Shown here piece by piece: positions 1-64,000 of a stretch of DNA of 64,000 bases. The stretch spans positions 1 to 64,000 of the forward strand of contig JACDEE010000003.1 in NCBI GenBank assembly GCA_013816585.1, in the 5' to 3' direction. The translations under genes and the position numbers were made by a program. How positions within the stretch are numbered: position 1 is the first letter of the stretch; each line of letters begins with the position of its first letter. Below the pieces are notes generated by a model that had not been told where the DNA came from, searched no databases, and saw only the letters and a program-made list of their open reading frames with translations. This stretch comes from Sphingosinicella sp. GTDB taxonomy: Bacteria; Pseudomonadota; Alphaproteobacteria; Sphingomonadales; Sphingomonadaceae.

Positions 1-125
1 TCAGCAAATTGAAGCACTTCCGCCGGATCTCCACGCGCTACGACAAGCTCGCCGACAACTTCCTCGCCATGGTCAAGCTCGCCTCAATGCGCCTGTGGTT
101 GCGCGCTTATGAGTCTATGGCCTAG
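1..125 (+). mobile_element. IS transposase, C-terminal fragment (IS5-like)
   Basis: An open frame enters from the left edge and codes about 40 residues before a TAG at 123-125. It contains FRRISTRYDKLADNFLAM followed by LASMRLWLRAYES. This RIATRYDKLA...F / A..R.WLR.YES pattern is the usual end of IS5/IS4-type DDE transposases of alphaproteobacteria. The catalytic D and first D, and the left end of the element, are outside the window, so the family is provisional and the terminal inverted repeat cannot be defined. The IS probably ends within a few tens of bases after the stop. Confidence 0.65.
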
Positions 126-320
126 AAAAACAATCCGAAGACGCGCCTTATCGGTCGGCCTCAATCGCAGGACTTGCGGAACATCCATCGGCTGGCTCCA
201 ATTTATTCACCCTGTGACCACCCCCTGTCACTGCTTCGCGACAATGAGGTTGCGAGAATGGGGCGACCTCGCCGTATTTCCCCGCAGGACCCTGCCCTGA
301 CAGGAGTCCACCGGGCGCAT

Positions 321-458
321 CTATTCGGCTGAGTGAGGCATCTCCGAAGGCCCCGGGCGACCTCTCCTAGCGTGCATCAACTCAATGCAGAGCGCGAGAA
401 TCAGCATCGCAAACAAGGCGATGAATGACCCTAGTCCCTTGGCGATGTTACCCAACAT
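321..458 (-). CDS. possible small membrane protein (45 aa)
   Basis: A short minus-strand frame starts at ATG 456-458 behind GGAAGGGAG, a strong ribosome site, and ends with TAG at 321-323. The product begins MLGNIAKGLGSFIALFAMLI and has one hydrophobic stretch (about residues 9-25), then a basic patch (HARRGRPG) and a short polar tail. That gives a single membrane anchor with positive residues on one side. No family is recognised. It sits alone in the roughly 500-base gap between the IS fragment and the phosphoesterase gene; the rest of that gap (126-320 and 459-632) shows nothing else I can support. The good ribosome site and the clean hydrophobic segment are the only evidence. Confidence 0.45.
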   Translation of the reverse strand: MLGNIAKGLGSFIALFAMLILALCIELMHARRGRPGPSEMPHSAE

Positions 459-632
459 GATGAGCTCCCTTCCGCTTCGGACCGACCGATAAGGGAAATG
501 TGTGACGGTTCAGCGATCCGCAGGAGGGACAAGTCAGGGTGACCGTTCCCTTCAACCGTTTCGGCCAGGCTGCTGCGCAGCATTGTAATATTTCGCCGCT
601 ATCTGCCGGTCGTCGAGCGTGGGAGGTTCACG

Positions 633-1517
633 ATGGTCCAGAGGGCGATTGAAGCAGGCCAGGAGCACCCCCCGGGATTTTCCAAGAAGACATTATCGAA
701 ATTGGACAAGGCGGTCGGTCCGTCCGGTGCGTTGCGCCGGAAGTATCGAACGATCTGGATATCCGACGTCCACCTTGGGACACGCGGATGCAATGATAAG
801 CTCTTGCTGGATTTCCTCGACCATGTGGACAGCGACACGCTCTATCTGGTCGGGGATATTATCGACGGATGGAGGATGAAGAAGAGATATTATTGGCCAG
901 AACGACATAATGCGATCGTCCGGCGCATCATGAAGCGCGCCAAACGCGGTACGGAAGTAATTTATATTCCCGGCAATCACGACGAGATGTTCCGCCAGTT
1001 TTCGGGAATGAATTTCGGCGGCGTCCGGATCAGAAAGAAGGCCGTGCACGTCACCGCTGACGGCAGGCGTTTATTGGTGTTGCATGGCGATGAATTCGAT
1101 GCGGTGGTGATGGCGCACCGCTGGCTCGCCTTCGCCGGCGACGCTGCATACGAATTTTTGATGAAGATGAACTTCGTGGTCAACCATGTCCGCCGTCTGC
1201 TCGATCTCCCTTATTGGTCGCTTTCGCAGCATGCCAGGCACAAGGTAAAAAACGCTGTCGCCTTTATTTCCAGATTTGAAGAAACGGTCGCGCATGAAGC
1301 GCGATCGAAGAAGGTGGACGGGGTCATTTGCGGGCACATTCACACGGCCGAGGAGCGCGATTTTTGCGGGGTCACTTATTATAATGACGGGGATTGGGTT
1401 GAAAGTTGCACCGCTCTCGTCGAACATTTTAGCGGGCAAATGGAAATCCTGCATTGGCCCACCGAAATGGCGAAGCGCGACAAAGCCGAAACTCCAGCGC
1501 TCAGGGTCGCCGCCTGA
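633..1517 (+). CDS. LpxH-like metallophosphoesterase
   Basis: A 294-residue calcineurin-type metallophosphoesterase, usually annotated as UDP-2,3-diacylglucosamine diphosphatase-like. All metal-site motifs are visible: DVHLG (Asp45, His47), GDIIDGW (Asp75), GNHDE (Asn115, His116), HGDEFD (from His151) and GHIHTAE near 233. The first 40 residues form a basic, proline-containing extension before the fold. The ATG follows GGGAGG with a 6-base spacer. Its stop overlaps the start of the GT4 gene, so the two are translationally coupled. True LpxH releases lipid X at the membrane. This subfamily, paired with a glycosyltransferase, may instead act on another glycolipid or phospholipid head group; that is inference. 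Confidence 0.85.
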   Translation: MVQRAIEAGQEHPPGFSKKTLSKLDKAVGPSGALRRKYRTIWISDVHLGTRGCNDKLLLDFLDHVDSDTLYLVGDIIDGWRMKKRYYWPERHNAIVRRIMKRAKRGTEVIYIPGNHDEMFRQFSGMNFGGVRIRKKAVHVTADGRRLLVLHGDEFDAVVMAHRWLAFAGDAAYEFLMKMNFVVNHVRRLLDLPYWSLSQHARHKVKNAVAFISRFEETVAHEARSKKVDGVICGHIHTAEERDFCGVTYYNDGDWVESCTALVEHFSGQMEILHWPTEMAKRDKAETPALRVAA

Positions 1518-2524
1518 TGCGCATAGCGATCGTCACCGACGCCTGGCACCCGCAAGTCAACGGCGTGGTCCGAACGCTGGAAGCGGTGAGGGATCAGCTG
1601 CTGCTCAACGGGCATGACGTATCCATCATCTCGCCGGATCGCTTTCGCTCACTGCCCTGTCCAACCTATCCGGACATCCGACTTAGCTGCTCGCCCCACC
1701 GCGTCATCTGGCAACATCTGGAGGCGGCCGACCCCGATGCAGTTCATATTTCGACCGAGGGACCCTTGGGCGTGGCAGCGCGCAGATGGTGCCTCCGAAA
1801 CGGATTTCCGTTCACGACCGCCTATCACACCCAATTTCCCGAATATCTTTCCAGGCGTACTGGTTTCCCCGCGAAGCTTTTCTGGCGCTACATTCAATGG
1901 TTTCACAGGCCGGCCCGGCGCATCCTCGTCGCCACTGAAACGCTGTCCCGTCAGCTTTGTGCCCAGGGCTTGGCGCAGACCAGTCTGTGGACGCGAGGGG
2001 TGGACCTAGCGAGCTTCCACCCAAACGTGCCGCCCCATCCAACGCTCGCCGCCCTGCCCCGGCCAATCCAATTGTATGTCGGCCGGGTAGCGGTCGAAAA
2101 GAATCTGGAGGCGTTTCTGTCCAGCGAGGTCGCGGGAAGCAAGGTCGTCATCGGCGACGGGCCGGAACTTGAGCGACTCAAGAAACTCTATCCACAGGCT
2201 CGCTTTCCGGGCGCGCTGACTGGGAGCGAGCTGGCTTCAGCCTACACCGCTGCCGACGTTTTTGTCTTTCCAAGCAGGACGGATACATTCGGTCTCGTGA
2301 TCATCGAAGCGTTGGCAAGTGGCGTGCCGGTCGCCGCTTTTCCCGTTCCGGGGCCCGCAGACATTTTAACCGATGACCTGGGCGCCATGGACGAATGCCT
2401 TTCCAATGCGATCGAACGAGCACTCGCGAAGGATAAGTCCCCGTGCGCGGCCCACGCCGCAGGTTATAATTGGTCCGCAAGCGCACGGCAGTTTGAGGGT
2501 GCCCTTGTGTCCATGATGGGCTAA
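1517..2524 (+). CDS. GT4-family glycosyltransferase
   Basis: 335 residues, GT-B fold. The N-terminus MRIAIVTDAWHPQVNGV is the donor-independent motif of GDP-mannose/UDP-sugar dependent GT4 enzymes. The C-terminal half has LYVGRVAVEKN, an acceptor/phosphate loop, and DVFVFPSRTDTFGLVIIEAL, the E-x7-E region that holds the nucleotide sugar. I chose the ATG at 1517, which overlaps the TGA of the upstream phosphoesterase (TGATG), over an in-frame start 63 bases earlier inside that gene. The likely role is transfer of mannose or another hexose to a lipid at the inner face of the membrane. Neither donor nor acceptor can be read from sequence. The partner phosphoesterase suggests glycolipid or phosphoglycolipid metabolism. 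Confidence 0.85.
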   Translation: MRIAIVTDAWHPQVNGVVRTLEAVRDQLLLNGHDVSIISPDRFRSLPCPTYPDIRLSCSPHRVIWQHLEAADPDAVHISTEGPLGVAARRWCLRNGFPFTTAYHTQFPEYLSRRTGFPAKLFWRYIQWFHRPARRILVATETLSRQLCAQGLAQTSLWTRGVDLASFHPNVPPHPTLAALPRPIQLYVGRVAVEKNLEAFLSSEVAGSKVVIGDGPELERLKKLYPQARFPGALTGSELASAYTAADVFVFPSRTDTFGLVIIEALASGVPVAAFPVPGPADILTDDLGAMDECLSNAIERALAKDKSPCAAHAAGYNWSASARQFEGALVSMMG

Positions 2525-2617
2525 AATGCGCCTTTGGCCGGATTGATATTCGCCGAGTTCACTATCGTCGCGATAGGTTAAGGCGACTTTTTGACGTGAT
2601 AGCGTTGCCAATCACAA

Positions 2618-2908
2618 TCACCCCTCCAGCCGCGGAACGAACTCTTGCCCATAAGCGGTGCTCGCCGGCGACCAATACCAGATTCGCCTTGATGGCCCGG
2701 CCTGTTCGCTAATCAGGCACCGATAGAGGGGCGTGGCGGATGCGCCGTCCAGGAGTTCGACTGTCGAACCCGGCGGGGCGGCGATGTCAAAGATGATCCG
2801 CACCTTTGCTTCCACGCACATCGACCGTACAGTCGTATTCGATGTCAGCAGGTACAAGAAGCCTGAGCCTTCACCCGTCTGAGACCGAAGTCTCCCCAGA
2901 CCTAGCAA
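2618..2908 (-). CDS. hypothetical protein (up to 96 aa)
   Basis: A minus-strand frame between the GT4 gene and tRNA-Val. The C-terminal two thirds (from MCVEAKVRIIFDIAAPPGST to the end) reads like a compact beta-rich protein with two cysteines and GPSRRIWYWSP; the first 29 residues look less convincing, so an internal ATG may be the real start. No family, signal peptide or membrane segment is recognised. It is not obviously in an operon: the tRNA lies upstream and the GT4 gene is convergent. Coding status is uncertain. Confidence 0.35.
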   Translation of the reverse strand: MLGLGRLRSQTGEGSGFLYLLTSNTTVRSMCVEAKVRIIFDIAAPPGSTVELLDGASATPLYRCLISEQAGPSRRIWYWSPASTAYGQEFVPRLEG

Positions 2909-2956
2909 TCAGAGGGAGCTGAGGGGGTTTATCGCCCCTATGACATAGGAAGAAAA

Positions 2957-3031
2957 TGGTGGGCGTGGCAAGGATTGAACTTGCGACCCCTGCGATGTCA
3001 ACACAGTGCTCTACCACTGAGCTACACGCCC
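2957..3031 (-). tRNA. tRNA-Val (GAC)
   Basis: The minus strand folds as a complete 75-base tRNA with encoded CCA. The acceptor stem is GGGCGTG/CACGCCC, the D arm contains TAGCTCAGTGGTAGAGC, and the anticodon stem CTGTG/CGCAG holds loop TTGACAT, giving anticodon GAC. The T arm is GCAAGTTCAATCCTTGC. It decodes GUC valine codons. It stands alone between an uncertain reading frame and cpdR. Confidence 0.97.
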
Positions 3032-3081
3032 ACTCGGCGGGGCTTTAGCGAGGGGTTCGGCGGCTTGCAACCCGCCAGGGC

Positions 3082-3459
3082 CTACAATCTTCCGTGCTGG
3101 TCCTCGGTCTGGAAAAGCCGGTCCACTTCGGCAACAAGATCGCGCAGATGAAAGGGCTTCGACAGCACTTTGGCGGTCGGGGCGGCCTTGCTCGCCTTCA
3201 GTGCCACAGCGGCGAAGCCGGTTATGAACATCACCCGCATATCCGGCGCGATTACCGCCGCCTGCTGGGCAAGCTCTATCCCGTCCATTTCGGGCATGAC
3301 GATGTCAGTCAGGAGAAGGTCGAAGCTTTCCGATTCGAGCAGCGGAATCGCGGCGGTCCCGCGGTCCACGGCGGTCACGACATAGCCGACCCGTTCCAAC
3401 GCCTTTGAGAGATAAAGGCGCATCGAATCGTCATCTTCTGCCAACAAAATCTTGGTCAT
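3082..3459 (-). CDS. cpdR: response regulator CpdR
   Basis: 125 residues, a single receiver domain without an output domain. The acidic pocket is EDD near residues 8-10, the phospho-acceptor is Asp52 in LLTDIVMPEMDG, and the switch lysine lies in VLSKPF. In Caulobacter, unphosphorylated CpdR localises ClpXP to the pole and primes degradation of PdeA and other substrates; phosphorylation comes from the CckA-ChpT relay. Start chosen at MTKILLAEDD; a longer frame adds nine residues with no homology. The divergent N-formylglutamate amidohydrolase next door is the conserved alphaproteobacterial neighbour, which strengthens the assignment over a generic receiver protein. Confidence 0.88.
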   Translation of the reverse strand: MTKILLAEDDDSMRLYLSKALERVGYVVTAVDRGTAAIPLLESESFDLLLTDIVMPEMDGIELAQQAAVIAPDMRVMFITGFAAVALKASKAAPTAKVLSKPFHLRDLVAEVDRLFQTEDQHGRL

Positions 3460-3638
3460 CGCTCTCCGGAACGCTTGGGCGGCCATTTTGCACCGCCTAT
3501 AGGCATCTTTAACCCGAAGCCCTTAACATTTTCCAGCCATAGCGGTGCTTTGGGGCGGCGAACGGCGCGGCAGAGCCACAGAGGGTTTTATTGCGGATTG
3601 CCGGGAACGACTTAGCCCCCTAACCTTGATATTCGCTG

Positions 3639-4508
3639 ATGCCAGATTCCCCTGCTGAGCCGCCCTTCAGGCGCATCGGGCCCGAGGCTCCCGCCTCTCC
3701 GGTCGTCCTTTCGGTGCCGCATGCGGGCCGCCATTATTCCGATGCTTTGCTGCGCGCCTCGCGCCTGCCCCGCGAGAAACTGGAAATATTGGAAGACAGG
3801 CTGGTGGACCGCCTGATCTGGCGGGCCGTCGCTGCCGGGGCTTCGGCGATCGTTGCCAGCAGCCCGCGCGCCGAAATAGATTTGAACCGCGACGAGCGTG
3901 AGATCGACCCCAGTACAATAATCCCCCCACCCTCCTCCCGTTCGGTGCTGCAATCGCCGCGTACCAGGGGAGGTCTGGGCCTGATCCCGACGCGGATCGC
4001 CGGAGCCGGTTCGATCTGGCTACACCGCATTCCCCAGGATGAGGTCCGCCGCCGGATAGAGGAGGTGCACCGTCCCTATCATGCCGCGATCGCAGAGGCG
4101 CTGGAGCTGGCGCGGACGACCTTTGGAGTGGCGATCCTGCTGGATTGCCATTCGATGCCCACGAGGGACCCGGAAAATAGCGGCGAGGCTGCCCTGGTAT
4201 TCGGCGACCGGCATGGAACTTCGATATCGGCCGACCTGCTGGACGCCGCACTGGCCGCGTCGCAGGCGGCCGGTTTCACCGCCGCCTGCAACAGCCCTTA
4301 TGCCGGCGGCCATATCACCAGCCGCCACGGAGATCCCGCCACCGCCGTCCACGGCCTTCAGCTCGAAATCGACCGCGCGCTCTATCTGGATGGAGACCTC
4401 CGTTCGCCGGGCCCTGGGTTCAACCGGGTGGCAGAACTGATCGCGGCCATCGTTTTGGCGCTTGCCGACCGGGCTCTCGGTTCCAAATTCGCGATTGCGG
4501 CTGAATAG
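3639..4508 (+). CDS. N-formylglutamate amidohydrolase
   Basis: 289 residues of the FGase (HutG-like) family, which hydrolyses N-formyl-L-glutamate to formate and glutamate in histidine breakdown. Typical segments are visible: VVLSVPHAGRHY near the N-terminus, DLNRDERE near residues 80-90, LLDCHSMP around 167, and GGHITSRHG with a downstream LQLEIDRALY. The His, Asp and Glu residues in these motifs are the expected zinc ligands. No hut genes are nearby, so the physiological substrate may differ. In many alphaproteobacteria the gene is fixed beside cpdR whether or not a hut pathway exists. Confidence 0.88.
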   Translation: MPDSPAEPPFRRIGPEAPASPVVLSVPHAGRHYSDALLRASRLPREKLEILEDRLVDRLIWRAVAAGASAIVASSPRAEIDLNRDEREIDPSTIIPPPSSRSVLQSPRTRGGLGLIPTRIAGAGSIWLHRIPQDEVRRRIEEVHRPYHAAIAEALELARTTFGVAILLDCHSMPTRDPENSGEAALVFGDRHGTSISADLLDAALAASQAAGFTAACNSPYAGGHITSRHGDPATAVHGLQLEIDRALYLDGDLRSPGPGFNRVAELIAAIVLALADRALGSKFAIAAE

Positions 4509-4511
4509 GTA

Positions 4512-4613
4512 AAAAAAGCCAGCCCGGGCATTTCGCACGAGCTGGCCAAGGTTCAGGGAGGAACGCCCAAAGGGCGTAACGCACCTCGCAAAGGGGGGGA
4601 TGCGAGGTCGTCT
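4512..4613 (-). ncRNA. candidate small RNA with C-rich hairpin loops
   Basis: On the minus strand this 100-base segment has a promoter-like element just upstream and a proper intrinsic terminator at its end. Three hairpins follow each other. The first has stem CCTCGC/GCGAGG (4584-4607) around a loop with seven consecutive C. The second has stem ACGCCC/GGGCGT (4562-4577) and is followed by an unpaired TTCCTCCCT. The third is the terminator GCCAGC...GCTGGC (4518-4546) ending in seven T. C-rich loops and a CCTCC sequence are anti-Shine-Dalgarno, as in many alphaproteobacterial trans-acting sRNAs; the TTCCTCCCT part recalls the mmgR/alpha-r8 family, a weak resemblance. It lies in the 168-base gap between two convergent genes, so it may instead be the processed 3' end of the cytochrome b561 transcript. 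Confidence 0.6.
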
Positions 4614-4618
4614 TCCAA

Positions 4619-4646
4619 GAAATAGGAAGGGTCGAACGCTTTTCAA
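4619..4646 (-). promoter_or_regulatory. promoter for the candidate sRNA
   Basis: Minus-strand TTGAAA (4641-4646) and TATTTC (4619-4624) are separated by 16 bases. Transcription from here would begin near 4613, just before the first C-rich hairpin. The match to sigma-70 is reasonable but not perfect. Confidence 0.4.
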
Positions 4647-4676
4647 GAGCCACCGCAAGGGCTTAGCGCGGCCGCA

Positions 4677-5249
4677 TTATCTGCCGCGGTAAAGCCAGGG
4701 CCCCATTCGCCCGATCAAGTGGCGATGCTCCTGCAGATGATGCTTCAGCGCCCCCGCCACGTGCAGCAGGATCAGGCCAATCATCAATTTGCCGAGCAGT
4801 TCATGCACCTCTTCCATGGTCTCGTGCATCGCATGGCTGCGGCTAACCGGAAGGGTACCGATTTCAAACAGGCCGAAAAAATCGATCGGGCGGTCGCTGG
4901 TCGATGAAAGCATCCATCCCGTGATTGGAATAGCGATCAGCAGCCCATAGAATAACCAATGAGTGATCCGCGCGAGCGTTGCTTCCCAGGGGCGGAGCAC
5001 CGCATCGAACGGAGGCGGCCGGTGTCCCAGCCGCCAGAGGAGACGCGCCAGCGACAAGCCCAGCACGGTCACGCCGGTGGACTTGTGAATGAACATCATC
5101 CAGGCGCGCGCCGCCTTGCCGAAATCCTCGTGATAAAAGCCGAGGAAAATGTTTAGTACGGCCAGAGCGGCGATGGTCCAGTGGAACCACATGGCGACGC
5201 GCGAATAACGCATCGCGGATAGTCCGACCGGATCCCCCGCGCTTGCCAT
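4677..5249 (-). CDS. cytochrome b561-type membrane protein
   Basis: 190 residues, prokaryotic cytochrome b561 (CybB/YodB-like). Four membrane segments are visible, at about residues 18-37, 52-70, 94-115 and 148-165. The histidines expected to bind b-type haem are present: FHWT (residue 23), FIHKSTG (54), ITHWLFYG and LLHVAGALKHH. It probably moves electrons between quinol and a periplasmic or membrane partner. It starts 6 bases after the SapC stop, with AGG five bases before the ATG, so it is the last gene of a three-gene minus-strand unit. Confidence 0.85.
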   Translation of the reverse strand: MASAGDPVGLSAMRYSRVAMWFHWTIAALAVLNIFLGFYHEDFGKAARAWMMFIHKSTGVTVLGLSLARLLWRLGHRPPPFDAVLRPWEATLARITHWLFYGLLIAIPITGWMLSSTSDRPIDFFGLFEIGTLPVSRSHAMHETMEEVHELLGKLMIGLILLHVAGALKHHLQEHRHLIGRMGPWLYRGR

Positions 5250-5255
5250 CGGCGC

Positions 5256-6047
5256 CTAGGCCTCGACGGTCTGGGGATTCTCCAGCGGCGCAGGAGTTGG
5301 ACCCTTCCCCTGATCGAGCTGGCGAAGATAGAGTTCGCGGCTGAGCGGCAGGGAGAAAAGGTGCGCCATGACGAGCTGCAGAATGCCGTTCTGGTTGAAT
5401 TTGCGCAGATCGTCGCCCCGCATTTCGCGGAACTTGGTTTCATCGACCATCTTGAAGCCGCGATAGATTGACGGCTGCGTCTGGTCGTTGAGCTGGATCG
5501 AAACCTCGCCGTCGATCAGCAGATCGGTCTTGTTCAATTCTTCCATGAAGGCGGCGGTGCGCTGGGCGCCCATTTCGAATTCTTCGCAGAATTTCATGAT
5601 GGCCTCGGTGGTCTGACTAGGCTTGTCCCCGTCGAACAGCGGGTTACCCTCCTCGAAGTCGCCGAGCATATCGGTCGTCGGATCGAAGCACAGCGACAGG
5701 CTGTCCGCGCCCTGGTCAAGCCGCGCCAGCATGTAAGGGTAGCGTCGCAAATAAGCCGGCACGTAGGTCGGATTGAGAAGCACGCCCTTGTCGTCGACGA
5801 ACACGTTGACGCCCTCATTCAGGCCCATCAGCGCCAGCGGGACGGGATTGTCGCCCAGCGAGAAGACGATCGGGAAGAAACGCTGCGCCGAAACGAACTC
5901 GTCGACGAGGATCGGAACCGCGTGAACCGTGGAGAGAAACGGCGCTTCCGAGGTAGTTCGGGTCTTCCACGTCGCGTGGGTCTGCGAGGAAAGGGGCTGC
6001 AGATCGTTATACAGGATCGGCAATTGATTCGCCGGCTGGCTGGCCAT
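5256..6047 (-). CDS. SapC family protein
   Basis: 263 residues matching the SapC family, named after a Campylobacter S-layer locus but of unknown function in proteobacteria. Characteristic parts are FLSTVHAVPILVDEF, FPIVFSLG near residue 60, and a C-terminal NGILQLVMAHLFSL. Two ATG codons are adjacent (6050, 6047); the second is six bases from GGAG and is preferred. No signal peptide is visible, so a cytoplasmic location is likely despite the family name. It lies between an FAD-linked oxidase and cytochrome b561 on the same strand. Confidence 0.8.
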   Translation of the reverse strand: MASQPANQLPILYNDLQPLSSQTHATWKTRTTSEAPFLSTVHAVPILVDEFVSAQRFFPIVFSLGDNPVPLALMGLNEGVNVFVDDKGVLLNPTYVPAYLRRYPYMLARLDQGADSLSLCFDPTTDMLGDFEEGNPLFDGDKPSQTTEAIMKFCEEFEMGAQRTAAFMEELNKTDLLIDGEVSIQLNDQTQPSIYRGFKMVDETKFREMRGDDLRKFNQNGILQLVMAHLFSLPLSRELYLRQLDQGKGPTPAPLENPQTVEA

Positions 6048-6127
6048 CATGGTCTCCGTAAGCTGTTGACAGGGGCGGAAAGAGCGCCCTTGATTTTCAG
6101 CGCCACCGTCTATGGGCCAAGCGGCCA

Positions 6128-7555
6128 TTAGGCAAGCGGGACAAGTTTTCCGGGATTCATTATTCCATGCGGATCGAGCGCCTGCTTGATCGCCCGCATC
6201 GCTTGCAGCCGCGCCGAACCGCCCAGGCGGGCAAGTTCCTGAAGGCGCATCTGGCCAATACCATGTTCCGCCGAGATCGATCCCCCCGCCTGAGTGACCA
6301 GGTCATGCACGAACGAAATCACCCCCGGTGCGTCCTGCTTATGCCATTCCCCGCCAGAGCCGGCCGGCGCGCGAACGTTGAAATGAACATTGCCGTCGCC
6401 CAAATGCCCAAAGGCGATAACTCTCGTCCCGGGAAAACGGCTTTCCACCCTTTGCGTAGCGTCGCGGATGAAATCCGGCATGCCTGCCACTTCCACCGAC
6501 AGATCATGCTTGGCGGCCGGACCGTCCTTCTGCTCGGCCTCGGAAATGGAATCGCGGATTCGCCAGAAGGCCTCCGCCTGGGCTTCGCTCACGGCAATTG
6601 TTGCATCTTGGATCAGGCCGACTTCCAGCGCCTGTCCCAGCGATCCGGCGAGCAGGTCTCCCGGGCCCGGCGCTCCTTCCGGCGCGACAGCCTCGATCAA
6701 TATGTTCCACTCATGGGCCCCCGCGAGCGGAGCCCGCGTCCCCGGAATGTGGGTCAAAACCAGATCGAGCGCGGCGCGTGGGACGAGTTCGAAGCTTTCC
6801 ACGGCGTCGCCGGTCTTTTCTTCCAGCCGGCGGAGGAGGGCCAGCGCCGCGGCTGGCGCGCTCACCCCCACCCACGCCACGGCGCGTTCGTGGATCGCCG
6901 GCACGAGCTTCAGGCCCGCGGCCGTCACCACTCCCACGGTCCCTTCCGCCCCGATCAATAATTGCCGAAGGTCATAGCCGCGATTGTCCTTCTTGAGCGG
7001 GGCAAGGCCCTCATAAAGGCTTCCATCGGGAAGCACCGCCTCGATCCCCATCACCAGCCCCCGCATCGTTCCGAAGCGGAGCACCTGCGTCCCGCCGGCA
7101 TTGGTCGAAACCAGGCCTCCGATCGTCGCTGATCCCTTGGAACCCAAAGTGAGCGGAAAGCGCCTTTTCACAATGGCCGCGGCGTCGTGGAGATCGGCCA
7201 GGATCATCCCGGCCTCGCAAGTGGCGAGATTGTCCTCGGGTGACAGCGAACGCAGCCGGTTCATCCGGCGCATCGAAAGCAAAAGCGCATCGCCCTCTTC
7301 TCCCGGTGTCGCGCCCCCGACCATCGAGCTGTTGCCGCCCTGGGGAACGATCGGCACCCGAGCCTCAGCGCAGAGCCGCACGATATCGGCCACTTCGTGT
7401 GTAGCGGCCGGCGACAGCATGGCGGCAGCCGCGCCGTGATAGCGGCCGCGCCAATCGACCAGCCACGGGGCCATTTCACCCTCGTCGGCCGTGAAGCCCT
7501 TGGGGCCCAGAAGGGCGGACAGCTTTTCAAGCAATTGGGGCATGGGGTTGGACAT
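6128..7555 (-). CDS. FAD-linked oxidase of the D-2-hydroxyacid dehydrogenase type
   Basis: 475 residues of the GlcD/D-lactate/D-2-hydroxyglutarate dehydrogenase family. An FAD-binding PCMH domain covers about residues 40-220 (PIVPQGGNSSMVGG, LGSKGSATIGGLVSTNAGG, NRGYDLRQLLIGAEGTVGVV). A FAD-oxidase C domain follows, with the metal-site histidines in GHLGDGNVHFNV and the conserved ISAEHGIG near the end. It oxidises a D-2-hydroxyacid to a 2-oxoacid. The substrate cannot be fixed, but the HxxDGxxH-type site favours D-2-hydroxyglutarate or D-lactate. It heads a minus-strand unit with sapC-like and cytochrome b561 genes; an electron link to that cytochrome is speculative. Confidence 0.85.
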   Translation of the reverse strand: MSNPMPQLLEKLSALLGPKGFTADEGEMAPWLVDWRGRYHGAAAAMLSPAATHEVADIVRLCAEARVPIVPQGGNSSMVGGATPGEEGDALLLSMRRMNRLRSLSPEDNLATCEAGMILADLHDAAAIVKRRFPLTLGSKGSATIGGLVSTNAGGTQVLRFGTMRGLVMGIEAVLPDGSLYEGLAPLKKDNRGYDLRQLLIGAEGTVGVVTAAGLKLVPAIHERAVAWVGVSAPAAALALLRRLEEKTGDAVESFELVPRAALDLVLTHIPGTRAPLAGAHEWNILIEAVAPEGAPGPGDLLAGSLGQALEVGLIQDATIAVSEAQAEAFWRIRDSISEAEQKDGPAAKHDLSVEVAGMPDFIRDATQRVESRFPGTRVIAFGHLGDGNVHFNVRAPAGSGGEWHKQDAPGVISFVHDLVTQAGGSISAEHGIGQMRLQELARLGGSARLQAMRAIKQALDPHGIMNPGKLVPLA

Positions 7556-7667
7556 GATACTGCGCGGCTATAAGCTCCGCGCCGGGGTCGGGGCAATTAG
7601 GGTGGGCGCAAATTAATCGCATGTTCAATCGCGATCACCGATGCATCGGCCAAATGGGTCTTTTGAA

Positions 7668-8108
7668 ATGATATTTTGGGGAGCAGCGATATTGCTCGCC
7701 TCGATCGGCGCCGCGCAAGGTGAGCGGCCGGAGCCGGTGGAATATGCCCAGCTCGTCGTCAGGCAGCAGATCATTGTCCGCATGCCGGCCCGGCTAAAGC
7801 CCGGTGCTCCTTCCCCAAGGCAGGTGGAATGGAAGGAGGGCAAAGGACCCAAATGCGTTCCGGCTCGCTCCATAGCCGGCACCACGCTCCTGGGGCGCGA
7901 CAGCGTCGATCTGATCCTCCGCAACAACAGCCGGATCCGCGCTAAGTTGGAAAATAGCTGCCCTGCACTCGATTATTATCAAGGTTTCTACATCAGCCCC
8001 AATCCTGACGGCATGATCTGCGCGGACCGCGACGCGATCAGGTCGCGGGTGGGCGGCCAGTGCGAAATCGAGCGGTTTCGATCGCTAAAGCCCGAGCCCG
8101 CAGACTGA
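7668..8108 (+). CDS. exported hypothetical protein
   Basis: 146 residues with a signal peptide (MIFWGAAILLASIGAAQG, cleavage likely near residue 18), then a soluble domain with four cysteines (KCVPA, SCPALD, MICAD, GQCEIE) suited to two periplasmic disulphides. The ATG at 7668 is preferred over an earlier in-frame ATG because it places the hydrophobic core directly at the N-terminus. The sequence pattern is seen in sphingomonad proteins of unknown function. It stands alone between the divergent oxidase gene and the helicase gene. Confidence 0.6.
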   Translation: MIFWGAAILLASIGAAQGERPEPVEYAQLVVRQQIIVRMPARLKPGAPSPRQVEWKEGKGPKCVPARSIAGTTLLGRDSVDLILRNNSRIRAKLENSCPALDYYQGFYISPNPDGMICADRDAIRSRVGGQCEIERFRSLKPEPAD

Positions 8109-8191
8109 GCTTCGCTTGACAATTCACTGTCCTTGGGCACAAGCCCAAAGCGAAGGCGGCCCGCATGGGCGCAAATTTTCCGGACCGTTAA

Positions 8192-9613
8192 ATGACCTTT
8201 GCCGATGTCGGCCTCTCAGACGAATTGCTCCGCGCGGTAAACGAGTCGGGCTATAACGAGCCGACCCCTATTCAGCAGCAAGCGATCCCGTCGGTTCTGA
8301 TGGGCCGCGACCTTATCGGGATCGCACAGACCGGAACAGGTAAGACCGCCGCCTTCGTGTTGCCGATGATCGACATATTGGGTGAAGGCCGCAGCCGCGC
8401 TCGCATGCCGCGTTCCCTGATCCTGGAGCCGACCCGCGAGCTTGCGGCCCAGGTCGCCGAGAATTTTGAGAAATACGGCAAATATCACAAGCTCAACAAG
8501 GCGCTGCTGATCGGCGGCACCAATATGAGCGATCAGATCAAGAAGCTGGAAAAGGGCGTCGACGTCCTGATTGCCACGCCCGGCCGGCTGATGGACCTGT
8601 TCGGGCGCGGGAAGATCATGCTCAACGGCTGCAACCTGCTGGTGATCGACGAGGCGGACCGGATGCTCGACATGGGGTTCATTCCCGATATCGAGGAAAT
8701 CTGCACCAAATTGCCCGCCAACCGCCAGACCTTGCTCTTTTCGGCAACGATGCCGGGGCCGATCAAGAAGCTTGCCGACAAATTCCTTTCGAATCCCAAG
8801 ACGATCGAGGTTTCTCGCCCCGCTTCTTCCAACGCGCTGATCGATCAGCGCGTCGTCCGGGTCGATGCCCGCAAGAAAAAGGAGGCGCTGACGCAGCTTC
8901 TCCGGGCCGAAAATGTTAAGAATGCGATCATCTTTTCGAACCGTAAGACCACGGTGCGCGAACTCGCCACCAGTCTGAAGCGCAGCGGCTTCGCGGTCGG
9001 CCAGATCCATGGCGACATGGAACAGCCGGAAAGGATCAGGGAACTCGAACGCTTCAAGGCGGAAGAGATCAATATCCTGGTCGCCTCCGATGTCGCCGCG
9101 CGCGGGCTCGACATCAAGGGTGTCAGCCACGTCTTCAATTTCGACGTGCCGTGGCAGCCCGACGATTATATCCACCGCATCGGCCGCACCGGCCGCGCGG
9201 GCGCCACCGGAGTGGCCATCACTCTCGTCACCAGCGCAGACGCCGATGCGATCGCCGCGATCGAGAAGTTGGGCGGAGGGGTCAGGATCCAGGCTTTGGG
9301 CGGGACCGCTGAAGCCGCGCCGCGCACAGAGCCTGCCGACGAAGCACCCGAAGGCGCCGCAAAGCCCGAAAAATCCGCCCGCAAGCCACGCGGCCGCAAG
9401 CCGAAGGCCGAGAAGGCCGAAGCGGTTGCCCAGCCAGAGCAATTCGAACGACCGGAGCGTTCGCGCAAAGCGCGCCCTGAACGGACGGAAGACCGGCCGG
9501 CGGATCGCAAGCCTGCTCAGGCCGAGACTGAGGAAGCGGCCGTGGCACAGGACGCCGATGAGGAATGGAACGGGCCGATCCCGTCCTTCCTGGGCGCCGG
9601 TTTCGGAGGCTAG
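8192..9613 (+). CDS. rhlE: DEAD-box RNA helicase, RhlE type
   Basis: 473 residues. All DEAD-box motifs are present in order: the Q motif (PTPIQQQAIP), AQTGTGKT (residues 45-52), PTRELAAQ, TPGRLMD, VIDEADRML (near 152), FSATMP, then the second RecA lobe with IIFSNRKTTV, VASDVAARGLDI and HRIGRTGR. The last 110 residues or so are low-complexity and alternate basic and acidic (KPRGRKPKAEKAE), a tail that probably binds RNA or the degradosome. The family remodels RNA in ribosome assembly, mRNA decay and cold adaptation. Monocistronic, convergent with the Lrp gene four bases away. Confidence 0.9.
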   Translation: MTFADVGLSDELLRAVNESGYNEPTPIQQQAIPSVLMGRDLIGIAQTGTGKTAAFVLPMIDILGEGRSRARMPRSLILEPTRELAAQVAENFEKYGKYHKLNKALLIGGTNMSDQIKKLEKGVDVLIATPGRLMDLFGRGKIMLNGCNLLVIDEADRMLDMGFIPDIEEICTKLPANRQTLLFSATMPGPIKKLADKFLSNPKTIEVSRPASSNALIDQRVVRVDARKKKEALTQLLRAENVKNAIIFSNRKTTVRELATSLKRSGFAVGQIHGDMEQPERIRELERFKAEEINILVASDVAARGLDIKGVSHVFNFDVPWQPDDYIHRIGRTGRAGATGVAITLVTSADADAIAAIEKLGGGVRIQALGGTAEAAPRTEPADEAPEGAAKPEKSARKPRGRKPKAEKAEAVAQPEQFERPERSRKARPERTEDRPADRKPAQAETEEAAVAQDADEEWNGPIPSFLGAGFGG

Positions 9614-9617
9614 TTTT

Positions 9618-10040
9618 TCAGCCGAGATGCCGTTCGAGCACCATCGAAGTTGAGACCGACGCCACCCCTGGAATTGCCGTGATCGCAGCGCGGCCCGCCT
9701 CTATCTCCGCGACATTCCTGCCGTCTACTCGGACCACCAGGTCGACCGGCCCGGTCACCGAATGGATCATTGAGATCGAGGGAATCCGCTTGAGTTTCGG
9801 GACAATCTGTTCGCATCTTTGTCCTGGATCGAAGGTCACCATCAGATAGGCCGTTTCGGGCGATCCTTCCGACCTCCCCTCAACGATCGTGAAGCCCGCA
9901 ATCATGCCAGACGACTGAAGCTTGGCCAGCCGTTCCTGGGTGGCGCTTCGGGAAAGGTTGAGGTCGCGGGCGAGCGCCACGATCGGCCGGCGGGCGTCGC
10001 GCTTCAGCAGGTTGAGCAGCAATTTGTCGCGATCGTCCAT
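9618..10040 (-). CDS. Lrp/AsnC family transcriptional regulator
   Basis: 140 residues: an N-terminal winged helix-turn-helix (LLKRDARRPIVALARDLNLS, then RSATQERLAKL) and a C-terminal RAM/AsnC ligand domain (YLMVTFDPGQR...HSVTGPVDLVVRV). These proteins form dimers and octamers and respond to amino acids. Start chosen at MDDRDKLLLN, five bases after GAGGG; a longer frame adds 21 residues without homology. It is divergent from the isochorismatase-like gene about 100 bases away, so that gene is its most likely local target. Confidence 0.85.
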   Translation of the reverse strand: MDDRDKLLLNLLKRDARRPIVALARDLNLSRSATQERLAKLQSSGMIAGFTIVEGRSEGSPETAYLMVTFDPGQRCEQIVPKLKRIPSISMIHSVTGPVDLVVRVDGRNVAEIEAGRAAITAIPGVASVSTSMVLERHLG

Positions 10041-10140
10041 ATCGGCCCTCAAAACCGGCATAATGCCGGCGCTTTCCCGCATCATGCCCAATGAAACCGG
10101 CACAGGGAATGGCTAGCTACGCGAGAAAGGGAGAGACGAT

Positions 10141-10710
10141 ATGAATTTCGACATCGACAATGCCGTGTTGCTGCCAATCGACATGCAGGCCGCTTTCGAC
10201 GGCGAATCCTGGCCGCGCCGCTGGAACAGCGAGGTGGATGCGAACGGCCTCGCGCTGCTGGATGCCTGGCGCGCGGCGTCCCGGCCGATCATTCATGTGA
10301 GGCACGATTCCGCGTCCCCCGCCTCCAGCCTGGCATTCGGCCAACCGGGAAACGCCTTCCGGCCCGGCTTTGGCCCGCTGGGAGATGAACCCTTGGTCTC
10401 CAAAAGCGTGAATTCGGCCTTCATCGGCACCGATCTGGAGCTTCGGCTGAAGCGCATCGGCGCCCGGCACGTCGTGGTTTTCGGCATTTCGACGGACATG
10501 TGCGTATCGACCACCGTCCGCACCGGCGCCAACCTTGGATGGGATATGATTTTGGTGCCGGAGGCGTGCGACTGTTTCGACCTGCCCGACGGCAAGGGCG
10601 GGATGATCAGCGCCGAAGACATTCAGGCGGCCCATGTGGCCACGTTGAGATTCGAATTCTGCCGGACCATGAAACTGGAGGAACTGGTCGGCCTTCGCAC
10701 GGCCGCCTGA
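10141..10710 (+). CDS. isochorismatase-like cysteine hydrolase
   Basis: 189 residues of the cysteine hydrolase family (nicotinamidase/isochorismatase fold). The expected triad is visible: Asp14 in LLPIDMQAAF, Lys in LVSKSVNSAF, and Cys121 in GISTDMCVSTTVR, with the cis-peptide region VVVFGIS before it. Such enzymes hydrolyse C-N or enol-ether bonds. The substrate is unknown; no nicotinamide or siderophore genes are nearby. The ATG follows GGGAGA at good distance. Likely controlled by the divergent Lrp-type regulator. Confidence 0.82.
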   Translation: MNFDIDNAVLLPIDMQAAFDGESWPRRWNSEVDANGLALLDAWRAASRPIIHVRHDSASPASSLAFGQPGNAFRPGFGPLGDEPLVSKSVNSAFIGTDLELRLKRIGARHVVVFGISTDMCVSTTVRTGANLGWDMILVPEACDCFDLPDGKGGMISAEDIQAAHVATLRFEFCRTMKLEELVGLRTAA

Positions 10711-10714
10711 GCGA

Positions 10715-11875
<1,161 letters not shown>

Positions 11876-11920
11876 TTAGCGCGTCACCTGCCGAGCGCAA
11901 GCCCGTGCGCGGGGCAGCCT

Positions 11921-12952
11921 CTAGCGCTGAGGAAGCAGCAGGCTGGAATCCCCATAGGAATAGAAACGATAGCCATTGGCAATGGCGTGGGCATAGGCCG
12001 CCTGCATGGTCTCGCGGGCCATCAGCGCCGAAACCAGCATGAACAGGGTCGATCGCGGCAGGTGGAAATTGGTGAGAAGGCCGTCAATCACCCGAAAACG
12101 ATAGCCCGGCGTGATGAAGATGGCGGTATCTCCTTCGAAGGCGTGGATAATATTGTCTTCATCCGCGGAGCTTTCGAGCAAGCGCAGCGAAGTAGTGCCG
12201 ATGGAGATCAGGCGGCCACCCCGCGCTCGCGCTTCGTTCAGCCGAGCCGCGGTCGCGGCATCGATCCGCCCCCATTCGCTGTGCATGACGTGGTCGTCCG
12301 TATCTTCCGCCTTGACCGGCAGGAAGGTGCCGGCGCCCACATGCAAGGTCAGCGTCTCATGACCGACACCGGCCGCCTCCAGGGCCTGCATCAGTTCCGG
12401 CGTGAAATGCAGAGCAGCGGTGGGAGCGGCGACGGCCCCTTTTTCGCGCGCAAACATCGTCTGATAGTCGCCGGCGTCGCGTTCGTCGGTCGGGCGCCTA
12501 GCCGCTATATAAGGGGGAAGCGGCATCCTGCCCGCTTTTTCCAGAAGCGTTTCGACCGGCTCGTCGCCTTCGAAGCGGAGCAGGAAGCTGCCATCGGCGT
12601 TCCGCTCCGAAGCGAAAGCGGCGACGCCTTGTCCAAAATCGATCCGGTCGCCCTCGCGTAGCCTTTTGGCGTTGCGGATGAACGCCCGCCAGGCGCGCAG
12701 CCCTTCGCGCTTGTGCAAGGTGGCGCCGATCTTGGCATCGCCCCGCTTGCCCTCAAGCTGTGCCGGGATGACCCGCGTGTCGTTGAATATCAGAATGTCC
12801 CCCGCTCGGAGCAGGCCCGGCAGGTCGCCGACCTTATGGTCGCCGAGGCGCGAGCCCTCGACCTGAAGCAACCGCGCGCTATCGCGCGGGGAGGCAGGCC
12901 TCAGCGCAATATTTTCGGGCGGAAGGTCGAAATCAAATAGGTCGACGCGCAT
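11921..12952 (-). CDS. queA: S-adenosylmethionine:tRNA ribosyltransferase-isomerase
   Basis: 343 residues, full length. QueA moves the ribosyl part of S-adenosylmethionine to preQ1-34 in tRNA, making epoxyqueuosine. Characteristic segments include [29 protein letters not shown] near residue 55, [19 protein letters not shown] and [15 protein letters not shown]. It starts 9 bases after the stop of the peptidyl-prolyl isomerase and is followed by tgt, so the two queuosine enzymes are probably co-transcribed. Confidence 0.96.
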
Positions 12953-12961
12953 CGAACCGGC

Positions 12962-13648
12962 TTAACGGGGCGGGGCGGCTTCCGCGCGTTCGGGCGCGGC
13001 GATCTGGAGGTCGGGAACCGTCGGAGCGACAGGAGCCTGCACTGCATTGGCGGCCGCTATTTCGGCAGTGCTCATCGGCGGGACATTGTCCGACCCAAGC
13101 GACGCCCGGACGATTCGCGAAGGACTGGCCGGCGGCTCGCCGCGTTCGATCAAATCGACAAAGTTCATGCCGCTGATCACACGGCCGAACGGCGTGTAAT
13201 GATGGTCGAGCGACAGGCGCGGGCCGAACAGGATGAAGAACTGGCTGTTGGCGCTATTTTCTTCGTCTGCGCGGGCCGCGGAGACCGTGCCGCGGACGTG
13301 CGGGAGAATATTGAATTCGGCGGCAAGGTCGGGAAGTTGCGATCCGCCCGTACCGGTGCCGGTGGGATCACCCGTCTGCGCCATGAATCCTTCGATCACG
13401 CGGTGAAAGACATGGCCATTGTAGAAACCCTGCCGGGTAAGCGTCTTGATACGTTCCACATGATTGGGGGCGATGTCGGGCCGCAACTGGATGCTGACGC
13501 GGCCGCCCGTGGAAAGATCAAGATTCCAGATATTTTCGGGGACTGCAGGCGGAGGTACGACCGGCGACACAATAGGGGGCGTTTGCGCAGCCACGGCGCC
13601 CGCAAACAACAACCCCGTGACAAGCGTGAATAACGACTTCAAATACAT
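12962..13648 (-). CDS. cyclophilin-type peptidyl-prolyl isomerase, periplasmic
   Basis: 228 residues. A signal peptide (MYLKSLFTLVTGLLFAGAVA, then AQ) is followed by a cyclophilin domain with VFHRVIEGFMAQTGDPTGTG, the FHR active-site region, and SANSQFFILFG. A proline/alanine-rich tail follows. The enzyme would assist folding in the periplasm. The ATG at 13648 is preferred to an in-frame TTG 12 bases earlier because GGGGA is at the right distance. It is embedded in the coaD-queA-tgt run, a common alphaproteobacterial order. Confidence 0.9.
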   Translation of the reverse strand: MYLKSLFTLVTGLLFAGAVAAQTPPIVSPVVPPPAVPENIWNLDLSTGGRVSIQLRPDIAPNHVERIKTLTRQGFYNGHVFHRVIEGFMAQTGDPTGTGTGGSQLPDLAAEFNILPHVRGTVSAARADEENSANSQFFILFGPRLSLDHHYTPFGRVISGMNFVDLIERGEPPASPSRIVRASLGSDNVPPMSTAEIAAANAVQAPVAPTVPDLQIAAPERAEAAPPR

Positions 13649-13712
13649 GTCTATCCCCAACCGATTTCCGACCTGTTAGCGGCTGACCCCTGCCGCCACT
13701 AGCATGAATGGA

Positions 13713-14219
13713 TCATGAGCCTTTGCGGCCCGTCTCTTCCACTCTCTGCTTCACTTCCGCCGCGACGGCGGGCGTGACGAATTTATGTATGTCTCCGCCG
13801 TAGACCGCGATTTCCTTGACCAGCCGCGAAGCGATGGGCTGCAACGACACGTCCGCCATCAGGAAGACCGTTTCGATCCGATCGTTCAATTGCTGGTTCA
13901 TTCCCGCCATCTGATATTCATATTCGAAGTCCGCGACGGCTCGCAGACCCCGAAGGATCATCGCGGCGCCTTCGCGTTCCGCAAAATCCATCAGCAGAGA
14001 ATCGAACGAGACGACCTTTATCTTGCCGTCGCCGCAATCCTTGACCTCGCGCCGCACCATCGCCATCCGCTCGTCAATGCTGAACATCGGAGATTTGGAC
14101 GGATTGGTGGTGACCCCGATCACCAGCCGGTCGACGAGATGCGCGCCGCGGCGGATGATATCCATATGCCCAAGAGTGATCGGATCGAAGGTCCCCGGAT
14201 AGACGCCGGTACGTGTCAT
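13713..14219 (-). CDS. coaD: phosphopantetheine adenylyltransferase
   Basis: 168 residues, the usual size. CoaD makes dephospho-CoA from 4'-phosphopantetheine and ATP. The nucleotidyltransferase motif is GTFDPITLGHMDII (T/HxGH-like), with NPSKSPMFS, RGLRAVADFEYEYQMAGMN and SSRLVKEIA-type (here IASRLVKEIAVYGGD) binding the substrates. It lies between ispA and the PPIase gene, all on the minus strand with short gaps. Confidence 0.96.
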   Translation of the reverse strand: MTRTGVYPGTFDPITLGHMDIIRRGAHLVDRLVIGVTTNPSKSPMFSIDERMAMVRREVKDCGDGKIKVVSFDSLLMDFAEREGAAMILRGLRAVADFEYEYQMAGMNQQLNDRIETVFLMADVSLQPIASRLVKEIAVYGGDIHKFVTPAVAAEVKQRVEETGRKGS

Positions 14220-14256
14220 GGCTTTCCCCCGTCAGCGTCGATGATCGACAGGCTTA

Positions 14257-15153
14257 TCAATGATCGCGCTCGGCCGCAAAGCGCGCGATGGCGCGAAGCA
14301 GATCGGCTTCGGGGCCAAAGTGCTGCAAATGCTCCACCGCCTGCATGGCCAGCAGATCGGCCTGCTGCCTGGCTCGATCCGGCCCTACCAGCGAGACGAA
14401 GGTCTCCTTGCCCCGCACTCCGTCCTTGCCCACGCGCTTTCCGGTCTTCGCCTCTTCGCCTTCCGCATCGAGCAGGTCGTCGGCGATCTGGAAGGCAAGG
14501 CCAAGGTCGCGCGCAAAGCCGCGAAGGCGGGTCCTGCCATCGGCCGGAATGCGGCCCATAATGGCTGCCGCCTCGAGGCAGAAGCCGATCAAGGCGCCCG
14601 TTTTCAGCTGCTGCAGGCGCGTGATCGAAGCGATGTCGAGCGTCGCCTCCTCCGCCATTAGATCCATCATCTGCCCGCCGGCCATTCCGGAAGGGCCGGC
14701 GGCGCGGGCAAGCTCGGCGATCAGTTCGGCTCGAACGGAGGGATCTTCATGGGTCGCGCCGTCCGCCAGCACCTCGAAGGCTAACGCATGAAGGGAATCG
14801 CCCGCAAGAATAGCCGTGGCCTCATCGAACGCCCGGTGGACCGTGGGTTTTCCGCGCCTCAGATCGTCATCGTCCATGCAGGGCAGATCATCGTGGATCA
14901 GCGAATAAACGTGGATGCATTCGACCGCGAGCCCAACGCGCAGCGCGCGGTCGCGATCGACATTGAAAAGGCCGCAGGCCGCGACCACCAGCAGAGGCCG
15001 GAGTCGCTTGCCCCCGCCGATCGCGGCGTGGCGCATGGCTTCGTAGAGCCGCGCGCGGGAATCCGGCGGGGCCGACAGCAAGGCATCGAACAGCCGATCG
15101 ATATCGTCGCCAATCTGCCCCATGGACAGTGGAAGGCTGGCGGACACGTCCAC
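14257..15153 (-). CDS. ispA: polyprenyl synthetase, probably farnesyl diphosphate synthase
   Basis: About 298 residues. Trans-isoprenyl synthase with GGKRLRP near the start, the first aspartate-rich motif HDDLPCMDDDDLRRGK, GALIGFC, and the second motif FQIADDLLDAEG. Placement directly after xseB is typical of ispA. The product chain length cannot be proven from sequence. The start is uncertain: GTG at 15153 or 15147 follow GAGGCGAGG just after the xseB stop, while in-frame ATGs lie at 15201/15210 (overlapping xseB) and at 15123. FPP feeds undecaprenyl phosphate, quinones, hopanoids and carotenoids. Confidence 0.9.
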   Translation of the reverse strand: MDVSASLPLSMGQIGDDIDRLFDALLSAPPDSRARLYEAMRHAAIGGGKRLRPLLVVAACGLFNVDRDRALRVGLAVECIHVYSLIHDDLPCMDDDDLRRGKPTVHRAFDEATAILAGDSLHALAFEVLADGATHEDPSVRAELIAELARAAGPSGMAGGQMMDLMAEEATLDIASITRLQQLKTGALIGFCLEAAAIMGRIPADGRTRLRGFARDLGLAFQIADDLLDAEGEEAKTGKRVGKDGVRGKETFVSLVGPDRARQQADLLAMQAVEHLQHFGPEADLLRAIARFAAERDH

Positions 15154-15160
15154 CCTCGCC

Positions 15161-15409
15161 TCAATCGCCGTCAAAGGGGGCCGTACCGCCTGGCTGTCCA
15201 TCGCGGCCAAGCTGGATCTTTTCGATCCGAACCTGTGCAGCCTGCAGCCTTGCCTCGCATTGCTGTTTCAGTCGGTCGCCTTCGCTGTAAAGGTCGATAG
15301 ATTCGTCGAGCGACGCCTCCCCGCTCTCGAGCTTTCGGACGATTTCCTCGAGCCGCTTCAACGCGGCCTCGAATGACAGTTGTTGAATATTTTCAGGCAA
15401 ATCGGACAT
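15161..15409 (-). CDS. xseB: exodeoxyribonuclease VII small subunit
   Basis: 82 residues. It has the XseB helical hairpin: [20 protein letters not shown], then [20 protein letters not shown] and a charged end. XseB binds XseA to make exonuclease VII, a single-strand DNA exonuclease. Start chosen at [10 protein letters not shown]; a longer frame adds 12 unrelated residues. xseA is not in the window. The gene begins 80 bases after the acyl-CoA ligase stop and is tightly followed by ispA. Confidence 0.93.
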
Positions 15410-15488
15410 GCGGCAAGCATTGGCCCCGACCATGGCGAGGGTCAAGCGGCCAGGAAGCCTGTCAGCGCGCTATCCGGCGATTCACAAT

Positions 15489-17168
15489 TCAGGCGCGTGC
15501 TTTCGCCCGTTCCTCCGCCTGCAATTCCTTGCGGCTCAATTTGCCGATCATGGTTTTAGGCAGGCTGTCGCGAATTTCGACCGCGATCACACGCTCATGC
15601 TTACCCAATTTTGCGTTCAGCCAGCGCATCAGTTCGTCCTCGCCGGCCGCCAAGCCCTCGGCAAGGGTCACGAACGCCTTTGGCCGCTCGCCAGCATAGG
15701 CGTCGGGAATTCCGATGACGAGCGCCTCTTTCACGGCGTCATGGCCATAAAGCAGATGTTCGATCTGGCTTGGAAACACCTTGAATCCCCCGACCGCGAT
15801 CATGTCCTTCAGCCGGTCGACAATGACGATATAGCCATCCTCGTCGATCAGGCCGACATCGCCGGTACGAAGCCAGCCATTTATGAAAGTCTCCCCGTCC
15901 GCCTCGGGCCGGTTCCAATAACCCTTCATCACCTGGGGCCCTGAAACGATCAACTCTCCTGGGTCGCCCGTCGGTGGAGGGCGTGTCGGATCCCCCTTGT
16001 CGACCAATTTCACCTGGGTCGCGGGAAGCGGCTGGCCGATGGTTCCGGTCTTGTCGAGGCCCTCATAGGGATTGGTCGAAACGACTCCCGAACTTTCGGT
16101 CAGGCCATATCCCTCGACAAGTTTGGCGCCGGTCCGCTCCTCAAATCTTTGCTTGAGCTCCTGCGGCATCGGCGCGCCGCCGGATATGCAGACGCGCAAG
16201 CTGGTAAAATCGGTTTTCGCGATTCCGGGATGATCGAGCAACGCCTGGTACATGGTCGGCACGCCCGGCATCGAAGTGGCCCTGGTCCGCTCGATTGCCG
16301 CGAGCGTCTGTGTCGCATCGAACCTGGGCAGCATCACGATTTCCCCGCCGCGCCGAACCGTCCGGTTGAGGACGCAGGTGTTGGCAAAGACATGGAACAT
16401 CGGCAGCACGCCCATGATTCTGTCCTCGGCCTCCGGATGCGGATCCAGCGCATCCACCTGACGCGCATTGGCGGTGAGATTTTGGTGCGTCAGCATCGCC
16501 CCCTTGGGGATGCCGGTCGTTCCGCCGGTATATTGGATCAAGGCGACATCCTTCACCGGGTCGATCTCGACCCGGGCCGGCCGCGCATCATCCGCGATCA
16601 GGCCTGAAAAGGAGGTGACCCTGGAATCGTCCGGCCGGGCGACGATGTCGCGCGACTTCAGTAGGCGGTAGAGGACCGACTTGGCCGGCGGCAGCGCTCC
16701 GGCGATCGATCCGACGATCAACCGCTCGAGGCTTGAATTTTCCAGGACTTCCAGCGCGGTCGGGAGCAACGCCTTGGCCGAAAGGGTGAAAAGGATGCGC
16801 GTGCCGCTATCTTCGACCTGCGCCTCCAGCTCCTCCGCCGTATAAAGCGGGGAAAAATTGACCACCGTCGCCCCGGCGCGAAGCCCGCCATAATAAGCGG
16901 CGACATAATGCGGCACATTGGGAAGAAAGAGGCCTACCCGATCCCCCTTTTTCACTCCCATCCGGGCAAGACCCGCCGCTACGCGTTCGACGCCGTGCAA
17001 GGTCTCCGCATAACTATATTTTCGCCCCATGAAATCGATCAACCAGGCATCAGGCGTGCGCCTCGCGGTCTGTTCGAACATGTCCGGCAGGCTAAGCGGC
17101 GGATAATCCTGATCCCAGGAGTTTGGATGCTGATAGGCCTTGCGCCAAATATCTACCGGATCGGACAT
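15489..17168 (-). CDS. long-chain acyl-CoA ligase (FadD-like)
   Basis: 559 residues of the ANL adenylating superfamily. The P-loop is QYTGGTTGIPKGAMLTH; further core motifs are LPMFHVFANT, SGGAPMP, VEGYGLTESSGV, NGWLRTGDVGLIDEDGY and RLKDMIAVGGFKVFP, with the catalytic lysine in LPKTMIGKLSRKEL near the C-terminus. It activates fatty acids by AMP then CoA. ATG at 17168 chosen over a GTG three codons earlier. It lies 38 bases after the MBL hydrolase and before xseB on the same strand. The symbol fadD is plausible, but several paralogues are usual, so it is left out. Confidence 0.88.
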   Translation of the reverse strand: MSDPVDIWRKAYQHPNSWDQDYPPLSLPDMFEQTARRTPDAWLIDFMGRKYSYAETLHGVERVAAGLARMGVKKGDRVGLFLPNVPHYVAAYYGGLRAGATVVNFSPLYTAEELEAQVEDSGTRILFTLSAKALLPTALEVLENSSLERLIVGSIAGALPPAKSVLYRLLKSRDIVARPDDSRVTSFSGLIADDARPARVEIDPVKDVALIQYTGGTTGIPKGAMLTHQNLTANARQVDALDPHPEAEDRIMGVLPMFHVFANTCVLNRTVRRGGEIVMLPRFDATQTLAAIERTRATSMPGVPTMYQALLDHPGIAKTDFTSLRVCISGGAPMPQELKQRFEERTGAKLVEGYGLTESSGVVSTNPYEGLDKTGTIGQPLPATQVKLVDKGDPTRPPPTGDPGELIVSGPQVMKGYWNRPEADGETFINGWLRTGDVGLIDEDGYIVIVDRLKDMIAVGGFKVFPSQIEHLLYGHDAVKEALVIGIPDAYAGERPKAFVTLAEGLAAGEDELMRWLNAKLGKHERVIAVEIRDSLPKTMIGKLSRKELQAEERAKARA

Positions 17169-17205
17169 TACGTTCACGTAAAGCGCGCGCGCCCGGGCCG
17201 CAAGA

Positions 17206-18318
17206 TCAACAGGCGCGGTACCAGTGGACTCCGCTTTGCACCTCGCGAACCGCTTTTCCCTCGACTTCCAAATGTCTCAAATGCGCCAGGGCCTCTCCGG
17301 TCGCGAGCCCGATAACGCTGTCGTCGATCTTGCGCCCGAACAGTATCGGAAAACAGTCCACGGCGCGCCGTGGATCGACGAGGTGCGCGTGGAGCGCGTC
17401 CAGCCGGCCGCGATGACCTTCATCGAGCGCGTCCAGCCGGGCATGAAGCCCGTTGAACGGCTCCCCATGAGAAGGAAGCACCAGCAGGCTGTCGGGGAGC
17501 GATTTCAATTTGGCGATGGAAGAAAGCCAGTCGCCGAGTGGATCCGCCTCGGGCTCGCTAAGGCTCAGAGATACGTTGGACGTGATCCGCGGCAGCACCT
17601 GGTCCCCCGCGATCATCATTCCGCCCGCGTCGTCGATCAGGCAGGCATGTTCGGGGCAATGGCCATTACCCACTAATATTCGCCACTCACGGCGGCCGAT
17701 GCCAATCCTGTCGCCGTCCCGCATCCGGACGAAGCTCACCGGCACGGGACTGACCAGGGAGGAGAAGCGCCCCCATCCCCTGGCCGCCTCGGCCTCGATC
17801 CTTGCCTCGTCCCAACCCGCCGCGCGCCAATAGCGAAAGGCCTCGGGCGGCGGCGCATCGCGTATGTCGGCGGTCAGCATCCGCGCAAAGAGCCACTCTT
17901 CGCGCGTCATCCAAAGCGGGACCTGGAAGCGCGCGGTCAGCCAGCCGGCCAGACCAATATGGTCCGGGTGGAAATGGGTGCAGATGATGCGAGTGACGGT
18001 TTTTCCGGCCAATGGACCGGCGAACAAAGCTTCCCAGGCTTCCCTGGAAGGAGCGATATCAAGACCGGTGTCGACCAGCGCGATGCCGCCATCGACCTCG
18101 GAATCGTCCTCCAGGACCCAGACATTGATATGCTTCAGCGACCCCGGCACGGGAAGGCGTGCCCAGCCAAGGCCATTGCCAAGCTGGATCAGCTCGCCTG
18201 CCTCCGGGCCATTTCGTCCCAGCGGATAAGTCAGCCCCTTATGGCTATAGGCCTCCCCGCCTTGATCGGCGAGCGAGGCATCCGGGGCCGGCGGGTCAGC
18301 GCTTGAAGGGATCGACAA
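17206..18318 (-). CDS. MBL-fold metallohydrolase
   Basis: 370 residues. Metallo-beta-lactamase fold with the zinc motif CTHFHPDHIGLAGWL (HxHxDH) near residue 116, later GNGHCPEHACLID, GDQVLP and a C-terminal LPSHGEPF. A C-terminal winged domain follows, as in hydrolases of the LACTB2/glyoxalase II-like group. Thioester or lactone substrates are possible; a fatty acyl-CoA ligase lies immediately downstream. The only usable upstream start is a TTG inside the last codons of trcR (23-base overlap), so the exact N-terminus is unsure. Co-transcription with trcR is likely. Confidence 0.82.
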   Translation of the reverse strand: MSIPSSADPPAPDASLADQGGEAYSHKGLTYPLGRNGPEAGELIQLGNGLGWARLPVPGSLKHINVWVLEDDSEVDGGIALVDTGLDIAPSREAWEALFAGPLAGKTVTRIICTHFHPDHIGLAGWLTARFQVPLWMTREEWLFARMLTADIRDAPPPEAFRYWRAAGWDEARIEAEAARGWGRFSSLVSPVPVSFVRMRDGDRIGIGRREWRILVGNGHCPEHACLIDDAGGMMIAGDQVLPRITSNVSLSLSEPEADPLGDWLSSIAKLKSLPDSLLVLPSHGEPFNGLHARLDALDEGHRGRLDALHAHLVDPRRAVDCFPILFGRKIDDSVIGLATGEALAHLRHLEVEGKAVREVQSGVHWYRAC

Positions 18319-19003
18319 AGTCCGGTTCGGAGGGCGCGCTGACTATCTCGCCCTCGGCCTCCGCCTGTTCGGCGGCGAGTGCGGCTTCCGCCTCGCGGGC
18401 ATGGGCCTCGCGCTCCGCGCGAAGTTCGGTGATCAACGCCTCACGATCTTCCGAAAGCGTCGCGTCCTGCTGGATCTGTTCGATACCCGCGGCCTTGGCC
18501 GCCTTGGCAACGATCGCATCCAGTTCGCGCTGGGTGGTGAGGCCCAGGGTAACCGGGTCCTTGGGCTGGATATTGGCGATGTTCCAATGGGTCCGGTCGC
18601 GGATCGCCGCGATGGTCGTGCGCGTGGTACCGATCAGCTTCGAAATCTGTCCGTCACTGATTTCCGGATGGTTGCGGATGATCCAGGCGATGCCGTCCGG
18701 CTTGTCCTGCCGCTTGGAAACCGGGGTGTAGCGCGGCCCTTTGGTGCGGCGGACCTCGTCAATCTCCTTCTGCATCAGGAGCCTGTATTCGGGATCTTTC
18801 TGGCCGCGCTCGATCTCTTCCATCGTCAGCTCGCCGGCGCGAAGCGGATCGCGGCCGGTAAGTTTGGTCGCGGCGGTGTCGTCGGCGATCGCCTGGACTT
18901 CCAGGATATGCAATCCGCAGAAGGCAGCGATCTGTTCAAAGGTGAGGGCGCTATTGTCGACCAGCCAGGAAGCGGTCGCGTGGGGCATGAGCGGCTGGGC
19001 CAC
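18296..19003 (-). CDS. trcR: cell-cycle transcriptional regulator TrcR (DUF1013)
   Basis: 235 residues of the DUF1013 family found almost only in alphaproteobacteria. The N-terminal half (LMPHATASWLVDNSALTFEQ) and a central helix-turn-helix (PEISDGQISKLIGTTRTTI) are strongly typical, followed by HWNIANIQPKDPVTLGL. The C-terminal third is a charged coiled coil rich in Glu and Ala. TrcR is reported to associate with RNA polymerase in Rhodobacter/Caulobacter relatives and to influence cell-cycle genes. The GTG start at 19003 lies seven bases after GGAG. It begins the minus-strand block that runs to tgt. Confidence 0.88.
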   Translation of the reverse strand: MAQPLMPHATASWLVDNSALTFEQIAAFCGLHILEVQAIADDTAATKLTGRDPLRAGELTMEEIERGQKDPEYRLLMQKEIDEVRRTKGPRYTPVSKRQDKPDGIAWIIRNHPEISDGQISKLIGTTRTTIAAIRDRTHWNIANIQPKDPVTLGLTTQRELDAIVAKAAKAAGIEQIQQDATLSEDREALITELRAEREAHAREAEAALAAEQAEAEGEIVSAPSEPDFVDPFKR

Positions 19004-19236
19004 CGATATTCTCCAGAAATGAAAGGGCCGCCCCTCACGGAGCGGCCGAACGATGGTGGTTCATTAATCCACACGGTCGTCGGGGGCAAGCCGATTGAGG
19101 ACGATCACTCCCCCTCCCCAATAAAGTGAAAGTGCGGCGCCCTATTTCTGCTTATTCTTCACTTTGCCATATTCTGCCTAAAATCGGCCCCGAAACGAAG
19201 CGCACGGAGGGAGCGAGCAAAGGGGGAATGTAAAAA

Positions 19237-19701
19237 ATGAAGTCCATAATCACCGCGGCGCTGGTCGCCTCTCAGATTGCCGCCGCAGCAACGCCCGCCA
19301 TGGCCGCCACCATCGAAGATCATCAAATGGCGAGCCAGCGGAGCATCGGGGGGTTCGCTGGGGCGAGATTCAGAATGCCGCTCGGCGCAAAGGAGAAGAA
19401 GCCCGAGATCGGCTTCGCGCTCACCACTATCCAGCGCAATGGGCCCAGCGGAACCATGCGCTTCTCGCAAGGAGTCGAATTGGGCGTTTCCGGCAACGGA
19501 ACGGCGGGCTTTTCTATTGCCGGCCGGCTATTGCGCCCCCAGTCGGCGACATTGGTGTCCCGCCCCGGAGAAGCTCCCAAGGGGCAAAAAGCAGGCGTCT
19601 CTACGATAGGCTGGGTATTGATTGGGGTCGGTACGCTTGCCGTCCTCGCGGTTGGCGCCCTGGTGATCTGCCAGGAAACCAATTGCACCAATTCAGACTA
19701 G
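19237..19701 (+). CDS. hypothetical exported protein with C-terminal membrane segment
   Basis: 154 residues. A signal peptide with AMA cleavage site (MKSIITAALVASQIAAAATP...) is followed by a beta-strand-rich middle and one membrane helix (TIGWVLIGVGTLAVLAVGAL), then a short tail with two cysteines (ICQETNC). Some sphingomonad hypothetical proteins show the same layout, with a domain exposed in the periplasm. No function is known. It is convergent with the GST gene; the 200 bases upstream separate it from trcR and probably hold divergent promoters. Confidence 0.65.
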   Translation: MKSIITAALVASQIAAAATPAMAATIEDHQMASQRSIGGFAGARFRMPLGAKEKKPEIGFALTTIQRNGPSGTMRFSQGVELGVSGNGTAGFSIAGRLLRPQSATLVSRPGEAPKGQKAGVSTIGWVLIGVGTLAVLAVGALVICQETNCTNSD

Positions 19702-19710
19702 GCAATCCTG

Positions 19711-20331
19711 CTAGCCGGCGATTTTGATATGTCCTGGCTGGGAGGCGACGCGTTCCAGCCAGGATCGCACGTTGGGAAAGGCGGCAAGGTGGAGCCCGCC
19801 TTCTTCCGCCATATTTGTATAAGGATAAAGAGCGATATCGGCCAAGGTAAGCCGGCCGCCGACGAAGAAATCGTGGGTTTCCAGATGCTCGTCCATCAAC
19901 TTCAGGGCAGCGTATCCGGCTTCCGACTTGCCCGGTAGCTGCATCCGTTGCGCGTCGGTCAGTTGCGCCTCCCCGACATAGGCAAGCCAATAGCGCAAAG
20001 TCGCGACATTGGGCTCATGGCTATATTGTTCGAAGAACATCCAGCGCAGCATGTCCGCGCGGCCGAAGCGGTCGGCGGGGATCAAATCCGATCCGTCGGC
20101 GAGATAGAAACAGGCCGCATTGCTTTCGGGAATGAAGCGGTCCCCCAGCTGAAGCACCGGTATTCGCCCATTGGCGTTCACTCGGGCCAGGAATACGGGA
20201 GTGCGCGTTTCGCCCTTCAATATATCATATTCGCGTCGCTCCAGTTCCGCCCCGAGATGCGCGGCGACCAGCCTGATCTTGTAGCAATTGCCTGACGGCG
20301 AATATTCGTGAAGCACCAGTTTCTCGGTCAT
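19711..20331 (-). CDS. glutathione S-transferase family protein
   Basis: 206 residues. N-terminal thioredoxin-like domain with LHEYSPSGNCYKIRL (Ser/Cys at the active-site position), cis-proline in GRIPVLQLGD, and ESNAACFYLADGSDL binding glutathione. The C-terminal helical domain carries the N-capping motif LTLADIALYPY. The ATG overlaps the TGA of the upstream quinone oxidoreductase by 4 bases (ATGA), so both are co-translated. The pair suggests detoxification of electrophiles such as quinones or enones. Confidence 0.88.
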   Translation of the reverse strand: MTEKLVLHEYSPSGNCYKIRLVAAHLGAELERREYDILKGETRTPVFLARVNANGRIPVLQLGDRFIPESNAACFYLADGSDLIPADRFGRADMLRWMFFEQYSHEPNVATLRYWLAYVGEAQLTDAQRMQLPGKSEAGYAALKLMDEHLETHDFFVGGRLTLADIALYPYTNMAEEGGLHLAAFPNVRSWLERVASQPGHIKIAG

Positions 20332-21329
20332 TCTACCTCCAGGACGATCTTCCCGACATGGTCTCCGCTCTCCATTCGGTGGTGGGCCTCCGCCGCCTGT
20401 TCGAGACGGAAGACGCTGTCAATTATGGGCTTCAGGCGCCCGGCCTCGACATGAGGCCAGACCCTTTCCCTTATCGCGTCGCGCGCCGCGGTTTTGAACT
20501 CAGACGAGCGAGCACGGAGCGTCGAACCGGTCAGCACCAGTCGTTTGGCCATGAGGCTCCAGACGGATATCTCGGCAGTGGCGCCGCGCTGCACGGCGAT
20601 CGAAACATGCCGCCCTTCTTCGGCAAGGCAGGCAAGGTTGCGGGGCAGATAATCGCCGCCCACCATGTCGAGGACGATATCCACCCCTCTGCCATTGGTT
20701 ATCCGCTTCACTTCCGGGACAAAATCCAGGGCGCGGTAATTGACCGCCTGCTCGGCCCCGATCTCCAGCGCCTTAGCGCATTTTTTTTCCGAACCGGCGG
20801 TTACGATCATGTGCAGGCCAAACAGCTTCCCCAGTTGGATCGCCATCGTGCCAATCCCGCCGGTGCCACCATGAACCAGCACCCATTCCCCGCGCGCCGC
20901 GCCGGCGCGGTCGAACAAATTGGTCCAGACGGTGAATAAGGTTTCGGGAAGGGCGGCCGCCTCAATCTGAGTCAAAGCGGGCGGGACAATCAGGCATTGT
21001 CCGGCGGGGGCGGCACAATAAGGCGCATAGCCGCCGCCCGCGACCAGGGCGCAAACCCGCTGGCCGACCAGCGAGGCGTCGGCCCCCTTTCCTGCCGCGA
21101 CGATCGTACCGGCAATTTCCAGGCCGAGGATCGAGGGCGCGCCGGGCGGGGGCGGATACGCGCCGAGACGCTGCATCACGTCGGGCCGGTTCACGCCGGC
21201 CGCAGATACCTTGATCAGATACTCACCGGATCCGGCGGTGGGCACGGGGCGCTCCACGGGCCTAAGAACCTCAGGACCTCCGGCTTCCTCGGCGTCGATT
21301 GCGATCATGATCGCCGGAATGTTGGTCAT
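20328..21329 (-). CDS. NAD(P)H-quinone oxidoreductase (PIG3-like)
   Basis: 333 residues of the zinc-independent MDR superfamily. A GroES-like domain (AAGVNRPDVMQRLGAYPPPP, the PIG3/TP53I3 signature) is followed by a Rossmann domain with VLVHGGTGGIGTMAIQL and DMVGGDYL. It reduces quinones or enones with NADPH. ATG at 21329 (MTNIPAIMIAID) is preferred; frames extending 18 residues upstream lack homology. The next gene, a GST, overlaps by 4 bases. Confidence 0.87.
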   Translation of the reverse strand: MTNIPAIMIAIDAEEAGGPEVLRPVERPVPTAGSGEYLIKVSAAGVNRPDVMQRLGAYPPPPGAPSILGLEIAGTIVAAGKGADASLVGQRVCALVAGGGYAPYCAAPAGQCLIVPPALTQIEAAALPETLFTVWTNLFDRAGAARGEWVLVHGGTGGIGTMAIQLGKLFGLHMIVTAGSEKKCAKALEIGAEQAVNYRALDFVPEVKRITNGRGVDIVLDMVGGDYLPRNLACLAEEGRHVSIAVQRGATAEISVWSLMAKRLVLTGSTLRARSSEFKTAARDAIRERVWPHVEAGRLKPIIDSVFRLEQAAEAHHRMESGDHVGKIVLEVE

Positions 21330-21410
21330 TGGGTCACATTTTCCCTTGTTCCGGGCCATATTGTCCGGACGGCGTTGACACAAGCGCGCCTCCGATAGAC
21401 CTTAGTGGGC

Positions 21411-21608
21411 ATGGATCTGGACGAACTCTTTCCGGACAAGCCTGGTGACCCGCTCAAACTGCTCGTCAAACAGGATCTCGACCCGCTTTCGGTCGATGAA
21501 CTTCACGCCCGGATCGAGGCGCTGGAACAGGAAATAAAGCGCGTGAAGGCCAAGCTGGATGCCTCGGTTAATTTCAGGGCAAGTGCCGATGAGCTATTCA
21601 AGAAGTGA
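21411..21608 (+). CDS. DUF1192 family protein
   Basis: 65 residues. Acidic N-terminus (MDLDELFPDKPGDPLKLLVK), then the conserved LDPLSVDELHARIEALEQEI, which forms a coiled-coil helix, and SADELFKK at the end. DUF1192 is widespread in alphaproteobacteria and is often found beside an MDR quinone oxidoreductase, here divergent to it with a gap of about 80 bases. Function is unknown. Confidence 0.85.
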   Translation: MDLDELFPDKPGDPLKLLVKQDLDPLSVDELHARIEALEQEIKRVKAKLDASVNFRASADELFKK

Positions 21609-21748
21609 AGTCCGGGCGGCTCTATTCTGGGGGCAAAAGCATGTTTTCCCCAGATATTTCCTTCCCCCGCTTGATGATCGGCGATCGAGGTCCGACATTG
21701 AGTCCAAGACGCCCGTCAAGTCTTTGAAGCGGGCAGCAAGGAGCTACG

Positions 21749-24070
21749 ATGCCGTCATTTGCCCGCGAACTCGAACAAACGCTGCATACGGCCCTGTCCG
21801 AAGCGAGCGGCCGTAGGCACGAATATGCAACCCTGGAGCATTTGCTGCTCGCATTGATCGAGGACGTCCACGCTTCCAAGGTCATGCAGGCCTGCGGAGT
21901 CGACCTGGACGATCTGCGCGAAGCCGTCCATCTCTATCTCGACAATGAGCTGGAAGCGTTGAAGGTCGAAGCGACCACCGATCCCTCGCCCACCAGCGGT
22001 TTCCAGCGGGTGGTTCAGCGCGCCATCCTGCATGTCCAATCGTCGGGCCGGGACGAGGTTACTGGAGCCAATGTTCTGGTCGCGCTCTTTTCCGAGCGCG
22101 AAAGCTATGCCGTCTATTTCCTGCAGCAGCAGGATATGAGTCGGCTCGATGCGGTAAGCTATATCAGCCACGGCGTGGGCAAGGGCGAAACCTCTTCCGA
22201 GATACCGGAGGTCAAGGGGGCCGAGGAAACGCAGAAAGACGATGGAAAGAAAAAGTCCGAATCGGCGCTCAAGCAATTCACCGTCAATCTGAACGAAAAG
22301 GCGCAGGACGGCCGCGTCGATCCCTTGATCGGCCGAGGACCTGAAGTCGACCGTACTATCCAGATCCTCTGCCGCCGATCCAAGAACAATCCGCTCTATG
22401 TCGGCGATCCCGGCGTCGGCAAGACCGCCATCGCCGAGGGCCTCGCCCGCAAGATCATCGAGGGCGACGTGCCCGACGTGCTGAAACCGGCGGTGATCTA
22501 TTCGCTCGACATGGGCTCGCTGCTGGCCGGCACCCGGTATCGCGGCGATTTCGAGGAGCGTCTGAAGGCGGTGGTGAACGAGCTGGAGAAGCTCCCCCAC
22601 GCCATCCTTTTCATCGACGAGATCCACACGGTGATCGGCGCCGGCGCGACTTCGGGCGGAGCGATGGACGCTTCGAACCTTTTGAAGCCCGCGCTTTCAG
22701 GCGGCACGATCCGGTGCATCGGTTCGACCACCTACAAGGAGTTCCGTAACCATTTCGAGAAGGATCGGGCGCTGCTCCGTCGCTTCCAGAAGATCGACGT
22801 CAACGAGCCGACGGTGGAGGATACTATCAAGATCCTCGCCGGGCTCCGCTCCGCATTCGAGCAGCATCACAATGTGAAATATACGCCCGATGCGATCAAA
22901 TCGGCGGTCGAGCTTTCCGCGCGCTACATCAACGACCGCAAGCTGCCGGACAAGGCGATCGACGTGATCGACGAAGTCGGCGCCATGCAGATGCTGGTCG
23001 TCCCCTCGAAGCGCAAGAAGACGATCACATCCAAGGAAATCGAAGCGGTAATTTCGACCATGGCGCGTATTCCGGCAAAAAGCGTATCGAGCGACGACAA
23101 GAAAGCGCTGGAGCATCTGGGCCGTGATCTGAAGCGCGTCGTATTTGGTCAGGATGCTGCGATCGATCGACTTGCCTCGGCCATCAAACTGAGCCGCGCG
23201 GGCCTGCGTGACCCCGACAAGCCGATCGGCAATTATCTCTTTTCCGGCCCCACGGGCGTCGGCAAGACCGAGGTCGCCCGCCAGCTTGCGTCGATCATGG
23301 GCATTCCGCTGCAGCGGTTCGACATGTCCGAATATATGGAACGCCATTCGGTCAGCCGACTAATCGGTGCCCCTCCGGGTTATGTTGGCTACGACCAGGG
23401 TGGTCTGCTTACCGACGCGGTCGATCAGCATCCGCACTCGGTGCTTCTGCTGGACGAGATCGAAAAGGCGCATCCGGACCTGTTCAACATTTTGTTGCAG
23501 GTAATGGATAATGGGAAGCTCACCGATCATCACGGCAAGACGGTCGATTTCCGCAACGTCGTGCTGATCATGACCACCAATGCCGGTGCGTCGGACATGG
23601 CGCGCGAGGGAATCGGCTTCGGCGCGCTGACTCGCGAAGGCGAGGACGAGGAAGCGATCAAGCGGATGTTCACTCCGGAATTCCGCAACCGCCTCGATGC
23701 GATCGTGCCGTTCGGCTATCTCCCGCCCGAAGTCGTGGCGCGCGTGGTGGACAAGTTCATTCTTCAGCTTGAACTGCAATTGGCGGATCGTAACGTCCAT
23801 ATCAGCCTGGACGATGAATCGAAGAAATGGCTGACCGATCGGGGCTATGACAAGCTTTACGGCGCGCGGCCGATGGGCCGCCTTATCCAGGAAAAGATCA
23901 AGCAGCCGCTGGCTGAAGAGCTCCTGTTCGGGAAGCTGGCCCATGGCGGCGAGGTGAAGGTCAGGATCAAGGACAATGCGCTCGCTTTCGAAGTGATCGG
24001 CGCTCCGCCCAAGGCCTCCAAGAGGAAAAAGGTCGGCAAGGCCAAAGAAGAGCCCGAACAACAGACATGA
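21749..24070 (+). CDS. clpA: ATP-dependent Clp protease ATP-binding subunit ClpA
   Basis: 773 residues, normal ClpA length. Clp_N repeats occupy about residues 1-145 (MPSFARELEQTLHTALSEAS). Two AAA+ modules follow: D1 with GDPGVGKTAIAEG near 218, and D2 with SGPTGVGKTEVARQL near 498. The C-terminal D2-small domain contains GARPMGRLIQEKIKQPLAEEL, and the tail is lysine-rich. ClpA unfolds proteins into ClpP, often with the adaptor ClpS. No clpS gene is visible directly upstream, although that is its common place. A clear intrinsic terminator follows. Confidence 0.96.
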   Translation: MPSFARELEQTLHTALSEASGRRHEYATLEHLLLALIEDVHASKVMQACGVDLDDLREAVHLYLDNELEALKVEATTDPSPTSGFQRVVQRAILHVQSSGRDEVTGANVLVALFSERESYAVYFLQQQDMSRLDAVSYISHGVGKGETSSEIPEVKGAEETQKDDGKKKSESALKQFTVNLNEKAQDGRVDPLIGRGPEVDRTIQILCRRSKNNPLYVGDPGVGKTAIAEGLARKIIEGDVPDVLKPAVIYSLDMGSLLAGTRYRGDFEERLKAVVNELEKLPHAILFIDEIHTVIGAGATSGGAMDASNLLKPALSGGTIRCIGSTTYKEFRNHFEKDRALLRRFQKIDVNEPTVEDTIKILAGLRSAFEQHHNVKYTPDAIKSAVELSARYINDRKLPDKAIDVIDEVGAMQMLVVPSKRKKTITSKEIEAVISTMARIPAKSVSSDDKKALEHLGRDLKRVVFGQDAAIDRLASAIKLSRAGLRDPDKPIGNYLFSGPTGVGKTEVARQLASIMGIPLQRFDMSEYMERHSVSRLIGAPPGYVGYDQGGLLTDAVDQHPHSVLLLDEIEKAHPDLFNILLQVMDNGKLTDHHGKTVDFRNVVLIMTTNAGASDMAREGIGFGALTREGEDEEAIKRMFTPEFRNRLDAIVPFGYLPPEVVARVVDKFILQLELQLADRNVHISLDDESKKWLTDRGYDKLYGARPMGRLIQEKIKQPLAEELLFGKLAHGGEVKVRIKDNALAFEVIGAPPKASKRKKVGKAKEEPEQQT

Positions 24071-24077
24071 GGCCCGA

Positions 24078-24106
24078 GGCCCCCTTCCGACGGAAGGGGG
24101 CCTTTC
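24078..24106 (+). terminator. intrinsic terminator after clpA
   Basis: GGCCCCCTT (24078-24086) pairs with AAGGGGGCC (24094-24102) around a 7-base loop and is followed by TTTCT. It begins 8 bases after the clpA stop. Confidence 0.85.
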
Positions 24107-24155
24107 TAGTAGAGCGCCCGGGAGCTACGGTGCGTCAGAGCAATTGGAGTAGATC

Positions 24156-24803
24156 ATGACCGCCGGCGCCCTTACTTTCTATACCAACCCGATGTCCCGC
24201 GGCCGGATAGCCCGCTGGATGCTCCAGGAAGTGGGCGAACCCTATGAGACAGTGGTGCTGGATTATGGGACGACCATGAAAAGCCCGGAATATCTTGCGA
24301 TAAACCCGATGGGCAAGGTGCCGGCGATCAGACATGGCGACACGATCGTCACCGAAGGCGGCGCCATTTGCGCCTATCTTGCGGATATGTTCCCCGCGGC
24401 AGGCCTCGCGCCCGCGCACGGCGATCCCCGACGCGGCGCTTATTATCGCTGGATGTTCTTCGCCGCCGGCCCGGTCGAGGCGAGCATCACCGGCAAGGCG
24501 CTGGGCCTGCTGGCTCCCGAGGACAAGAAAGCGACCGCCGGCTACGGCACGTTCGAAGAAACGATGAATGCGGCCGAAAAAGCGGTGTCGCAGGGCGAAT
24601 ATATTTGTGGGGACTTGTTCACCGCGGCCGATGTCTATTTCGGGTCGCAAATCGGATGGGGAATGATGTTTGGCACGATCGACAAGCGCCCTGCCTTTGC
24701 CGATTATGTCGGGCGTCTCCAGTCCCGCCCCGCCGCGATCCGCGCCCGTGAGATAGACGATGCGCTGATCGCCCAGAACAAGGCCAGGGATGAAGCTCAA
24801 TGA
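24156..24803 (+). CDS. glutathione S-transferase family protein
   Basis: 215 residues. The thioredoxin-like domain starts LTFYTNPMSRGRIARWMLQE; the cis-proline lies in MGKVPAIRHGD, and TEGGAICAYLAD binds the glutamyl part of glutathione. The helical domain has the DLFTAADVYFGSQ capping motif. A role in conjugation or peroxide removal is usual; the substrate is unknown. Its TGA overlaps the ATG of the following dienelactone hydrolase (ATGA). Confidence 0.88.
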   Translation: MTAGALTFYTNPMSRGRIARWMLQEVGEPYETVVLDYGTTMKSPEYLAINPMGKVPAIRHGDTIVTEGGAICAYLADMFPAAGLAPAHGDPRRGAYYRWMFFAAGPVEASITGKALGLLAPEDKKATAGYGTFEETMNAAEKAVSQGEYICGDLFTAADVYFGSQIGWGMMFGTIDKRPAFADYVGRLQSRPAAIRAREIDDALIAQNKARDEAQ

Positions 24804-25681
24804 CCGATGACATCAGGGCCGCCGCGATCGCGCTGTATGATCGCTACACGCATGACGGAATGGACCGCCGCGCCTTCATGGCCGAATTGACGAAACTTGC
24901 CGGCGGAAGCGCTGCCGCGGGCCTGCTGCTCGCCGGGGTCGCCGCCGACCCGGCGGCCGCTGCGATCGTGCCCGAAAACGATCCGCGCCTCGAAACGAGG
25001 AACATCCAGTGGGAACTGATCCCCGGCCGCAAGATGAAGGGCTATGGCGCCGCCCCGGCCGATGCGCGGCCCGACCTCCCGATCGTCTTGGTGATCCACG
25101 AAAACAGAGGGCTCAACGACCATATACGGGACGTGGCCCGCCGGGTCGCGCTGGCGGGCTTTGCCGCAGTGGCGCCCGATTTCCTGTCGCCGATCGGTGG
25201 AACACCGACCGATCAGGACGTGGCGCGCGACATGATCGGCAAACTCGACCTGGCGGCGACTGTCGCCGACGGCCGCGCGTTCATTGATTGGCTGACCTCA
25301 CCAGCGGGCGGCTCGCGCAAGGTGGGCGCGGTCGGCTTTTGTTGGGGCGGAGGGATGGTCAACCGTATGGCCGTCGCCGCCGGGGCCGGCTTGACGGCCG
25401 GCGTTCCCTTTTATGGCCCCGCCCCTACCCCCACCGAGGCGGCGCAGGTCCAGGCGGCCATGCTGATCCAGCTTGCCGGGCTCGACACCCGAGTGAACGC
25501 TACCGCCCTCCCCTGGGTGGAGGCCTTGAAGGCTGCGGGCAAGGACGCGACAATCATTACCCATGCGGGTGTCGAGCACGCCTTTCACAACGATACGTCG
25601 GCCGAACGCTACAACAAGGCGGCGGCCGAGGACGCCTGGACAGCCACGATCGATTTCTTCAAGCGCCATCTTTTGGCCTGA
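24800..25681 (+). CDS. dienelactone hydrolase family protein, probably Tat-exported
   Basis: 293 residues. Alpha/beta hydrolase of the DLH type: the oxyanion region is VLVIHENRGLND, the nucleophile Cys lies in GAVGFCWGGGMVNRMA, and the His in HAGVEHAFHNDTSAERY. Before the enzyme domain is an unusual N-terminus: about 22 polar residues, then DRRAFMAELTKLAGG, a hydrophobic run LLLAGVAA and an AAA cleavage-like site, consistent with a twin-arginine signal with a long n-region. It may hydrolyse a lactone or ester in the periplasm. Coupled to the upstream GST. Confidence 0.85.
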   Translation: MTDDIRAAAIALYDRYTHDGMDRRAFMAELTKLAGGSAAAGLLLAGVAADPAAAAIVPENDPRLETRNIQWELIPGRKMKGYGAAPADARPDLPIVLVIHENRGLNDHIRDVARRVALAGFAAVAPDFLSPIGGTPTDQDVARDMIGKLDLAATVADGRAFIDWLTSPAGGSRKVGAVGFCWGGGMVNRMAVAAGAGLTAGVPFYGPAPTPTEAAQVQAAMLIQLAGLDTRVNATALPWVEALKAAGKDATIITHAGVEHAFHNDTSAERYNKAAAEDAWTATIDFFKRHLLA

Positions 25682-25696
25682 AGCGATAGCTTCATG

Positions 25697-25724
25697 AAAA
25701 AGGCCCGGCGTTTCCGCCGGGCCT
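25697..25724 (-). terminator. intrinsic terminator for the BI-1 gene
   Basis: AGGCCCGGCG and CGCCGGGCCT form a perfect 10-base-pair stem with a 4-base loop. Read on the minus strand it ends in a T run (AAAA at 25697-25700 on the plus strand). It also lies 20 bases after the convergent dienelactone hydrolase stop and may serve both. Confidence 0.85.
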
Positions 25725-25750
25725 GATCGTATTCTCCTTTTGGAAGCCGA

Positions 25751-26491
25751 CTAGTCGCGGCTGCCCATGAACTGGAGAAGAAAGGTGAACATGTTGACGA
25801 AGTCCAGATAGAGCGACAGCGCGCCCATGATCACCGTCTTGCCCATCATGTCGGTGCCAGCCACGTGGAAGTAGAGGCTCTTGATGCGCTGCGTGTCGTA
25901 GGCGGTGAGGCCCGCGAACAGCAGCACGCCGACAAAGCTGATCACCAATTGCATCGTGCCCGATTGCATGAAGATATTGATGATCGAGGCTACCAGCAGT
26001 CCGACGACCCCCATAATCAGGAAGGTGCCGAAGGCCGACAGATCCTTCTTGGTTGTATAGCCCCACAGGCTGAGGCCGACAAAAGCCGCGGCCGTCGCGA
26101 AGAAGGTCTGTGCGATCGACGCACCGGTGAACACAAGGAAGATCGACGCCATCGAAAGGCCCATGACGGTAGCGAATGCCCAGAAGAGCAATTGCGCAGT
26201 ACCGGTCGAAAGCTTCGTGATGCCGAAGCTCAGCACCATGATGAAGCCCAAGGGCGCGAGCATGATCAGCCAGCGCAGCGGTCCGCCGTTGACGATCACC
26301 TGTTCGGCCATCCCGCTATTGGCAAACAGCATCGCCACGATGCCGGTCAGCAATACGCCGGACGCCATGTAATTATAGACCGACAGCATGTAAGACCTGA
26401 GACCAGCGTCATAGGCGACGCTCTCCCGGCCGATGCCTGCCGTGCCGGGCTGCGGCCTTGCAGTCGCTCTGGGGTCAAATCCATTAGCCAT
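25751..26491 (-). CDS. Bax inhibitor-1/YccA family membrane protein
   Basis: 246 residues. After a polar N-terminus (about 40 residues) there are seven hydrophobic segments, with family motifs YNYMASGVLLTGIVA and GLTAYDTQRIKSLYFH near the sixth helix, whose paired aspartates form the pH-sensing ion-channel site in BsYetJ. Bacterial members are linked to calcium leak and, in E. coli, to FtsH regulation. Monocistronic, with a strong terminator. Confidence 0.9.
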   Translation of the reverse strand: MANGFDPRATARPQPGTAGIGRESVAYDAGLRSYMLSVYNYMASGVLLTGIVAMLFANSGMAEQVIVNGGPLRWLIMLAPLGFIMVLSFGITKLSTGTAQLLFWAFATVMGLSMASIFLVFTGASIAQTFFATAAAFVGLSLWGYTTKKDLSAFGTFLIMGVVGLLVASIINIFMQSGTMQLVISFVGVLLFAGLTAYDTQRIKSLYFHVAGTDMMGKTVIMGALSLYLDFVNMFTFLLQFMGSRD

Positions 26492-26614
26492 TTCACCATA
26501 TCTCCTAAAACGACATTGCCTGTCGTTAGCCGCAATATCGGGTGAATCGTGCCTGCATTCAAGGAAAACCGGACAGGCTCCCGTATCCGGGCCGTTCGGC
26601 TAAGGAGCCAGGCC

Positions 26615-27144
26615 ATGCAGCGCCTTTTCATCGCCATCCGCCCTCCGCGCCCCATTCGCGACCAGTTGCGGCTGGCCATGGGCGGCGTAGCCGGCGCTCG
26701 GTGGCAATCAGACAAACAGCTCCACATCACCTTGCGCTTCATCGGCGAGGTCGCCTGCCCGGAAGCGGAGGACGTTTCTCTATCGCTCCAATCGATTCAC
26801 CGTGCGCCTTTCGAAATCAGCCTCGATGGCGTCGCAGCTTCGATCGGCGCGGCCAGCCCACGGTCTTGTGGGCGGGCCTCACCGCGCAGGAACCCCTGAA
26901 GGCACTTCACAAAAAGGTCGACCAGGCCTGCGTCCGCGCGGGATTGGAGCCGGAACGCCGCGCCTATCACCCGCATATTACGTTAGCCCGGGGGCGCTTG
27001 GCCGGACCGATAGACGCCGCGACCGGACAATCGGGCGCCTTGAAGAGCGCGCCCTTCCCCGTTTCGTCATTCGAATTGTACGAAAGCGCACTCACTCCCG
27101 ACGGTGCCACCTATTCATTGCTGGAGCGCTATCTGCTCGTCTGA
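26615..27144 (+). pseudogene. thpR: RNA 2',3'-cyclic phosphodiesterase ThpR, frameshifted
   Basis: The product is split over two frames. The first part (from ATG 26615, SD AAGGAG) reads MQRLFIAIRPPRPIRDQLR and carries HITLRFIGEV, the first HxT motif, up to FEISLDGV. The second frame then gives FDRRGQPTVLWAGLTAQEP, HPHITLARGR (second HxT) and a normal C-terminus ending SLLERYLLV. The break is at about 26834: one extra G there would restore GVGSFDRRG, the expected family sequence. So a single-base deletion, real or a sequencing error, disrupts a 177-residue 2H phosphoesterase. Both active-site histidines remain on separate fragments. Confidence 0.85.
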
Positions 27145-27150
27145 CCCTGG

Positions 27151-27960
27151 TCAGCAGCCAAGCCCGCCCAACAGGCGGTCCACCATCCCGACATAGGTCG
27201 TCCCGAACAGGCGCAAATGAACCAGGGCCGGGAAGAGCTGGTAGACAAGGCGCCTTTCCTCCCATCCGGCCTCCAAGGGGCCATAAGCTTCCCAGAATTC
27301 CTCGGGCGGCGTCCCGAACAGGCTGATCATGGCGAGATCGACTTCATTATGCCCATGATAGCAGGCCGGATCGATCAGGGCGGCAAGCTTCCCATCGACG
27401 ACCAATATATTTCCGCTCCACAAATCGCCGTGCAGATGCGCCGGCGGAGGTGAACCGGGAAGCATTTGCGGTAATCGTCCTGCCAGATCGTCGACCCGCT
27501 CGCGCCAGGGCCGATCGAGGATCCTGGCGGTCGAGACCAGCCGCTGCTCTGCCCAGAATAAAGCCCAATCGGTTCGCGGCTTATTGTCCAGCTCGACGCT
27601 GTTCAGCCGGTAATCGATCGGCCAGCCATATTGTTCGCCCAGATTATCGTGCAGCTGCCGAACCACGCGTCCGATATCGGCCCAGGCGGAGATGCTGAAC
27701 AGCCCGTCATTCTCGATATATTCAATCAGCAGCACATTTTCGTGCTCGCCTTCGACCGAAGGGGCCGGGATACCGGCCACAGCGATCGACCGAAGCATCG
27801 CCGCTTCCGTCCCTACCGCGGGACCTCCTTTGGCAATTGTACACCGCCCGTCAGGCCGTCGCAGCAGCAGGACTTCCGACAGGTCACCCCCCGAAAGGCG
27901 CTCCAGCCGATCTTCCGGGGCGCCGGTCAATTCCGCAACCTGACGCGAAAAAGCGGTCAC
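27151..27960 (-). CDS. fructosamine kinase family protein
   Basis: 269 residues of the FN3K/YniA family, a kinase-like fold that phosphorylates ketosamines on glycated proteins or small amines so that they decompose. Motifs: LSGGDLSEVLLL (nucleotide loop), the Brenner motif LHGDLWSGNILV and LIDPACYHGHNEVDLAMI, with the DFG-equivalent aspartate. Its ATG overlaps the stop of the upstream protein phosphatase gene (ATGA); this phosphatase/fructosamine kinase pairing is a recurrent one. Convergent with the broken thpR gene. Confidence 0.88.
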   Translation of the reverse strand: MTAFSRQVAELTGAPEDRLERLSGGDLSEVLLLRRPDGRCTIAKGGPAVGTEAAMLRSIAVAGIPAPSVEGEHENVLLIEYIENDGLFSISAWADIGRVVRQLHDNLGEQYGWPIDYRLNSVELDNKPRTDWALFWAEQRLVSTARILDRPWRERVDDLAGRLPQMLPGSPPPAHLHGDLWSGNILVVDGKLAALIDPACYHGHNEVDLAMISLFGTPPEEFWEAYGPLEAGWEERRLVYQLFPALVHLRLFGTTYVGMVDRLLGGLGC

Positions 27961-28427
27961 CGCGACGGGCCGCCGATCTTTCGGGCGAGCGATTTCGCGC
28001 CGTCGACCACTTCCGACCAGGTTTGATCGAAATGTTCGGCCTCGCCATAATAAGGGTCGGCGACGGCCTGCCCTTCCTTTCCTTCGACATGGTCCAGCAA
28101 CAGCGACAGCTCCGCCTTTCCATCCGCCGGCCGCATCCGCTGCAAATCGACGAGATTTTGTCCGTCGAGCGCGACAATGTGATCGAAACGACGAAAATCT
28201 TTCGGCGTTACCTGCCGCGCCCGCAGGCCCGAGATATCGACCCCATTCCGAAGCGCCACCGCCGCAGCACGATGGTCGGGGGGATGACCGATATGCCAGT
28301 CTCCGGTGCCGGCGCTGTCTATCTCCACTTCCAGTCCAAGGCGCTTCGCTTCAGCCCTTAGCGCGGCTTCAGCAAGGGGCGAACGGCAGATATTGCCGAG
28401 GCAGACGAACAGTACCGAACATCCCAT
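27957..28427 (-). CDS. low molecular weight protein-tyrosine phosphatase
   Basis: 156 residues. The active-site P-loop VLFVCLGNICRSPLAEA (CX5RS) is at the N-terminus and the general acid aspartate is in VADPYYG near residue 126. Start chosen at MGCSVLFVCL; seven upstream residues of the longer frame are not needed. The FN3K-family kinase follows with a 4-base overlap. Some enzymes of this class associated with fructosamine kinase dephosphorylate ribulosamine or erythrulosamine phosphates rather than protein tyrosine, a real alternative here. Confidence 0.9.
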   Translation of the reverse strand: MGCSVLFVCLGNICRSPLAEAALRAEAKRLGLEVEIDSAGTGDWHIGHPPDHRAAAVALRNGVDISGLRARQVTPKDFRRFDHIVALDGQNLVDLQRMRPADGKAELSLLLDHVEGKEGQAVADPYYGEAEHFDQTWSEVVDGAKSLARKIGGPSR

Positions 28428-28512
28428 TTTCGTAAACCTTGTTGCCACCGCTTCTCGCTCTGCTAGCCATAAGCAAAGAACAGCACAAATGGAGAGGCGG
28501 ATGGAGAGGCGG

Positions 28513-30123
28513 ATGGACAGGGATCAATCCAATGCTGAGGCGCCCAAGGTTCGTGCCGGCGCCTACGCCTGGTATGCCTTGTTCGTCCTGGTCGTCGTCT
28601 ACGCCATAAATTTCATCGATCGGCAGATACTCTCGATCCTCGCGCAGGACATAAAGAAGGATCTCGGCCTAGAGGACGCGCAGATCGGATTTCTCTACGG
28701 CACGGCTTTTGCCGTCTTCTACGCCTTGTTCGGGATACCGCTCGGCCGCCTCGCAGACAGTTGGTATCGCGGACGAGTGATGGCGATCGGGCTGGCGCTC
28801 TGGTCCTTTATGACCGCTCTCTCAGGATTTGCTTCGAACTTCGGAATGCTTGCCGTAGCGCGGATCGGGGTCGGCATAGGCGAGGCCAGCGCGTCCCCCG
28901 CCGCTTATTCGATGATTTCGGACTATTTCCGCAAGGAACGGCGGGCCACCGCGCTGTCCATCTATTCAAGCGGTCTCTACATTGGCGGCGGCCTGAGCCT
29001 TCCGATTGGCGGCTTCGTCCTTAGCCGGTGGAACCTAACCTATCCCGTGGCCGCGGAGGCACCCTTGGGGCTGGCTGGTTGGCAGGCGGCGTTCCTTGCC
29101 GTCGGCATACCCGGCCTGCTCGTTGCCTTGTGGGTTCTGTCCCTTCGGGAACCTCAGCGCGGGGCGTCGGACGGGCTGCCGCAGCCGATCGTGCGTCCCA
29201 ATGCGTGGCGCGATTTCGGGCGCGAGCTGATCGCGATCATCCCGCCGTTTACGCTTTTCAACACCTATCGGCTTCCCGGGGAATTCAAGACCAATCTCTT
29301 CGCGTTGGCCCTGATCGGGGCAGCCGCCGCGGGGCTTGCTTATTGGACGACCGACTTTCCTCAATGGGCGGCCTACGGCTTTGGCGTCTATGCCGTGTTT
29401 TCGTGGGTTCAGTCATTACGACATCGGGATTTGCCAACTTACCGTCTTATTTGGGGTAACCCCATTGTCGTCATGCTGGCGATAGCTTTTGGAAGCATCT
29501 CGTTCGTCGTGTACGCCGTCAGCTTCTGGACGCCGCCTTACGTGATGCGAACCTTCTATCCCGACCCAACGGGCCCGGGCTTCTACATTGCAGGGATGTC
29601 TGGCGCCCAGGAAGTCGCCACTATCGTGGGCTGGGGAGCGGCGGTTACGGCGGCCGCCGGCGTTATCACCGGCGGCATCATCGCGGATCTCTGGCGGCAA
29701 AAGCATCCTGCGGGACGAATATATGTGAATATGCTGTCGATCATGCTTTCGGCGCCAATCGTTTTCGCCATGTTCAACACCAGCGAACTGGAAACCTTTT
29801 ACTGGCTATTTCCTTTCGCGCATTTCTTCTCTTCGACCTGGGTAGGGGCCGCCGTCGCGACGCTGCAGGACGTAGTGCTGCCACGGATGCGGGCGACAGC
29901 GGGGGCGACCTACATCCTGGGAACGACCATGGTCGGGCTAGCGCTCGGCCCCTATTATGCGGGCAAGGTAGCCGACCTGACGCAAAATTTGAGCGCGGGA
30001 ATCTTCGCGCTTTATATCGTGGCGCCCTTCACATTGGGGATGCTGTGGATCGCATCGGGGCGCCTGGCTTCGATCGAGGCTGGCAAGGTGGTTCGAGCGC
30101 GTGAGGCCGGCGAGATAATCTAG
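28513..30123 (+). CDS. MFS transporter (spinster-like)
   Basis: 536 residues with about 12 membrane helices. Helix 1 contains VYAINFIDRQILSIL, and the helix 2-3 loop GIPLGRLADSWYRG is the MFS A-motif; ARIGVGIGEASASPAAYSMI lies in helix 4-5, the spinster-like pattern. A long central loop with aromatic residues (FNTYRLPGEFKTN) separates the halves. The substrate is unknown. Three in-frame ATGs (28489, 28501, 28513) lie in a 12-base tandem repeat; the last has GGAG six bases upstream and is preferred. The stop overlaps that of the convergent sodC-like gene. Confidence 0.85.
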   Translation: MDRDQSNAEAPKVRAGAYAWYALFVLVVVYAINFIDRQILSILAQDIKKDLGLEDAQIGFLYGTAFAVFYALFGIPLGRLADSWYRGRVMAIGLALWSFMTALSGFASNFGMLAVARIGVGIGEASASPAAYSMISDYFRKERRATALSIYSSGLYIGGGLSLPIGGFVLSRWNLTYPVAAEAPLGLAGWQAAFLAVGIPGLLVALWVLSLREPQRGASDGLPQPIVRPNAWRDFGRELIAIIPPFTLFNTYRLPGEFKTNLFALALIGAAAAGLAYWTTDFPQWAAYGFGVYAVFSWVQSLRHRDLPTYRLIWGNPIVVMLAIAFGSISFVVYAVSFWTPPYVMRTFYPDPTGPGFYIAGMSGAQEVATIVGWGAAVTAAAGVITGGIIADLWRQKHPAGRIYVNMLSIMLSAPIVFAMFNTSELETFYWLFPFAHFFSSTWVGAAVATLQDVVLPRMRATAGATYILGTTMVGLALGPYYAGKVADLTQNLSAGIFALYIVAPFTLGMLWIASGRLASIEAGKVVRAREAGEII

Positions 30124-30662
30124 CGCAAAATCCCGCAGGCGATCCGGCCGCCCGAATTGCCCGACGGATCGGTGCGATGATCGTCGGGATTGGCGTGTAC
30201 GACCAAAGCCGCGCCGTCGCCGTCCAGCATCGCCGAATTCGCCCCGGCGACCATCCCATTTGGAATGGTATATTCCAGGGTTCCGCGCCCATCCGTGCCG
30301 ATGAGAATGTTGGGAAGATCGCCCTTGTGCATGCCGGCCGGATTGTCCTTGCCATGCTTGTGACCGGTCGGATTCCAGTGGCCGCCAGCACTTTCGAACC
30401 CGGGGGCGGTGCAAAGGCCGACCATGTGGACGTGGACGCCATGTGCTCCCATGGGCAGGTTCACGCCCTCAACACGGACCCTTATATCGTTTCCGACTTG
30501 CGTGGCGGTCGCGGTCGCCGTCTGAAGGCCCGCGGCGTTACGGAGATCCGCGCTGGCGGCATAGGGCGCCGGCGGAACGGCCGGTTCGCCATCATCGAAT
30601 GATGCACACCCTGTGGCGGCGAGCCCCCCAAGCATAACGGCTCCAATTCGAAGCTTTATCAT
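30120..30662 (-). CDS. Cu/Zn superoxide dismutase family lipoprotein
   Basis: 180 residues. A lipoprotein signal (VMLGGLAATGC) ends in a lipobox cysteine at residue 19. The SodC domain keeps the metal ligands HGVHVHMVG, GGHWNPTGHKHG, GMHKGD and VVHANPDDH, and the two disulphide cysteines (GLCTAP, IACGIL). It would detoxify superoxide in the periplasm from the membrane. A single-gene unit with a start region followed by about 40 bases to the next feature. Confidence 0.9.
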   Translation of the reverse strand: MIKLRIGAVMLGGLAATGCASFDDGEPAVPPAPYAASADLRNAAGLQTATATATQVGNDIRVRVEGVNLPMGAHGVHVHMVGLCTAPGFESAGGHWNPTGHKHGKDNPAGMHKGDLPNILIGTDGRGTLEYTIPNGMVAGANSAMLDGDGAALVVHANPDDHRTDPSGNSGGRIACGILR

Positions 30663-30828
30663 CTTAGTCCCTCCTGTTCATCCGGCTAAACGATCCGGGG
30701 ACGAAACAGTTTCTGCGCGTGTTGCGCCGGGTTGATTTCAAGCATCAGCCGAGGGATTTGCACGACCCTCGCGTGCCGGAGCGAAGTCCAGGCATTTCAT
30801 TGGCGCCTTCGCGCCGGCCATTGCCCAT

Positions 30829-30864
30829 AAAAAAGGAGCCGGTCCCTAAGGACCAGCTCCCTCT
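30829..30864 (-). terminator. intrinsic terminator after ompA-like gene
   Basis: GGAGC and GGTCC (30835-30845) pair with GGACC and GCTCC (30850-30860), separated by a one-base mismatch, with a 4-base loop. On the minus strand it is followed by TTTTTT (A run 30829-30834). The rest of the 246-base gap to sodC shows nothing else I can support. Confidence 0.8.
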
Positions 30865-30908
30865 TTTCACCGTCCAAAGTCTTCCCACCGAGGCGGGAAG
30901 AAATTGGA

Positions 30909-32030
30909 TTACATGCCCGAACCCGGACCGAAGGTGATTTCCACGCGCCGATTCTGCGGCTCGCGGACACCATCGGCGGTTTCGACCAGCGGCTGGCTTT
31001 CACCGAATGCCGAGGTGGTCATGGCGCCATCAGGCACACCGCGACCGGCGAGATAGCTGCGAACAGCATCTGCACGGCGCTGCGACAAGCCTACGTTATA
31101 GTCAGCCGAACCGGAACGGTCAGCGTGACCCGCAAGGACGACCTGGGCCTGACCGGTCTGCGTGTAAGCAGCAGCGGCATTGTCCAGGATCGCAGCAGCC
31201 TGCGGCGTGATGTCCGACCTATCCCAGTCGAAGAACACGATGAACGGACCCACAGCCTGAACCGGCGGAGGCGGCGGTGGCGGCGGGGGAGGAGGAGGAG
31301 GCGGCGGTGGCGGTGGCGGAAGAGGAATAGGAGCCGGAGCCGCGCCGAAGTTGAAGATCAGGCCGCCGAGAAGGCTGTGCGAGCGAAAACGCGAATCAGT
31401 ACCTGGAAGGCCGCTGATCGACGAATTCATTTCAATGTTGTCCATGTTGAAGAAACGATACTTCAACTGAGCGTCAACATTGGGGCCGAGCGCCTGACGG
31501 ACACCTGCAATAACCTGCCAGGCGAAGCCTGAGTCACGATCATCAATGATGCCGGGCTGGTTGGAGAACGAACCTGCAACCTGCTTGATGCGGCCTAAAC
31601 CGACACCGCCTCCGATGAAACCGGAGGTGCCGTCGTCCGCGTCGTCGTCACCAAAGTCCAGCATGCCGTTCAGCATGATGCTTTGGACGCGTGTAAAGCC
31701 CACCGCCGGGTCTACAAACGCCGGAGAACGGGCGAGAGTGTAACCAGGTACCCGCAGGCCGGTCTGTTGGAAGCTCTCAACATCCGCCTTTTTCTGCGAT
31801 GCTTCGAGTTCAACCCGGAACATGCCCATGTCATATCCGGCAAAAACCGCGCCGTCATATCCATAGTCATGATCGATATCGATGTTGGACGTCGTTCCAA
31901 TATCGATATCCATATCTTCGACGATCATCGCGCCAAATTCGCCACCAACATACCAGGCGCCATCGCGCGCAAGTGCCGGCGTAGCGAGGACGGTCGATGA
32001 AAGCGCCATTACGATGGCAAGCTTCCGCAT
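30909..32030 (-). CDS. OmpA family outer-membrane protein
   Basis: 373 residues. Signal peptide MRKLAIVMALSSTVLATPALA; an eight-strand beta-barrel domain to about residue 230 ending LGGLIFNFGA; a run of 19 consecutive prolines; then an OmpA peptidoglycan-binding domain (FFDWDRSDITPQAAAILDNA, GHADRSGSADYNVGLSQRRA, FGESQPLVETADGVREPQNR). It anchors the outer membrane to peptidoglycan and is normally very abundant. The ATG has AAGGGG at good spacing. The proline run, encoded at 31263-31319, will need EF-P for translation. Confidence 0.93.
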   Translation of the reverse strand: MRKLAIVMALSSTVLATPALARDGAWYVGGEFGAMIVEDMDIDIGTTSNIDIDHDYGYDGAVFAGYDMGMFRVELEASQKKADVESFQQTGLRVPGYTLARSPAFVDPAVGFTRVQSIMLNGMLDFGDDDADDGTSGFIGGGVGLGRIKQVAGSFSNQPGIIDDRDSGFAWQVIAGVRQALGPNVDAQLKYRFFNMDNIEMNSSISGLPGTDSRFRSHSLLGGLIFNFGAAPAPIPLPPPPPPPPPPPPPPPPPPPVQAVGPFIVFFDWDRSDITPQAAAILDNAAAAYTQTGQAQVVLAGHADRSGSADYNVGLSQRRADAVRSYLAGRGVPDGAMTTSAFGESQPLVETADGVREPQNRRVEITFGPGSGM

Positions 32031-32619
32031 AAAATTCCCCTTTCTACTGCGTTCCCATTGGAACGACACAATACTCATTACGGTAAGCGAAGTTTCGGTG
32101 CAAGCACCTAAGTCCCGCGTTCGTTGCCAAAAAGCCTCACTTCATGACTAACACGAAACGAGACAGGATGGCAGACGACCCCTCTAACGATAAGTTTAAG
32201 TTTGAGTTGCACTCCAAAAGCGAAATTTATCAACCAGTCTGCCCGTGTGACATTAATGCCGCAGGTCATGGCCTCTGCCCACAACTTTAAAACGGCGACT
32301 ATATCGTTGCTATAGAATAACTTAGTCGGCTTTTACGCGAGACACGTGTGGCCCACCTTTCGGGCGGCCCGGGCTTCGGGTTGGAAGCGGATGGCAACGA
32401 TAATAAGCGCCGACATGCTCGATCGATCCAGCATGCCTCCGGCCTCCGTCGCAATCCTGCGCGCCCGACTTCCCTCTGCCCGCTAATACAGGCCCACAAA
32501 TGCGCCTTGGAACTCTGGGTGGGCCAGACGCCGGCAGACTATTAGCAGCGCGTAACGATCCCTGGCGTCGGAACCACGGCTGGCGCCCTGCCGGGAAAGG
32601 TCTTCCCTTATCCGCTTAT
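32031..32619. other. intergenic region, 589 bases
   Basis: This stretch holds the leader and presumably the promoter of the ompA-like gene (minus strand, 32031-32110) and, for the rest, no gene I can support. The part from about 32150 to 32340 is visibly more AT-rich than its surroundings. A 48-codon plus-strand frame at 32144-32290 has no ribosome site. Confidence 0.5.
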
Positions 32620-32997
32620 ATGAGTCATCCTCTTCGGATTGATGGGCTTTTGCATGGGATCTTGGCTATGATTTCACTAGCACTTGTTACCGCGATGAGC
32701 CTGGGCGCCGCGCAGGCCGATCCGACAATATTGCCGCGCAAAAGTTTTGCGTCGTGCCTGAGCAGCTTCAAGAAGAAGAGTCTGGAACAAAGGATGGAGG
32801 CCGCCGCCTTTTCGGTGGCGGTGAAGAGCGCCTGCGAGACTGAGGCCACGTCGCTTCGCCAGGCGCTGATTGCCCTCGACGTGAAGCGGGGCGGAAAGCG
32901 AGCGGAGGCCTTGTCCAACGCCGATTTCGACCTGCAGGGCTATCGGGAAAATATGGACGAGAGCTACAGAGATAGCATTGGGCCGGCACCCCAATAA
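32620..32997 (+). CDS. exported hypothetical protein
   Basis: 125 residues from ATG 32620. A hydrophobic N-terminal stretch (MISLALVTAMSLGAAQA, starting at residue 17) looks like a signal peptide with an AQA cleavage site; the ATG before it (32668) is an equally good start. The mature part is alpha-helical, with KSFASCLSSFKKKSLEQRM and one further cysteine (SACETEA) able to form a disulphide, and ends in a polar tail. No family recognised. Isolated gene. Confidence 0.55.
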   Translation: MSHPLRIDGLLHGILAMISLALVTAMSLGAAQADPTILPRKSFASCLSSFKKKSLEQRMEAAAFSVAVKSACETEATSLRQALIALDVKRGGKRAEALSNADFDLQGYRENMDESYRDSIGPAPQ

Positions 32998-33138
32998 TAT
33001 GTATCACAAGCCGGGGGCCCCAGCCTGGACGCGCGGCGCAAACGCTCGCCTCAGTCGAATATTTCTCCACCTTGATCCAAGTCATTGGTAACAGGGCGAT
33101 TTGCTGCCACAACCCGCCGAAATGTCGGGGCATTTTCC

Positions 33139-33369
33139 GTGAACGAAGATTTCGATTTTTTCATGCGCCGAGCGCAGGAGGAACGCCGCGCCGCCATTAC
33201 AGCGCCCGATCCCGCCGCGGCTGCCGCTCATGTCCGCCTTGCAGATCAAAATGAGGCGCTGGTCGCCTCTTATGCCTTGCTCGAAAATCCGCTTGGGACC
33301 CAGCCGGTGCCTGGCCGGAGGAAACCCGCCCGCAAGCCGCCGCTCGCCCAGAAAAGCAGACGTCGCTAG
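33139..33369 (+). CDS. small conserved hypothetical protein
   Basis: 76 residues from GTG 33139 (VNEDFDFFMRRAQEERRAAI). The pattern of an acidic start, FFMRRAQEE, a helix with HVRLADQNEALVASY and a basic tail (KPARKPPLAQKSRRR) resembles short helical proteins of sphingomonads that have no known function. An earlier ATG at 33085 would add 18 residues with no conserved character. Stands alone between two unrelated genes. Confidence 0.55.
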   Translation: MNEDFDFFMRRAQEERRAAITAPDPAAAAAHVRLADQNEALVASYALLENPLGTQPVPGRRKPARKPPLAQKSRRR

Positions 33370-33457
33370 GTTTCGACCGGTGCATGTGGTTGAAGCCGAG
33401 CCAGAGCTTCAAACCCGCGCTGAGGCTACATCAATTTCGGGTAACTGCGCGAAGATC

Positions 33458-34213
33458 CTAGCCTTCTGACGTTACCGTCTGGTCTTCGTGCAAATGAAGG
33501 TAGCCGCTTTGAAAATCTCCCGCGGCGGCCAGCTTCTTCCAGTCGGCGATCCGGACTTCTCGTTTGTCCCGACTAATCAGGCCTTCCTCATCGAGTGCCC
33601 TCAGCGTTCTGTTCACGTGAACCGGCGTAAGGCCGGTGGCGTCGGCCAATTGCTCCTGCGTCATGGGGAGCACATAATTGTCCCGCTCCCCCAGCCCCGC
33701 CACTTTCAATCGCAAAGCGAATTCGCATAATAGATGGGCCATTCGCGTATGCGCGTCCCGCCGGCCGACATTGGCAATCCACTCCCGGAAAATAGATCCA
33801 TCGACCAAGGTATCGTACCACATGGCCATTCCGATATTGGGCCGCTCAAACGCGATTTGCCTGATTTCGTCGCGAGGTATGAAGGCGACCTCGCACTGGG
33901 TCAGTGCCTGGACATTGTGATCGGCAGTTCCCAGCAACGAGTTTTGCAGATCGACGATATCCCCCTTCATGTTAATTGACAATATTTGTCTCGATCCATC
34001 ACCAACCACCTTGTGGCGATAAGCGAAGCCCGAAAGCAGCACGCAGGAATGCGTCGCCTGGTCGCCATCGCGGACGGTATATTTCTGCGCTTCGATCAAT
34101 TTCTGCTTGAAGGGAAGGGCGAGCGCTGCTGCCTTATCTGCTTCACCGAGGGCGCCCCAGTAACTGAGCTTTCGAAGCATCGGCTGAAGCGTAGGGGTGC
34201 TGGAAATGGACAT
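33458..34213 (-). CDS. Crp/Fnr family transcriptional regulator
   Basis: 251 residues. The N-terminal cNMP-type beta-roll (about 30-140) has YTVRDGDQATHSCVLLSGFAYR and SINMKGDIVDLQNSLLG. A C-terminal HTH_Crp_2 domain follows (MTQEQLADATGLTPVHVNRT). The FNR iron-sulphur cysteines are absent: Cys appears only in HSCV, QCEV and LLCEF. The pattern resembles alphaproteobacterial regulators that respond to stress or act without a known ligand. Start chosen at MSISSTPTL. Confidence 0.85.
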   Translation of the reverse strand: MSISSTPTLQPMLRKLSYWGALGEADKAAALALPFKQKLIEAQKYTVRDGDQATHSCVLLSGFAYRHKVVGDGSRQILSINMKGDIVDLQNSLLGTADHNVQALTQCEVAFIPRDEIRQIAFERPNIGMAMWYDTLVDGSIFREWIANVGRRDAHTRMAHLLCEFALRLKVAGLGERDNYVLPMTQEQLADATGLTPVHVNRTLRALDEEGLISRDKREVRIADWKKLAAAGDFQSGYLHLHEDQTVTSEG

Positions 34214-34495
34214 GGTGGCTCCGCTGTTCGACGGGAGCACGAATGTCTCTCAGGCACCGGTAGGCCGCGATCGAGGCCAGTGATCGAGAAGCTTTAGTCT
34301 ATGTTTGGAGATTGCGCACCAACATATGATGGATTGCCCCACGTGAACCCAAATGAGGAGGTTGGGAAGTAGCTGGTATTGAGAAACAGCACTCGTCGTA
34401 ACGGATTCAGCCGGTACAAGATATCACCAGGTCTGCGACTCCGCCACGGACCTGCTCTACCTCTCCATTGAAAGCTGGGCGCCACGCGGGCCGGG

Positions 34496-35056
34496 TTAAT
34501 TCGGCCGCTCTATCTGATCGGCCTGTTGCTCATATTCAACGGCCATCAGCTTCAGCGTGCGCGCTGCCGCGCGGTCGGCGACCGACGCAGCCAGGCGACG
34601 GCACCTTGCGGCCTGAGAACGCAGGGCGCTGGCCTGTTTTTTTTCTGTCACATCGATCAGCATGTTGACCGCGCCGACAAATTGTCCGTCGGCATCGAAG
34701 ATCGGGGTCGGATAGGGTACGAAGTTGATCCGCGTCCCGTCGGGCCGTTCGGCGATCGCTTCCACGTCCCTGATCGATCGTCGCTCCCGCACCGCGACCG
34801 CCATTGGGCATTCGTCATGCGGCAGGAAATCGCCCTTGGCAGTATAGAGTTTCCAGGTCACGCACCACTTATCATGCCGCAACAAGGGGGTACGGCCGGC
34901 GATTTTGATGCACTCTTGATTGAAATAGGTGATCGTTCCATCCACGTCCGTGACGTAGATCGCCGTCGGCAGTTCATCCAGCGCAGCAGGCAGGCCATCG
35001 CTCTTCGCGGCGGCAATCGCGGTCTCCAACATCGCATCCGGTGTAAGATTATTCAC
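34496..35056 (-). CDS. PAS-domain protein
   Basis: About 186 residues from GTG 35056 or 178 from ATG 35032. One PAS/PAC unit: DELPTAIYVTDVDGTITYFN, then RTPLLRHDKWCVTWKLYTAKG, DGTRINFVPYPTPIFDADG and VGAVNMLIDVTEKKQ. A helical tail (RLAASVADRAAARTLKLMAV) with AEYEQQADQI-like coiled-coil character follows. There is no kinase, GGDEF or HTH domain, so it must work through a partner or is a truncated sensor. It is separated from the Crp-type gene by a 282-base gap that shows nothing supportable. Confidence 0.75.
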   Translation of the reverse strand: MNNLTPDAMLETAIAAAKSDGLPAALDELPTAIYVTDVDGTITYFNQECIKIAGRTPLLRHDKWCVTWKLYTAKGDFLPHDECPMAVAVRERRSIRDVEAIAERPDGTRINFVPYPTPIFDADGQFVGAVNMLIDVTEKKQASALRSQAARCRRLAASVADRAAARTLKLMAVEYEQQADQIERPN

Positions 35057-35315
35057 GCCTGCCGACCCCCACTGCGACAATATGATCCTTGCCGAACCCG
35101 CGCAACGCTTGATCTGGATTAATGTTCCCAGGATGGACCCTATATTCCAAGTCTGTGGGTCACACAATCGGCGCTGATATGAGTTCATCCAAAGGTGCAG
35201 GTTTACATCGGATCTTCCGGAACTTCGTCCAGTTCCGCTGCAACCAATCGCATAACATAAGTGTAACTGGTCGGCGATAAGGCAACTTTTGCGGCTTAAT
35301 CGCGCTGGGGAGTCA

Positions 35316-35552
35316 ATGCCCCGCTTCTTTTTCCACCTGTATGACGATTTGACTGTCATTGACGAGGAAGGCACCGAGTTGCCCGATACCGAGGCGGCAC
35401 GGGTTTACGCGATAGCGAGCATTCGCGAGCTTGCCTGTCAGGAGATCAGGGAGGGGTCGCTCAACCGTCGTCACCGGATCCAAGTGCAAGACGAAAAGGG
35501 CCAATCTGTTCTCACCGTGCCGTTCGGAGAAGCGTTCACGCTTGAAGATTAA
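35316..35552 (+). CDS. DUF6894 family protein
   Basis: 78 residues. The conserved opening MPRFFFHLYDD is followed by EEGTELPDTEAARVYAIASI and a C-terminal beta hairpin (HRIQVQDEKGQSVLTVPFGE). This small family is abundant in alphaproteobacteria, usually without known function. The ATG at 35316 follows GGGGAG; the first nine residues of the longer frame are not conserved. Its end overlaps by four bases the stop of the convergent galE. Confidence 0.85.
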   Translation: MPRFFFHLYDDLTVIDEEGTELPDTEAARVYAIASIRELACQEIREGSLNRRHRIQVQDEKGQSVLTVPFGEAFTLED

Positions 35553-36574
35553 GGGCGCATTTCAAAGGTTTCCGCACCTCCGGCGAGCTTGCGCTCCCAG
35601 GCCAGAGCGTCCCTGACAATGGTGTCGAGATCGTCGCGTCGGGGCCGCCATTCCAGGGTCGATAATATGGCCTTGTTGTCGGCGACCAGGGCGTCCGGAT
35701 CGCCCGGCCGCCGCGCCTCCATCTTCCGTTCGATCTTGAGGTTGGTAACCCGGTCGACGCTGTCCAGCACCTGCATCACCGAAAATCCACGACCATAGCC
35801 GCAATTCATGATGTGGCTTTGGGCGGGTTCCTCGACCAGCTTCTGAAGCGCGTGGACATGGGCCTCCGCCAGGTCCGAAACGTGGATATAGTCACGAACC
35901 CCCGTTCCGTCGGGCGTGTCATAATCGGTGCCGAATACGGAAACATGACCCCGCTTTCCGGTCGCGGCCTCGACCGCGACCTTGATCAAATGGGTCGCAC
36001 CCGCCGTCGACTGCCCGGACCGGCCCTGGGGATCGGCGCCGGCGACGTTGAAATATCGTAGCGCGCAGAAATTCATCGGATGCGCGTTGCTGACGTCGAC
36101 CAGCATTCGCTCGGTCATCAGCTTTGACCAGCCATAAGGGTTGATGGGCTGGGTAGGCGAATGTTCGGTGATCGGCACCTGCGCCGGGATGCCGTAGGTA
36201 GCGGCCGTGGATGAAAAGATGAAATGCTTCACCCCCGCCTTGACCGCGCTTTCAATCAACGCGCGGCTCTTCGCCGTGTTATTTTCATAATATTTGAGTG
36301 GGTTTTCCACGGATTCCGGAACGATGATGGACCCTGCAAAATGCATGATTGCCTGGATGTCATGTTCCGCGATCAGGCGCGCCACCAGTGGCGGGTCGGC
36401 AATGTCGCCTTGCACGAACCTGGCCTCATCCGGAACGGCCCAGCGAAAACCGGTCGTTAAATTGTCTATCACCGTGACGTGCCAGCCTGCGTCAAGCAAC
36501 GCCAACACGGCATGGCTTCCAATATATCCGGCCCCGCCGGTTACCAGCACATGCTTTCGGATGTCGTCACCCAC
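35549..36574 (-). CDS. galE: UDP-glucose 4-epimerase
   Basis: 341 residues, extended SDR. The NAD-binding motif is LVTGGAGYIGSH, the substrate region is NLTTG, and the catalytic residues are Ser in SSTAATYG and Tyr-x3-Lys in NPYGWSKLM. RYFNVAGADPQ and RDYIHVSDLAEAH are typical GalE segments. It interconverts UDP-glucose and UDP-galactose for polysaccharide synthesis. The GT2/HEAT pair nearby on the other strand may use such sugars, but they are divergent and separated by 276 bases. Confidence 0.94.
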   Translation of the reverse strand: MGDDIRKHVLVTGGAGYIGSHAVLALLDAGWHVTVIDNLTTGFRWAVPDEARFVQGDIADPPLVARLIAEHDIQAIMHFAGSIIVPESVENPLKYYENNTAKSRALIESAVKAGVKHFIFSSTAATYGIPAQVPITEHSPTQPINPYGWSKLMTERMLVDVSNAHPMNFCALRYFNVAGADPQGRSGQSTAGATHLIKVAVEAATGKRGHVSVFGTDYDTPDGTGVRDYIHVSDLAEAHVHALQKLVEEPAQSHIMNCGYGRGFSVMQVLDSVDRVTNLKIERKMEARRPGDPDALVADNKAILSTLEWRPRRDDLDTIVRDALAWERKLAGGAETFEMRP

Positions 36575-36850
36575 TATTGATCATCCCTTCGATCCAAAAC
36601 GCTTATCAGATGCGTGATAATTACCGCTGTGAGCACGGGCAAGGTCGATACCGCAAAATTACGGTAAGAAATGGAACAATTTGCACGCAAACATTGTTTC
36701 AACACCCTGAGTATTAACAAATCTTCAGGGGCTTGATTTTGACTTTCATCTGCGCGGTAATCGCCGCGGTGCGGCACGCGGCGGTGCGACTCCTCCCCGA
36801 ATGCGTTGCGACCGGCTTTTCGGTGAGTATGAAAATCGGCGGATTGCGAA

Positions 36851-37861
36851 ATGCTTGATTTTCTTTGGGGCGCGACGCTCGTCTTCGTGGCAGCGGCGGT
36901 TGGGATGTGGCTGTGGGCCATCGTCAGGCGCGCCCTCATGGCAAAGGCCCCGGTTCGCCAGGCGCCGCGCAAGGCAGCCGGATTGCTTTGGATCTTGTGG
37001 TGCCAGGCCCGCGACGGCGCTAAACTGGATGCCAAGCTTGCCGAATTTGATCCGCGTACACTACTCGAAACAGCCGCTTACGCCTTGCCGCTGCTGACAG
37101 GCGCGGACCGCGAATCTACCATATCCGCTCTGGGTCGGGCGGGTCTTGATAGTGATGCCGAGCGATATATGCGGCGGGCGCCAGAGGGGCAGCGCTTATT
37201 ATGCTGCGAAATACTGGGCGCGATGAAAAGTCGCCGATCTTTGCGCGTCCTCCGCCGAGCATTGAAAGATCGCGCGCCTTCCGTCCGGGTAGCAGCCGCA
37301 ATTAGCCTCGCTCAACGCCAGGAATTGCCGCCGTTGCAGACAGTATTTCGCCAGATGGGCCCCGATGCCCGCGGCTCGTCCCGGCTTGCTCAGCTTTTTG
37401 AGGAACTCCTTCCTGATCGGCAGCAAGAGGTCATCGAAGTGGCCCGTAACCCCTTGAGCGAACCGCAAGTGCGAATATCTGCCTTGCAGGCACTCGTGCT
37501 AAAATCGGATTTCTCCTTTATCCCTTTCGCTGAATCCGACTTAGATGGCGCTCCACCCGCCGTCGCGGCGGCCGCTGCACGACTGATCGGCGGGTACGCC
37601 GACCCTCGGGCAATCCAAATTCTCGTTAAACTTTTGAAAAACGATTCCGCGGTTGTACGACGCGCGGCGGTTGAAGCTGCGGGAGAAATCGCCGATCCTA
37701 AACTAGAGGTCCCGCTCGAGGAACGGCTGGCCGACGAGGATGATCTGGTGCGTTATTCTGTCGTCAGGGCGCTGCAACAGGTCCTGGGCCCTAACAAGCT
37801 GGATCCGGACCGGGCCACGTCCCCAACCCGGCACGAGAGCTCCCCTCTGGAAGCTGCGTGA
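36851..37861 (+). CDS. HEAT-repeat protein with N-terminal membrane anchor
   Basis: 336 residues. One hydrophobic helix at the N-terminus (LDFLWGATLVFVAAAVGMWLW) would hold it in the inner membrane, with the rest in the cytoplasm. The remainder is HEAT/PBS-lyase-type repeats: RSLRVLRRALKDRAPSVRVA, ...AIQILVKLLKNDSAVVRRAAVEAAGEI and ...VPLEERLADEDDLVRYSVV, each pairing two helices. It overlaps the following GT2 gene by 4 bases and is almost certainly its partner or scaffold. A function in directing polysaccharide synthesis is inference. Confidence 0.8.
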   Translation: MLDFLWGATLVFVAAAVGMWLWAIVRRALMAKAPVRQAPRKAAGLLWILWCQARDGAKLDAKLAEFDPRTLLETAAYALPLLTGADRESTISALGRAGLDSDAERYMRRAPEGQRLLCCEILGAMKSRRSLRVLRRALKDRAPSVRVAAAISLAQRQELPPLQTVFRQMGPDARGSSRLAQLFEELLPDRQQEVIEVARNPLSEPQVRISALQALVLKSDFSFIPFAESDLDGAPPAVAAAAARLIGGYADPRAIQILVKLLKNDSAVVRRAAVEAAGEIADPKLEVPLEERLADEDDLVRYSVVRALQQVLGPNKLDPDRATSPTRHESSPLEAA

Positions 37862-39279
37862 CCGGCGAAATTCGCGCGGACCTTATTTGGACTGCGCAGG
37901 CAATAACCTGGGTCGTTCTCGCCTCGGGGTTCGTGCAGAATCTGCTGCAGATCATCCAGCTTTGTATTGCCGCGGCGACGCTGCATCGGCGGCCGCCCGT
38001 GGTCGACCCGATGCTTTTATGGCAGCGCTATAACGAGATCGCGCCGCCCGTCACCTTGATCGCGCCCGCCTTCAACGAAGAGACGACGATCGTCAGCAGC
38101 GTGCGATCGATGCTTTCCCTTCGTTATCCGGACTACGAAATCATTATCGTCAATGACGGGTCGAGCGACGGGACGCTGGCCTTGCTTAAGCGTGAATTCG
38201 GGCTGGTGGCCGACAATCCGTTTCACGAACCCCTGCTTGTCCACCAGCCGATCCGCGCCATTTATCGCTCCACCCTCTGCCCGCGACTGCAAGTGGTCGA
38301 CAAGTTGAACGGAGGCAAAGCGGACGCACAAAACGCAGCGGTCAATCTTTGTTCAACGCCCCTATTTTGTGTCCTTGATGGCGATACCCTGCTGGAGCAA
38401 GATGCTTTGCTGCGCGCAGTCCAGCCCTTCATCGATGATCCCGAACGAATGATCGCCGTCGGAGGATCGCTTCGGATCGCGAATGGCTCGCCAATCCGGG
38501 ATGGCCAGGTCCGCCAGGTCGAAGTTCCCCACAAGCTCCTTCCGCGTATCCAGATCGTAGAATATCTTCGATCCTTCCTTATGGCCCGAGTAGCGTGGAG
38601 CCAGATCAACAGCCTGATGATCATTTCGGGTGCTTTCGGCCTGTTCCGCAAGGATGTGGTGATGGAAGTCGGCGGTTATCTCGCCGGATCGATGGGAGAG
38701 GATCTGGACATCGTGATCCGCCTTCACCGCCACATGCGCGATACCAATCGGGCCTACCGGATCGGTTTCGTACCGGAGCCGATGTGCTGGACAGAGGTCC
38801 CGGAGACTCTGAGCGTCCTCGCGCGCCAACGCGCCCGATGGCAGAACGGGGCTCTGGACTGCTTCTTCCGCTATCGCGGAATGGCACTCAATCCGCGTTA
38901 CGGCCGCGTCGGCATGCTGGGGTTCGGACAGATGATCGTCGTGGATCTCATGGGGCCTCTGGTCGAAGTGCTTGGCTATTTCACCATTCCCTTATTCTGG
39001 GCATTCGGGGTGTTGTCCTACGAATCCTTTGCGGCCTATGTCGCGCTCGTGTTTGGCATCGGGATGTTTGTCAGCATCGCCTCGCTTCTGCTCGCCGAAA
39101 TGCAGCTTCGTCCCTATCCGCGACCTCTGCACTTGCTGGAACTCGGGTCGGCGGCGATCCTCGAAAATTTCGGCTATCGCCAGCTGCACAATTTCTGGCG
39201 CCTGCGCGGCTATTGGCAATATCTGCGTTCCAGCCGGGAATGGGGTGAAATGCCGCGCGTCGGCTTCGCCGAGACGTAA
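37858..39279 (+). CDS. membrane glycosyltransferase, GT2 family
   Basis: 473 residues (GTG start). An N-terminal membrane helix is followed by the GT2 domain: LIAPAFNEETTIVSSVRSML, the first Asp in IIIVNDGSSDGT, KLNGGKADAQNAA, the DxD-like DGDTLLEQDAL, then MGEDLDIVIRLH and the Q/RxxRW acceptor motif as RQRARWQNG. Three or four helices follow (LGFGQMIVVDLMGPLVEVLG, etc.). Processive GT2 enzymes such as PgaC/hyaluronan synthase share this layout. Coupled to the HEAT gene by an ATG/GTG overlap. Confidence 0.87.
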   Translation: MTGEIRADLIWTAQAITWVVLASGFVQNLLQIIQLCIAAATLHRRPPVVDPMLLWQRYNEIAPPVTLIAPAFNEETTIVSSVRSMLSLRYPDYEIIIVNDGSSDGTLALLKREFGLVADNPFHEPLLVHQPIRAIYRSTLCPRLQVVDKLNGGKADAQNAAVNLCSTPLFCVLDGDTLLEQDALLRAVQPFIDDPERMIAVGGSLRIANGSPIRDGQVRQVEVPHKLLPRIQIVEYLRSFLMARVAWSQINSLMIISGAFGLFRKDVVMEVGGYLAGSMGEDLDIVIRLHRHMRDTNRAYRIGFVPEPMCWTEVPETLSVLARQRARWQNGALDCFFRYRGMALNPRYGRVGMLGFGQMIVVDLMGPLVEVLGYFTIPLFWAFGVLSYESFAAYVALVFGIGMFVSIASLLLAEMQLRPYPRPLHLLELGSAAILENFGYRQLHNFWRLRGYWQYLRSSREWGEMPRVGFAET

Positions 39280-39291
39280 CCTTCGATCGGG

Positions 39292-39546
39292 TCAGACTTT
39301 GCGGAGCGAACGCTTCCAGCTGTCGCGAACATCGTTGCGCAAATACTCCTCAATCTCCTCGGGCGATGCCTTCACCCGGGTTCTCGCAAAGCCGAACACT
39401 TTCTCTTTGGTGTCGGGGTCCAGCAATCCATAACGGCCATAATCAGCCGCGTCGGGATTGCGCCGCTTCGACTTCACCAGGCGAAGACCGCGATTGGCCG
39501 CAAGCCGGCGAAGGGCAAGGTCACGATTTTTGGCGTGGACGCTCAT
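39292..39546 (-). CDS. small conserved hypothetical protein
   Basis: 84 residues from ATG 39546. Basic, helical: NRDLALRRLAANRGLRLVKS, then RRNPDAADYGRYGLLDPDTK and a charged C-terminus. The order LALRRLA...RLVKSKRR..DYGRYGL is recurrent in short alphaproteobacterial proteins of unknown function that may bind nucleic acid; that role is a guess from basicity. It lies downstream of, and on the same strand as, the Lrp gene. A longer in-frame start overlaps the Lrp gene and is not used. Confidence 0.6.
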   Translation of the reverse strand: MSVHAKNRDLALRRLAANRGLRLVKSKRRNPDAADYGRYGLLDPDTKEKVFGFARTRVKASPEEIEEYLRNDVRDSWKRSLRKV

Positions 39547-39602
39547 CTCGTCATCGAAACTTACCGGCCTGCTTGCTGTTCCAGCCCATGCTCCCTCAAA
39601 AA

Positions 39603-40040
39603 TTATTGGAGCGGCGGTGGGCGCCTCCTGATCGGCTGCATCTTGACGATCGAGCTGCTGGTGTCGGCATGGTCCGAAATGCTCTCGAGAATTTCGTCCA
39701 ATTGCTCCATCGATCGCAGGAACAACCTGGCGACATAGCAATCATCTCCCGTCACCTTGTCGCATTCGCCGAATTCGGGAATTTCCTCGATCATCTTGCG
39801 CACGATATGCTGTTTGCCCGGCATGGGACGGACCCGGACGATTGCCTGCAACTTATATCCCAGAGCCGCGGGATCGATGTCGACGGTAAAGGACCGGACC
39901 ACGCCTCGTTCGACCAGCCGGCGCAGACGGTCCGAAACGCTGGGCGACGAAAGCCCCACCTGCGCAGCCAGATCCTTGAGCGAAATGCGCGAATCCTCCA
40001 GCAAGATTTCGAGGATGCGAACATCCATTTCGCTCAACAT
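39603..40040 (-). CDS. Lrp/AsnC family transcriptional regulator
   Basis: 145 residues. HTH (RISLKDLAAQVGLSSPSVSD) followed by an AsnC-type effector domain (IVRVRPMPGKQHIVRKMIEE...CDKVTGDDCYVARLF). It is divergent from the EamA transporter gene across 133 bases, the standard arrangement for control of an amino-acid exporter. The shared intergenic region is the most likely binding site. Confidence 0.88.
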   Translation of the reverse strand: MLSEMDVRILEILLEDSRISLKDLAAQVGLSSPSVSDRLRRLVERGVVRSFTVDIDPAALGYKLQAIVRVRPMPGKQHIVRKMIEEIPEFGECDKVTGDDCYVARLFLRSMEQLDEILESISDHADTSSSIVKMQPIRRRPPPLQ

Positions 40041-40173
40041 TTCATTTTCCTCGTTCGATCACGGCAATCACTTTAGAAGATAAGCTATACTCCGGCCAGA
40101 GCCTTTTCTAAACCATGGATTGCTGACCCCGCATCGCGGATAATGAGTCTGGGACGATCAAAAGGGGACGGCT

Positions 40174-41061
40174 ATGAACGACAAGATGCGCGGAACCGCC
40201 GAGATGACGGCCGCGATGACTATTTCCGGAACGATTGGGTGGTTCGTGATCCAATCGGGTCAACCGGTTCTGGATGTTGTGTTCTGGCGCTGCTTGTTCG
40301 GTGCCGCGGCGTTGCTGATCGTCTGCCTCGCCATGGGCCTGCTGCGGGGCATTGCCAGGCCCGCAATCTTGCTGGTCGCGGCGCTCGGCGGCATTGCCAT
40401 CGTGCTCAACTGGGTATTGCTGTTCAGTGCCTTTTCGCATGCGTCGATATCGATCGCCACGGCCATCTACAGCACGCAGCCGTTCATGCTGGTCGCGCTG
40501 GGCGCGCTTTTCCTGGGCGAACGGCTGAGCGCGACCAAACTTGCCTGGCTCGCTCTGGCCTTTGCCGGCATGGTGTTGATCGTTCAGGTAAAGCCGGAGG
40601 CCGCTTATCTCGGGCAGGATTATCTGTCAGGGATACTGCTCGCCTTGGGGGCGGCTTTTTTATACGCGGTGGCCGCCCTTCTCACCAAGAAACTGACCGG
40701 CACGCCGCCCCATCTGATCGCCCTCGTACAGGTCTGCGTCGGGGTAATCATGCTGGCGCCCTTCGCAAATCTTTCCGATCTTCCATCGGGCGCCCGCACC
40801 TGGGCCCTATTGGCAATTGTCGGCGTCGTCCACACCGGCCTTATGTTCACCCTGCTTTACGGAGCGATTCAAAAGCTCCCTACGGCGCTTACCGGATCGC
40901 TTTCCTTCATCTACCCTGTCGTCGCGATCCTGGTCGATTTCTTCGCCTTCGATGTCCGCCTGCACGTCTCGCAATTCGTCGGTGCTGCCATCATCCTCAT
41001 AGCGGCTGCGGGAATGAACCTCGGCTGGTCATTTACCCGGCGGAGGCCGGAACCAGCGTGA
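40174..41061 (+). CDS. EamA/DMT family transporter
   Basis: 295 residues with ten membrane helices in two EamA repeats: the first contains LAMGLLRGIARPAILLVAAL and ALFLGERLSATKLAWLALA, the second TAL TGSLSFIYPVVAIL-type segments near the end. It is drug/metabolite transporter superfamily, probably exporting amino acids or related compounds. The neighbouring Lrp-type regulator supports an amino-acid role. Confidence 0.87.
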   Translation: MNDKMRGTAEMTAAMTISGTIGWFVIQSGQPVLDVVFWRCLFGAAALLIVCLAMGLLRGIARPAILLVAALGGIAIVLNWVLLFSAFSHASISIATAIYSTQPFMLVALGALFLGERLSATKLAWLALAFAGMVLIVQVKPEAAYLGQDYLSGILLALGAAFLYAVAALLTKKLTGTPPHLIALVQVCVGVIMLAPFANLSDLPSGARTWALLAIVGVVHTGLMFTLLYGAIQKLPTALTGSLSFIYPVVAILVDFFAFDVRLHVSQFVGAAIILIAAAGMNLGWSFTRRRPEPA

Positions 41062-41168
41062 AAGACCAGGATAGTATTTCGGTATCGGGCGAATGAGGAT
41101 ATGGCCGGCGCCAATCGCTAGGGCGTGTTTGCGCCAAGTTCCGCATCCGCACATGATCGAAAGAAGAT

Positions 41169-41942
41169 ATGACCGATTCCGCCCAGAAGATCGTCCTCGT
41201 TACCGGCGCCAGCGCCGGCTTCGGCGCCGCCATCGCCCGTAGCTTCGTGATCGCCGGTGCTCGGGTGGTCGCTACCGCCCGCCGCGCCGACAAATTGGCG
41301 GAGCTGGCGAAAGAGCTTGGCGAGGACAGGCTCTTCCCGCTCTTCCTCGACGTGACCGATCGCGCGGCGATCGAACATGCGGTGGCGAGCCTGCCGGAGG
41401 AATTCCGGGCGATCGACTGCCTCGTCAACAATGCGGGCCTGGCATTGGGCATGGGCCCGGCACAGGAAGCTGACCTGGACGATTGGGAGCGAGTGATCGA
41501 CACCAATTGCAACGGCCTCGTCTATGTGACGAGGGCATTGCTGCCCGGGATGGTGGAGCGCGGACGCGGGCATGTGGTCAATATCGGTTCGGTCGCCGCC
41601 ACCTATCCCTATCCGGGCGGCAACGTTTACGCCGCCACCAAGGCCTTCGTGCATCAATTCAGCCTCAACCTTCGAAGCGATCTTCATGGCACCGGAGTCC
41701 GGGTCACCTGCATCGAGCCCGGCATCTGCGGTGGTACCGAATTTTCCATGGTCCGGTTCAAGGGCGACACCGAAAAGGCGGACGCGGTTTATGCCGGCAT
41801 GGAGCCTCTTACGGCGCAGGATGTTGCGGATAGCGTCCTGTGGGCGACCTCCCTCCCCGCCCACGTCAACATCAACATGATCGAAATGATGCCGGTCGCA
41901 CAGAGCTCTGCGCCGTTCCAGGTGCATCGCGCACAGGCATGA
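41169..41942 (+). CDS. SDR family oxidoreductase (YdfG-like)
   Basis: 257 residues, classical short-chain dehydrogenase. TGASAGFGAAIARSF binds NADP; NNAGLALG is the central motif; the catalytic Ser is in NIGSVAATYPY and Tyr-x3-Lys in NVYAATKAF. The C-terminus resembles NADP-dependent 3-hydroxy acid dehydrogenase YdfG, which oxidises serine and related hydroxy acids. The true substrate is unknown. Transcribed with the same orientation as the transporter upstream, 107 bases away. Confidence 0.88.
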   Translation: MTDSAQKIVLVTGASAGFGAAIARSFVIAGARVVATARRADKLAELAKELGEDRLFPLFLDVTDRAAIEHAVASLPEEFRAIDCLVNNAGLALGMGPAQEADLDDWERVIDTNCNGLVYVTRALLPGMVERGRGHVVNIGSVAATYPYPGGNVYAATKAFVHQFSLNLRSDLHGTGVRVTCIEPGICGGTEFSMVRFKGDTEKADAVYAGMEPLTAQDVADSVLWATSLPAHVNINMIEMMPVAQSSAPFQVHRAQA

Positions 41943-41975
41943 CGATCAAGTGTTTCACCCCGCCTCCGGTGTTGG

Positions 41976-42443
41976 GTGACTAATTCACCCGAACCTTCCG
42001 TCCGCCCGGGTCCTGCATGGGGGGCTCTCGGATGGTCGGTCTTGTTTGGAATCGTGCATATCTATTGGGCGTTAGGCGGGACCCTGGGTTTGCCGACTGG
42101 TTTTGTCATGCACGACAACATCCCCATCTTCATGGCGGACCTCGTTGCGATCCCACTTTGCGGCGTTGCCGCTCTGCTCGCAATAGCGCTCTCCCGGGCT
42201 CCGCCAAGCGGACGCCGCCCATGGCTGGTATTGGCTGCGGGAGTCGCCGCTTCAATTCTGTTCTTCGCCCATTCGGTGCCGCCGCTGACGATGGCAGTTA
42301 TTGATGCCGCCAAGGTAGGTTCGATCCTAGCTACCGAGAAAGACAGATTGAGCCTTCTGGTTTACGAGCCATTTTGGCTGCTCGGCGGCATCCTTTTCGG
42401 GGCTGCTGCCTATCGCTTCCGATCGGCCATTATCGCCTCATAA
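41976..42443 (+). CDS. DUF3995-type membrane protein
   Basis: 155 residues from GTG 41976, with four hydrophobic segments: WSVLFGIVHIYWALGGTLGL, FMADLVAIPLCGVAALLAIA, PWLVLAAGVAASILFFAHS and EPFWLLGGILFGAAAYRF. This matches the DUF3995 layout. Function unknown. Its last 34 bases overlap the convergent TetR gene. Confidence 0.7.
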   Translation: MTNSPEPSVRPGPAWGALGWSVLFGIVHIYWALGGTLGLPTGFVMHDNIPIFMADLVAIPLCGVAALLAIALSRAPPSGRRPWLVLAAGVAASILFFAHSVPPLTMAVIDAAKVGSILATEKDRLSLLVYEPFWLLGGILFGAAAYRFRSAIIAS

Positions 42444-43006
42444 GCCCTGGTGATCAGGCCTTCGGCTCCCTTGGGAGGCAGCTTGCCCATGGCGACGTTC
42501 CTGCGCACGGCCGCGAAAGGAATATCCAGCACGGCAAAGACCACCAGCTGGCGGTTGGCTTCGTTTTCCTTATCCATCAGGCGGCGGGTGATTTCGGACA
42601 GTAATTCCCGGACTTGTTCCCCAAGTCTCCTGGCCTCCTTGGCCATTTCGGGGGGCCAGGAATCGCTCAGGAAATCCTCGCGCCGGTGCAACAGCATAAT
42701 CCGCGCCCCTTCGAAATCCTGGCGCACTGCTCTCGGCAAGGACAAGGCCCCGTTCAGGCCCGCTTGATAGGGATCGGGATGGGCCAACCCTTCAGCGAAC
42801 CTGCCCTGGAAAAAGGCCGCCTTGGCCAGCCAAAGCCTTCCCAGCAATTCGTCCCGGGTGCGGAAACGATGATAGATGGAGCCGCTAGGCGCACCGATCG
42901 CGCCACCGATCGCGCCGATCGTGGCGGCGGCCGGCCCGCGATCCGCCACGATCGATGCGGCGGCGCGCAGAATGACGCTTTCATCATATTTGACGGGCCG
43001 CGGCAT
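42410..43006 (-). CDS. TetR family transcriptional regulator
   Basis: 198 residues from MPRPVKYDES. The HTH is ATIGAIGGAIGAPSGSIYHR; a helical ligand-binding domain follows. The regulated gene is not obvious: upstream is only a decayed MAPEG fragment, and downstream is the convergent DUF3995 gene. A longer frame reaches upstream into that remnant and is rejected, since residues before MPRP belong to another protein family. Confidence 0.85.
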   Translation of the reverse strand: MPRPVKYDESVILRAAASIVADRGPAAATIGAIGGAIGAPSGSIYHRFRTRDELLGRLWLAKAAFFQGRFAEGLAHPDPYQAGLNGALSLPRAVRQDFEGARIMLLHRREDFLSDSWPPEMAKEARRLGEQVRELLSEITRRLMDKENEANRQLVVFAVLDIPFAAVRRNVAMGKLPPKGAEGLITRAYEAIMADRKR

Positions 43007-43065
43007 CCGCTTTGAATAACAGCGACTGAAGCGCGCGCAAGGCAATCGCCGCGGCCAAGGTTGCT

Positions 43066-43213
43066 TCAGGCGGGAAGAAGGAAAATCGTCGTGGAAATAA
43101 TCACGCTCAACGCCCAGGCGAACACGTCCAAGATCAGCCAGATAGACGGCGCTATAAAGCAGCCTGGTTGCGACCCAGGCAAGCGCAGCCGCATCCACCA
43201 TCCAGGCCTCGAC
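43066..43213 (-). pseudogene. MAPEG family gene remnant (C-terminal, frameshifted)
   Basis: On the minus strand, one frame encodes VDAAALAWVATRLLYSAVYL followed by ADLGRVR; a second frame then continues WALSVIISTTIFLLPA with a TGA at 43066-43068. Together these resemble the last 45 or so residues of MAPEG membrane proteins (...ALAYVALR..Y...YLADLGxLRSLxW...IFLLP), with about 8 bases lost at the join near 43115. The N-terminal two thirds are absent. It is therefore a relic rather than a functional gene. Confidence 0.5.
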
Positions 43214-43311
43214 TTTTCTCCCGCCACCACCGCCGGGGTTCGAGCGCACGACGGTTCGACTTGAGTCATGAAATAGAGGCTGCTATCTAATTCGTGAAGA
43301 GGAGATGTGAG

Positions 43312-43761
43312 ATGGACTCTGATTGCGAGCGCAATATCGAAATCGTCCGGGAGCTGTTCGAACTGGTCGAAGGCCGCGGGCCCGGCGCGACGTTCGAAGA
43401 AAAATGGGCGGCCTATGAATCAAAATACGGCCCGGACGTCACCATCCACGAAGCGCCAGGTCTCCCTTATGGCGGCGAATATCTAGGCCCGGATGCGGTC
43501 GCGCGTCATTCGCAAGCCTATAGGAGCGCCTGGGACGCCCTTCAGGCGGGCCATCCGATGGAGCCCCGCTTCATGGCGGCGGGCGACCAGGTGCTGGTTT
43601 CCTGGCGTCAGCGGGGTTGCGCGCCCGACGGAAAGACGTTCGATATGCCGGCTGTCAGCGTATACCGACTGCGCGACGGGCGCATCGCAGAATCGCGTAT
43701 GTTTCAATTCGACGTTGGAGCGACTGGCGACTTCCTGCGCCACGCGAACGCGGCGAGCTGA
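43312..43761 (+). CDS. NTF2/SnoaL-like protein
   Basis: 149 residues from MDSDCERNIE, with GAGGAG eight bases upstream. The fold is that of SnoaL-like polyketide cyclase or ketosteroid isomerase-like proteins: an N-terminal helix (IEIVRELFELVEGRG), a central DVTIHEAPGLPYGGEYLG and beta strands (QVLVSWRQRG, YRLRDGRIAESRMFQFD). Catalytic details cannot be inferred. Single gene between the MAPEG remnant and a VOC gene of the other strand. Confidence 0.75.
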   Translation: MDSDCERNIEIVRELFELVEGRGPGATFEEKWAAYESKYGPDVTIHEAPGLPYGGEYLGPDAVARHSQAYRSAWDALQAGHPMEPRFMAAGDQVLVSWRQRGCAPDGKTFDMPAVSVYRLRDGRIAESRMFQFDVGATGDFLRHANAAS

Positions 43762-43846
43762 CGGTCCGCGCCGGGTATCGGTCAGCCCTGATCGCCCGCA
43801 TTAATGGTCGATAGGCGGAATGACGCCTCCAGGCCCGCTGGCCTCG

Positions 43847-44251
43847 TCACAGGATCTGATTGAATTCGAGCACGTTTCGATCCGGATCACGAATGAACAG
43901 CACCCGCCGCCGACCGTTGCCGAAAACGCTAGGGCCCTCTGTAATCTCAATATCCTCCGCCTCTAGCCACGAAATAAGCGCGTCCAGATCGTCGATGATG
44001 AAGGCGGTATGGGTGTAACCGGGCCATTTGAAAGGCGCATCCATCAGGATATTACCCGCCCCACGGGGCAATTCGCCATTATAGATGAGGTGGATCCTAA
44101 GACCCGCCGCATTCACCAGTCCCCGGGCCTTCGATTTGGGGGATTCCTCCGTGGGGTCGGCGCGAAAGCCGAGCTTTTCGTAAAAGCTCTGCGCGGTCGC
44201 GAGGTCGGTCACCCGAAGCCCGACATGGTCGAATTGCGTGAGATTGAACAT
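43847..44251 (-). CDS. VOC/glyoxalase family protein
   Basis: 134 residues: two beta-alpha-beta-beta-beta modules (FDHVGLRVTDLATAQSFYEK and HTAFIIDDLDALISWLEAED), with the metal ligands His in the first strand and Glu in the last (DPDRNVLEFNQIL). Such proteins act as glyoxalases, dioxygenases or fosfomycin-like resistance enzymes; nothing here selects one. It starts 9 bases after the M15-type gene stop. Confidence 0.82.
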   Translation of the reverse strand: MFNLTQFDHVGLRVTDLATAQSFYEKLGFRADPTEESPKSKARGLVNAAGLRIHLIYNGELPRGAGNILMDAPFKWPGYTHTAFIIDDLDALISWLEAEDIEITEGPSVFGNGRRRVLFIRDPDRNVLEFNQIL

Positions 44252-44259
44252 GACTGTCC

Positions 44260-44913
44260 TCAGGCCAGTGAAGCAAATGGTATGATGCCGGCATATTCGG
44301 CGCCGTGATCGCCTTCGAAGCCGGGCTCGCCTTGTTTGGTGATCAACTCGCGTTTCGGCGGATCGAGCGACCAGATCGCCTTTTCGGATGGGCCCTCATA
44401 CCAACGGATGTTGAAGGCGCATAAATGGCGAAAGAAGAATATCTCCGCATAAGCAGGGACGTGATCGCGTATCCACCAGGCCAGAGGCCCGCAATCGCCG
44501 GTCCGTTCGTAATGTTCGAGATAGCCGGGAAGAAAGATCGTGGCGGTCGCCCCAAGATGCCCCTCACTGTCGCGCCGGTCCCAGATGTGACGCGCGGCGT
44601 TCAGATCGTTGTCGGTGCACCAGCAGGCATGGTCCCCGGCCACATATTGTTCGTTGCAGAAACCGTTGAGCCGGGCCGATCGATAGGCGCTCCGGATGCC
44701 GACATGGCCAAAGGCTTTTCGCATCGGTTCCAGCACGTTCCGGCAAAGTTCGCCCCCTACGTGGACCGCAAGTTCAGCATCCTCCGGGATATTGGGGATG
44801 CCATGGAAATTGCCGACCTCGGAATGGAGCATTTCGCGCATGAAGAAATTTTCCGAAAGGCGCCGGCGGCCAAGATCGGTAAGTTCGGCGACGCTGCTGA
44901 TCGATCCTGACAT
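44260..44913 (-). CDS. peptidase M15-like protein
   Basis: 217 residues. The N-terminal part (LSENFFMREMLHSEVGNFHG and LCRNVLEPMRKAF) and GIRSAYRSARLNGF match the peptidase M15_3 (D-Ala-D-Ala carboxypeptidase-like) family; DNDLNAARHIWD probably contains the central metal region, and WWIRDHVPAYAEIFFF lies near the C-terminus. The usual HxxGxAxD zinc signature is not clear, so activity is uncertain. It is divergent from the LysR gene across a region with strong operator-like repeats. Confidence 0.6.
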   Translation of the reverse strand: MSGSISSVAELTDLGRRRLSENFFMREMLHSEVGNFHGIPNIPEDAELAVHVGGELCRNVLEPMRKAFGHVGIRSAYRSARLNGFCNEQYVAGDHACWCTDNDLNAARHIWDRRDSEGHLGATATIFLPGYLEHYERTGDCGPLAWWIRDHVPAYAEIFFFRHLCAFNIRWYEGPSEKAIWSLDPPKRELITKQGEPGFEGDHGAEYAGIIPFASLA

Positions 44914-44924
44914 CTGCCCTCCTC

Positions 44925-44964
44925 AAATAGGCTGTTTTACGCGGGCCCCGGAAATAGGCTGTTT
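44925..44964. promoter_or_regulatory. 13-base direct repeat upstream of the M15 gene
   Basis: AAATAGGCTGTTT occurs twice, at 44925-44937 and 44952-44964, 27 bases apart centre to centre, between the M15-like start and the LysR start. The period is not a helical turn multiple, but two identical copies in 40 bases are suggestive of an operator. Confidence 0.5.
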
Positions 44965-44999
44965 GGCGAACTGAACGATCCCCTTTATCTGCACCAGAA

Positions 45000-45018
45000 C
45001 ATTCCATAATATGGAATG
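45000..45018. promoter_or_regulatory. perfect 19-base palindrome at the LysR start
   Basis: CATTCCATA and TATGGAATG flank one central A. The sequence covers the ATG at 45016 of the LysR gene and contains a T-N11-A core as LysR-type regulators bind. It probably mediates autoregulation. Confidence 0.6.
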
Positions 45019-45924
45019 ATGGATCGCCTCACCGAGCTCCACGTCCTGATCACGATCGCGGAAACGGGGAGCCTTGCGGGCGCGGCCCGCCGGCTGCGGC
45101 GATCTCCGCCTTCGGTCACCCGCATCCTGGCCGATCTGGAGGAACGCCTGGGCGTCCGGCTGATCGAACGAAGCTCGCGCCGCTGTGCGCCCACCGAGGC
45201 GGGCCGGCAGTTAGTCGAACAGGCCCGGCATTTGATCGGCAGCTATGAAGACGCCACCAGCGAGGCATCGGGCGAAGCCACCGCCCCGCGCGGGTCGATC
45301 AAGCTCACCGCGCCTTTGGTGTTCGGGCGGGAGCATGTGGCTCCCCTCCTCCTGACCTTCCTCGACGCCCAGCCGGCGATCAATGTCGAGTTGCTGCTGT
45401 CGGACCGGGTGAACGACCTTCAGGAAGAGAATATCGACCTTGGCGTACGGATCGGCCGGATCGCCGATACCTCCCTGATCGCGCGGCGGATCGGGACGGT
45501 GCGCCGCGTCGTCGTCGCCAGCCCGAATTATTTGAAGGCCCATGGCGAACCCGCCGCTCCGGCAGATGTGAGCGGGCATCACATCGTTCAGCATTCGGAC
45601 CTTGGCCCCGGTACGCCGTGGGAGTTTGGCGGGGAGCGCGCCCGCAATATTCCCGTCACTCCCCGCCTTACCGTCAATCAGGCGGATGTCGCGGTCGCGG
45701 CGGCCCTTGCCGGCCGTGGCCTGGTGAAGGCGCTGTCCTACCAGGTCGCGAGGCACGTTGCCGAAGGCCGCCTTGTTCGCGTGCTGCGCGATTTCGAAAC
45801 CGGGCCGATGCCGGTGCATATCGTCTGGCCGGAGTCGCGCAGGCCGCTCCAGCGCGTTCGGCTGCTGATCGATCATTTGGTGGCGGGCCTTCAGCCGTTG
45901 GACGTCCTTCAGGAAGTTAGCTGA
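45016..45924 (+). CDS. LysR family transcriptional regulator
   Basis: 302 residues. The winged HTH covers the first 60 (AETGSLAGAARRLRRSPPSV TRILADLE), and an LTTR effector domain follows (SIKLTAPLVFGREHVAPLLL...). Two ATGs are adjacent (45016, 45019). A perfect palindrome overlaps the start. It probably controls the divergent M15/VOC unit, but the inducer is unknown. Confidence 0.87.
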   Translation: MMDRLTELHVLITIAETGSLAGAARRLRRSPPSVTRILADLEERLGVRLIERSSRRCAPTEAGRQLVEQARHLIGSYEDATSEASGEATAPRGSIKLTAPLVFGREHVAPLLLTFLDAQPAINVELLLSDRVNDLQEENIDLGVRIGRIADTSLIARRIGTVRRVVVASPNYLKAHGEPAAPADVSGHHIVQHSDLGPGTPWEFGGERARNIPVTPRLTVNQADVAVAAALAGRGLVKALSYQVARHVAEGRLVRVLRDFETGPMPVHIVWPESRRPLQRVRLLIDHLVAGLQPLDVLQEVS

Positions 45925-45996
45925 AGGCCTCGCTTGGCCGTCGCCATCGCGCCTCTCCTTTGCTAGCCTCGCTTTGACTTGAGTGCAGGAGCCAGA

Positions 45997-47070
45997 ATGT
46001 CGAACCGCAGCGCCCAGAATGAGGGGACGAGGGAAGTTCGCGACGCCCATCGTTTTGACGTTTCACGCCTCGATGGCTGGCTGCGCCAGAATATCGAGGG
46101 ATATGAAGGCCCCCTCCAGGTCGAACAGTTCAAAGGCGGACAGTCGAACCCGACCTACAAGCTGGTAACCCCAGGCCGTCGCTATGTCCTTCGTCGCAAG
46201 CCGCCGGGCAAATTGCTCCCGGGTGCCCATGCGGTGGACCGCGAATATCGAGTGATCGAGGCGCTCGGGCGTAAGCAGTTCCCGGTGCCGAAAACATTTG
46301 GTCTTTGCCTCGACGAAGAAGTGATCGGCACGATCTTCTACGTGATGGAGATGGTCGAGGGGCGGATTTTCTGGGAGCCGACTTTCCCGGAAGTCGGCCT
46401 TTCGGAAAGGCCCGCTTATTTCGATGCGATGAATGCGACGATCGCCGCGCTCCATGCGGTCGACCCGGGACCGGCGGGACTTGGCGATTATGGCAGGCCA
46501 GGCAATTATTTCGAACGGCAGATCGGCCGCTGGTCGAAACAATATCTGGGCGATGAGGAAGCGGGACGGATCCCGGCGATGGACCGCCTGGTCGAATGGC
46601 TGCCGCAGAGCATCCCGGCCGACGATGGCGAGGCGCGCGCCATCCATGGCGATTTCCGCTGCGACAACATGGTGTTCCACGCCAGTGAACCCAGGATCCT
46701 GGCCGTGCTGGACTGGGAATTATCGACGCTCGGCCATCCGCTCGCCGATTTTTCCTATCACGCGATGATGTACCGCCTGCCGGCCTCCTATTTTTCGGGT
46801 CTCGCCGGGCTCGATCTGGTCGCGCTCAATATCCCCTCTGAGGCCGATTATATCGCGGCTTATTGCCGGCGCACCGGCCGCGAGAACATTCCTGATTTCG
46901 ATTTCTACATGGCCTTCAACATGTTCCGCCTGGCTGCGATCCTGCACGGCATCAAGGGCCGGCTGGCGCGCGGGACAGCCGCGTCCGACCATGCGGGCAA
47001 GATGGTCGAGAGCCTGGATGCGCTTGCTGACCTGGCATGGCAGCAGGCGGCGCGCGCCGGCGCCGTTTAG
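45997..47070 (+). CDS. phosphotransferase family protein (ACAD10/11-like)
   Basis: 357 residues from ATG 45997, with AGGAG seven bases upstream. Aminoglycoside-phosphotransferase fold: FKGGQSNPTYKLV binds the nucleotide, HGDFRCDNMVFH holds the catalytic Asp, and LDWELSTLGHPLADFSYHAM the metal Asp. The group is the bacterial relative of the kinase domain of ACAD10/11, which phosphorylates 4-hydroxyacyl-CoAs in fatty acid breakdown. Convergent with trpA (4-base overlap). Confidence 0.85.
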   Translation: MSNRSAQNEGTREVRDAHRFDVSRLDGWLRQNIEGYEGPLQVEQFKGGQSNPTYKLVTPGRRYVLRRKPPGKLLPGAHAVDREYRVIEALGRKQFPVPKTFGLCLDEEVIGTIFYVMEMVEGRIFWEPTFPEVGLSERPAYFDAMNATIAALHAVDPGPAGLGDYGRPGNYFERQIGRWSKQYLGDEEAGRIPAMDRLVEWLPQSIPADDGEARAIHGDFRCDNMVFHASEPRILAVLDWELSTLGHPLADFSYHAMMYRLPASYFSGLAGLDLVALNIPSEADYIAAYCRRTGRENIPDFDFYMAFNMFRLAAILHGIKGRLARGTAASDHAGKMVESLDALADLAWQQAARAGAV

Positions 47071-47852
47071 GCAGCCTCCTTCATAGAGGCGACAAAGGCC
47101 CGTATTCGGTCGGCAACGCCTTCGGCCCCCGCCTCGATCAGCCTGACAATTGCAGAGCCCGATATCACGCCGGCCGCTCCGGCATCGAGTGCCGCTTTGA
47201 CATGGTCGGGAGTCGAAATGCCGAAGCCGAGCACCGGCGGAGGGGCGCCGAGCCTTCGCAATTCGCCGAACAACGCGTCATGGTTGAGGCTGATATCGTC
47301 ACCGGCGCCGGTGACGCCGGCGCGCGCTACGCAATAAGTATAGCCACCGCCCAGCACGGCCAGCCGCTGCAGCGTTTCGGACGGGGTATTGGGCGCCGCG
47401 ATCATTACCGGCGCGACCCCCGCTGCCCGCGCCGTTCGGGCGAAGGGTTCGGCTTCAAACGCCGGAACGTCGGCCACCAGGACGCTGTCCACCCCGGCTA
47501 CTGATGCGGAGCGATAGAAAGCCTCCATCCCGCGGGCGAGCACGATATTGGCGTAGGTGAGGATACCGACCGGGACGCTGGCATGCTTCGCCCGAAAATC
47601 CCGGATCAGCGCGAAGCAATCGGAAGGAGTCACCCGATTGGCGAGCGCGCGCTCCGCCGCTGCCTGGATCACGGGGCCATCCGCCACCGGATCGGAAAAA
47701 GGAATGCCGAGCTCGATCATGTCGGCCCCGCCCTCCACCAGCGCATCCAATATCGCAGCGCTGGTTTCAATATCCGGGTCCCCCAGCATGACGAAGGCTC
47801 CGAACGCCCCCTTATTGTCCAGCCGGTCGAACATCTGGCGGTAGCGGGTCAT
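47067..47852 (-). CDS. trpA: tryptophan synthase alpha chain
   Basis: 261 residues. TrpA cleaves indole-3-glycerol phosphate to indole and glyceraldehyde-3-phosphate. The catalytic residues lie in [20 protein letters not shown] (Glu, Asp) and the phosphate-binding loop [10 protein letters not shown] and GVISGSAIV. Last gene of the trp operon; its ATG overlaps the trpB stop by 4 bases. Confidence 0.97.
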
Positions 47853-49024
47853 GGCTTCAGCCCCAGCAGAAGCTGCGCTTGCTCCATATCCTTGTCCCCG
47901 CGCCCCGACAGATTGACCACCAGCACGAGCTCTTCCCGTGCCTCCTCGATCATCTTCAAAGCGTAAGCGAGCGCATGGGCGGATTCGAACGCGCAGACGA
48001 TCCCTTCGGATCGGGCCAGCAGGGCAAAGGCATCCAATGCTTCCTGGTCCGTCGCCCCGACATATTCGGCGCGTCCGCTGTCCTTCAGATAGGCATGTTC
48101 CGGCCCAACCGCTGGATAATCCAATCCAGCCGATACCGACCAGCTCTCGGAAATCTGACCATCGGCATCCTGCAGGACATAGGTCTCGGCACCGTGCAGG
48201 ATTCCAGGGCGGCCGCGCAGCAAGGTCGCGCCATGTTCCGCCCCGTCCAGCCCCTTGCCCGCCGCCTCGACCCCGATCAGGCGCACATCTTCATCTTCGA
48301 CGAAATCGGAAAACATCCCCATCGCGTTGGACCCGCCGCCGACGCAGGCGATCACGGCGTCCGGCAAGCGGCCTTCTTCTTCTAGTATCTGGGCGCGGGC
48401 CTCGATCCCGATCACGCGCTGATATTCGCGCACCATCAAGGGGAAGGGATGCGGCCCGGCCACCGTACCCAGCAGGTAATGAGTGTCGGCGAAGCTTGCC
48501 GTCCAATCTCGAAGCGCCTCGTTGATCGCATCCTTGAGCCCCGCGCTGCCGCTTTCGACCGGCACCACTTCGGCGCCCATCAGCTGCATTCGAAAGACGT
48601 TGAGCTTCTGCCGTTCCACATCATGCGCGCCCATATAGATGCGCGTTTCCAGCCCGAACAAAGCGCCCGCCAGCGCCGTCGCCACCCCATGCTGCCCGGC
48701 ACCGGTTTCGGCGATGATCCGCCTTTTTCCCATTCTGCATGCCAGCATGGCCTGGCCCAATACCTGATTGGTCTTGTGGGCACCGCCATGAAGCAGATCC
48801 TCCCGCTTCAGATAGAGGCGCGCCTTGGCTGAACCGAGGTTGCGGCAGCGGGTGAGCGGCGTTGGCCGGCCGGCATATTTGGCCAGCAATTCGGCAAGTT
48901 CCGCCTGAAAAGCCACATCCTGCTGCGCATCGAGGAAGGCCGCTTCCAATTGCTCCAACGCGGGCATGAGGATTTCGGGAACATAAGCGCCGCCAAAAGC
49001 CCCGAAGCGTCCCTTCATCCGCAT
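47849..49024 (-). CDS. trpB: tryptophan synthase beta chain
   Basis: 391 residues, full length. The PLP lysine is Lys84 in [15 protein letters not shown], and the phosphate loop is [21 protein letters not shown] is represented by [13 protein letters not shown]. It condenses indole with serine to make tryptophan inside the alpha2-beta2 complex. Overlaps trpCF by 10 bases and trpA by 4, so expression is tightly coupled. Confidence 0.97.
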
Positions 49025-50439
49025 GGAGTGAGCTCCGCCCGCACCGGCAGTCGAAGCGCCTCGAAGAAAGCCCGCATCTTATTCTCATCCTTCCAGCCTG
49101 GCGCGGCCTCGACTCCCGATCCAACGTCGATCGCATAGGCACCGACCCGCGAGGCGGCCCGCGCATTGGCTGGATTCAATCCACCCGCCAACAAACTGGA
49201 GCCAAGATCGGTCCGACCGCTGACCCGGGACCAGTCGAACATTCTCCCCGTGCCGCCGGATTGCCCGCCGACGGCGGTGTCGAACAACATCCTGTCCGCG
49301 CCCAGCCGTGGCCCCGGTACTTCGCGACCGACGCCGCTCGCCGCCCAGATCTCGCACGTTTCCGGAAGCAGATTGCGGAGCGCCCTTATGTAGCGACCAT
49401 CCTCCTCTCCATGAAGCTGGACCGCGTGTAGCCCGATCGTCTGCGCCGCCAGAGCGACCTTCATCACCTTCTCATTTCGGAACACGCCGACCAGTTTCAT
49501 GTCCCCGGCGCCGGCCGCTATCGCTTCAGCCTCACCGATCGTCACCGCGCGCGGCGTGTCCGGCACCATGACCAGCCCTGCATAAGTCGCGCCCGACCGC
49601 CGAGCGAGAAGCAGATCGGCTTCATGGGTTATCCCGCAAATCTTCACTCGGCCAAAGGCGAGCGCCCGCGCCGCATCGCCGGGATCGGCCGCTCGCATCA
49701 AAGACGATCCCACCAGGAAGGCATCGGCATAGGGGCTCAGGCGTTCGATATCGGCCCGAGAGCTTATGCCCGATTCCGCGACTACCAATCGGTCGGCGGG
49801 GATGAGGCCGGCCAGCCGCTCGGTCACCGCCAGATCGACCTCCAGCGTGGCGAGATTACGATTGTTGATCCCGATCAGGCCGGCGCCGAGCGCCACCGCG
49901 CGTCGCACTTCCTCCTCGTCATGCGCCTCCACCAGGGCGTCCATTCCAAGCCGCTCTGCTTCGGCGATCACGTCGCGAGCCTCGGCATCGTCCAGCACCG
50001 AAAGCATGACCAGGACCGCGTCCGCGCCATACAGCCGCGCTTCCGGCACCTGGCGGGGATCGACGATGAAATCCTTGGCCAGCAAGGGCCCTTCATAGAC
50101 CGCCCGCACCGCCGCCAGATCGTTCAGAGAGCCACCGAAATAAGGCGCATCGGTCAGCACGCTGATCGCATCCGCCGCACCTTCGTACAGGCGCGCCACG
50201 GCGGCGGGATCGACCTCTTCCCGCAACTTGCCTTGCGAGGGCGAAGCGCGCTTCACCTCCATCACGATCCGAGCGCCCGGCTGGGCCAAAGCGGCCTTCA
50301 AGCTTCGTGTCGTCGGAAGCACCTGTGATCGCAGATCGCCAAGGCTGACGCCTTCCAGCCTCCCCGCGACGTCGATCCGCTTTCGGGTGACGATCTCGCT
50401 TAATATCCCGCCCCGCGACTTTGTGACCGGTTCAACCAC
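49015..50439 (-). CDS. trpCF: fused indole-3-glycerol-phosphate synthase / phosphoribosylanthranilate isomerase
   Basis: 474 residues (GTG start). Residues 1 to about 262 are Trp[45 protein letters not shown] and VAESGIS are its motifs. From residue 265 comes Trp[33 protein letters not shown] and [10 protein letters not shown]. The join is only a few residues long and has no stop. A single chain carrying both (beta/alpha)8 barrels is known from enterobacteria; in alphaproteobacteria the two genes are usually separate. Overlaps trpD by 8 and trpB by 10 bases. Confidence 0.96.
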
Positions 50440-51499
50440 GGCTCGCCTCGACGAAACGGGTGAGCTGACTGCAGGCGGAACCGGAGGCCAAGACGTCCGA
50501 GGCCATAGCGACGCCGCCTTTGAGATCCTGCGCCAAGCCAGCCGTCAGCAGCAAGGCGCCTGCGTTGATCGCGACCATCTGCCTCTCGACCGCCGTGCCA
50601 AATCCCAACAGCAGCGCCTTCAGCCGCTCCGCATTCTCCTCGGGGCCACCGCCCTTCAGCAATGTCAGCGGCGCTCGTTCCAGACCGGCCTGTTCGGGAG
50701 TCATCGTCAATTCCTCAAAGATCCCGTCCGTAAGCCGCACCGCCTGTGTTTCCCCGTGCAGCGCCACTTCGTCCAGGCCATCGCCATGCACGATCAAGGC
50801 ACGCCCGACCCCCAAAGCAGCAAGCGTCTCGGCCACGGGCCGCAAAAGGCGGGGATCCGCGACGCCGAGCAATTGCACGGGCGGCTCTGCCGGATTGAGG
50901 CAGGGCCCCAGCACGTTCATGATCGTCCGGACGCCCAGCGCGCGCCTTACCGGCCCGGCATGACGGAGCCCCGGATGATAATTTGGCGCGAACAGGAAGC
51001 AGATCCCGACTTCGTCGAGCGCCCGCCGCGAGACTTCCGCGCTGCAATCCAGCTTCACGCCGAGATGTTCGAGCACATCCGCCGACCCGCAGCGCGAAGT
51101 GATCGATCTATTGCCATGTTTGGCGATGGGGAGCCCGGCGGCCGAGGCGACGAAGGCGACAGCGGTCGAGATATTGATCGATCCCGATCCGTCGCCGCCG
51201 GTGCCGCACGTATCGGCGAACAGATAATCCGGCCTTTCGAAATCGGCGTCGGCAGCGCGGAGAGCCCGCGCGGCCCCAATCAGTTCGTCGGCCGTTTCGC
51301 CCTTGAGACGGAGGGCGACCAGCATCGAGGCGATGGCCGGTTCGCTCAGCCGGCCTTCGACCAGCTCCGCGAATAATTGTTCGGAGGCGCGCTGGGTGAG
51401 CGAATTTCCGGAATAAAGCGTCTCCAGCGCCGCCTGGACAGGATCCTGTGGCGTGGGATCGACGGGAAACAAGCCGGCGAGGTCGGGATTCATGTACAT
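50432..51499 (-). CDS. trpD: anthranilate phosphoribosyltransferase
   Basis: 355 residues, no TrpG domain fused. The substrate loop is CGTGGDGSGSINISTAVAFV and KHGNRSITSRCGSADVLEHL; the acceptor anthranilate region is FLFAPNYHPGL. It adds phosphoribosyl to anthranilate. ATG at 51499 with AAGGA eight bases upstream; another ATG lies two codons on. First structural gene after the leader and attenuator; trpE and trpG must be elsewhere. Confidence 0.96.
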   Translation of the reverse strand: MYMNPDLAGLFPVDPTPQDPVQAALETLYSGNSLTQRASEQLFAELVEGRLSEPAIASMLVALRLKGETADELIGAARALRAADADFERPDYLFADTCGTGGDGSGSINISTAVAFVASAAGLPIAKHGNRSITSRCGSADVLEHLGVKLDCSAEVSRRALDEVGICFLFAPNYHPGLRHAGPVRRALGVRTIMNVLGPCLNPAEPPVQLLGVADPRLLRPVAETLAALGVGRALIVHGDGLDEVALHGETQAVRLTDGIFEELTMTPEQAGLERAPLTLLKGGGPEENAERLKALLLGFGTAVERQMVAINAGALLLTAGLAQDLKGGVAMASDVLASGSACSQLTRFVEASRG

Positions 51500-51526
51500 G
51501 GTGGAAATCCTTAAAGTCTGAAGACG

Positions 51527-51552
51527 AAAAAAAAGCCCGCCGGGCGGCGGGC
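51527..51552 (-). terminator. trp attenuator terminator
   Basis: Stem GCCCGCC (51535-51541) and GGCGGGC (51546-51552), loop GGGC, then a run of eight T on the minus strand. It sits between the leader peptide stop and trpD, 28 bases before the trpD ATG, so transcription can be ended before the structural genes. Confidence 0.9.
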
Positions 51553-51588
51553 CATCTTGGAAAGAGGAAGACTGCTAGAGAGTCATCG

Positions 51589-51747
51589 TTACCAAAGACG
51601 CTTGAGGGCCGCCGTGGGGGAAAGGGTCCGCCACCAATGCCATGCAGGCGCCGCCGCGATTGCGCGCGAAGACGCGCCGGGCGCGCTCGACGACAGGCCG
51701 GACGGGGCCCGGCTGAGTGTCTTGTTCAGGGTCGCGCGAATGGACAT
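51589..51747 (-). CDS. trpL: trp operon leader peptide
   Basis: 52 codons from ATG 51745-51747 to TAA 51589-51591. The N-terminal part is rich in Ala, Ser and Arg; residues 35-40 read AWHWWR (Trp at 36, 38, 39), and the last residue before the stop is also Trp. Four tryptophans in the last 17 residues, directly ahead of a terminator hairpin and trpD, are the mark of ribosome-mediated attenuation. A GAGG ribosome site precedes the ATG by about eight bases. A TTGACG lies upstream on the same strand, but no well-spaced -10 is obvious. The mRNA alternative structures were not computed. Confidence 0.9.
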   Translation of the reverse strand: MSIRATLNKTLSRAPSGLSSSAPGASSRAIAAAPAWHWWRTLSPTAALKRLW

Positions 51748-51990
51748 GCCCTAAACCTCGCGATTCTAACGGCTTGCGTCAACCCACTTAAAAAAGAATT
51801 TGATCCGTGCCGCGTCGGAACAGGCGAGGCACGGGGCTTGCGTCTCTGCCCGACATGGTTAAGCAGCCGGCAATGTGGAGCCTCGCAATGGGACCCTGCA
51901 ACGACTTCATGAGTTAACCGCTCGGACGGGACGTGGAAGGGGCATCAGCCCACATTCGCGTTTACCCCGGGTGCGGCTTCAAGAGTGTTT

Positions 51991-52383
51991 ATGATCCTGA
52001 TTGTAGATGACGACAAAGATGTGCGCGGCATGATCAAGCGTGCCCTGCACGAACTTGGCTATCCGGCGACCGAGGCGTCGAACGGAGAGAAGGCGCTTGC
52101 CATCATGGCCGAGGAAATGCCCGATCTGGTGATCCTCGATTATATCATGCCTGGAATGGACGGGACCGAAGTCGCTCGCGAAATCGCCAAGATCGATCCC
52201 GCCCTGCCGATCATCTTTTCGACCGGCCATGGCGCGCTGCGGGCCCTTCGCAACGCTGCCGGCGAGAATATATCGATCCTCGAAAAGCCTTTTGCGCTGA
52301 ATGAATTGAGCGAACTGATCGAATCGCGCCTGGCAGAGCGCCGGCGCGTGGCGGGCGCGGCACTTATCGGCGATTCCAAGTAA
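51991..52383 (+). CDS. single-domain response regulator
   Basis: 130 residues. Receiver domain alone: ILIVDDDKDVRGMIK supplies the acidic pocket, Asp near residue 52 in LVILDYIMPGMDG is the phospho-acceptor, and the switch region is ISILEKPFALNEL. There is no DNA-binding or enzymatic domain, so it must act through protein partners or as a phosphate sink. No histidine kinase is nearby. ATG 51991 preferred; a GTG two codons earlier is an alternative. Divergent from the trp leader. Confidence 0.85.
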   Translation: MILIVDDDKDVRGMIKRALHELGYPATEASNGEKALAIMAEEMPDLVILDYIMPGMDGTEVAREIAKIDPALPIIFSTGHGALRALRNAAGENISILEKPFALNELSELIESRLAERRRVAGAALIGDSK

Positions 52384-52386
52384 AAA

Positions 52387-52417
52387 GACGGCCTCTCCGG
52401 ACCGGAGACGCCGCTTT
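52387..52417 (+). terminator. terminator after the response regulator
   Basis: GACGGC and GCCGC bracket CTCCGG/CCGGAG, ending in TTTT. The inner loop is short, so pairing may shift. It lies 4 bases beyond the response regulator stop, before the convergent peptidase gene. Confidence 0.55.
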
Positions 52418-52435
52418 TCCTCGATTTACTGCCAC

Positions 52436-54616
52436 CTATTTGGTCGGAAAGCCGCGCTTCTTCAGCAATGCGTTCACGTCCGGATCGCGGCCCCGGAAGG
52501 CGCGATAGGCTTCGGCCCGGTCGGTTTCATTGCCGGTCGAAAGCAGGGTGTCGCGGAATCGCGTGGCGGTCGCCTTGTCAAACACATTGCCTGTTTCCTC
52601 GAATGCCGCCCAGGTATCAGCGTCCATCGTTTCCGACCAGAGATAGGAATAATAGCCGGCCGAATAGGCGTCGGACGAGAAGAGGTGATTGAACTGGGGC
52701 AGACGGTGCCGCATCACCAGCTCGCCCGGCATTCCGATCTTCGCCAGCGCATCCCGCTCGAACTTGTCCGGATCGATCACGCCGTCCGGGTCCATGTGCA
52801 GCATCATGTCGACTATGGCGGACGACAGATATTCGGCCGTGGCGAAGCCCTGGTTGAACTTCGACGACGCTTCGATCTTGTCCAGCAGCGCCTTGGGCAT
52901 CGGGGCACCCGTCTTGTAATGTTTGGCGAATTTCGAAAGCACCTGCGGCGTCAGCAGCCAATTTTCATTCACCTGGCTCGGATATTCCACGAAGTCCCGC
53001 GGCGTTCCGCCAAAGCTTGGATAATGAATGTCCGACAGGAAATAATGGATGGCATGGCCGAATTCGTGAAACAAAGTCTCGGCATCGTCGAGGGTGATCA
53101 GCACCGGCTCACCCTGCGCGGGCTTCACGAAATTATTGTTGTTGGACCCCAGCACGATGTCGTCGCCGAGCAGGCCGGCCTGGCTGCGGAAGGTCGTCGC
53201 CCAGGCTCCTGAACGCTTGCCGGTGCGGGCGAAATCATCGCGATAAAAAACGCCGACCTGGCTGCCGTCGCGCCGGTCGGTGACGCTATAGGCCCGGATA
53301 TCCGGATTCCAGACGGGCACCGTCCCGGTGATTTCCTTGAAATCCAGATCGTACAATTCGCCGGCCGCCCAAAGCGAGCCGTTGATGATATTGTTCAGCT
53401 CGAAATAGGGCTTAATCTCGTCCTGGGAGAGGTTGTAGCGGTCGTTCCGAACCTTTTCCTGATAATAACGATAATCCCACGGCTCGATCTTGATCTTCGC
53501 GCCCGATTTGTCGGCAATCGCCTGCATGTCGCGCACTTCTTCCTTCACGCGCGCGACCGCGGCCGGCCAGACGCGCATCATCAGGCCCATCCCCTGATCC
53601 GGCGTCTTGGCCATCGTATCCTGCATCCGCCAGTCGGCGTGGCTCTTATAGCCAAGCAATCTGGCGCGATCCGCGCGGAGCTTGACGATATCGGCGATCA
53701 CCTGGTTGGTGTCGTTCGCATCCTTATTATCCCCGCGATTGACGAAGGTGCGCCAGATCTTTTCGCGGAGCGCGCGATTGTCGGCAAAGGTCAGCACCGG
53801 GTCGACCGCCGAACGGGTGTTGACGATCGCATAGCTTCCCGCGGGCAACTTTCGCTCCTTCGCGGCAGAGGCGGCGGCCGCCTTCACGTCCTGCGGCACG
53901 CCCTTCATTTCGGCTTCGGTGGCCACGATATGCGTGCTCTCGTCCGCCAGCACCTTCTCGCTGAAGGTCGAGAATTCTCCCGCAAGTTCGGCATTATAGG
54001 CCGAAAGCTGAGTTTTCTGCCGGTCGTCCAGATTGGCGCCGCGGCGGACGAAGCTGTCATAAAGGCGCGTCACCAGCCGTTGCTGCTTGGCGTCCAGGCC
54101 CGAAGTCTCGCGCGCCTCGTAAACGCTCTTGATCCGCTGAAACAGAAGCGGGTTCAAATTGATCTCGTCCGACGCGGCGGAAAGCTTCGGCGACCATTCC
54201 TTGCTCAGCGCCTGATAGGCGGGGTTGGTCATATTGCTGGTCATGACCCCGAACAGGCTCAGCACACGATCCTGTGTTTCGCCGGCTTTCTCCAGCGCTT
54301 CGACCGTATTGGCGAAGGTCGGCTTGTCCTTGTTGTTGGCGATGGCCAGCACTTCGCGGCGCTGCTCGTCGATCGAATATTGGATCGCTTCGGGGAACAG
54401 CTCAGGAGTCACCTTGTCGAACGGGGGCACGCCGTCATAGGGGCCTTCCCATTTGGCGAGCAGGATATTGTCGGGAGCCTGCGCTGGCCCTTCCGCCGCA
54501 GCTTCGGTTTCAGCTGTCATATCGATCGTCGCTTTATCCTGGGCCATTGTGGTGCAACCACCGAGCGCCAGCGCGGTTGCGCTCGCCAGAAGAACTGATT
54601 TCAAGTGTCTCTCCAT
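52436..54616 (-). CDS. M3 family metallopeptidase, lipoprotein
   Basis: About 726 residues. Lipoprotein signal LLASATALALGGC then a helical oligopeptidase with the zinc motif LFHEFGHAIHYFLSD (HExxH) and downstream ligand Glu, placing it with peptidyl-dipeptidase Dcp/oligopeptidase A. It degrades short peptides in the periplasm. ATG at 54616 is used; a TTG four codons later is better spaced from GGAGA and may be the start. Convergent with the response regulator gene; divergent from the DAHP synthase. Confidence 0.9.
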   Translation of the reverse strand: MERHLKSVLLASATALALGGCTTMAQDKATIDMTAETEAAAEGPAQAPDNILLAKWEGPYDGVPPFDKVTPELFPEAIQYSIDEQRREVLAIANNKDKPTFANTVEALEKAGETQDRVLSLFGVMTSNMTNPAYQALSKEWSPKLSAASDEINLNPLLFQRIKSVYEARETSGLDAKQQRLVTRLYDSFVRRGANLDDRQKTQLSAYNAELAGEFSTFSEKVLADESTHIVATEAEMKGVPQDVKAAAASAAKERKLPAGSYAIVNTRSAVDPVLTFADNRALREKIWRTFVNRGDNKDANDTNQVIADIVKLRADRARLLGYKSHADWRMQDTMAKTPDQGMGLMMRVWPAAVARVKEEVRDMQAIADKSGAKIKIEPWDYRYYQEKVRNDRYNLSQDEIKPYFELNNIINGSLWAAGELYDLDFKEITGTVPVWNPDIRAYSVTDRRDGSQVGVFYRDDFARTGKRSGAWATTFRSQAGLLGDDIVLGSNNNNFVKPAQGEPVLITLDDAETLFHEFGHAIHYFLSDIHYPSFGGTPRDFVEYPSQVNENWLLTPQVLSKFAKHYKTGAPMPKALLDKIEASSKFNQGFATAEYLSSAIVDMMLHMDPDGVIDPDKFERDALAKIGMPGELVMRHRLPQFNHLFSSDAYSAGYYSYLWSETMDADTWAAFEETGNVFDKATATRFRDTLLSTGNETDRAEAYRAFRGRDPDVNALLKKRGFPTK

Positions 54617-54755
54617 TATTGGCGTCACGGAATTTCCGGATCGCGCTTATCGCCTAGTCTATAGGTCCGTGGCTGAACCTTGGGCAACCCGGGCGCAGGC
54701 GGACCCTCTCGCCCCACTGGCCCCTGCCCTCTGGCGCCCGGGCGCAGCCCCTTCT

Positions 54756-55976
54756 ATGAGCGCGGCTATGGCGCAGAATTGGAGCCCGGCAAGCTGGCAG
54801 CAGCATGAAGCAAGGCAGCAGCCTGTTTACGCCGACAAGGCTGCGCTCGACGCCGCCACGCAGGAACTGGCTTCCTACCCCACGCTTATCGAGCCTGCCG
54901 ATGCCCGCAAGCTCAAGGCAGCTATTGCCGACGCTCAGGCCGGCCGAGCTTTCGTCCTCCAGGGCGGCGACTGCGCCGAAAGCTTCGCCGAATTCTCCCC
55001 TGCCAATATTGATGCGAGCTTCCGCCTGATCATGGACATGGCGGGAATCATGGCCGCCCGATCGGGCCTGCCGATCGTCAAGATCGGGCGCATGGCGGGG
55101 CAATTCGCCAAGCCCCGATCGACCGAGATCGAACAGAAACAGGGCGCCGGCCTTCCGGCCTATCGCGGCGACATCGTCAACGGCATCGCGTTCGAGGAAG
55201 GCAGCCGGGCGCCCGACCCTGCGCGCATGTTCCGCGCTTATGCCCAGGCCTATGCCACGCTAGCGCGGCTTGGCGATCTGGCAGAGGCCGAGGGTGCCGA
55301 CCTCTATACCAGCCACGAAGCCCTGCTGCTTCCCTGGGAACAGGCGCTGACCCGGCCCGAAGCGGAGGGTGCCGGCCGCATCTACGGTACCTCGGCACAT
55401 CTTCTCTGGATCGGCGACCGTACCCGCTTCCCCGGCTCCGCCCATGTCGAATTCGCGAGGGGGTTAGCGAACCCGATCGGCATCAAATGCGGCCCCAGCC
55501 TCGATCAAGCCACGTTGGTGACCCTGCTCGACACGCTTAATCCGGCGCGCGAACCCGGCCGCATCACGCTCATCAGCCGGATGGGTGCAGGCCGGATCGG
55601 TGAGGCGCTCCCGCCTTTGCTCCGCGCGGTGCGGCAGGAAGGCCACCCCATACTCTGGTCCTGCGACCCGATGCACGGCAACACGATCAAGGCCGCCAAC
55701 GGCTACAAGACCCGCCCGTTCGGAACCATATTGGACGAAATCCGCGCCTTCTTCGAAATCTGCGCTGCCGAAGGCGCGCATCCGGGCGGCGTGCATGTCG
55801 AAATGACCGGCCAGAACGTCACCGAATGCACCGGCGGCGCCGTCCCCGTCACCGAACAGAATCTCGCCGACCGCTACCACACCCATTGCGACCCCCGCCT
55901 CAACCCCGGCCAGGCGCTGGAACTGGCGCACCTGGTCGCGGACATCATGCCCCGGCGGAAGTCGCAGGCGGCCTGA
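54756..55976 (+). CDS. class II DAHP synthase, short form
   Basis: 406 residues (ATG 54756, or 402 from ATG 54768). First step of the shikimate pathway: phosphoenolpyruvate plus erythrose-4-phosphate gives DAHP. Class II motifs: VLQGGDCAESF, KIGRMAGQFAKPRS, YTSHEALLLPWEQALTR, WIGDRTR, KCGPS, ISRMGAGRI, WSCDPMHGNT, and GGVHVEMTGQNVTECTGG. Usual bacterial class II enzymes have roughly 450-470 residues. Here the stretch between YAQAYATLARL and DLYTSHEALLL is very short; it corresponds to the helices that hold the allosteric Trp site in M. tuberculosis. This resembles the short PhzC-like subclass. Confidence 0.92.
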   Translation: MSAAMAQNWSPASWQQHEARQQPVYADKAALDAATQELASYPTLIEPADARKLKAAIADAQAGRAFVLQGGDCAESFAEFSPANIDASFRLIMDMAGIMAARSGLPIVKIGRMAGQFAKPRSTEIEQKQGAGLPAYRGDIVNGIAFEEGSRAPDPARMFRAYAQAYATLARLGDLAEAEGADLYTSHEALLLPWEQALTRPEAEGAGRIYGTSAHLLWIGDRTRFPGSAHVEFARGLANPIGIKCGPSLDQATLVTLLDTLNPAREPGRITLISRMGAGRIGEALPPLLRAVRQEGHPILWSCDPMHGNTIKAANGYKTRPFGTILDEIRAFFEICAAEGAHPGGVHVEMTGQNVTECTGGAVPVTEQNLADRYHTHCDPRLNPGQALELAHLVADIMPRRKSQAA

Positions 55977-56015
55977 TCATTGTTCCGACCGGGCCGCGCT
56001 TGAGCCCAGAGTTTC

Positions 56016-56044
56016 TTGACAGAAGAGCCCCCTCCCCCATATGC
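56016..56044 (+). promoter_or_regulatory. promoter for tRNA-Glu
   Basis: TTGACA (56016-56021) and ATATGC (56039-56044) are 17 bases apart. Transcription would start near 56051, 35 bases before the tRNA. A near-consensus -35. Confidence 0.7.
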
Positions 56045-56085
56045 GCCCGTCTTCCTGTTCCGGCCCGCGCCGGCAGGCAGGCATG

Positions 56086-56160
56086 GGCCCCTTCGTCTAG
56101 CGGTTAGGACGTCGCCCTCTCACGGCGAAAACACGAGTTCGATTCTCGTAGGGGTCACCA
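56086..56160 (+). tRNA. tRNA-Glu (CTC)
   Basis: 75 bases with encoded CCA. The acceptor stem is GGCCCCT/AGGGGTC (one G-U pair); the D arm is TCGTCTAGCGGTTAGGACG, the anticodon stem TCGCC/GGCGA carries loop CTCTCAC with anticodon CTC, and the T arm is CGAGTTCGATTCTCG. It reads GAG. Its 3' end is 35 bases from the stop of the convergent helicase gene, a position often used for island integration. Confidence 0.97.
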
Positions 56161-56195
56161 GGCAGACACTTCCGGCGAATTTTTTGCGGGCCGTA

Positions 56196-59100
56196 TCATC
56201 TGCGAGACCCGATTTCGGGGTGCGACTGGAGTACGCTTTGGATCCGGAGTAGGAGGTCCGGCCCGACCCTTCGGTATCCCATCATTCGCGCCGCAGTGCG
56301 GACCAAGTCGGCAGGATCTCCCCCTCCATTGTCTTCCCACGCAAGCCGCAGAGCTTCCCGTATTTCCAATATCGAGATGTAGGGCGCCTTCAGGGTAGCA
56401 CCGCTTTCGGAAGCTCTGTCCCGGACCGGTGGCTTCGCAGCTTGTAGGTGAGTATAATAGAAACCGTCAGCCACCTGCAATTCACTGCTGTTACGGCAGG
56501 CAAGGGCCAAGGCACGTCGCGCAGCCGCAAGAATGCGTGATCCGGCTTTCTCTTTGCCAAAGCACGAAGCAATCCGCCTCGCGACTTCCTCCTCATGAAT
56601 TGGCCCTTCGTTTTGCACGATGCGCAGAGTTAGGGCGGATAACGTGCCGATATCGACCTCGTGAGGCTCGACGTAGCTTTGGGTTGGAAAATGAGCACGC
56701 TGATAGACTGGCATTTTCCGCGGTGGAGCTTCTGCAAGTGCAATCAGCACGGGCTGTGTAGGGCCCGTTGTCGAAAGGTCGCCGTTGTTGGCACCGGTCA
56801 GGCTCAGCCCGACCTTGTCGGCTTCATGCGCCGCTTCAAGAGCAATGCGCAGCCGATCGATTTCCTGCCGGCGCTGATAAAACCAGTCGGTGCTCCAAAT
56901 TCGGTGGAAACGCCAACCAAGGTGCTCGAGAACATCTTGACGCAGCCGATCGCGCTCTCGAGCCCATAGCGCACTGTGGTAGGTCGCACCATCGCACTCG
57001 ATTGCGAGGATGTATCGACCAGGCTTATCGGGGTGCCGGATTCCCAGATCGATCCGAAATCCTGCCGAGCCCACTTGGGGATCGGCAATGAAACCGAGGC
57101 CGCGCACAACTTCCGCCACGTCCTCCTCGAACGGGGTGTCTGCTTCTAAGCCAGTCGGTGAATTATCCGAGACGTAGCCGCTCTTCGCAAAGTCTAGGAA
57201 GCGCTTGAGGATCCGTGGGCCATCACCGCTGGTCCGGCTGACGTCGATGTCGCCCGGATCGAAGGAAGCGAAGACCTCGCACCGAACGCGAGCGCGCGTG
57301 AAGAGGACATTGAGCCGGCGCTCGCCGCCTTCGCCGTTGACCGGCCCAAACGACATACTCGTGAGCTTCCCACCGGGTATGGCTGGCCCGTAGCCAACGC
57401 TGATCAGGATGACGTCTCGTTCATCGCCCTGAACGTTTTCGATATTCTTGACGAAGAGGTCTTCTGATTTTCCCTCGCGCAGGAATTCGTCAAGCACCGT
57501 GTCTGACCGGCGCGACAGCTCAAGCAACTCGGTAATGAGATTACGCTGGGCGAACGAGAAGGTGACAGTGCCAAGCGACAGACTCGGGTCCCTACGCGCA
57601 TGCTCGGCCACACGAGCGACGATGGCCTCGCCTTCCCTGCGGTTATCTCGCTTGCCGCCCTTGTCGTAAACGCCGTCGACCTTCGTGAAGCAAAGCCCGT
57701 AGGCCGGATCACGCTGCAGAGGGGACGGAGGAAGGATAAGTCCGCTTTCATAGAACTCGCGATTTGAGACTTCGATGAGTGAGGGGTCCCTTGAGCGATA
57801 GTGCCAGCTCAGCATGCGCGATCCGAGGCCGCGAGCTTCGCAAAGGGTCAGAATACTTTCCAGCGCCCCGAGCCGCGCCGAGCCACCGAGCAAATCCTCC
57901 TCGTCGTCCGGAACCCCGTCGTCATCGCCCTCGCCGCTCGCCAAGCGATCGAAAAAGGAGGATGGGGGGAGTTGTTTTTTATCGCCTACGACGACGATCT
58001 GCTTTGTCCGCGCGATTGCACCTAACGCATCTTCAGGGCGCACTTGCGACGCTTCGTCGATCACAAGCAGATCAAAGCTCAGCCCGCCCGGCGGAAGGAA
58101 TTGAGCGACGGAGATTGGACTCATTAGCAGTACTGGCTTGATGCGCTGGACCGCAGTTCCCGCTCGCTCGAACAGCCGACGTAGGGCCAGGTGTCCGCGC
58201 TTTTTGCCGATCTCGCCGCGAATAACCCGCATCTCGCCCATTGCGCCTTGGGGGACCTGCGACAGGTGAGCGGCCAAGATACTTGTCACATTTTCCGAAA
58301 GCCGCTCGCGCTCAAGCTTTCCGAACTCTTTAACCAGGTCATGCCGCTTCTCCAACGCGAGGCCCCGAAGGCGATCGGACTGAGCAATTGCAAGATTCCA
58401 CAGCGCTTCGGCTCTTGCGAACTGGACCTCGACCACGGCGGCCTCGGGGCCCATTTCGGAATTATCGATCTTGTCCGCAAGCGTATCCAGTTGGTGTGTC
58501 GTTAGTTCTCGGCGCAGCCGCGCCATCTTGGCCCAAGTGGAATAACGATCAGTGTTATCGCTCATTGAGCGTAATCGCGACGCCCCCCGATCTAGCGGGA
58601 TGCTGTTGAGGCTTGTGGCGCCTAGAGACTGGGGATCGATCTTGAGCCGGGCGATGATATCGGAGAGTACACTTTCCGCGTGCGCCGCGGTGTCGATCAG
58701 CAATTGCCGGGTATCACCAATCTGCTTGGCGTTTCCGGCAAGCCGCAATACATTGCCCTGATTATATTCGAGCGTGGCTTGGCGAAGCCGTTGGCACCAT
58801 CGTGCTACTCGGAGCGGTTTTTCAAAGTCGGTTTGATCACCTCGCCATTCGTCCTTAAGCTCGCGACTAAGATATTCGCGGTCCTGATCCCAAGCTCGCT
58901 TCTGCGCTTCGATCACGAGCAGGTTGTCGACCAGTCCGACGCGATCCGCCGCTGCCTTCGGTAGAGCAGATTTCAACAGGCCCGCCAGTTCGCGAGAGGC
59001 CGCGCGATAAGCAGAGCCCCATCGCGCAAAGAAGGATTGAGCGCCGACCGAAAGGGGCGAACGAAGGGTCGATGCGGGGGTTTCGAAAGCATGGGGGACG

Positions 59101-60797
59101 AAGGTTTCCGCCTGTGCGTCGCGTGCTTTTCTCCAGTCCCGCGCCGCTTCCAAGCCGTCACTAACACGGCCGATGTCCGACATGCGCAGCATCGAGGCTG
59201 CAATCGATTCCGTGCCCGGGGGCAGGCCGTCCAATCGATCAAGCAGATCACAGATGGCCGGCACCTGCTCAAGGGTGTTTGCCATCCCTAGGCCAAGCTC
59301 TTCCTTTATGGCTAGCACCTTGCCATGCAGCGCCTCGACCTTCTCCGCGCCTCGAGTGAGTTCGGGCTCCAAGCGCGACAGATCGACGGGCTGGAGGTCG
59401 AGATTTCCCACGCCTGCGTATGGATGCTCGCCTTCCCCCTCGGCCAATGACAAATCCGCGTAGGCCCGGAGATCATTACAGAGGCGCTTCTCCTCTTCGC
59501 GTGACAGCGAGGTGAGCGCGACACCGTCGAGGCTCGGCGGAGGGGCTCCCATTCCAAGAAATCGTGATTGTCGCGCTAGGACGCTGAAGCCGCTCTCGCC
59601 GCTTGCGCCAATCCGACTGTGAAGCTCATCTGCCAAACTGTTGAGGCGGTCACGGGATTCCCGGAGGGCATGAGGTGGTCCGGGCGTTGCCGGGACTGCT
59701 TGGCCCGCGTTTAACGTGGAGGCTAACTCGGCGAGGACCGACTTCTTGTTGGCGCTTCGGGAATGCAGCTCGAGGCAGACATCCCTGAGGCCAGTTTTGA
59801 CGAGCCGATCGTGCACCACCGACAGCGCGGCCATCTTCTCAGCAACGAACAACACGCGCTTGCCGTCCTTCACGGCGGCGGCGATGATGTTAGTTATCGT
59901 CTGAGATTTTCCTGTGCCGGGAGGCCCCTGAACCACCAGATTGCGGCCTGACCTGACCTCCTCAATGACCTTGGCTTGCGATGCGTCTGCATCGACTACA
60001 TGGAAGATGTTTTCAGGCGGCAACACATCGTCTAGCCTATCGTCTGGGCCAAACAGTGGCTCTTCTCGTTCAAAGCCTTCGTAGAGCAGGCCGCGGGTTA
60101 ACTCATGGTCAGCAAGGGCTCCGTCTGGCCATGCTTCGACATCGAGGTCTCGATACATGAGTAATTTGCTGAAACTGAAAAAGCCGAGCTGGATGGCGTC
60201 AGGATCGATCTTCCACCTTTGGCGGTGCTCGATCGTATTTTGAACCTTCGTGAAGTATTCTGATGGCGACCACTCTTCACCCACATCCAGGTCGGGTAGC
60301 GTCACACCGAAATCGGCCTTAAATCGCTGTTGAAGCGGGAGATTGGTGGGGAAATCCTCTTCGCGGAGGCGTAAGTCGAATGTCGATGTCTTCGCATTTC
60401 GAATGAGTTCGACCGGAAGCATTACGAGCGGAGCTTCTCGGACCACGTTCGAGTTCGCATCCTCAAACCAGGTGAGGAAACCAAGGGCGAGATAGAGAAT
60501 ATTAACGCCGCTCTCTTCTTCCGCGGTCTGTGCTTCGCGATGAAGCTTAAGGAGCTTCTTTTGGAGGGCGTCCGGGCCGAGGCGGGTCTCTAGGAAATTA
60601 TCGGTATAGGATGGTGGTTCGTGAAGCGGCCCGACTCCGATATGATTTGCACCGGCACTCGTTTTCTCAGCCGACGACAGGCCTTGCAGCTCGTGGGTGG
60701 GGCTGCGGCTGGAATGCTTTCCGGCGGCATGGCCTTGCTGCCGATCCGCTTGTGCTGCGCGCTCAGCGATTGGGATGGGCCGGGGTGAGGTTGGCAC
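56196..60797 (-). CDS. large SF1 helicase with Vsr-like nuclease and DUF3320 (Hhe-like, N-terminally truncated)
   Basis: 1533 codons. Family homology seems to begin near residue 60 (SYTDNFLETRLGPD), followed by GVNILYLALGFLTWFED. Walker A GPPGTGKSQT is at 291-300, Walker B VIDEASQVRPEDA near 911, then VVGDKKQLPPSSF, WHYRSRDPSL, ENVQGDERDVILIS and RRLNVLFTRAR. A Vsr-like nuclease of the MTES_1575 type follows (FRIDLGIRHPDKPG, AIECDGATYHS near 1267), then DUF3320 (VDIGTLSALTLRIVQNEGPI near 1380). Relatives start with a DUF4011 domain of several hundred residues that is absent. The first ~60 codons run antisense into the MBL gene and may not be native. DUF4011-helicase-Vsr proteins are the Hhe antiphage class. 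Confidence 0.8.
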   Translation of the reverse strand: MPTSPRPIPIAERAAQADRQQGHAAGKHSSRSPTHELQGLSSAEKTSAGANHIGVGPLHEPPSYTDNFLETRLGPDALQKKLLKLHREAQTAEEESGVNILYLALGFLTWFEDANSNVVREAPLVMLPVELIRNAKTSTFDLRLREEDFPTNLPLQQRFKADFGVTLPDLDVGEEWSPSEYFTKVQNTIEHRQRWKIDPDAIQLGFFSFSKLLMYRDLDVEAWPDGALADHELTRGLLYEGFEREEPLFGPDDRLDDVLPPENIFHVVDADASQAKVIEEVRSGRNLVVQGPPGTGKSQTITNIIAAAVKDGKRVLFVAEKMAALSVVHDRLVKTGLRDVCLELHSRSANKKSVLAELASTLNAGQAVPATPGPPHALRESRDRLNSLADELHSRIGASGESGFSVLARQSRFLGMGAPPPSLDGVALTSLSREEEKRLCNDLRAYADLSLAEGEGEHPYAGVGNLDLQPVDLSRLEPELTRGAEKVEALHGKVLAIKEELGLGMANTLEQVPAICDLLDRLDGLPPGTESIAASMLRMSDIGRVSDGLEAARDWRKARDAQAETFVPHAFETPASTLRSPLSVGAQSFFARWGSAYRAASRELAGLLKSALPKAAADRVGLVDNLLVIEAQKRAWDQDREYLSRELKDEWRGDQTDFEKPLRVARWCQRLRQATLEYNQGNVLRLAGNAKQIGDTRQLLIDTAAHAESVLSDIIARLKIDPQSLGATSLNSIPLDRGASRLRSMSDNTDRYSTWAKMARLRRELTTHQLDTLADKIDNSEMGPEAAVVEVQFARAEALWNLAIAQSDRLRGLALEKRHDLVKEFGKLERERLSENVTSILAAHLSQVPQGAMGEMRVIRGEIGKKRGHLALRRLFERAGTAVQRIKPVLLMSPISVAQFLPPGGLSFDLLVIDEASQVRPEDALGAIARTKQIVVVGDKKQLPPSSFFDRLASGEGDDDGVPDDEEDLLGGSARLGALESILTLCEARGLGSRMLSWHYRSRDPSLIEVSNREFYESGLILPPSPLQRDPAYGLCFTKVDGVYDKGGKRDNRREGEAIVARVAEHARRDPSLSLGTVTFSFAQRNLITELLELSRRSDTVLDEFLREGKSEDLFVKNIENVQGDERDVILISVGYGPAIPGGKLTSMSFGPVNGEGGERRLNVLFTRARVRCEVFASFDPGDIDVSRTSGDGPRILKRFLDFAKSGYVSDNSPTGLEADTPFEEDVAEVVRGLGFIADPQVGSAGFRIDLGIRHPDKPGRYILAIECDGATYHSALWARERDRLRQDVLEHLGWRFHRIWSTDWFYQRRQEIDRLRIALEAAHEADKVGLSLTGANNGDLSTTGPTQPVLIALAEAPPRKMPVYQRAHFPTQSYVEPHEVDIGTLSALTLRIVQNEGPIHEEEVARRIASCFGKEKAGSRILAAARRALALACRNSSELQVADGFYYTHLQAAKPPVRDRASESGATLKAPYISILEIREALRLAWEDNGGGDPADLVRTAARMMGYRRVGPDLLLRIQSVLQSHPEIGSRR

Positions 60798-61486
60798 TGC
60801 CCGAAAGCACGATTTTCATCGATCCCTTGAGAAATGGCGGAATCTGGGGCAGCGCACTTCCGGACCGTCTAGTGCCCGTCAACGATGCGAAGGGTGACCG
60901 GTTCGTCCTGATCACGCATCGGCATCCGGACCACGCCGATCCAGTCGCGATACAGGAGGCGCTCGGCACGAATGGGACTTTGGTCTACGCAGGCGCCGGC
61001 GTCCCGAACGTACCGGGAGTACGGACGCGTGCCTGCGCCTTGTACGAGCCCCAAATCCTTGGTGACTTTACGGTCACGGCCGTGCCTGCCGCCGACGGCT
61101 ATGGAGACCCGCAGGTTTCGTGGATAGTGTCCGCGGCGGGGCGCAGGATAATCCATTGCGGCGATACTTTATGGCATGGATTTTGGTGGCAGATTGGCCG
61201 CCAATATGGACCGTTCGATGCGGCCTTCCTGCCGATTAACGGCGCCCGTTTTCGATGGCGCCAGCCGGCAAGCGAGATACCGGCGGTGCTGACCCCGGAA
61301 CAGGCCGTCGCGGCCGCCGTGATCCTCGGCGCGCGCACCCTGGTCCCCATCCATTTCGGAATCGAAGGCGCGGAAGGTTACCTGGAGGTCGAGCAGCCGG
61401 TGGAAGCCCTGCGCGCCGCCGCCGCGCGCCGTGATATTAAAGTCAGCATGTTGGATCCCGGTGAATGGCTGGACTGGGACCGGTGA
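60752..61486 (+). CDS. MBL-fold metallohydrolase
   Basis: About 244 residues from GTG 60752 (MLRAQRLGWAGVRLALPEST). The fold: LGWAGVRL, IDPLRNGG, HRHPDHADPVAIQEAL (HxHxDH-like), HCGDTLWHG, and VPIHFGIEGAEGYLE. Similar proteins, including UlaG-like lactonases, usually begin a few residues before RLGWAG, so the native start is probably close by. An ATG at 60611 would add 47 residues that have no family character and run antisense to the helicase. No ribosome site precedes the GTG. Confidence 0.7.
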   Translation: MLRAQRLGWAGVRLALPESTIFIDPLRNGGIWGSALPDRLVPVNDAKGDRFVLITHRHPDHADPVAIQEALGTNGTLVYAGAGVPNVPGVRTRACALYEPQILGDFTVTAVPAADGYGDPQVSWIVSAAGRRIIHCGDTLWHGFWWQIGRQYGPFDAAFLPINGARFRWRQPASEIPAVLTPEQAVAAAVILGARTLVPIHFGIEGAEGYLEVEQPVEALRAAAARRDIKVSMLDPGEWLDWDR

Positions 61487-61506
61487 AAGCGCCTTCCACG
61501 CAATTA

Positions 61507-61587
61507 TAATTCCAGGGACACAATACTAATTGGCCAAGGTCAGCGCCTTAGCCCAGAAAATAATTAGGTATTACGTCCCCGGAATTA
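61507..61587. repeat. REPIN-like imperfect inverted repeat
   Basis: The left arm (61507-61531) begins TAATTCCAGGGACACAATAC and ends TAATT; the right arm (61562-61587) is AATTAGGTATTACGTCCCCG and ends GAATTA. Their reverse complements agree at about 22 of 26 positions, with one unpaired base. Palindromes with AATTCCGGGGAC...TAATT ends are typical of repeats mobilised by REP-associated tyrosine transposases. No transposase gene is present in the window, so this is a non-autonomous copy, and the 30-base spacer carries no gene. Confidence 0.65.
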
Positions 61588-61672
61588 CGCCCGGCCCGTC
61601 CCCACGCGCCGTTATTGCCTTTTCGTCGATCGAAAGCTGTGCTTTGTTCGTGAAAAGATGTCGGGGGGCATA

Positions 61673-62803
61673 ATGGGAAATTTCGTACGCCTGGGTCGGA
61701 TCGCTGAGGCCGTGACCGGCAAGTGGGCAGCAAAGCGAACTGCCTTTGCAAAGGCAGCGGCGCTGACGAGTTTCGTCTGTCTGGGACTGACGGGCGGACA
61801 TGCATCGGCTGCCGACCTTGATGACGGACTTAGTCTGTTGATGACGGAAGCCGATTCCGTTGCCGCCGTTCAAATGATTTCCGAAGCCGGTGCGGAAACG
61901 CCGGCCGCTTTCAGGATGGTCGAAATATTGAGAGAGGCCGAGACGTTTGAAGTGTCCGACGGCGTCACCCTGGAAGGGAGGATAACCAGTTACGAAATGC
62001 AGGCCGACTGCAAGAATGATCGGCTGCGCATCGTAAGCATCACGGCGTTAGGGGAAAATCTGCAGCCGACACGCACCGAACAGATCGATTCCGAATGGGT
62101 GGAGGTTTATTATCCGAATTCGCGAGTCACCACTTTTGCCTGTGGCTCTGCGGAAAAGAAGGCTCAGCTGGAAAAGCGACGCTTCGCGGACCTAGCAAGC
62201 CTGGCCCCGGCGGCGCTCGACATCATGGATGCCAAGAAGAGCGCTGATGCGGCGCATCAAGCCGCAGCCAGCAGCAGCGCATCCTCATCCGCCGGGATGG
62301 AACCCACTCTCGACGGGATCAGCGTGTCCGATTGTGCGACGCCCGCCGGCAGGGCCGCCGCCGCGCATCGGGTATCGCCGGACAAGGTGCGATATGCCGG
62401 GAACATGAACGATGCGATGCTTAAGGAAGCCTCGCTCGCTTCTGTGCAGGAAAGCTGTGCCCTCTGGGTCATCCTCAGCCGCGAAGATCCGTTCGAAAAG
62501 CCGGAACTGATCCCCATGCGCTATTGGTATGCCCTGGACTTCGCCGATTGCCAGGCCGCGTGGAACGGATCCTGCGAAAGGGCCTTCAACATCGAGATTC
62601 CCAAGGGGTTTCAAATGTGCCGCGCGGATTTCCAGCAGGATGGCCGCGGCGACAAGGCTGAAATCCTCGTTACGCCGGAAGGATGGCTTCCGGGCGGAGG
62701 CCAGACGCCGCGCTTCACCAAATACAGGATCTTGCTGCATTCGGATGGCGGCTATCACATTCTGGATAAGCAGAGCGCCAACATAAAAATCCAGGATCTG
62801 TAG
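61673..62803 (+). CDS. hypothetical exported protein
   Basis: 376 residues from ATG 61673, just after GGGGGG. The N-terminus has a basic stretch and a hydrophobic core (FAKAAALTSFVCLGLTGG) ending HASAAD, a signal peptide with a long n-region. The mature part has many cysteines (ADCKND, FACGSAEK, SDCATP, ESCALW, DFADCQ, GSCERA, QMCRAD) and an Ala/Ser-rich linker near 190-210 (SSSASSSAG). No domain is recognised. The cysteine number suggests a disulphide-stabilised periplasmic protein. Confidence 0.6.
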   Translation: MGNFVRLGRIAEAVTGKWAAKRTAFAKAAALTSFVCLGLTGGHASAADLDDGLSLLMTEADSVAAVQMISEAGAETPAAFRMVEILREAETFEVSDGVTLEGRITSYEMQADCKNDRLRIVSITALGENLQPTRTEQIDSEWVEVYYPNSRVTTFACGSAEKKAQLEKRRFADLASLAPAALDIMDAKKSADAAHQAAASSSASSSAGMEPTLDGISVSDCATPAGRAAAAHRVSPDKVRYAGNMNDAMLKEASLASVQESCALWVILSREDPFEKPELIPMRYWYALDFADCQAAWNGSCERAFNIEIPKGFQMCRADFQQDGRGDKAEILVTPEGWLPGGGQTPRFTKYRILLHSDGGYHILDKQSANIKIQDL

Positions 62804-62860
62804 ATCCGGTATATCAGCGACAGGCTGGGAAATGACGAGCGCCAGAAACGAGGCTGCGCA

Positions 62861-63229
62861 ATGCCAGTTAAGCCTCCTCCGCCGCTTCCCAAGCCGCCCG
62901 TACCCACGCCCAACATGGTGGCTGCAAAAATCTATATGGGGCAGCACAATGCGACGCGGCTGAGCTTCGTCATATCCAATACGGGCAGCGGCCCCAGCCA
63001 GACGCAAATCGTGGTCGACGGCTATGATACTTTCTTCAAGCGCTGGATGCCGCATTGGGCAGAAACCATCATTCCGTTGCAGCCGAATGAATCCTATAAT
63101 TTCGACCAGCCCACATCGGACAAGGCATGCTGGCGGATCCGATCGGCGCACATGACGGCGTCGGGCAATTGGCAGATCGGCAACACCTGGAACTACCCCG
63201 GAAGCTGCCCCCACGGGCCGGCGCCGTAA
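62861..63229 (+). CDS. hypothetical protein
   Basis: 122 residues. A proline-rich start (MPVKPPPPLPKPPVPTPNMV) is followed by a beta-rich part with GQHNATRLSFVISNTGSGPS, ETIIPLQPNESYNF and AHMTASGNWQIGNTWNYPGS, ending with two cysteines. No signal peptide is visible. No family is recognised. It follows the exported protein by 57 bases on the same strand, and a strong hairpin lies downstream, so the two may share a transcript. Confidence 0.5.
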   Translation: MPVKPPPPLPKPPVPTPNMVAAKIYMGQHNATRLSFVISNTGSGPSQTQIVVDGYDTFFKRWMPHWAETIIPLQPNESYNFDQPTSDKACWRIRSAHMTASGNWQIGNTWNYPGSCPHGPAP

Positions 63230-63286
63230 TGCACTTCCCGAGGGAAGCAGGATAGCCGCCTGCCGGCCCGTAGCGGATACGCTCAA

Positions 63287-63311
63287 CCTGGCTGGGCGGC
63301 ATCCAGCCAGG
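63287..63311. repeat. perfect 9-bp hairpin
   Basis: CCTGGCTGG and CCAGCCAGG flank a 7-base loop. There is no T tract on either strand, so a terminator is possible but unproven. The rest of the gap from 63230 to 63452 shows nothing else. Confidence 0.5.
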
Positions 63312-63452
63312 CCCAAGCGATCTGAATCTTGCGGAAGAATATCTCCAGCCGATGCCTGGTAGCGCTAGCGCGCCGCTCTTACAGCCGACGCCCGGCCGCC
63401 ATTCATCGGTAACGCGGCAACTCGCCTAAGCCGCGCGCCGCATCTTCTATTT

Positions 63453-63728
63453 TCAACAGGCCTGACATTCGACCCAGTCGGGCTGCGAGCCGCCGCTGCT
63501 GCTGCAATAATATTCGACGCGAGCGCCGCCATCGTCGCACGACCCGCAGCCAAAATAGACGATGGTGCACTCTTCGCTTTCGGACAGCTTCGAAGCAATG
63601 TCGCCGCCCCTGGCGTTCGCGGTGGCCAGAAGTTGATCGACGAGTGGCTGGAGCGGGCCGGCGCCCGAAATTTTCGTGCCGCTTTGGACTTCGCGAAGCT
63701 TGACCGTGAAACGCGCAACTTCATTCAT
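63453..63728 (-). CDS. cysteine-rich hypothetical protein
   Basis: 91 residues from ATG 63728; GGGAGA lies upstream. The first 50 residues are an amphipathic, cysteine-free segment (MNEVARFTVKLREVQSGTKI, then LQPLVDQLLATANARGG); the last 40 contain six cysteines within CTIVYFGCGSCDDGGARVEY and a following YCSSSGGSQPDWVECQAC. No signal peptide is seen. Leader-plus-Cys-rich-core organisation would fit a ribosomally made modified peptide precursor, or a small metal-binding protein; no processing enzyme is visible. The last 270 bases of the window, beyond it, show nothing else I can support. Confidence 0.5.
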   Translation of the reverse strand: MNEVARFTVKLREVQSGTKISGAGPLQPLVDQLLATANARGGDIASKLSESEECTIVYFGCGSCDDGGARVEYYCSSSGGSQPDWVECQAC

Positions 63729-64000
63729 CTTCTGTCTCCCTGTTTCCCCATTAATGTCTGATCCTGCCATAGCCATTCACCATCGCAACCTGAAAATTGG
63801 TGCCTGAACAGGAATGAAGTTGAATAGGAACAGGCTTGACCGCCAGCTCTCGCGATTTTCCGCTGAAGGCGCTCGTCGCAATGTAGGAAAATGCTTGTCC
63901 CCGGGCGCGACCTCCTCGGCGCCTCGGACGGGTTTTCGTATCGGCGTCGGCCTGCGCCGTCGCGGGAGTATCACAAGGCGGTCGGCCAGCCGGCGCGCGC

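Follow-up and report, generated by a model that had tools for sequence, protein, structure and literature searches.

A probable ribosome-mediated tryptophan attenuator before trpD in a Sphingosinicella genome, with a putative mini-ORF overlapping its leader stop

The window, by which we mean the whole 64,000-nucleotide stretch of DNA analysed here, carries a group of tryptophan genes on the minus strand. The start of trpD lies at 51499, and trpD is followed by a trpC-trpF fusion, trpB and trpA. All four gene identities rest on profile matches above the family cut-offs, which bears out the operon trpD-trpCF-trpB-trpA named in the initial annotation. The two elements that this annotation had placed before trpD are present as well: a 52-codon ATG frame with Trp-His-Trp-Trp near its end and a terminal Trp (51747-51589), and a 7-bp terminator with eight U (51552-51527). 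The Trp codons of the leader are W36 (51642-51640), W38-W39 (51636-51631) and the terminal W52 (51594-51592). The leader stop is UAA (51591-51589), and it stands 36 nt from the terminator stem, GCCCGCC/GGCGGGC, whose arms occupy 51552-51546 and 51541-51535. A search of the whole window with Rfam release 15 at gathering thresholds returned just two tRNAs, and no family at the leader. The features of the locus are as follows.

51777..51782, minus strand: TTGACG, a -35-like box, 35 nt 5' of the leader ATG
51589..51747, minus strand: Trp leader peptide ORF, 52 codons, with W36-H-W38-W39 and W52, ending in UAA
51631..51642, minus strand: sensor codons Trp-His-Trp-Trp; at least two Trp within five codons in 21/21 genus leaders
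51607..51614, minus strand: region 2, CGGCGGCC, putative antiterminator, complementary to the terminator 5' arm (predicted pairing)
51575..51595, minus strand: uORF2, a putative overlapping mini-ORF in the -1 frame, UUG GUA ACG AUG ACU CUC UAG; the stop that it overlaps is UGA in most relatives
51535..51552, minus strand: terminator hairpin of 7 bp, seen in the sequence
51527..51534, minus strand: T8 run of the terminator, seen in the sequence
50432..51499, minus strand: trpD, anthranilate phosphoribosyltransferase (TIGR01245, 388 bits, cut-off 199)
49015..50439, minus strand: trpC-trpF fusion (NF006945, 514 bits, cut-off 380)
47849..49024, minus strand: trpB (TIGR00263, 611 bits, cut-off 392)
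47067..47852, minus strand: trpA (TIGR00262, 281 bits, cut-off 102)

The initial annotation had proposed a search upstream of trpD in other sphingomonad genomes, and this search recovered the arrangement repeatedly. At least two Trp codons within five codons, together with a terminator, were found 5' of trpD in all 21 loci examined in the window's genus, and 33 more leaders came from a sister genus. A covariance model (R1) was built from 19 of the 22 genus leaders. A trpD match was obtained in 22 of the 26 genus genomes, and the same 22 have a strong match to the model (at least 53 bits); the three genomes kept out of the model all still match, at 53-83 bits. In one genome (G021) trpD is a 51-residue piece and the leader match lies at the end of another contig, and the linkage of leader and trpD therefore stands for the other 21 genomes. 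The last codon of the leader is Trp in 20 of the 21 genus leaders. The N-terminal part varies freely, with 27 to 105 nt from the ATG taken as the start to the first Trp codon of the cluster. In the sister genus, 49 of 71 genomes match the model at E 5e-4, and the 33 further trpD leaders obtained there are distinct. At weak scores R1 is unspecific: a search of 296 genomes of the order gave matches in 97 at E 0.01, and among the 28 loci newly obtained by that search 12 have trpD and 16 match none of the trp queries.

Single leader peptides are also found in more than one genome. The sister-genus genome G203 has its leader peptide in common with Sphingomicrobium nitratireducens (L038), and the leader of G013, in the window's genus, is common to Sphingosinicella sp. 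CPCC 101087 (L014, L036). In another family of the order, Trp-containing frames also precede trpD (L025/L151, L026 and L157, with NWRWW, TWWRW and NWWW). As for the genes themselves, trpD identity is 66-72% within the genus (20 full matches), about 57-64% for the sister genus and 38-45% in ten other genera of the family that were sampled (G026-G035), and trpC and trpF are fused in the window; these trp genes may have followed an evolutionary course of their own. In Sphingomonas daechungensis (L053, 3990-6342) the matches to trpD and trpCF break into pieces, which suggests frameshifts either in the genes or in the assembly.

The leaders were compared in two sets. The first consists of 34 trpD leaders, 13 of them from outside the window's genus and at least partly from the same sister genus. 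The second came from 57 new loci, 11 of which had no match to trpD or DAHP synthase; 4 of the 37 trpD leaders in it were duplicates of earlier ones. L034-L037 repeat L012, L006, L014 and L015, L050 ends at the trpD start, and L146 and L155, whose leader peptides are identical to those of L038 and L040, were excluded. D_L156, with no leader-terminator pair by the rule used, was also left out.

A TTGAC motif lies 35-38 nt 5' of the in-frame leader ATG in 27 of the 34 trpD leaders (35 nt in the window), and 36-39 nt 5' of it in 10 of 20 leaders from the trpE side of the pathway, which are described below. With this spacing the transcription start would fall at or beside the AUG, which suggests a transcript that begins there and is leaderless. 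No -10 box was recognised at the leader promoter.

In our model of the stalled state, the ribosome stands on the last clustered Trp codon and the terminator 3' arm is not yet made. Among the 34 trpD leaders, the median probability of antiterminator pairing, P(2:3), is 0.80 with the stalled ribosome versus 0.59 without a ribosome; stalling raises it by more than 0.05 in 23 leaders and not so in 11. For the leader of the window the modelled values are 0.77 and 0.02, and the antiterminator alternative that the initial annotation had suggested looking for is thus predicted by this model. In its final state the RNA is more stable with the terminator than with the antiterminator (median -37.2 versus -29.2 kcal/mol), and hence the antiterminator must act kinetically, as is the rule in known attenuators. 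Covarying stems, which had been named as a further check, were not found at a significant level: for the helices in a MAFFT alignment (A1), 63 of 500 shuffles reach the observed score, six of the seven terminator pairs are invariant, and covariation in the 1:2 helices does not exceed that of shuffles. With the proposed structure, 86.6% of the alignment cells are paired, versus at most 49.2% when it is slid. Complementarity of the antiterminator lies in the best 5% of shuffles in just 2 of 34 trpD leaders and 6 of 20 trpE-side leaders. Leader folds were not unusually stable relative to shuffles (z -1.04 and -0.14), and fold stability was dropped as evidence for the attenuator.

We propose the following course of events. 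Transcription would begin at the leader AUG or close to it. A shortage of charged tRNA-Trp would make the ribosome stall on the W-x-W-W codons; in the model, this leaves region 2 (CGGCGGCC in the window) free to pair with the terminator 5' arm, and transcription would run on into trpD. When Trp is plentiful, the ribosome would reach the leader stop and mask part of region 2, and the terminator would form. We do not favour the terminal Trp codon as a second sensor, since a ribosome halted at that codon would itself mask part of region 2. Attenuation before trpD, as called in the initial annotation, is supported by the conservation, in two genera, of Trp codons, terminator and linkage to trpD, and by the modelled antiterminator. 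We therefore have little doubt that a ribosome-mediated Trp attenuator controls trpD-trpCF-trpB-trpA.

The overlapping mini-ORF had not been described in the initial annotation, and it offers another explanation for the terminal Trp codon. It was analysed in the two leader sets without L135 (G021) and without the other-family leaders L025, L026, L151 and L157; in two of the latter, L025 and L026, no overlapping mini-ORF was seen by eye. Within 8 codons after the leader stop, the -1 frame closes in 29 of the 34 trpD leaders of the first set, versus 6.1 expected from dinucleotide shuffles, with TAG in 14, TAA in 8 and TGA in 7. As controls, the +1 frame closes in 5 of these leaders and the next frame-0 stop appears in 4. 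The 8-codon limit was set after the first set had been seen and was then kept for the new sister-genus leaders, in which the -1 frame closes in 28 of 33 versus 5.5 expected, the +1 frame in one and frame 0 in none. Five leaders in each of the two sets (5/34 and 5/33) are without a short -1 frame. On the trpE side, it is found in 6 of 20 leaders (2.6 expected) and in 2 of 9 (1.3 expected).

The short -1 frame goes with the kind of leader stop. When both leader types are pooled, it follows 61 of 66 leaders ending in UGA and 4 of 30 ending in UAA or UAG (Fisher p 1.7e-14, a value that, like all P values for the mini-ORF, ignores shared descent). Of 70 long ORFs ending in UGA, drawn from ten sphingomonad loci and the window, 5 have it. 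UGA is the stop of 59 of 67 trpD leaders versus 7 of 29 trpE-side leaders, and six of these seven are followed by a short -1 frame. In the window's genus all leaders but that of the window end in UGA, and the sequence N-UG-GUG-A then holds two start-like codons of the -1 frame.

The codon before the terminal Trp is CGA in 15 of 20 genus leaders, CUU or CUC in 4 and CAA in 1. Arginine at this place is thus encoded by CGA in 15 of 15 genus leaders ending in Trp, and CGA makes an AUG in the -1 frame; a count of 15/16 would include L011, which does not end in Trp. The leader frame of L011 itself reads through the mini-ORF and ends at the mini-ORF stop. CGA is rare elsewhere, with 67 of 1444 Arg codons (4.6%) in trpD and trpCF and 0 of 54 in the remainder of the genus leader tails. 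Over the 67 pooled trpD leaders, the overlap has AUG-GUG in 16 and GUG without AUG in 22 (GUG in 38 altogether), CUG alone, as CGA-CUG, in 18, and no NUG (GCG-GUA) in 5; AUG at the overlap is not used in the sister genus. The window's own mini-ORF is atypical: the leader stop is UAA, UUG-GUA replaces AUG-GUG, and the -1 frame still closes at UAG. It would start at UUG or at the inner AUG.

The stretch after the leader stop is 55% identical between species of the genus (median), and the -1 stop has therefore been kept in diverged sequence. A CTCTAR motif in this stretch was considered as the loop of a post-stop hairpin, and this idea was rejected. In trpD leaders this hairpin has little support (median z -0.58, with z below -1.64 in 5 of 34); on the trpE side its support is better (median z -1.26, with 7 of 20 below -1.64). 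The alternating stop codons of the -1 frame explain the motif better. We consider it highly probable that the mini-ORF is under selection, and the joint claim of an attenuator together with this selection remains a likely one.

For the use of the frame we lean towards termination-reinitiation, in which ribosomes that finish the leader would restart at the overlap, on the mini-ORF. In the E. coli trp operon, according to PMC1183508, early release of the ribosome from the leader stop sets the basal read-through, and low read-through needs the decision to fall before that release. A restarted ribosome would stay longer near the leader end, between the two halves of the antiterminator, and would halt before it could melt the terminator, and basal read-through would be lower as a result. 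That the mini-ORF has this effect is a tentative proposal.

Alternatively, the short -1 frame could be a mere safety stop for ribosomes that have slipped into the -1 frame (at a starved Trp codon, for instance) or have restarted by accident, and its translation would bring no gain. Such a stop would suit the position of the -1 stop (12 nt or more ahead of the terminator in 56 of 57 cases), the variable length (the frame closes 2 to 7 codons after the overlap), the peptide, which is not conserved, and the fact that the rule holds in UGA-ending trpE-side leaders too (6/7). By itself, however, it explains neither the UGA preference of trpD leaders (59/67 versus 7/29) nor the choice of CGA, the rare codon that makes AUG, before the terminal Trp (15/15), nor why the +1 frame is without such stops (5/34 and 1/33), and no slippery motif was noticed by eye. 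We regard this alternative as rather unlikely. Termination-reinitiation explains the UGA preference, the AUG-making CGA, the -1 stop and the rule that follows UGA in both leader types.

The initial annotation had further held that a leader upstream of trpD makes the second half of the pathway separately sensed from the first. This is right as far as it goes and yet incomplete, because the first half has its own Trp attenuator and both halves read the same signal. In the window's genome (G000:C25, L114), DAHP synthase, trpE and trpG lie together on another contig, and this first-half operon is preceded by a terminator and a leader of the WWRW type ending in ...SYRWWRWLASGPEGAPV. Of the 26 genus genomes, 20 have the DAHP synthase of the operon; trpE is found in exactly these genomes, and in all 20 a Trp leader and a terminator stand before DAHP synthase-trpE-trpG, with TGGTGGCGCTGG as the sensor in 17. 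Separately, the window itself holds, not far from the trp operon, a gene resembling class II DAHP synthase (54453-55976, plus strand). Read from TTG it scores 519 bits, below the NCBIfam cut-off of 615, and the genome therefore has two kinds of DAHP synthase.

Both modules are present in 18 genus genomes. They are contiguous in two (G005 and G013), where trpG is followed by the trpD leader and then by trpD. The single-contig 2.4-Mb genome G008 (L115) has its two Trp leaders head to head in one intergenic region. In five others the modules are 83-577 kb apart on one contig, and the remaining ten have them on separate contigs. The cluster of L042 is unbroken, and its one leader, a WWW leader, precedes DAHP synthase; trpG directly precedes trpD there and no leader stands between them, from which we infer that the gain of the trpD leader may predate the splitting of the cluster.

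Each module also occurs alone. The leader, trpD and trpB are present in G002, G010, G016 and G018, and no trpE, anthranilate synthase N-domain or operon-type DAHP synthase was found in these four genomes. Both modules are missing from G019 and G025. In G017 (95% complete) and G022 (68% complete) the trpE module is present, with no trpD detected and no trpB over the cut-off, a gap that may reflect assembly loss. In the trpD-only genomes, anthranilate could possibly come from kynurenine. Kynureninase was rejected as a mark of these genomes: it is present in 24 of 26 genus genomes, the four trpD-only ones among them, and is therefore not discriminating.

No TrpR over the family cut-off was found in any of the 26 genus genomes, and a weaker match exists in 19. 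TrpR was rejected as a co-regulator, since the matches are all sub-threshold and the copy in the window's genome passes the YerC/YecD cut-off. This YerC/YecD-type copy adjoins a hisG-like gene, presumably hisG to judge from its sequence features. A TrpR-like protein below the TrpR cut-off is encoded near the trp genes in G005, G008 and G020 (L255:1455-1967, also L256, L257 and L258).

The E. coli trp attenuator precedes trpE, whereas here trpD onward is controlled. The E. coli leader has 14 residues versus 52 codons here, and the transcript here is probably leaderless. Further differences from the E. coli system are that no TrpR over the cut-off is found in the genus, that a -1 mini-ORF overlaps the leader end, and that no Rfam family matches at the gathering threshold. 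Trp codons in a leader ORF and alternative antiterminator and terminator structures are common to both (for E. coli, PMC1183508). The Salmonella his attenuator with an extra hairpin, modelled in the same source, is likewise a device proposed to cut basal read-through after ribosome release; it uses a hairpin, whereas a restart frame is proposed here and the post-stop hairpin is weakly supported in trpD leaders. In the leader-gene reinitiation described by Korolev et al. (2016; PMC4833913), the ribosome also restarts after the leader stop, but it does so on the structural gene, whereas here it would do so on a frame of 2-7 codons that ends before the terminator.

Another comparable case is the trpL-trpE(G) system of Sinorhizobium meliloti, which is also alphaproteobacterial, with split trp genes and a leader RNA from the AUG (reported there, inferred here). 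According to PMC7298713, just trpE(G) of the three trp operons is attenuated in S. meliloti, whereas here both halves are attenuated in cis, and the S. meliloti trpL sRNA, which starts at the AUG, destabilises trpDC mRNA in trans. By this precedent of an sRNA acting on trpDC mRNA, and given that the leaders here may also be leaderless, a released leader RNA or peptide might act in trans as S. meliloti rnTrpL/peTrpL do and link the two trp operons. We think this improbable; trpD has its own cis attenuator here, and a trans link is therefore not needed. Scarcely credible is the view of a chance ORF before the ordinary terminator of an upstream transcript: GC-rich sequence does give many chance ORFs, and stable folds in shuffles too, but the same combination of Trp cluster, terminator and linked trpD is found again in 21/21 genus loci and 33 sister-genus leaders.

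Comparative surveys of proteobacterial attenuators were reportedly made by Vitreschak et al. and by Merino et al., and sphingomonad attenuators as such may already be in print. Among the matches listed in our literature search, which covered titles and the beginnings of abstracts, with subscription papers mostly outside it, there was no description of two trp attenuators in sphingomonads or of an overlapping mini-ORF in a trp attenuator. A term search of PMC2965389 gave no occurrence of tryptophan, trpE or sphingomonads. The attenuation mechanism itself is known; what sets the sphingomonad case apart is the proposed restart frame over the leader stop, together with attenuation in both halves of a divided pathway.

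Collectively, it is possible, and we put it forward with reserve, that the translated restart mini-ORF, entered only after the Trp leader has been finished, is a conserved working part of the attenuator that sharpens the OFF state without a Trp repressor, and that, with the DAHP synthase-trpE-trpG attenuator, the two halves of the pathway form modules that are regulated independently and lost separately. With its two attenuators, this pathway divided at anthranilate differs from that of S. meliloti, in which one attenuator is reported to act on both halves (PMC7298713). Each half of the pathway can be absent without the other, as in the four trpD-only and the two trpE-only genomes (one of the latter 68% complete). 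How a system without Trp repressor would keep its basal read-through low can be tested in these bacteria, where the proposed restart frame offers a defined target for mutation.
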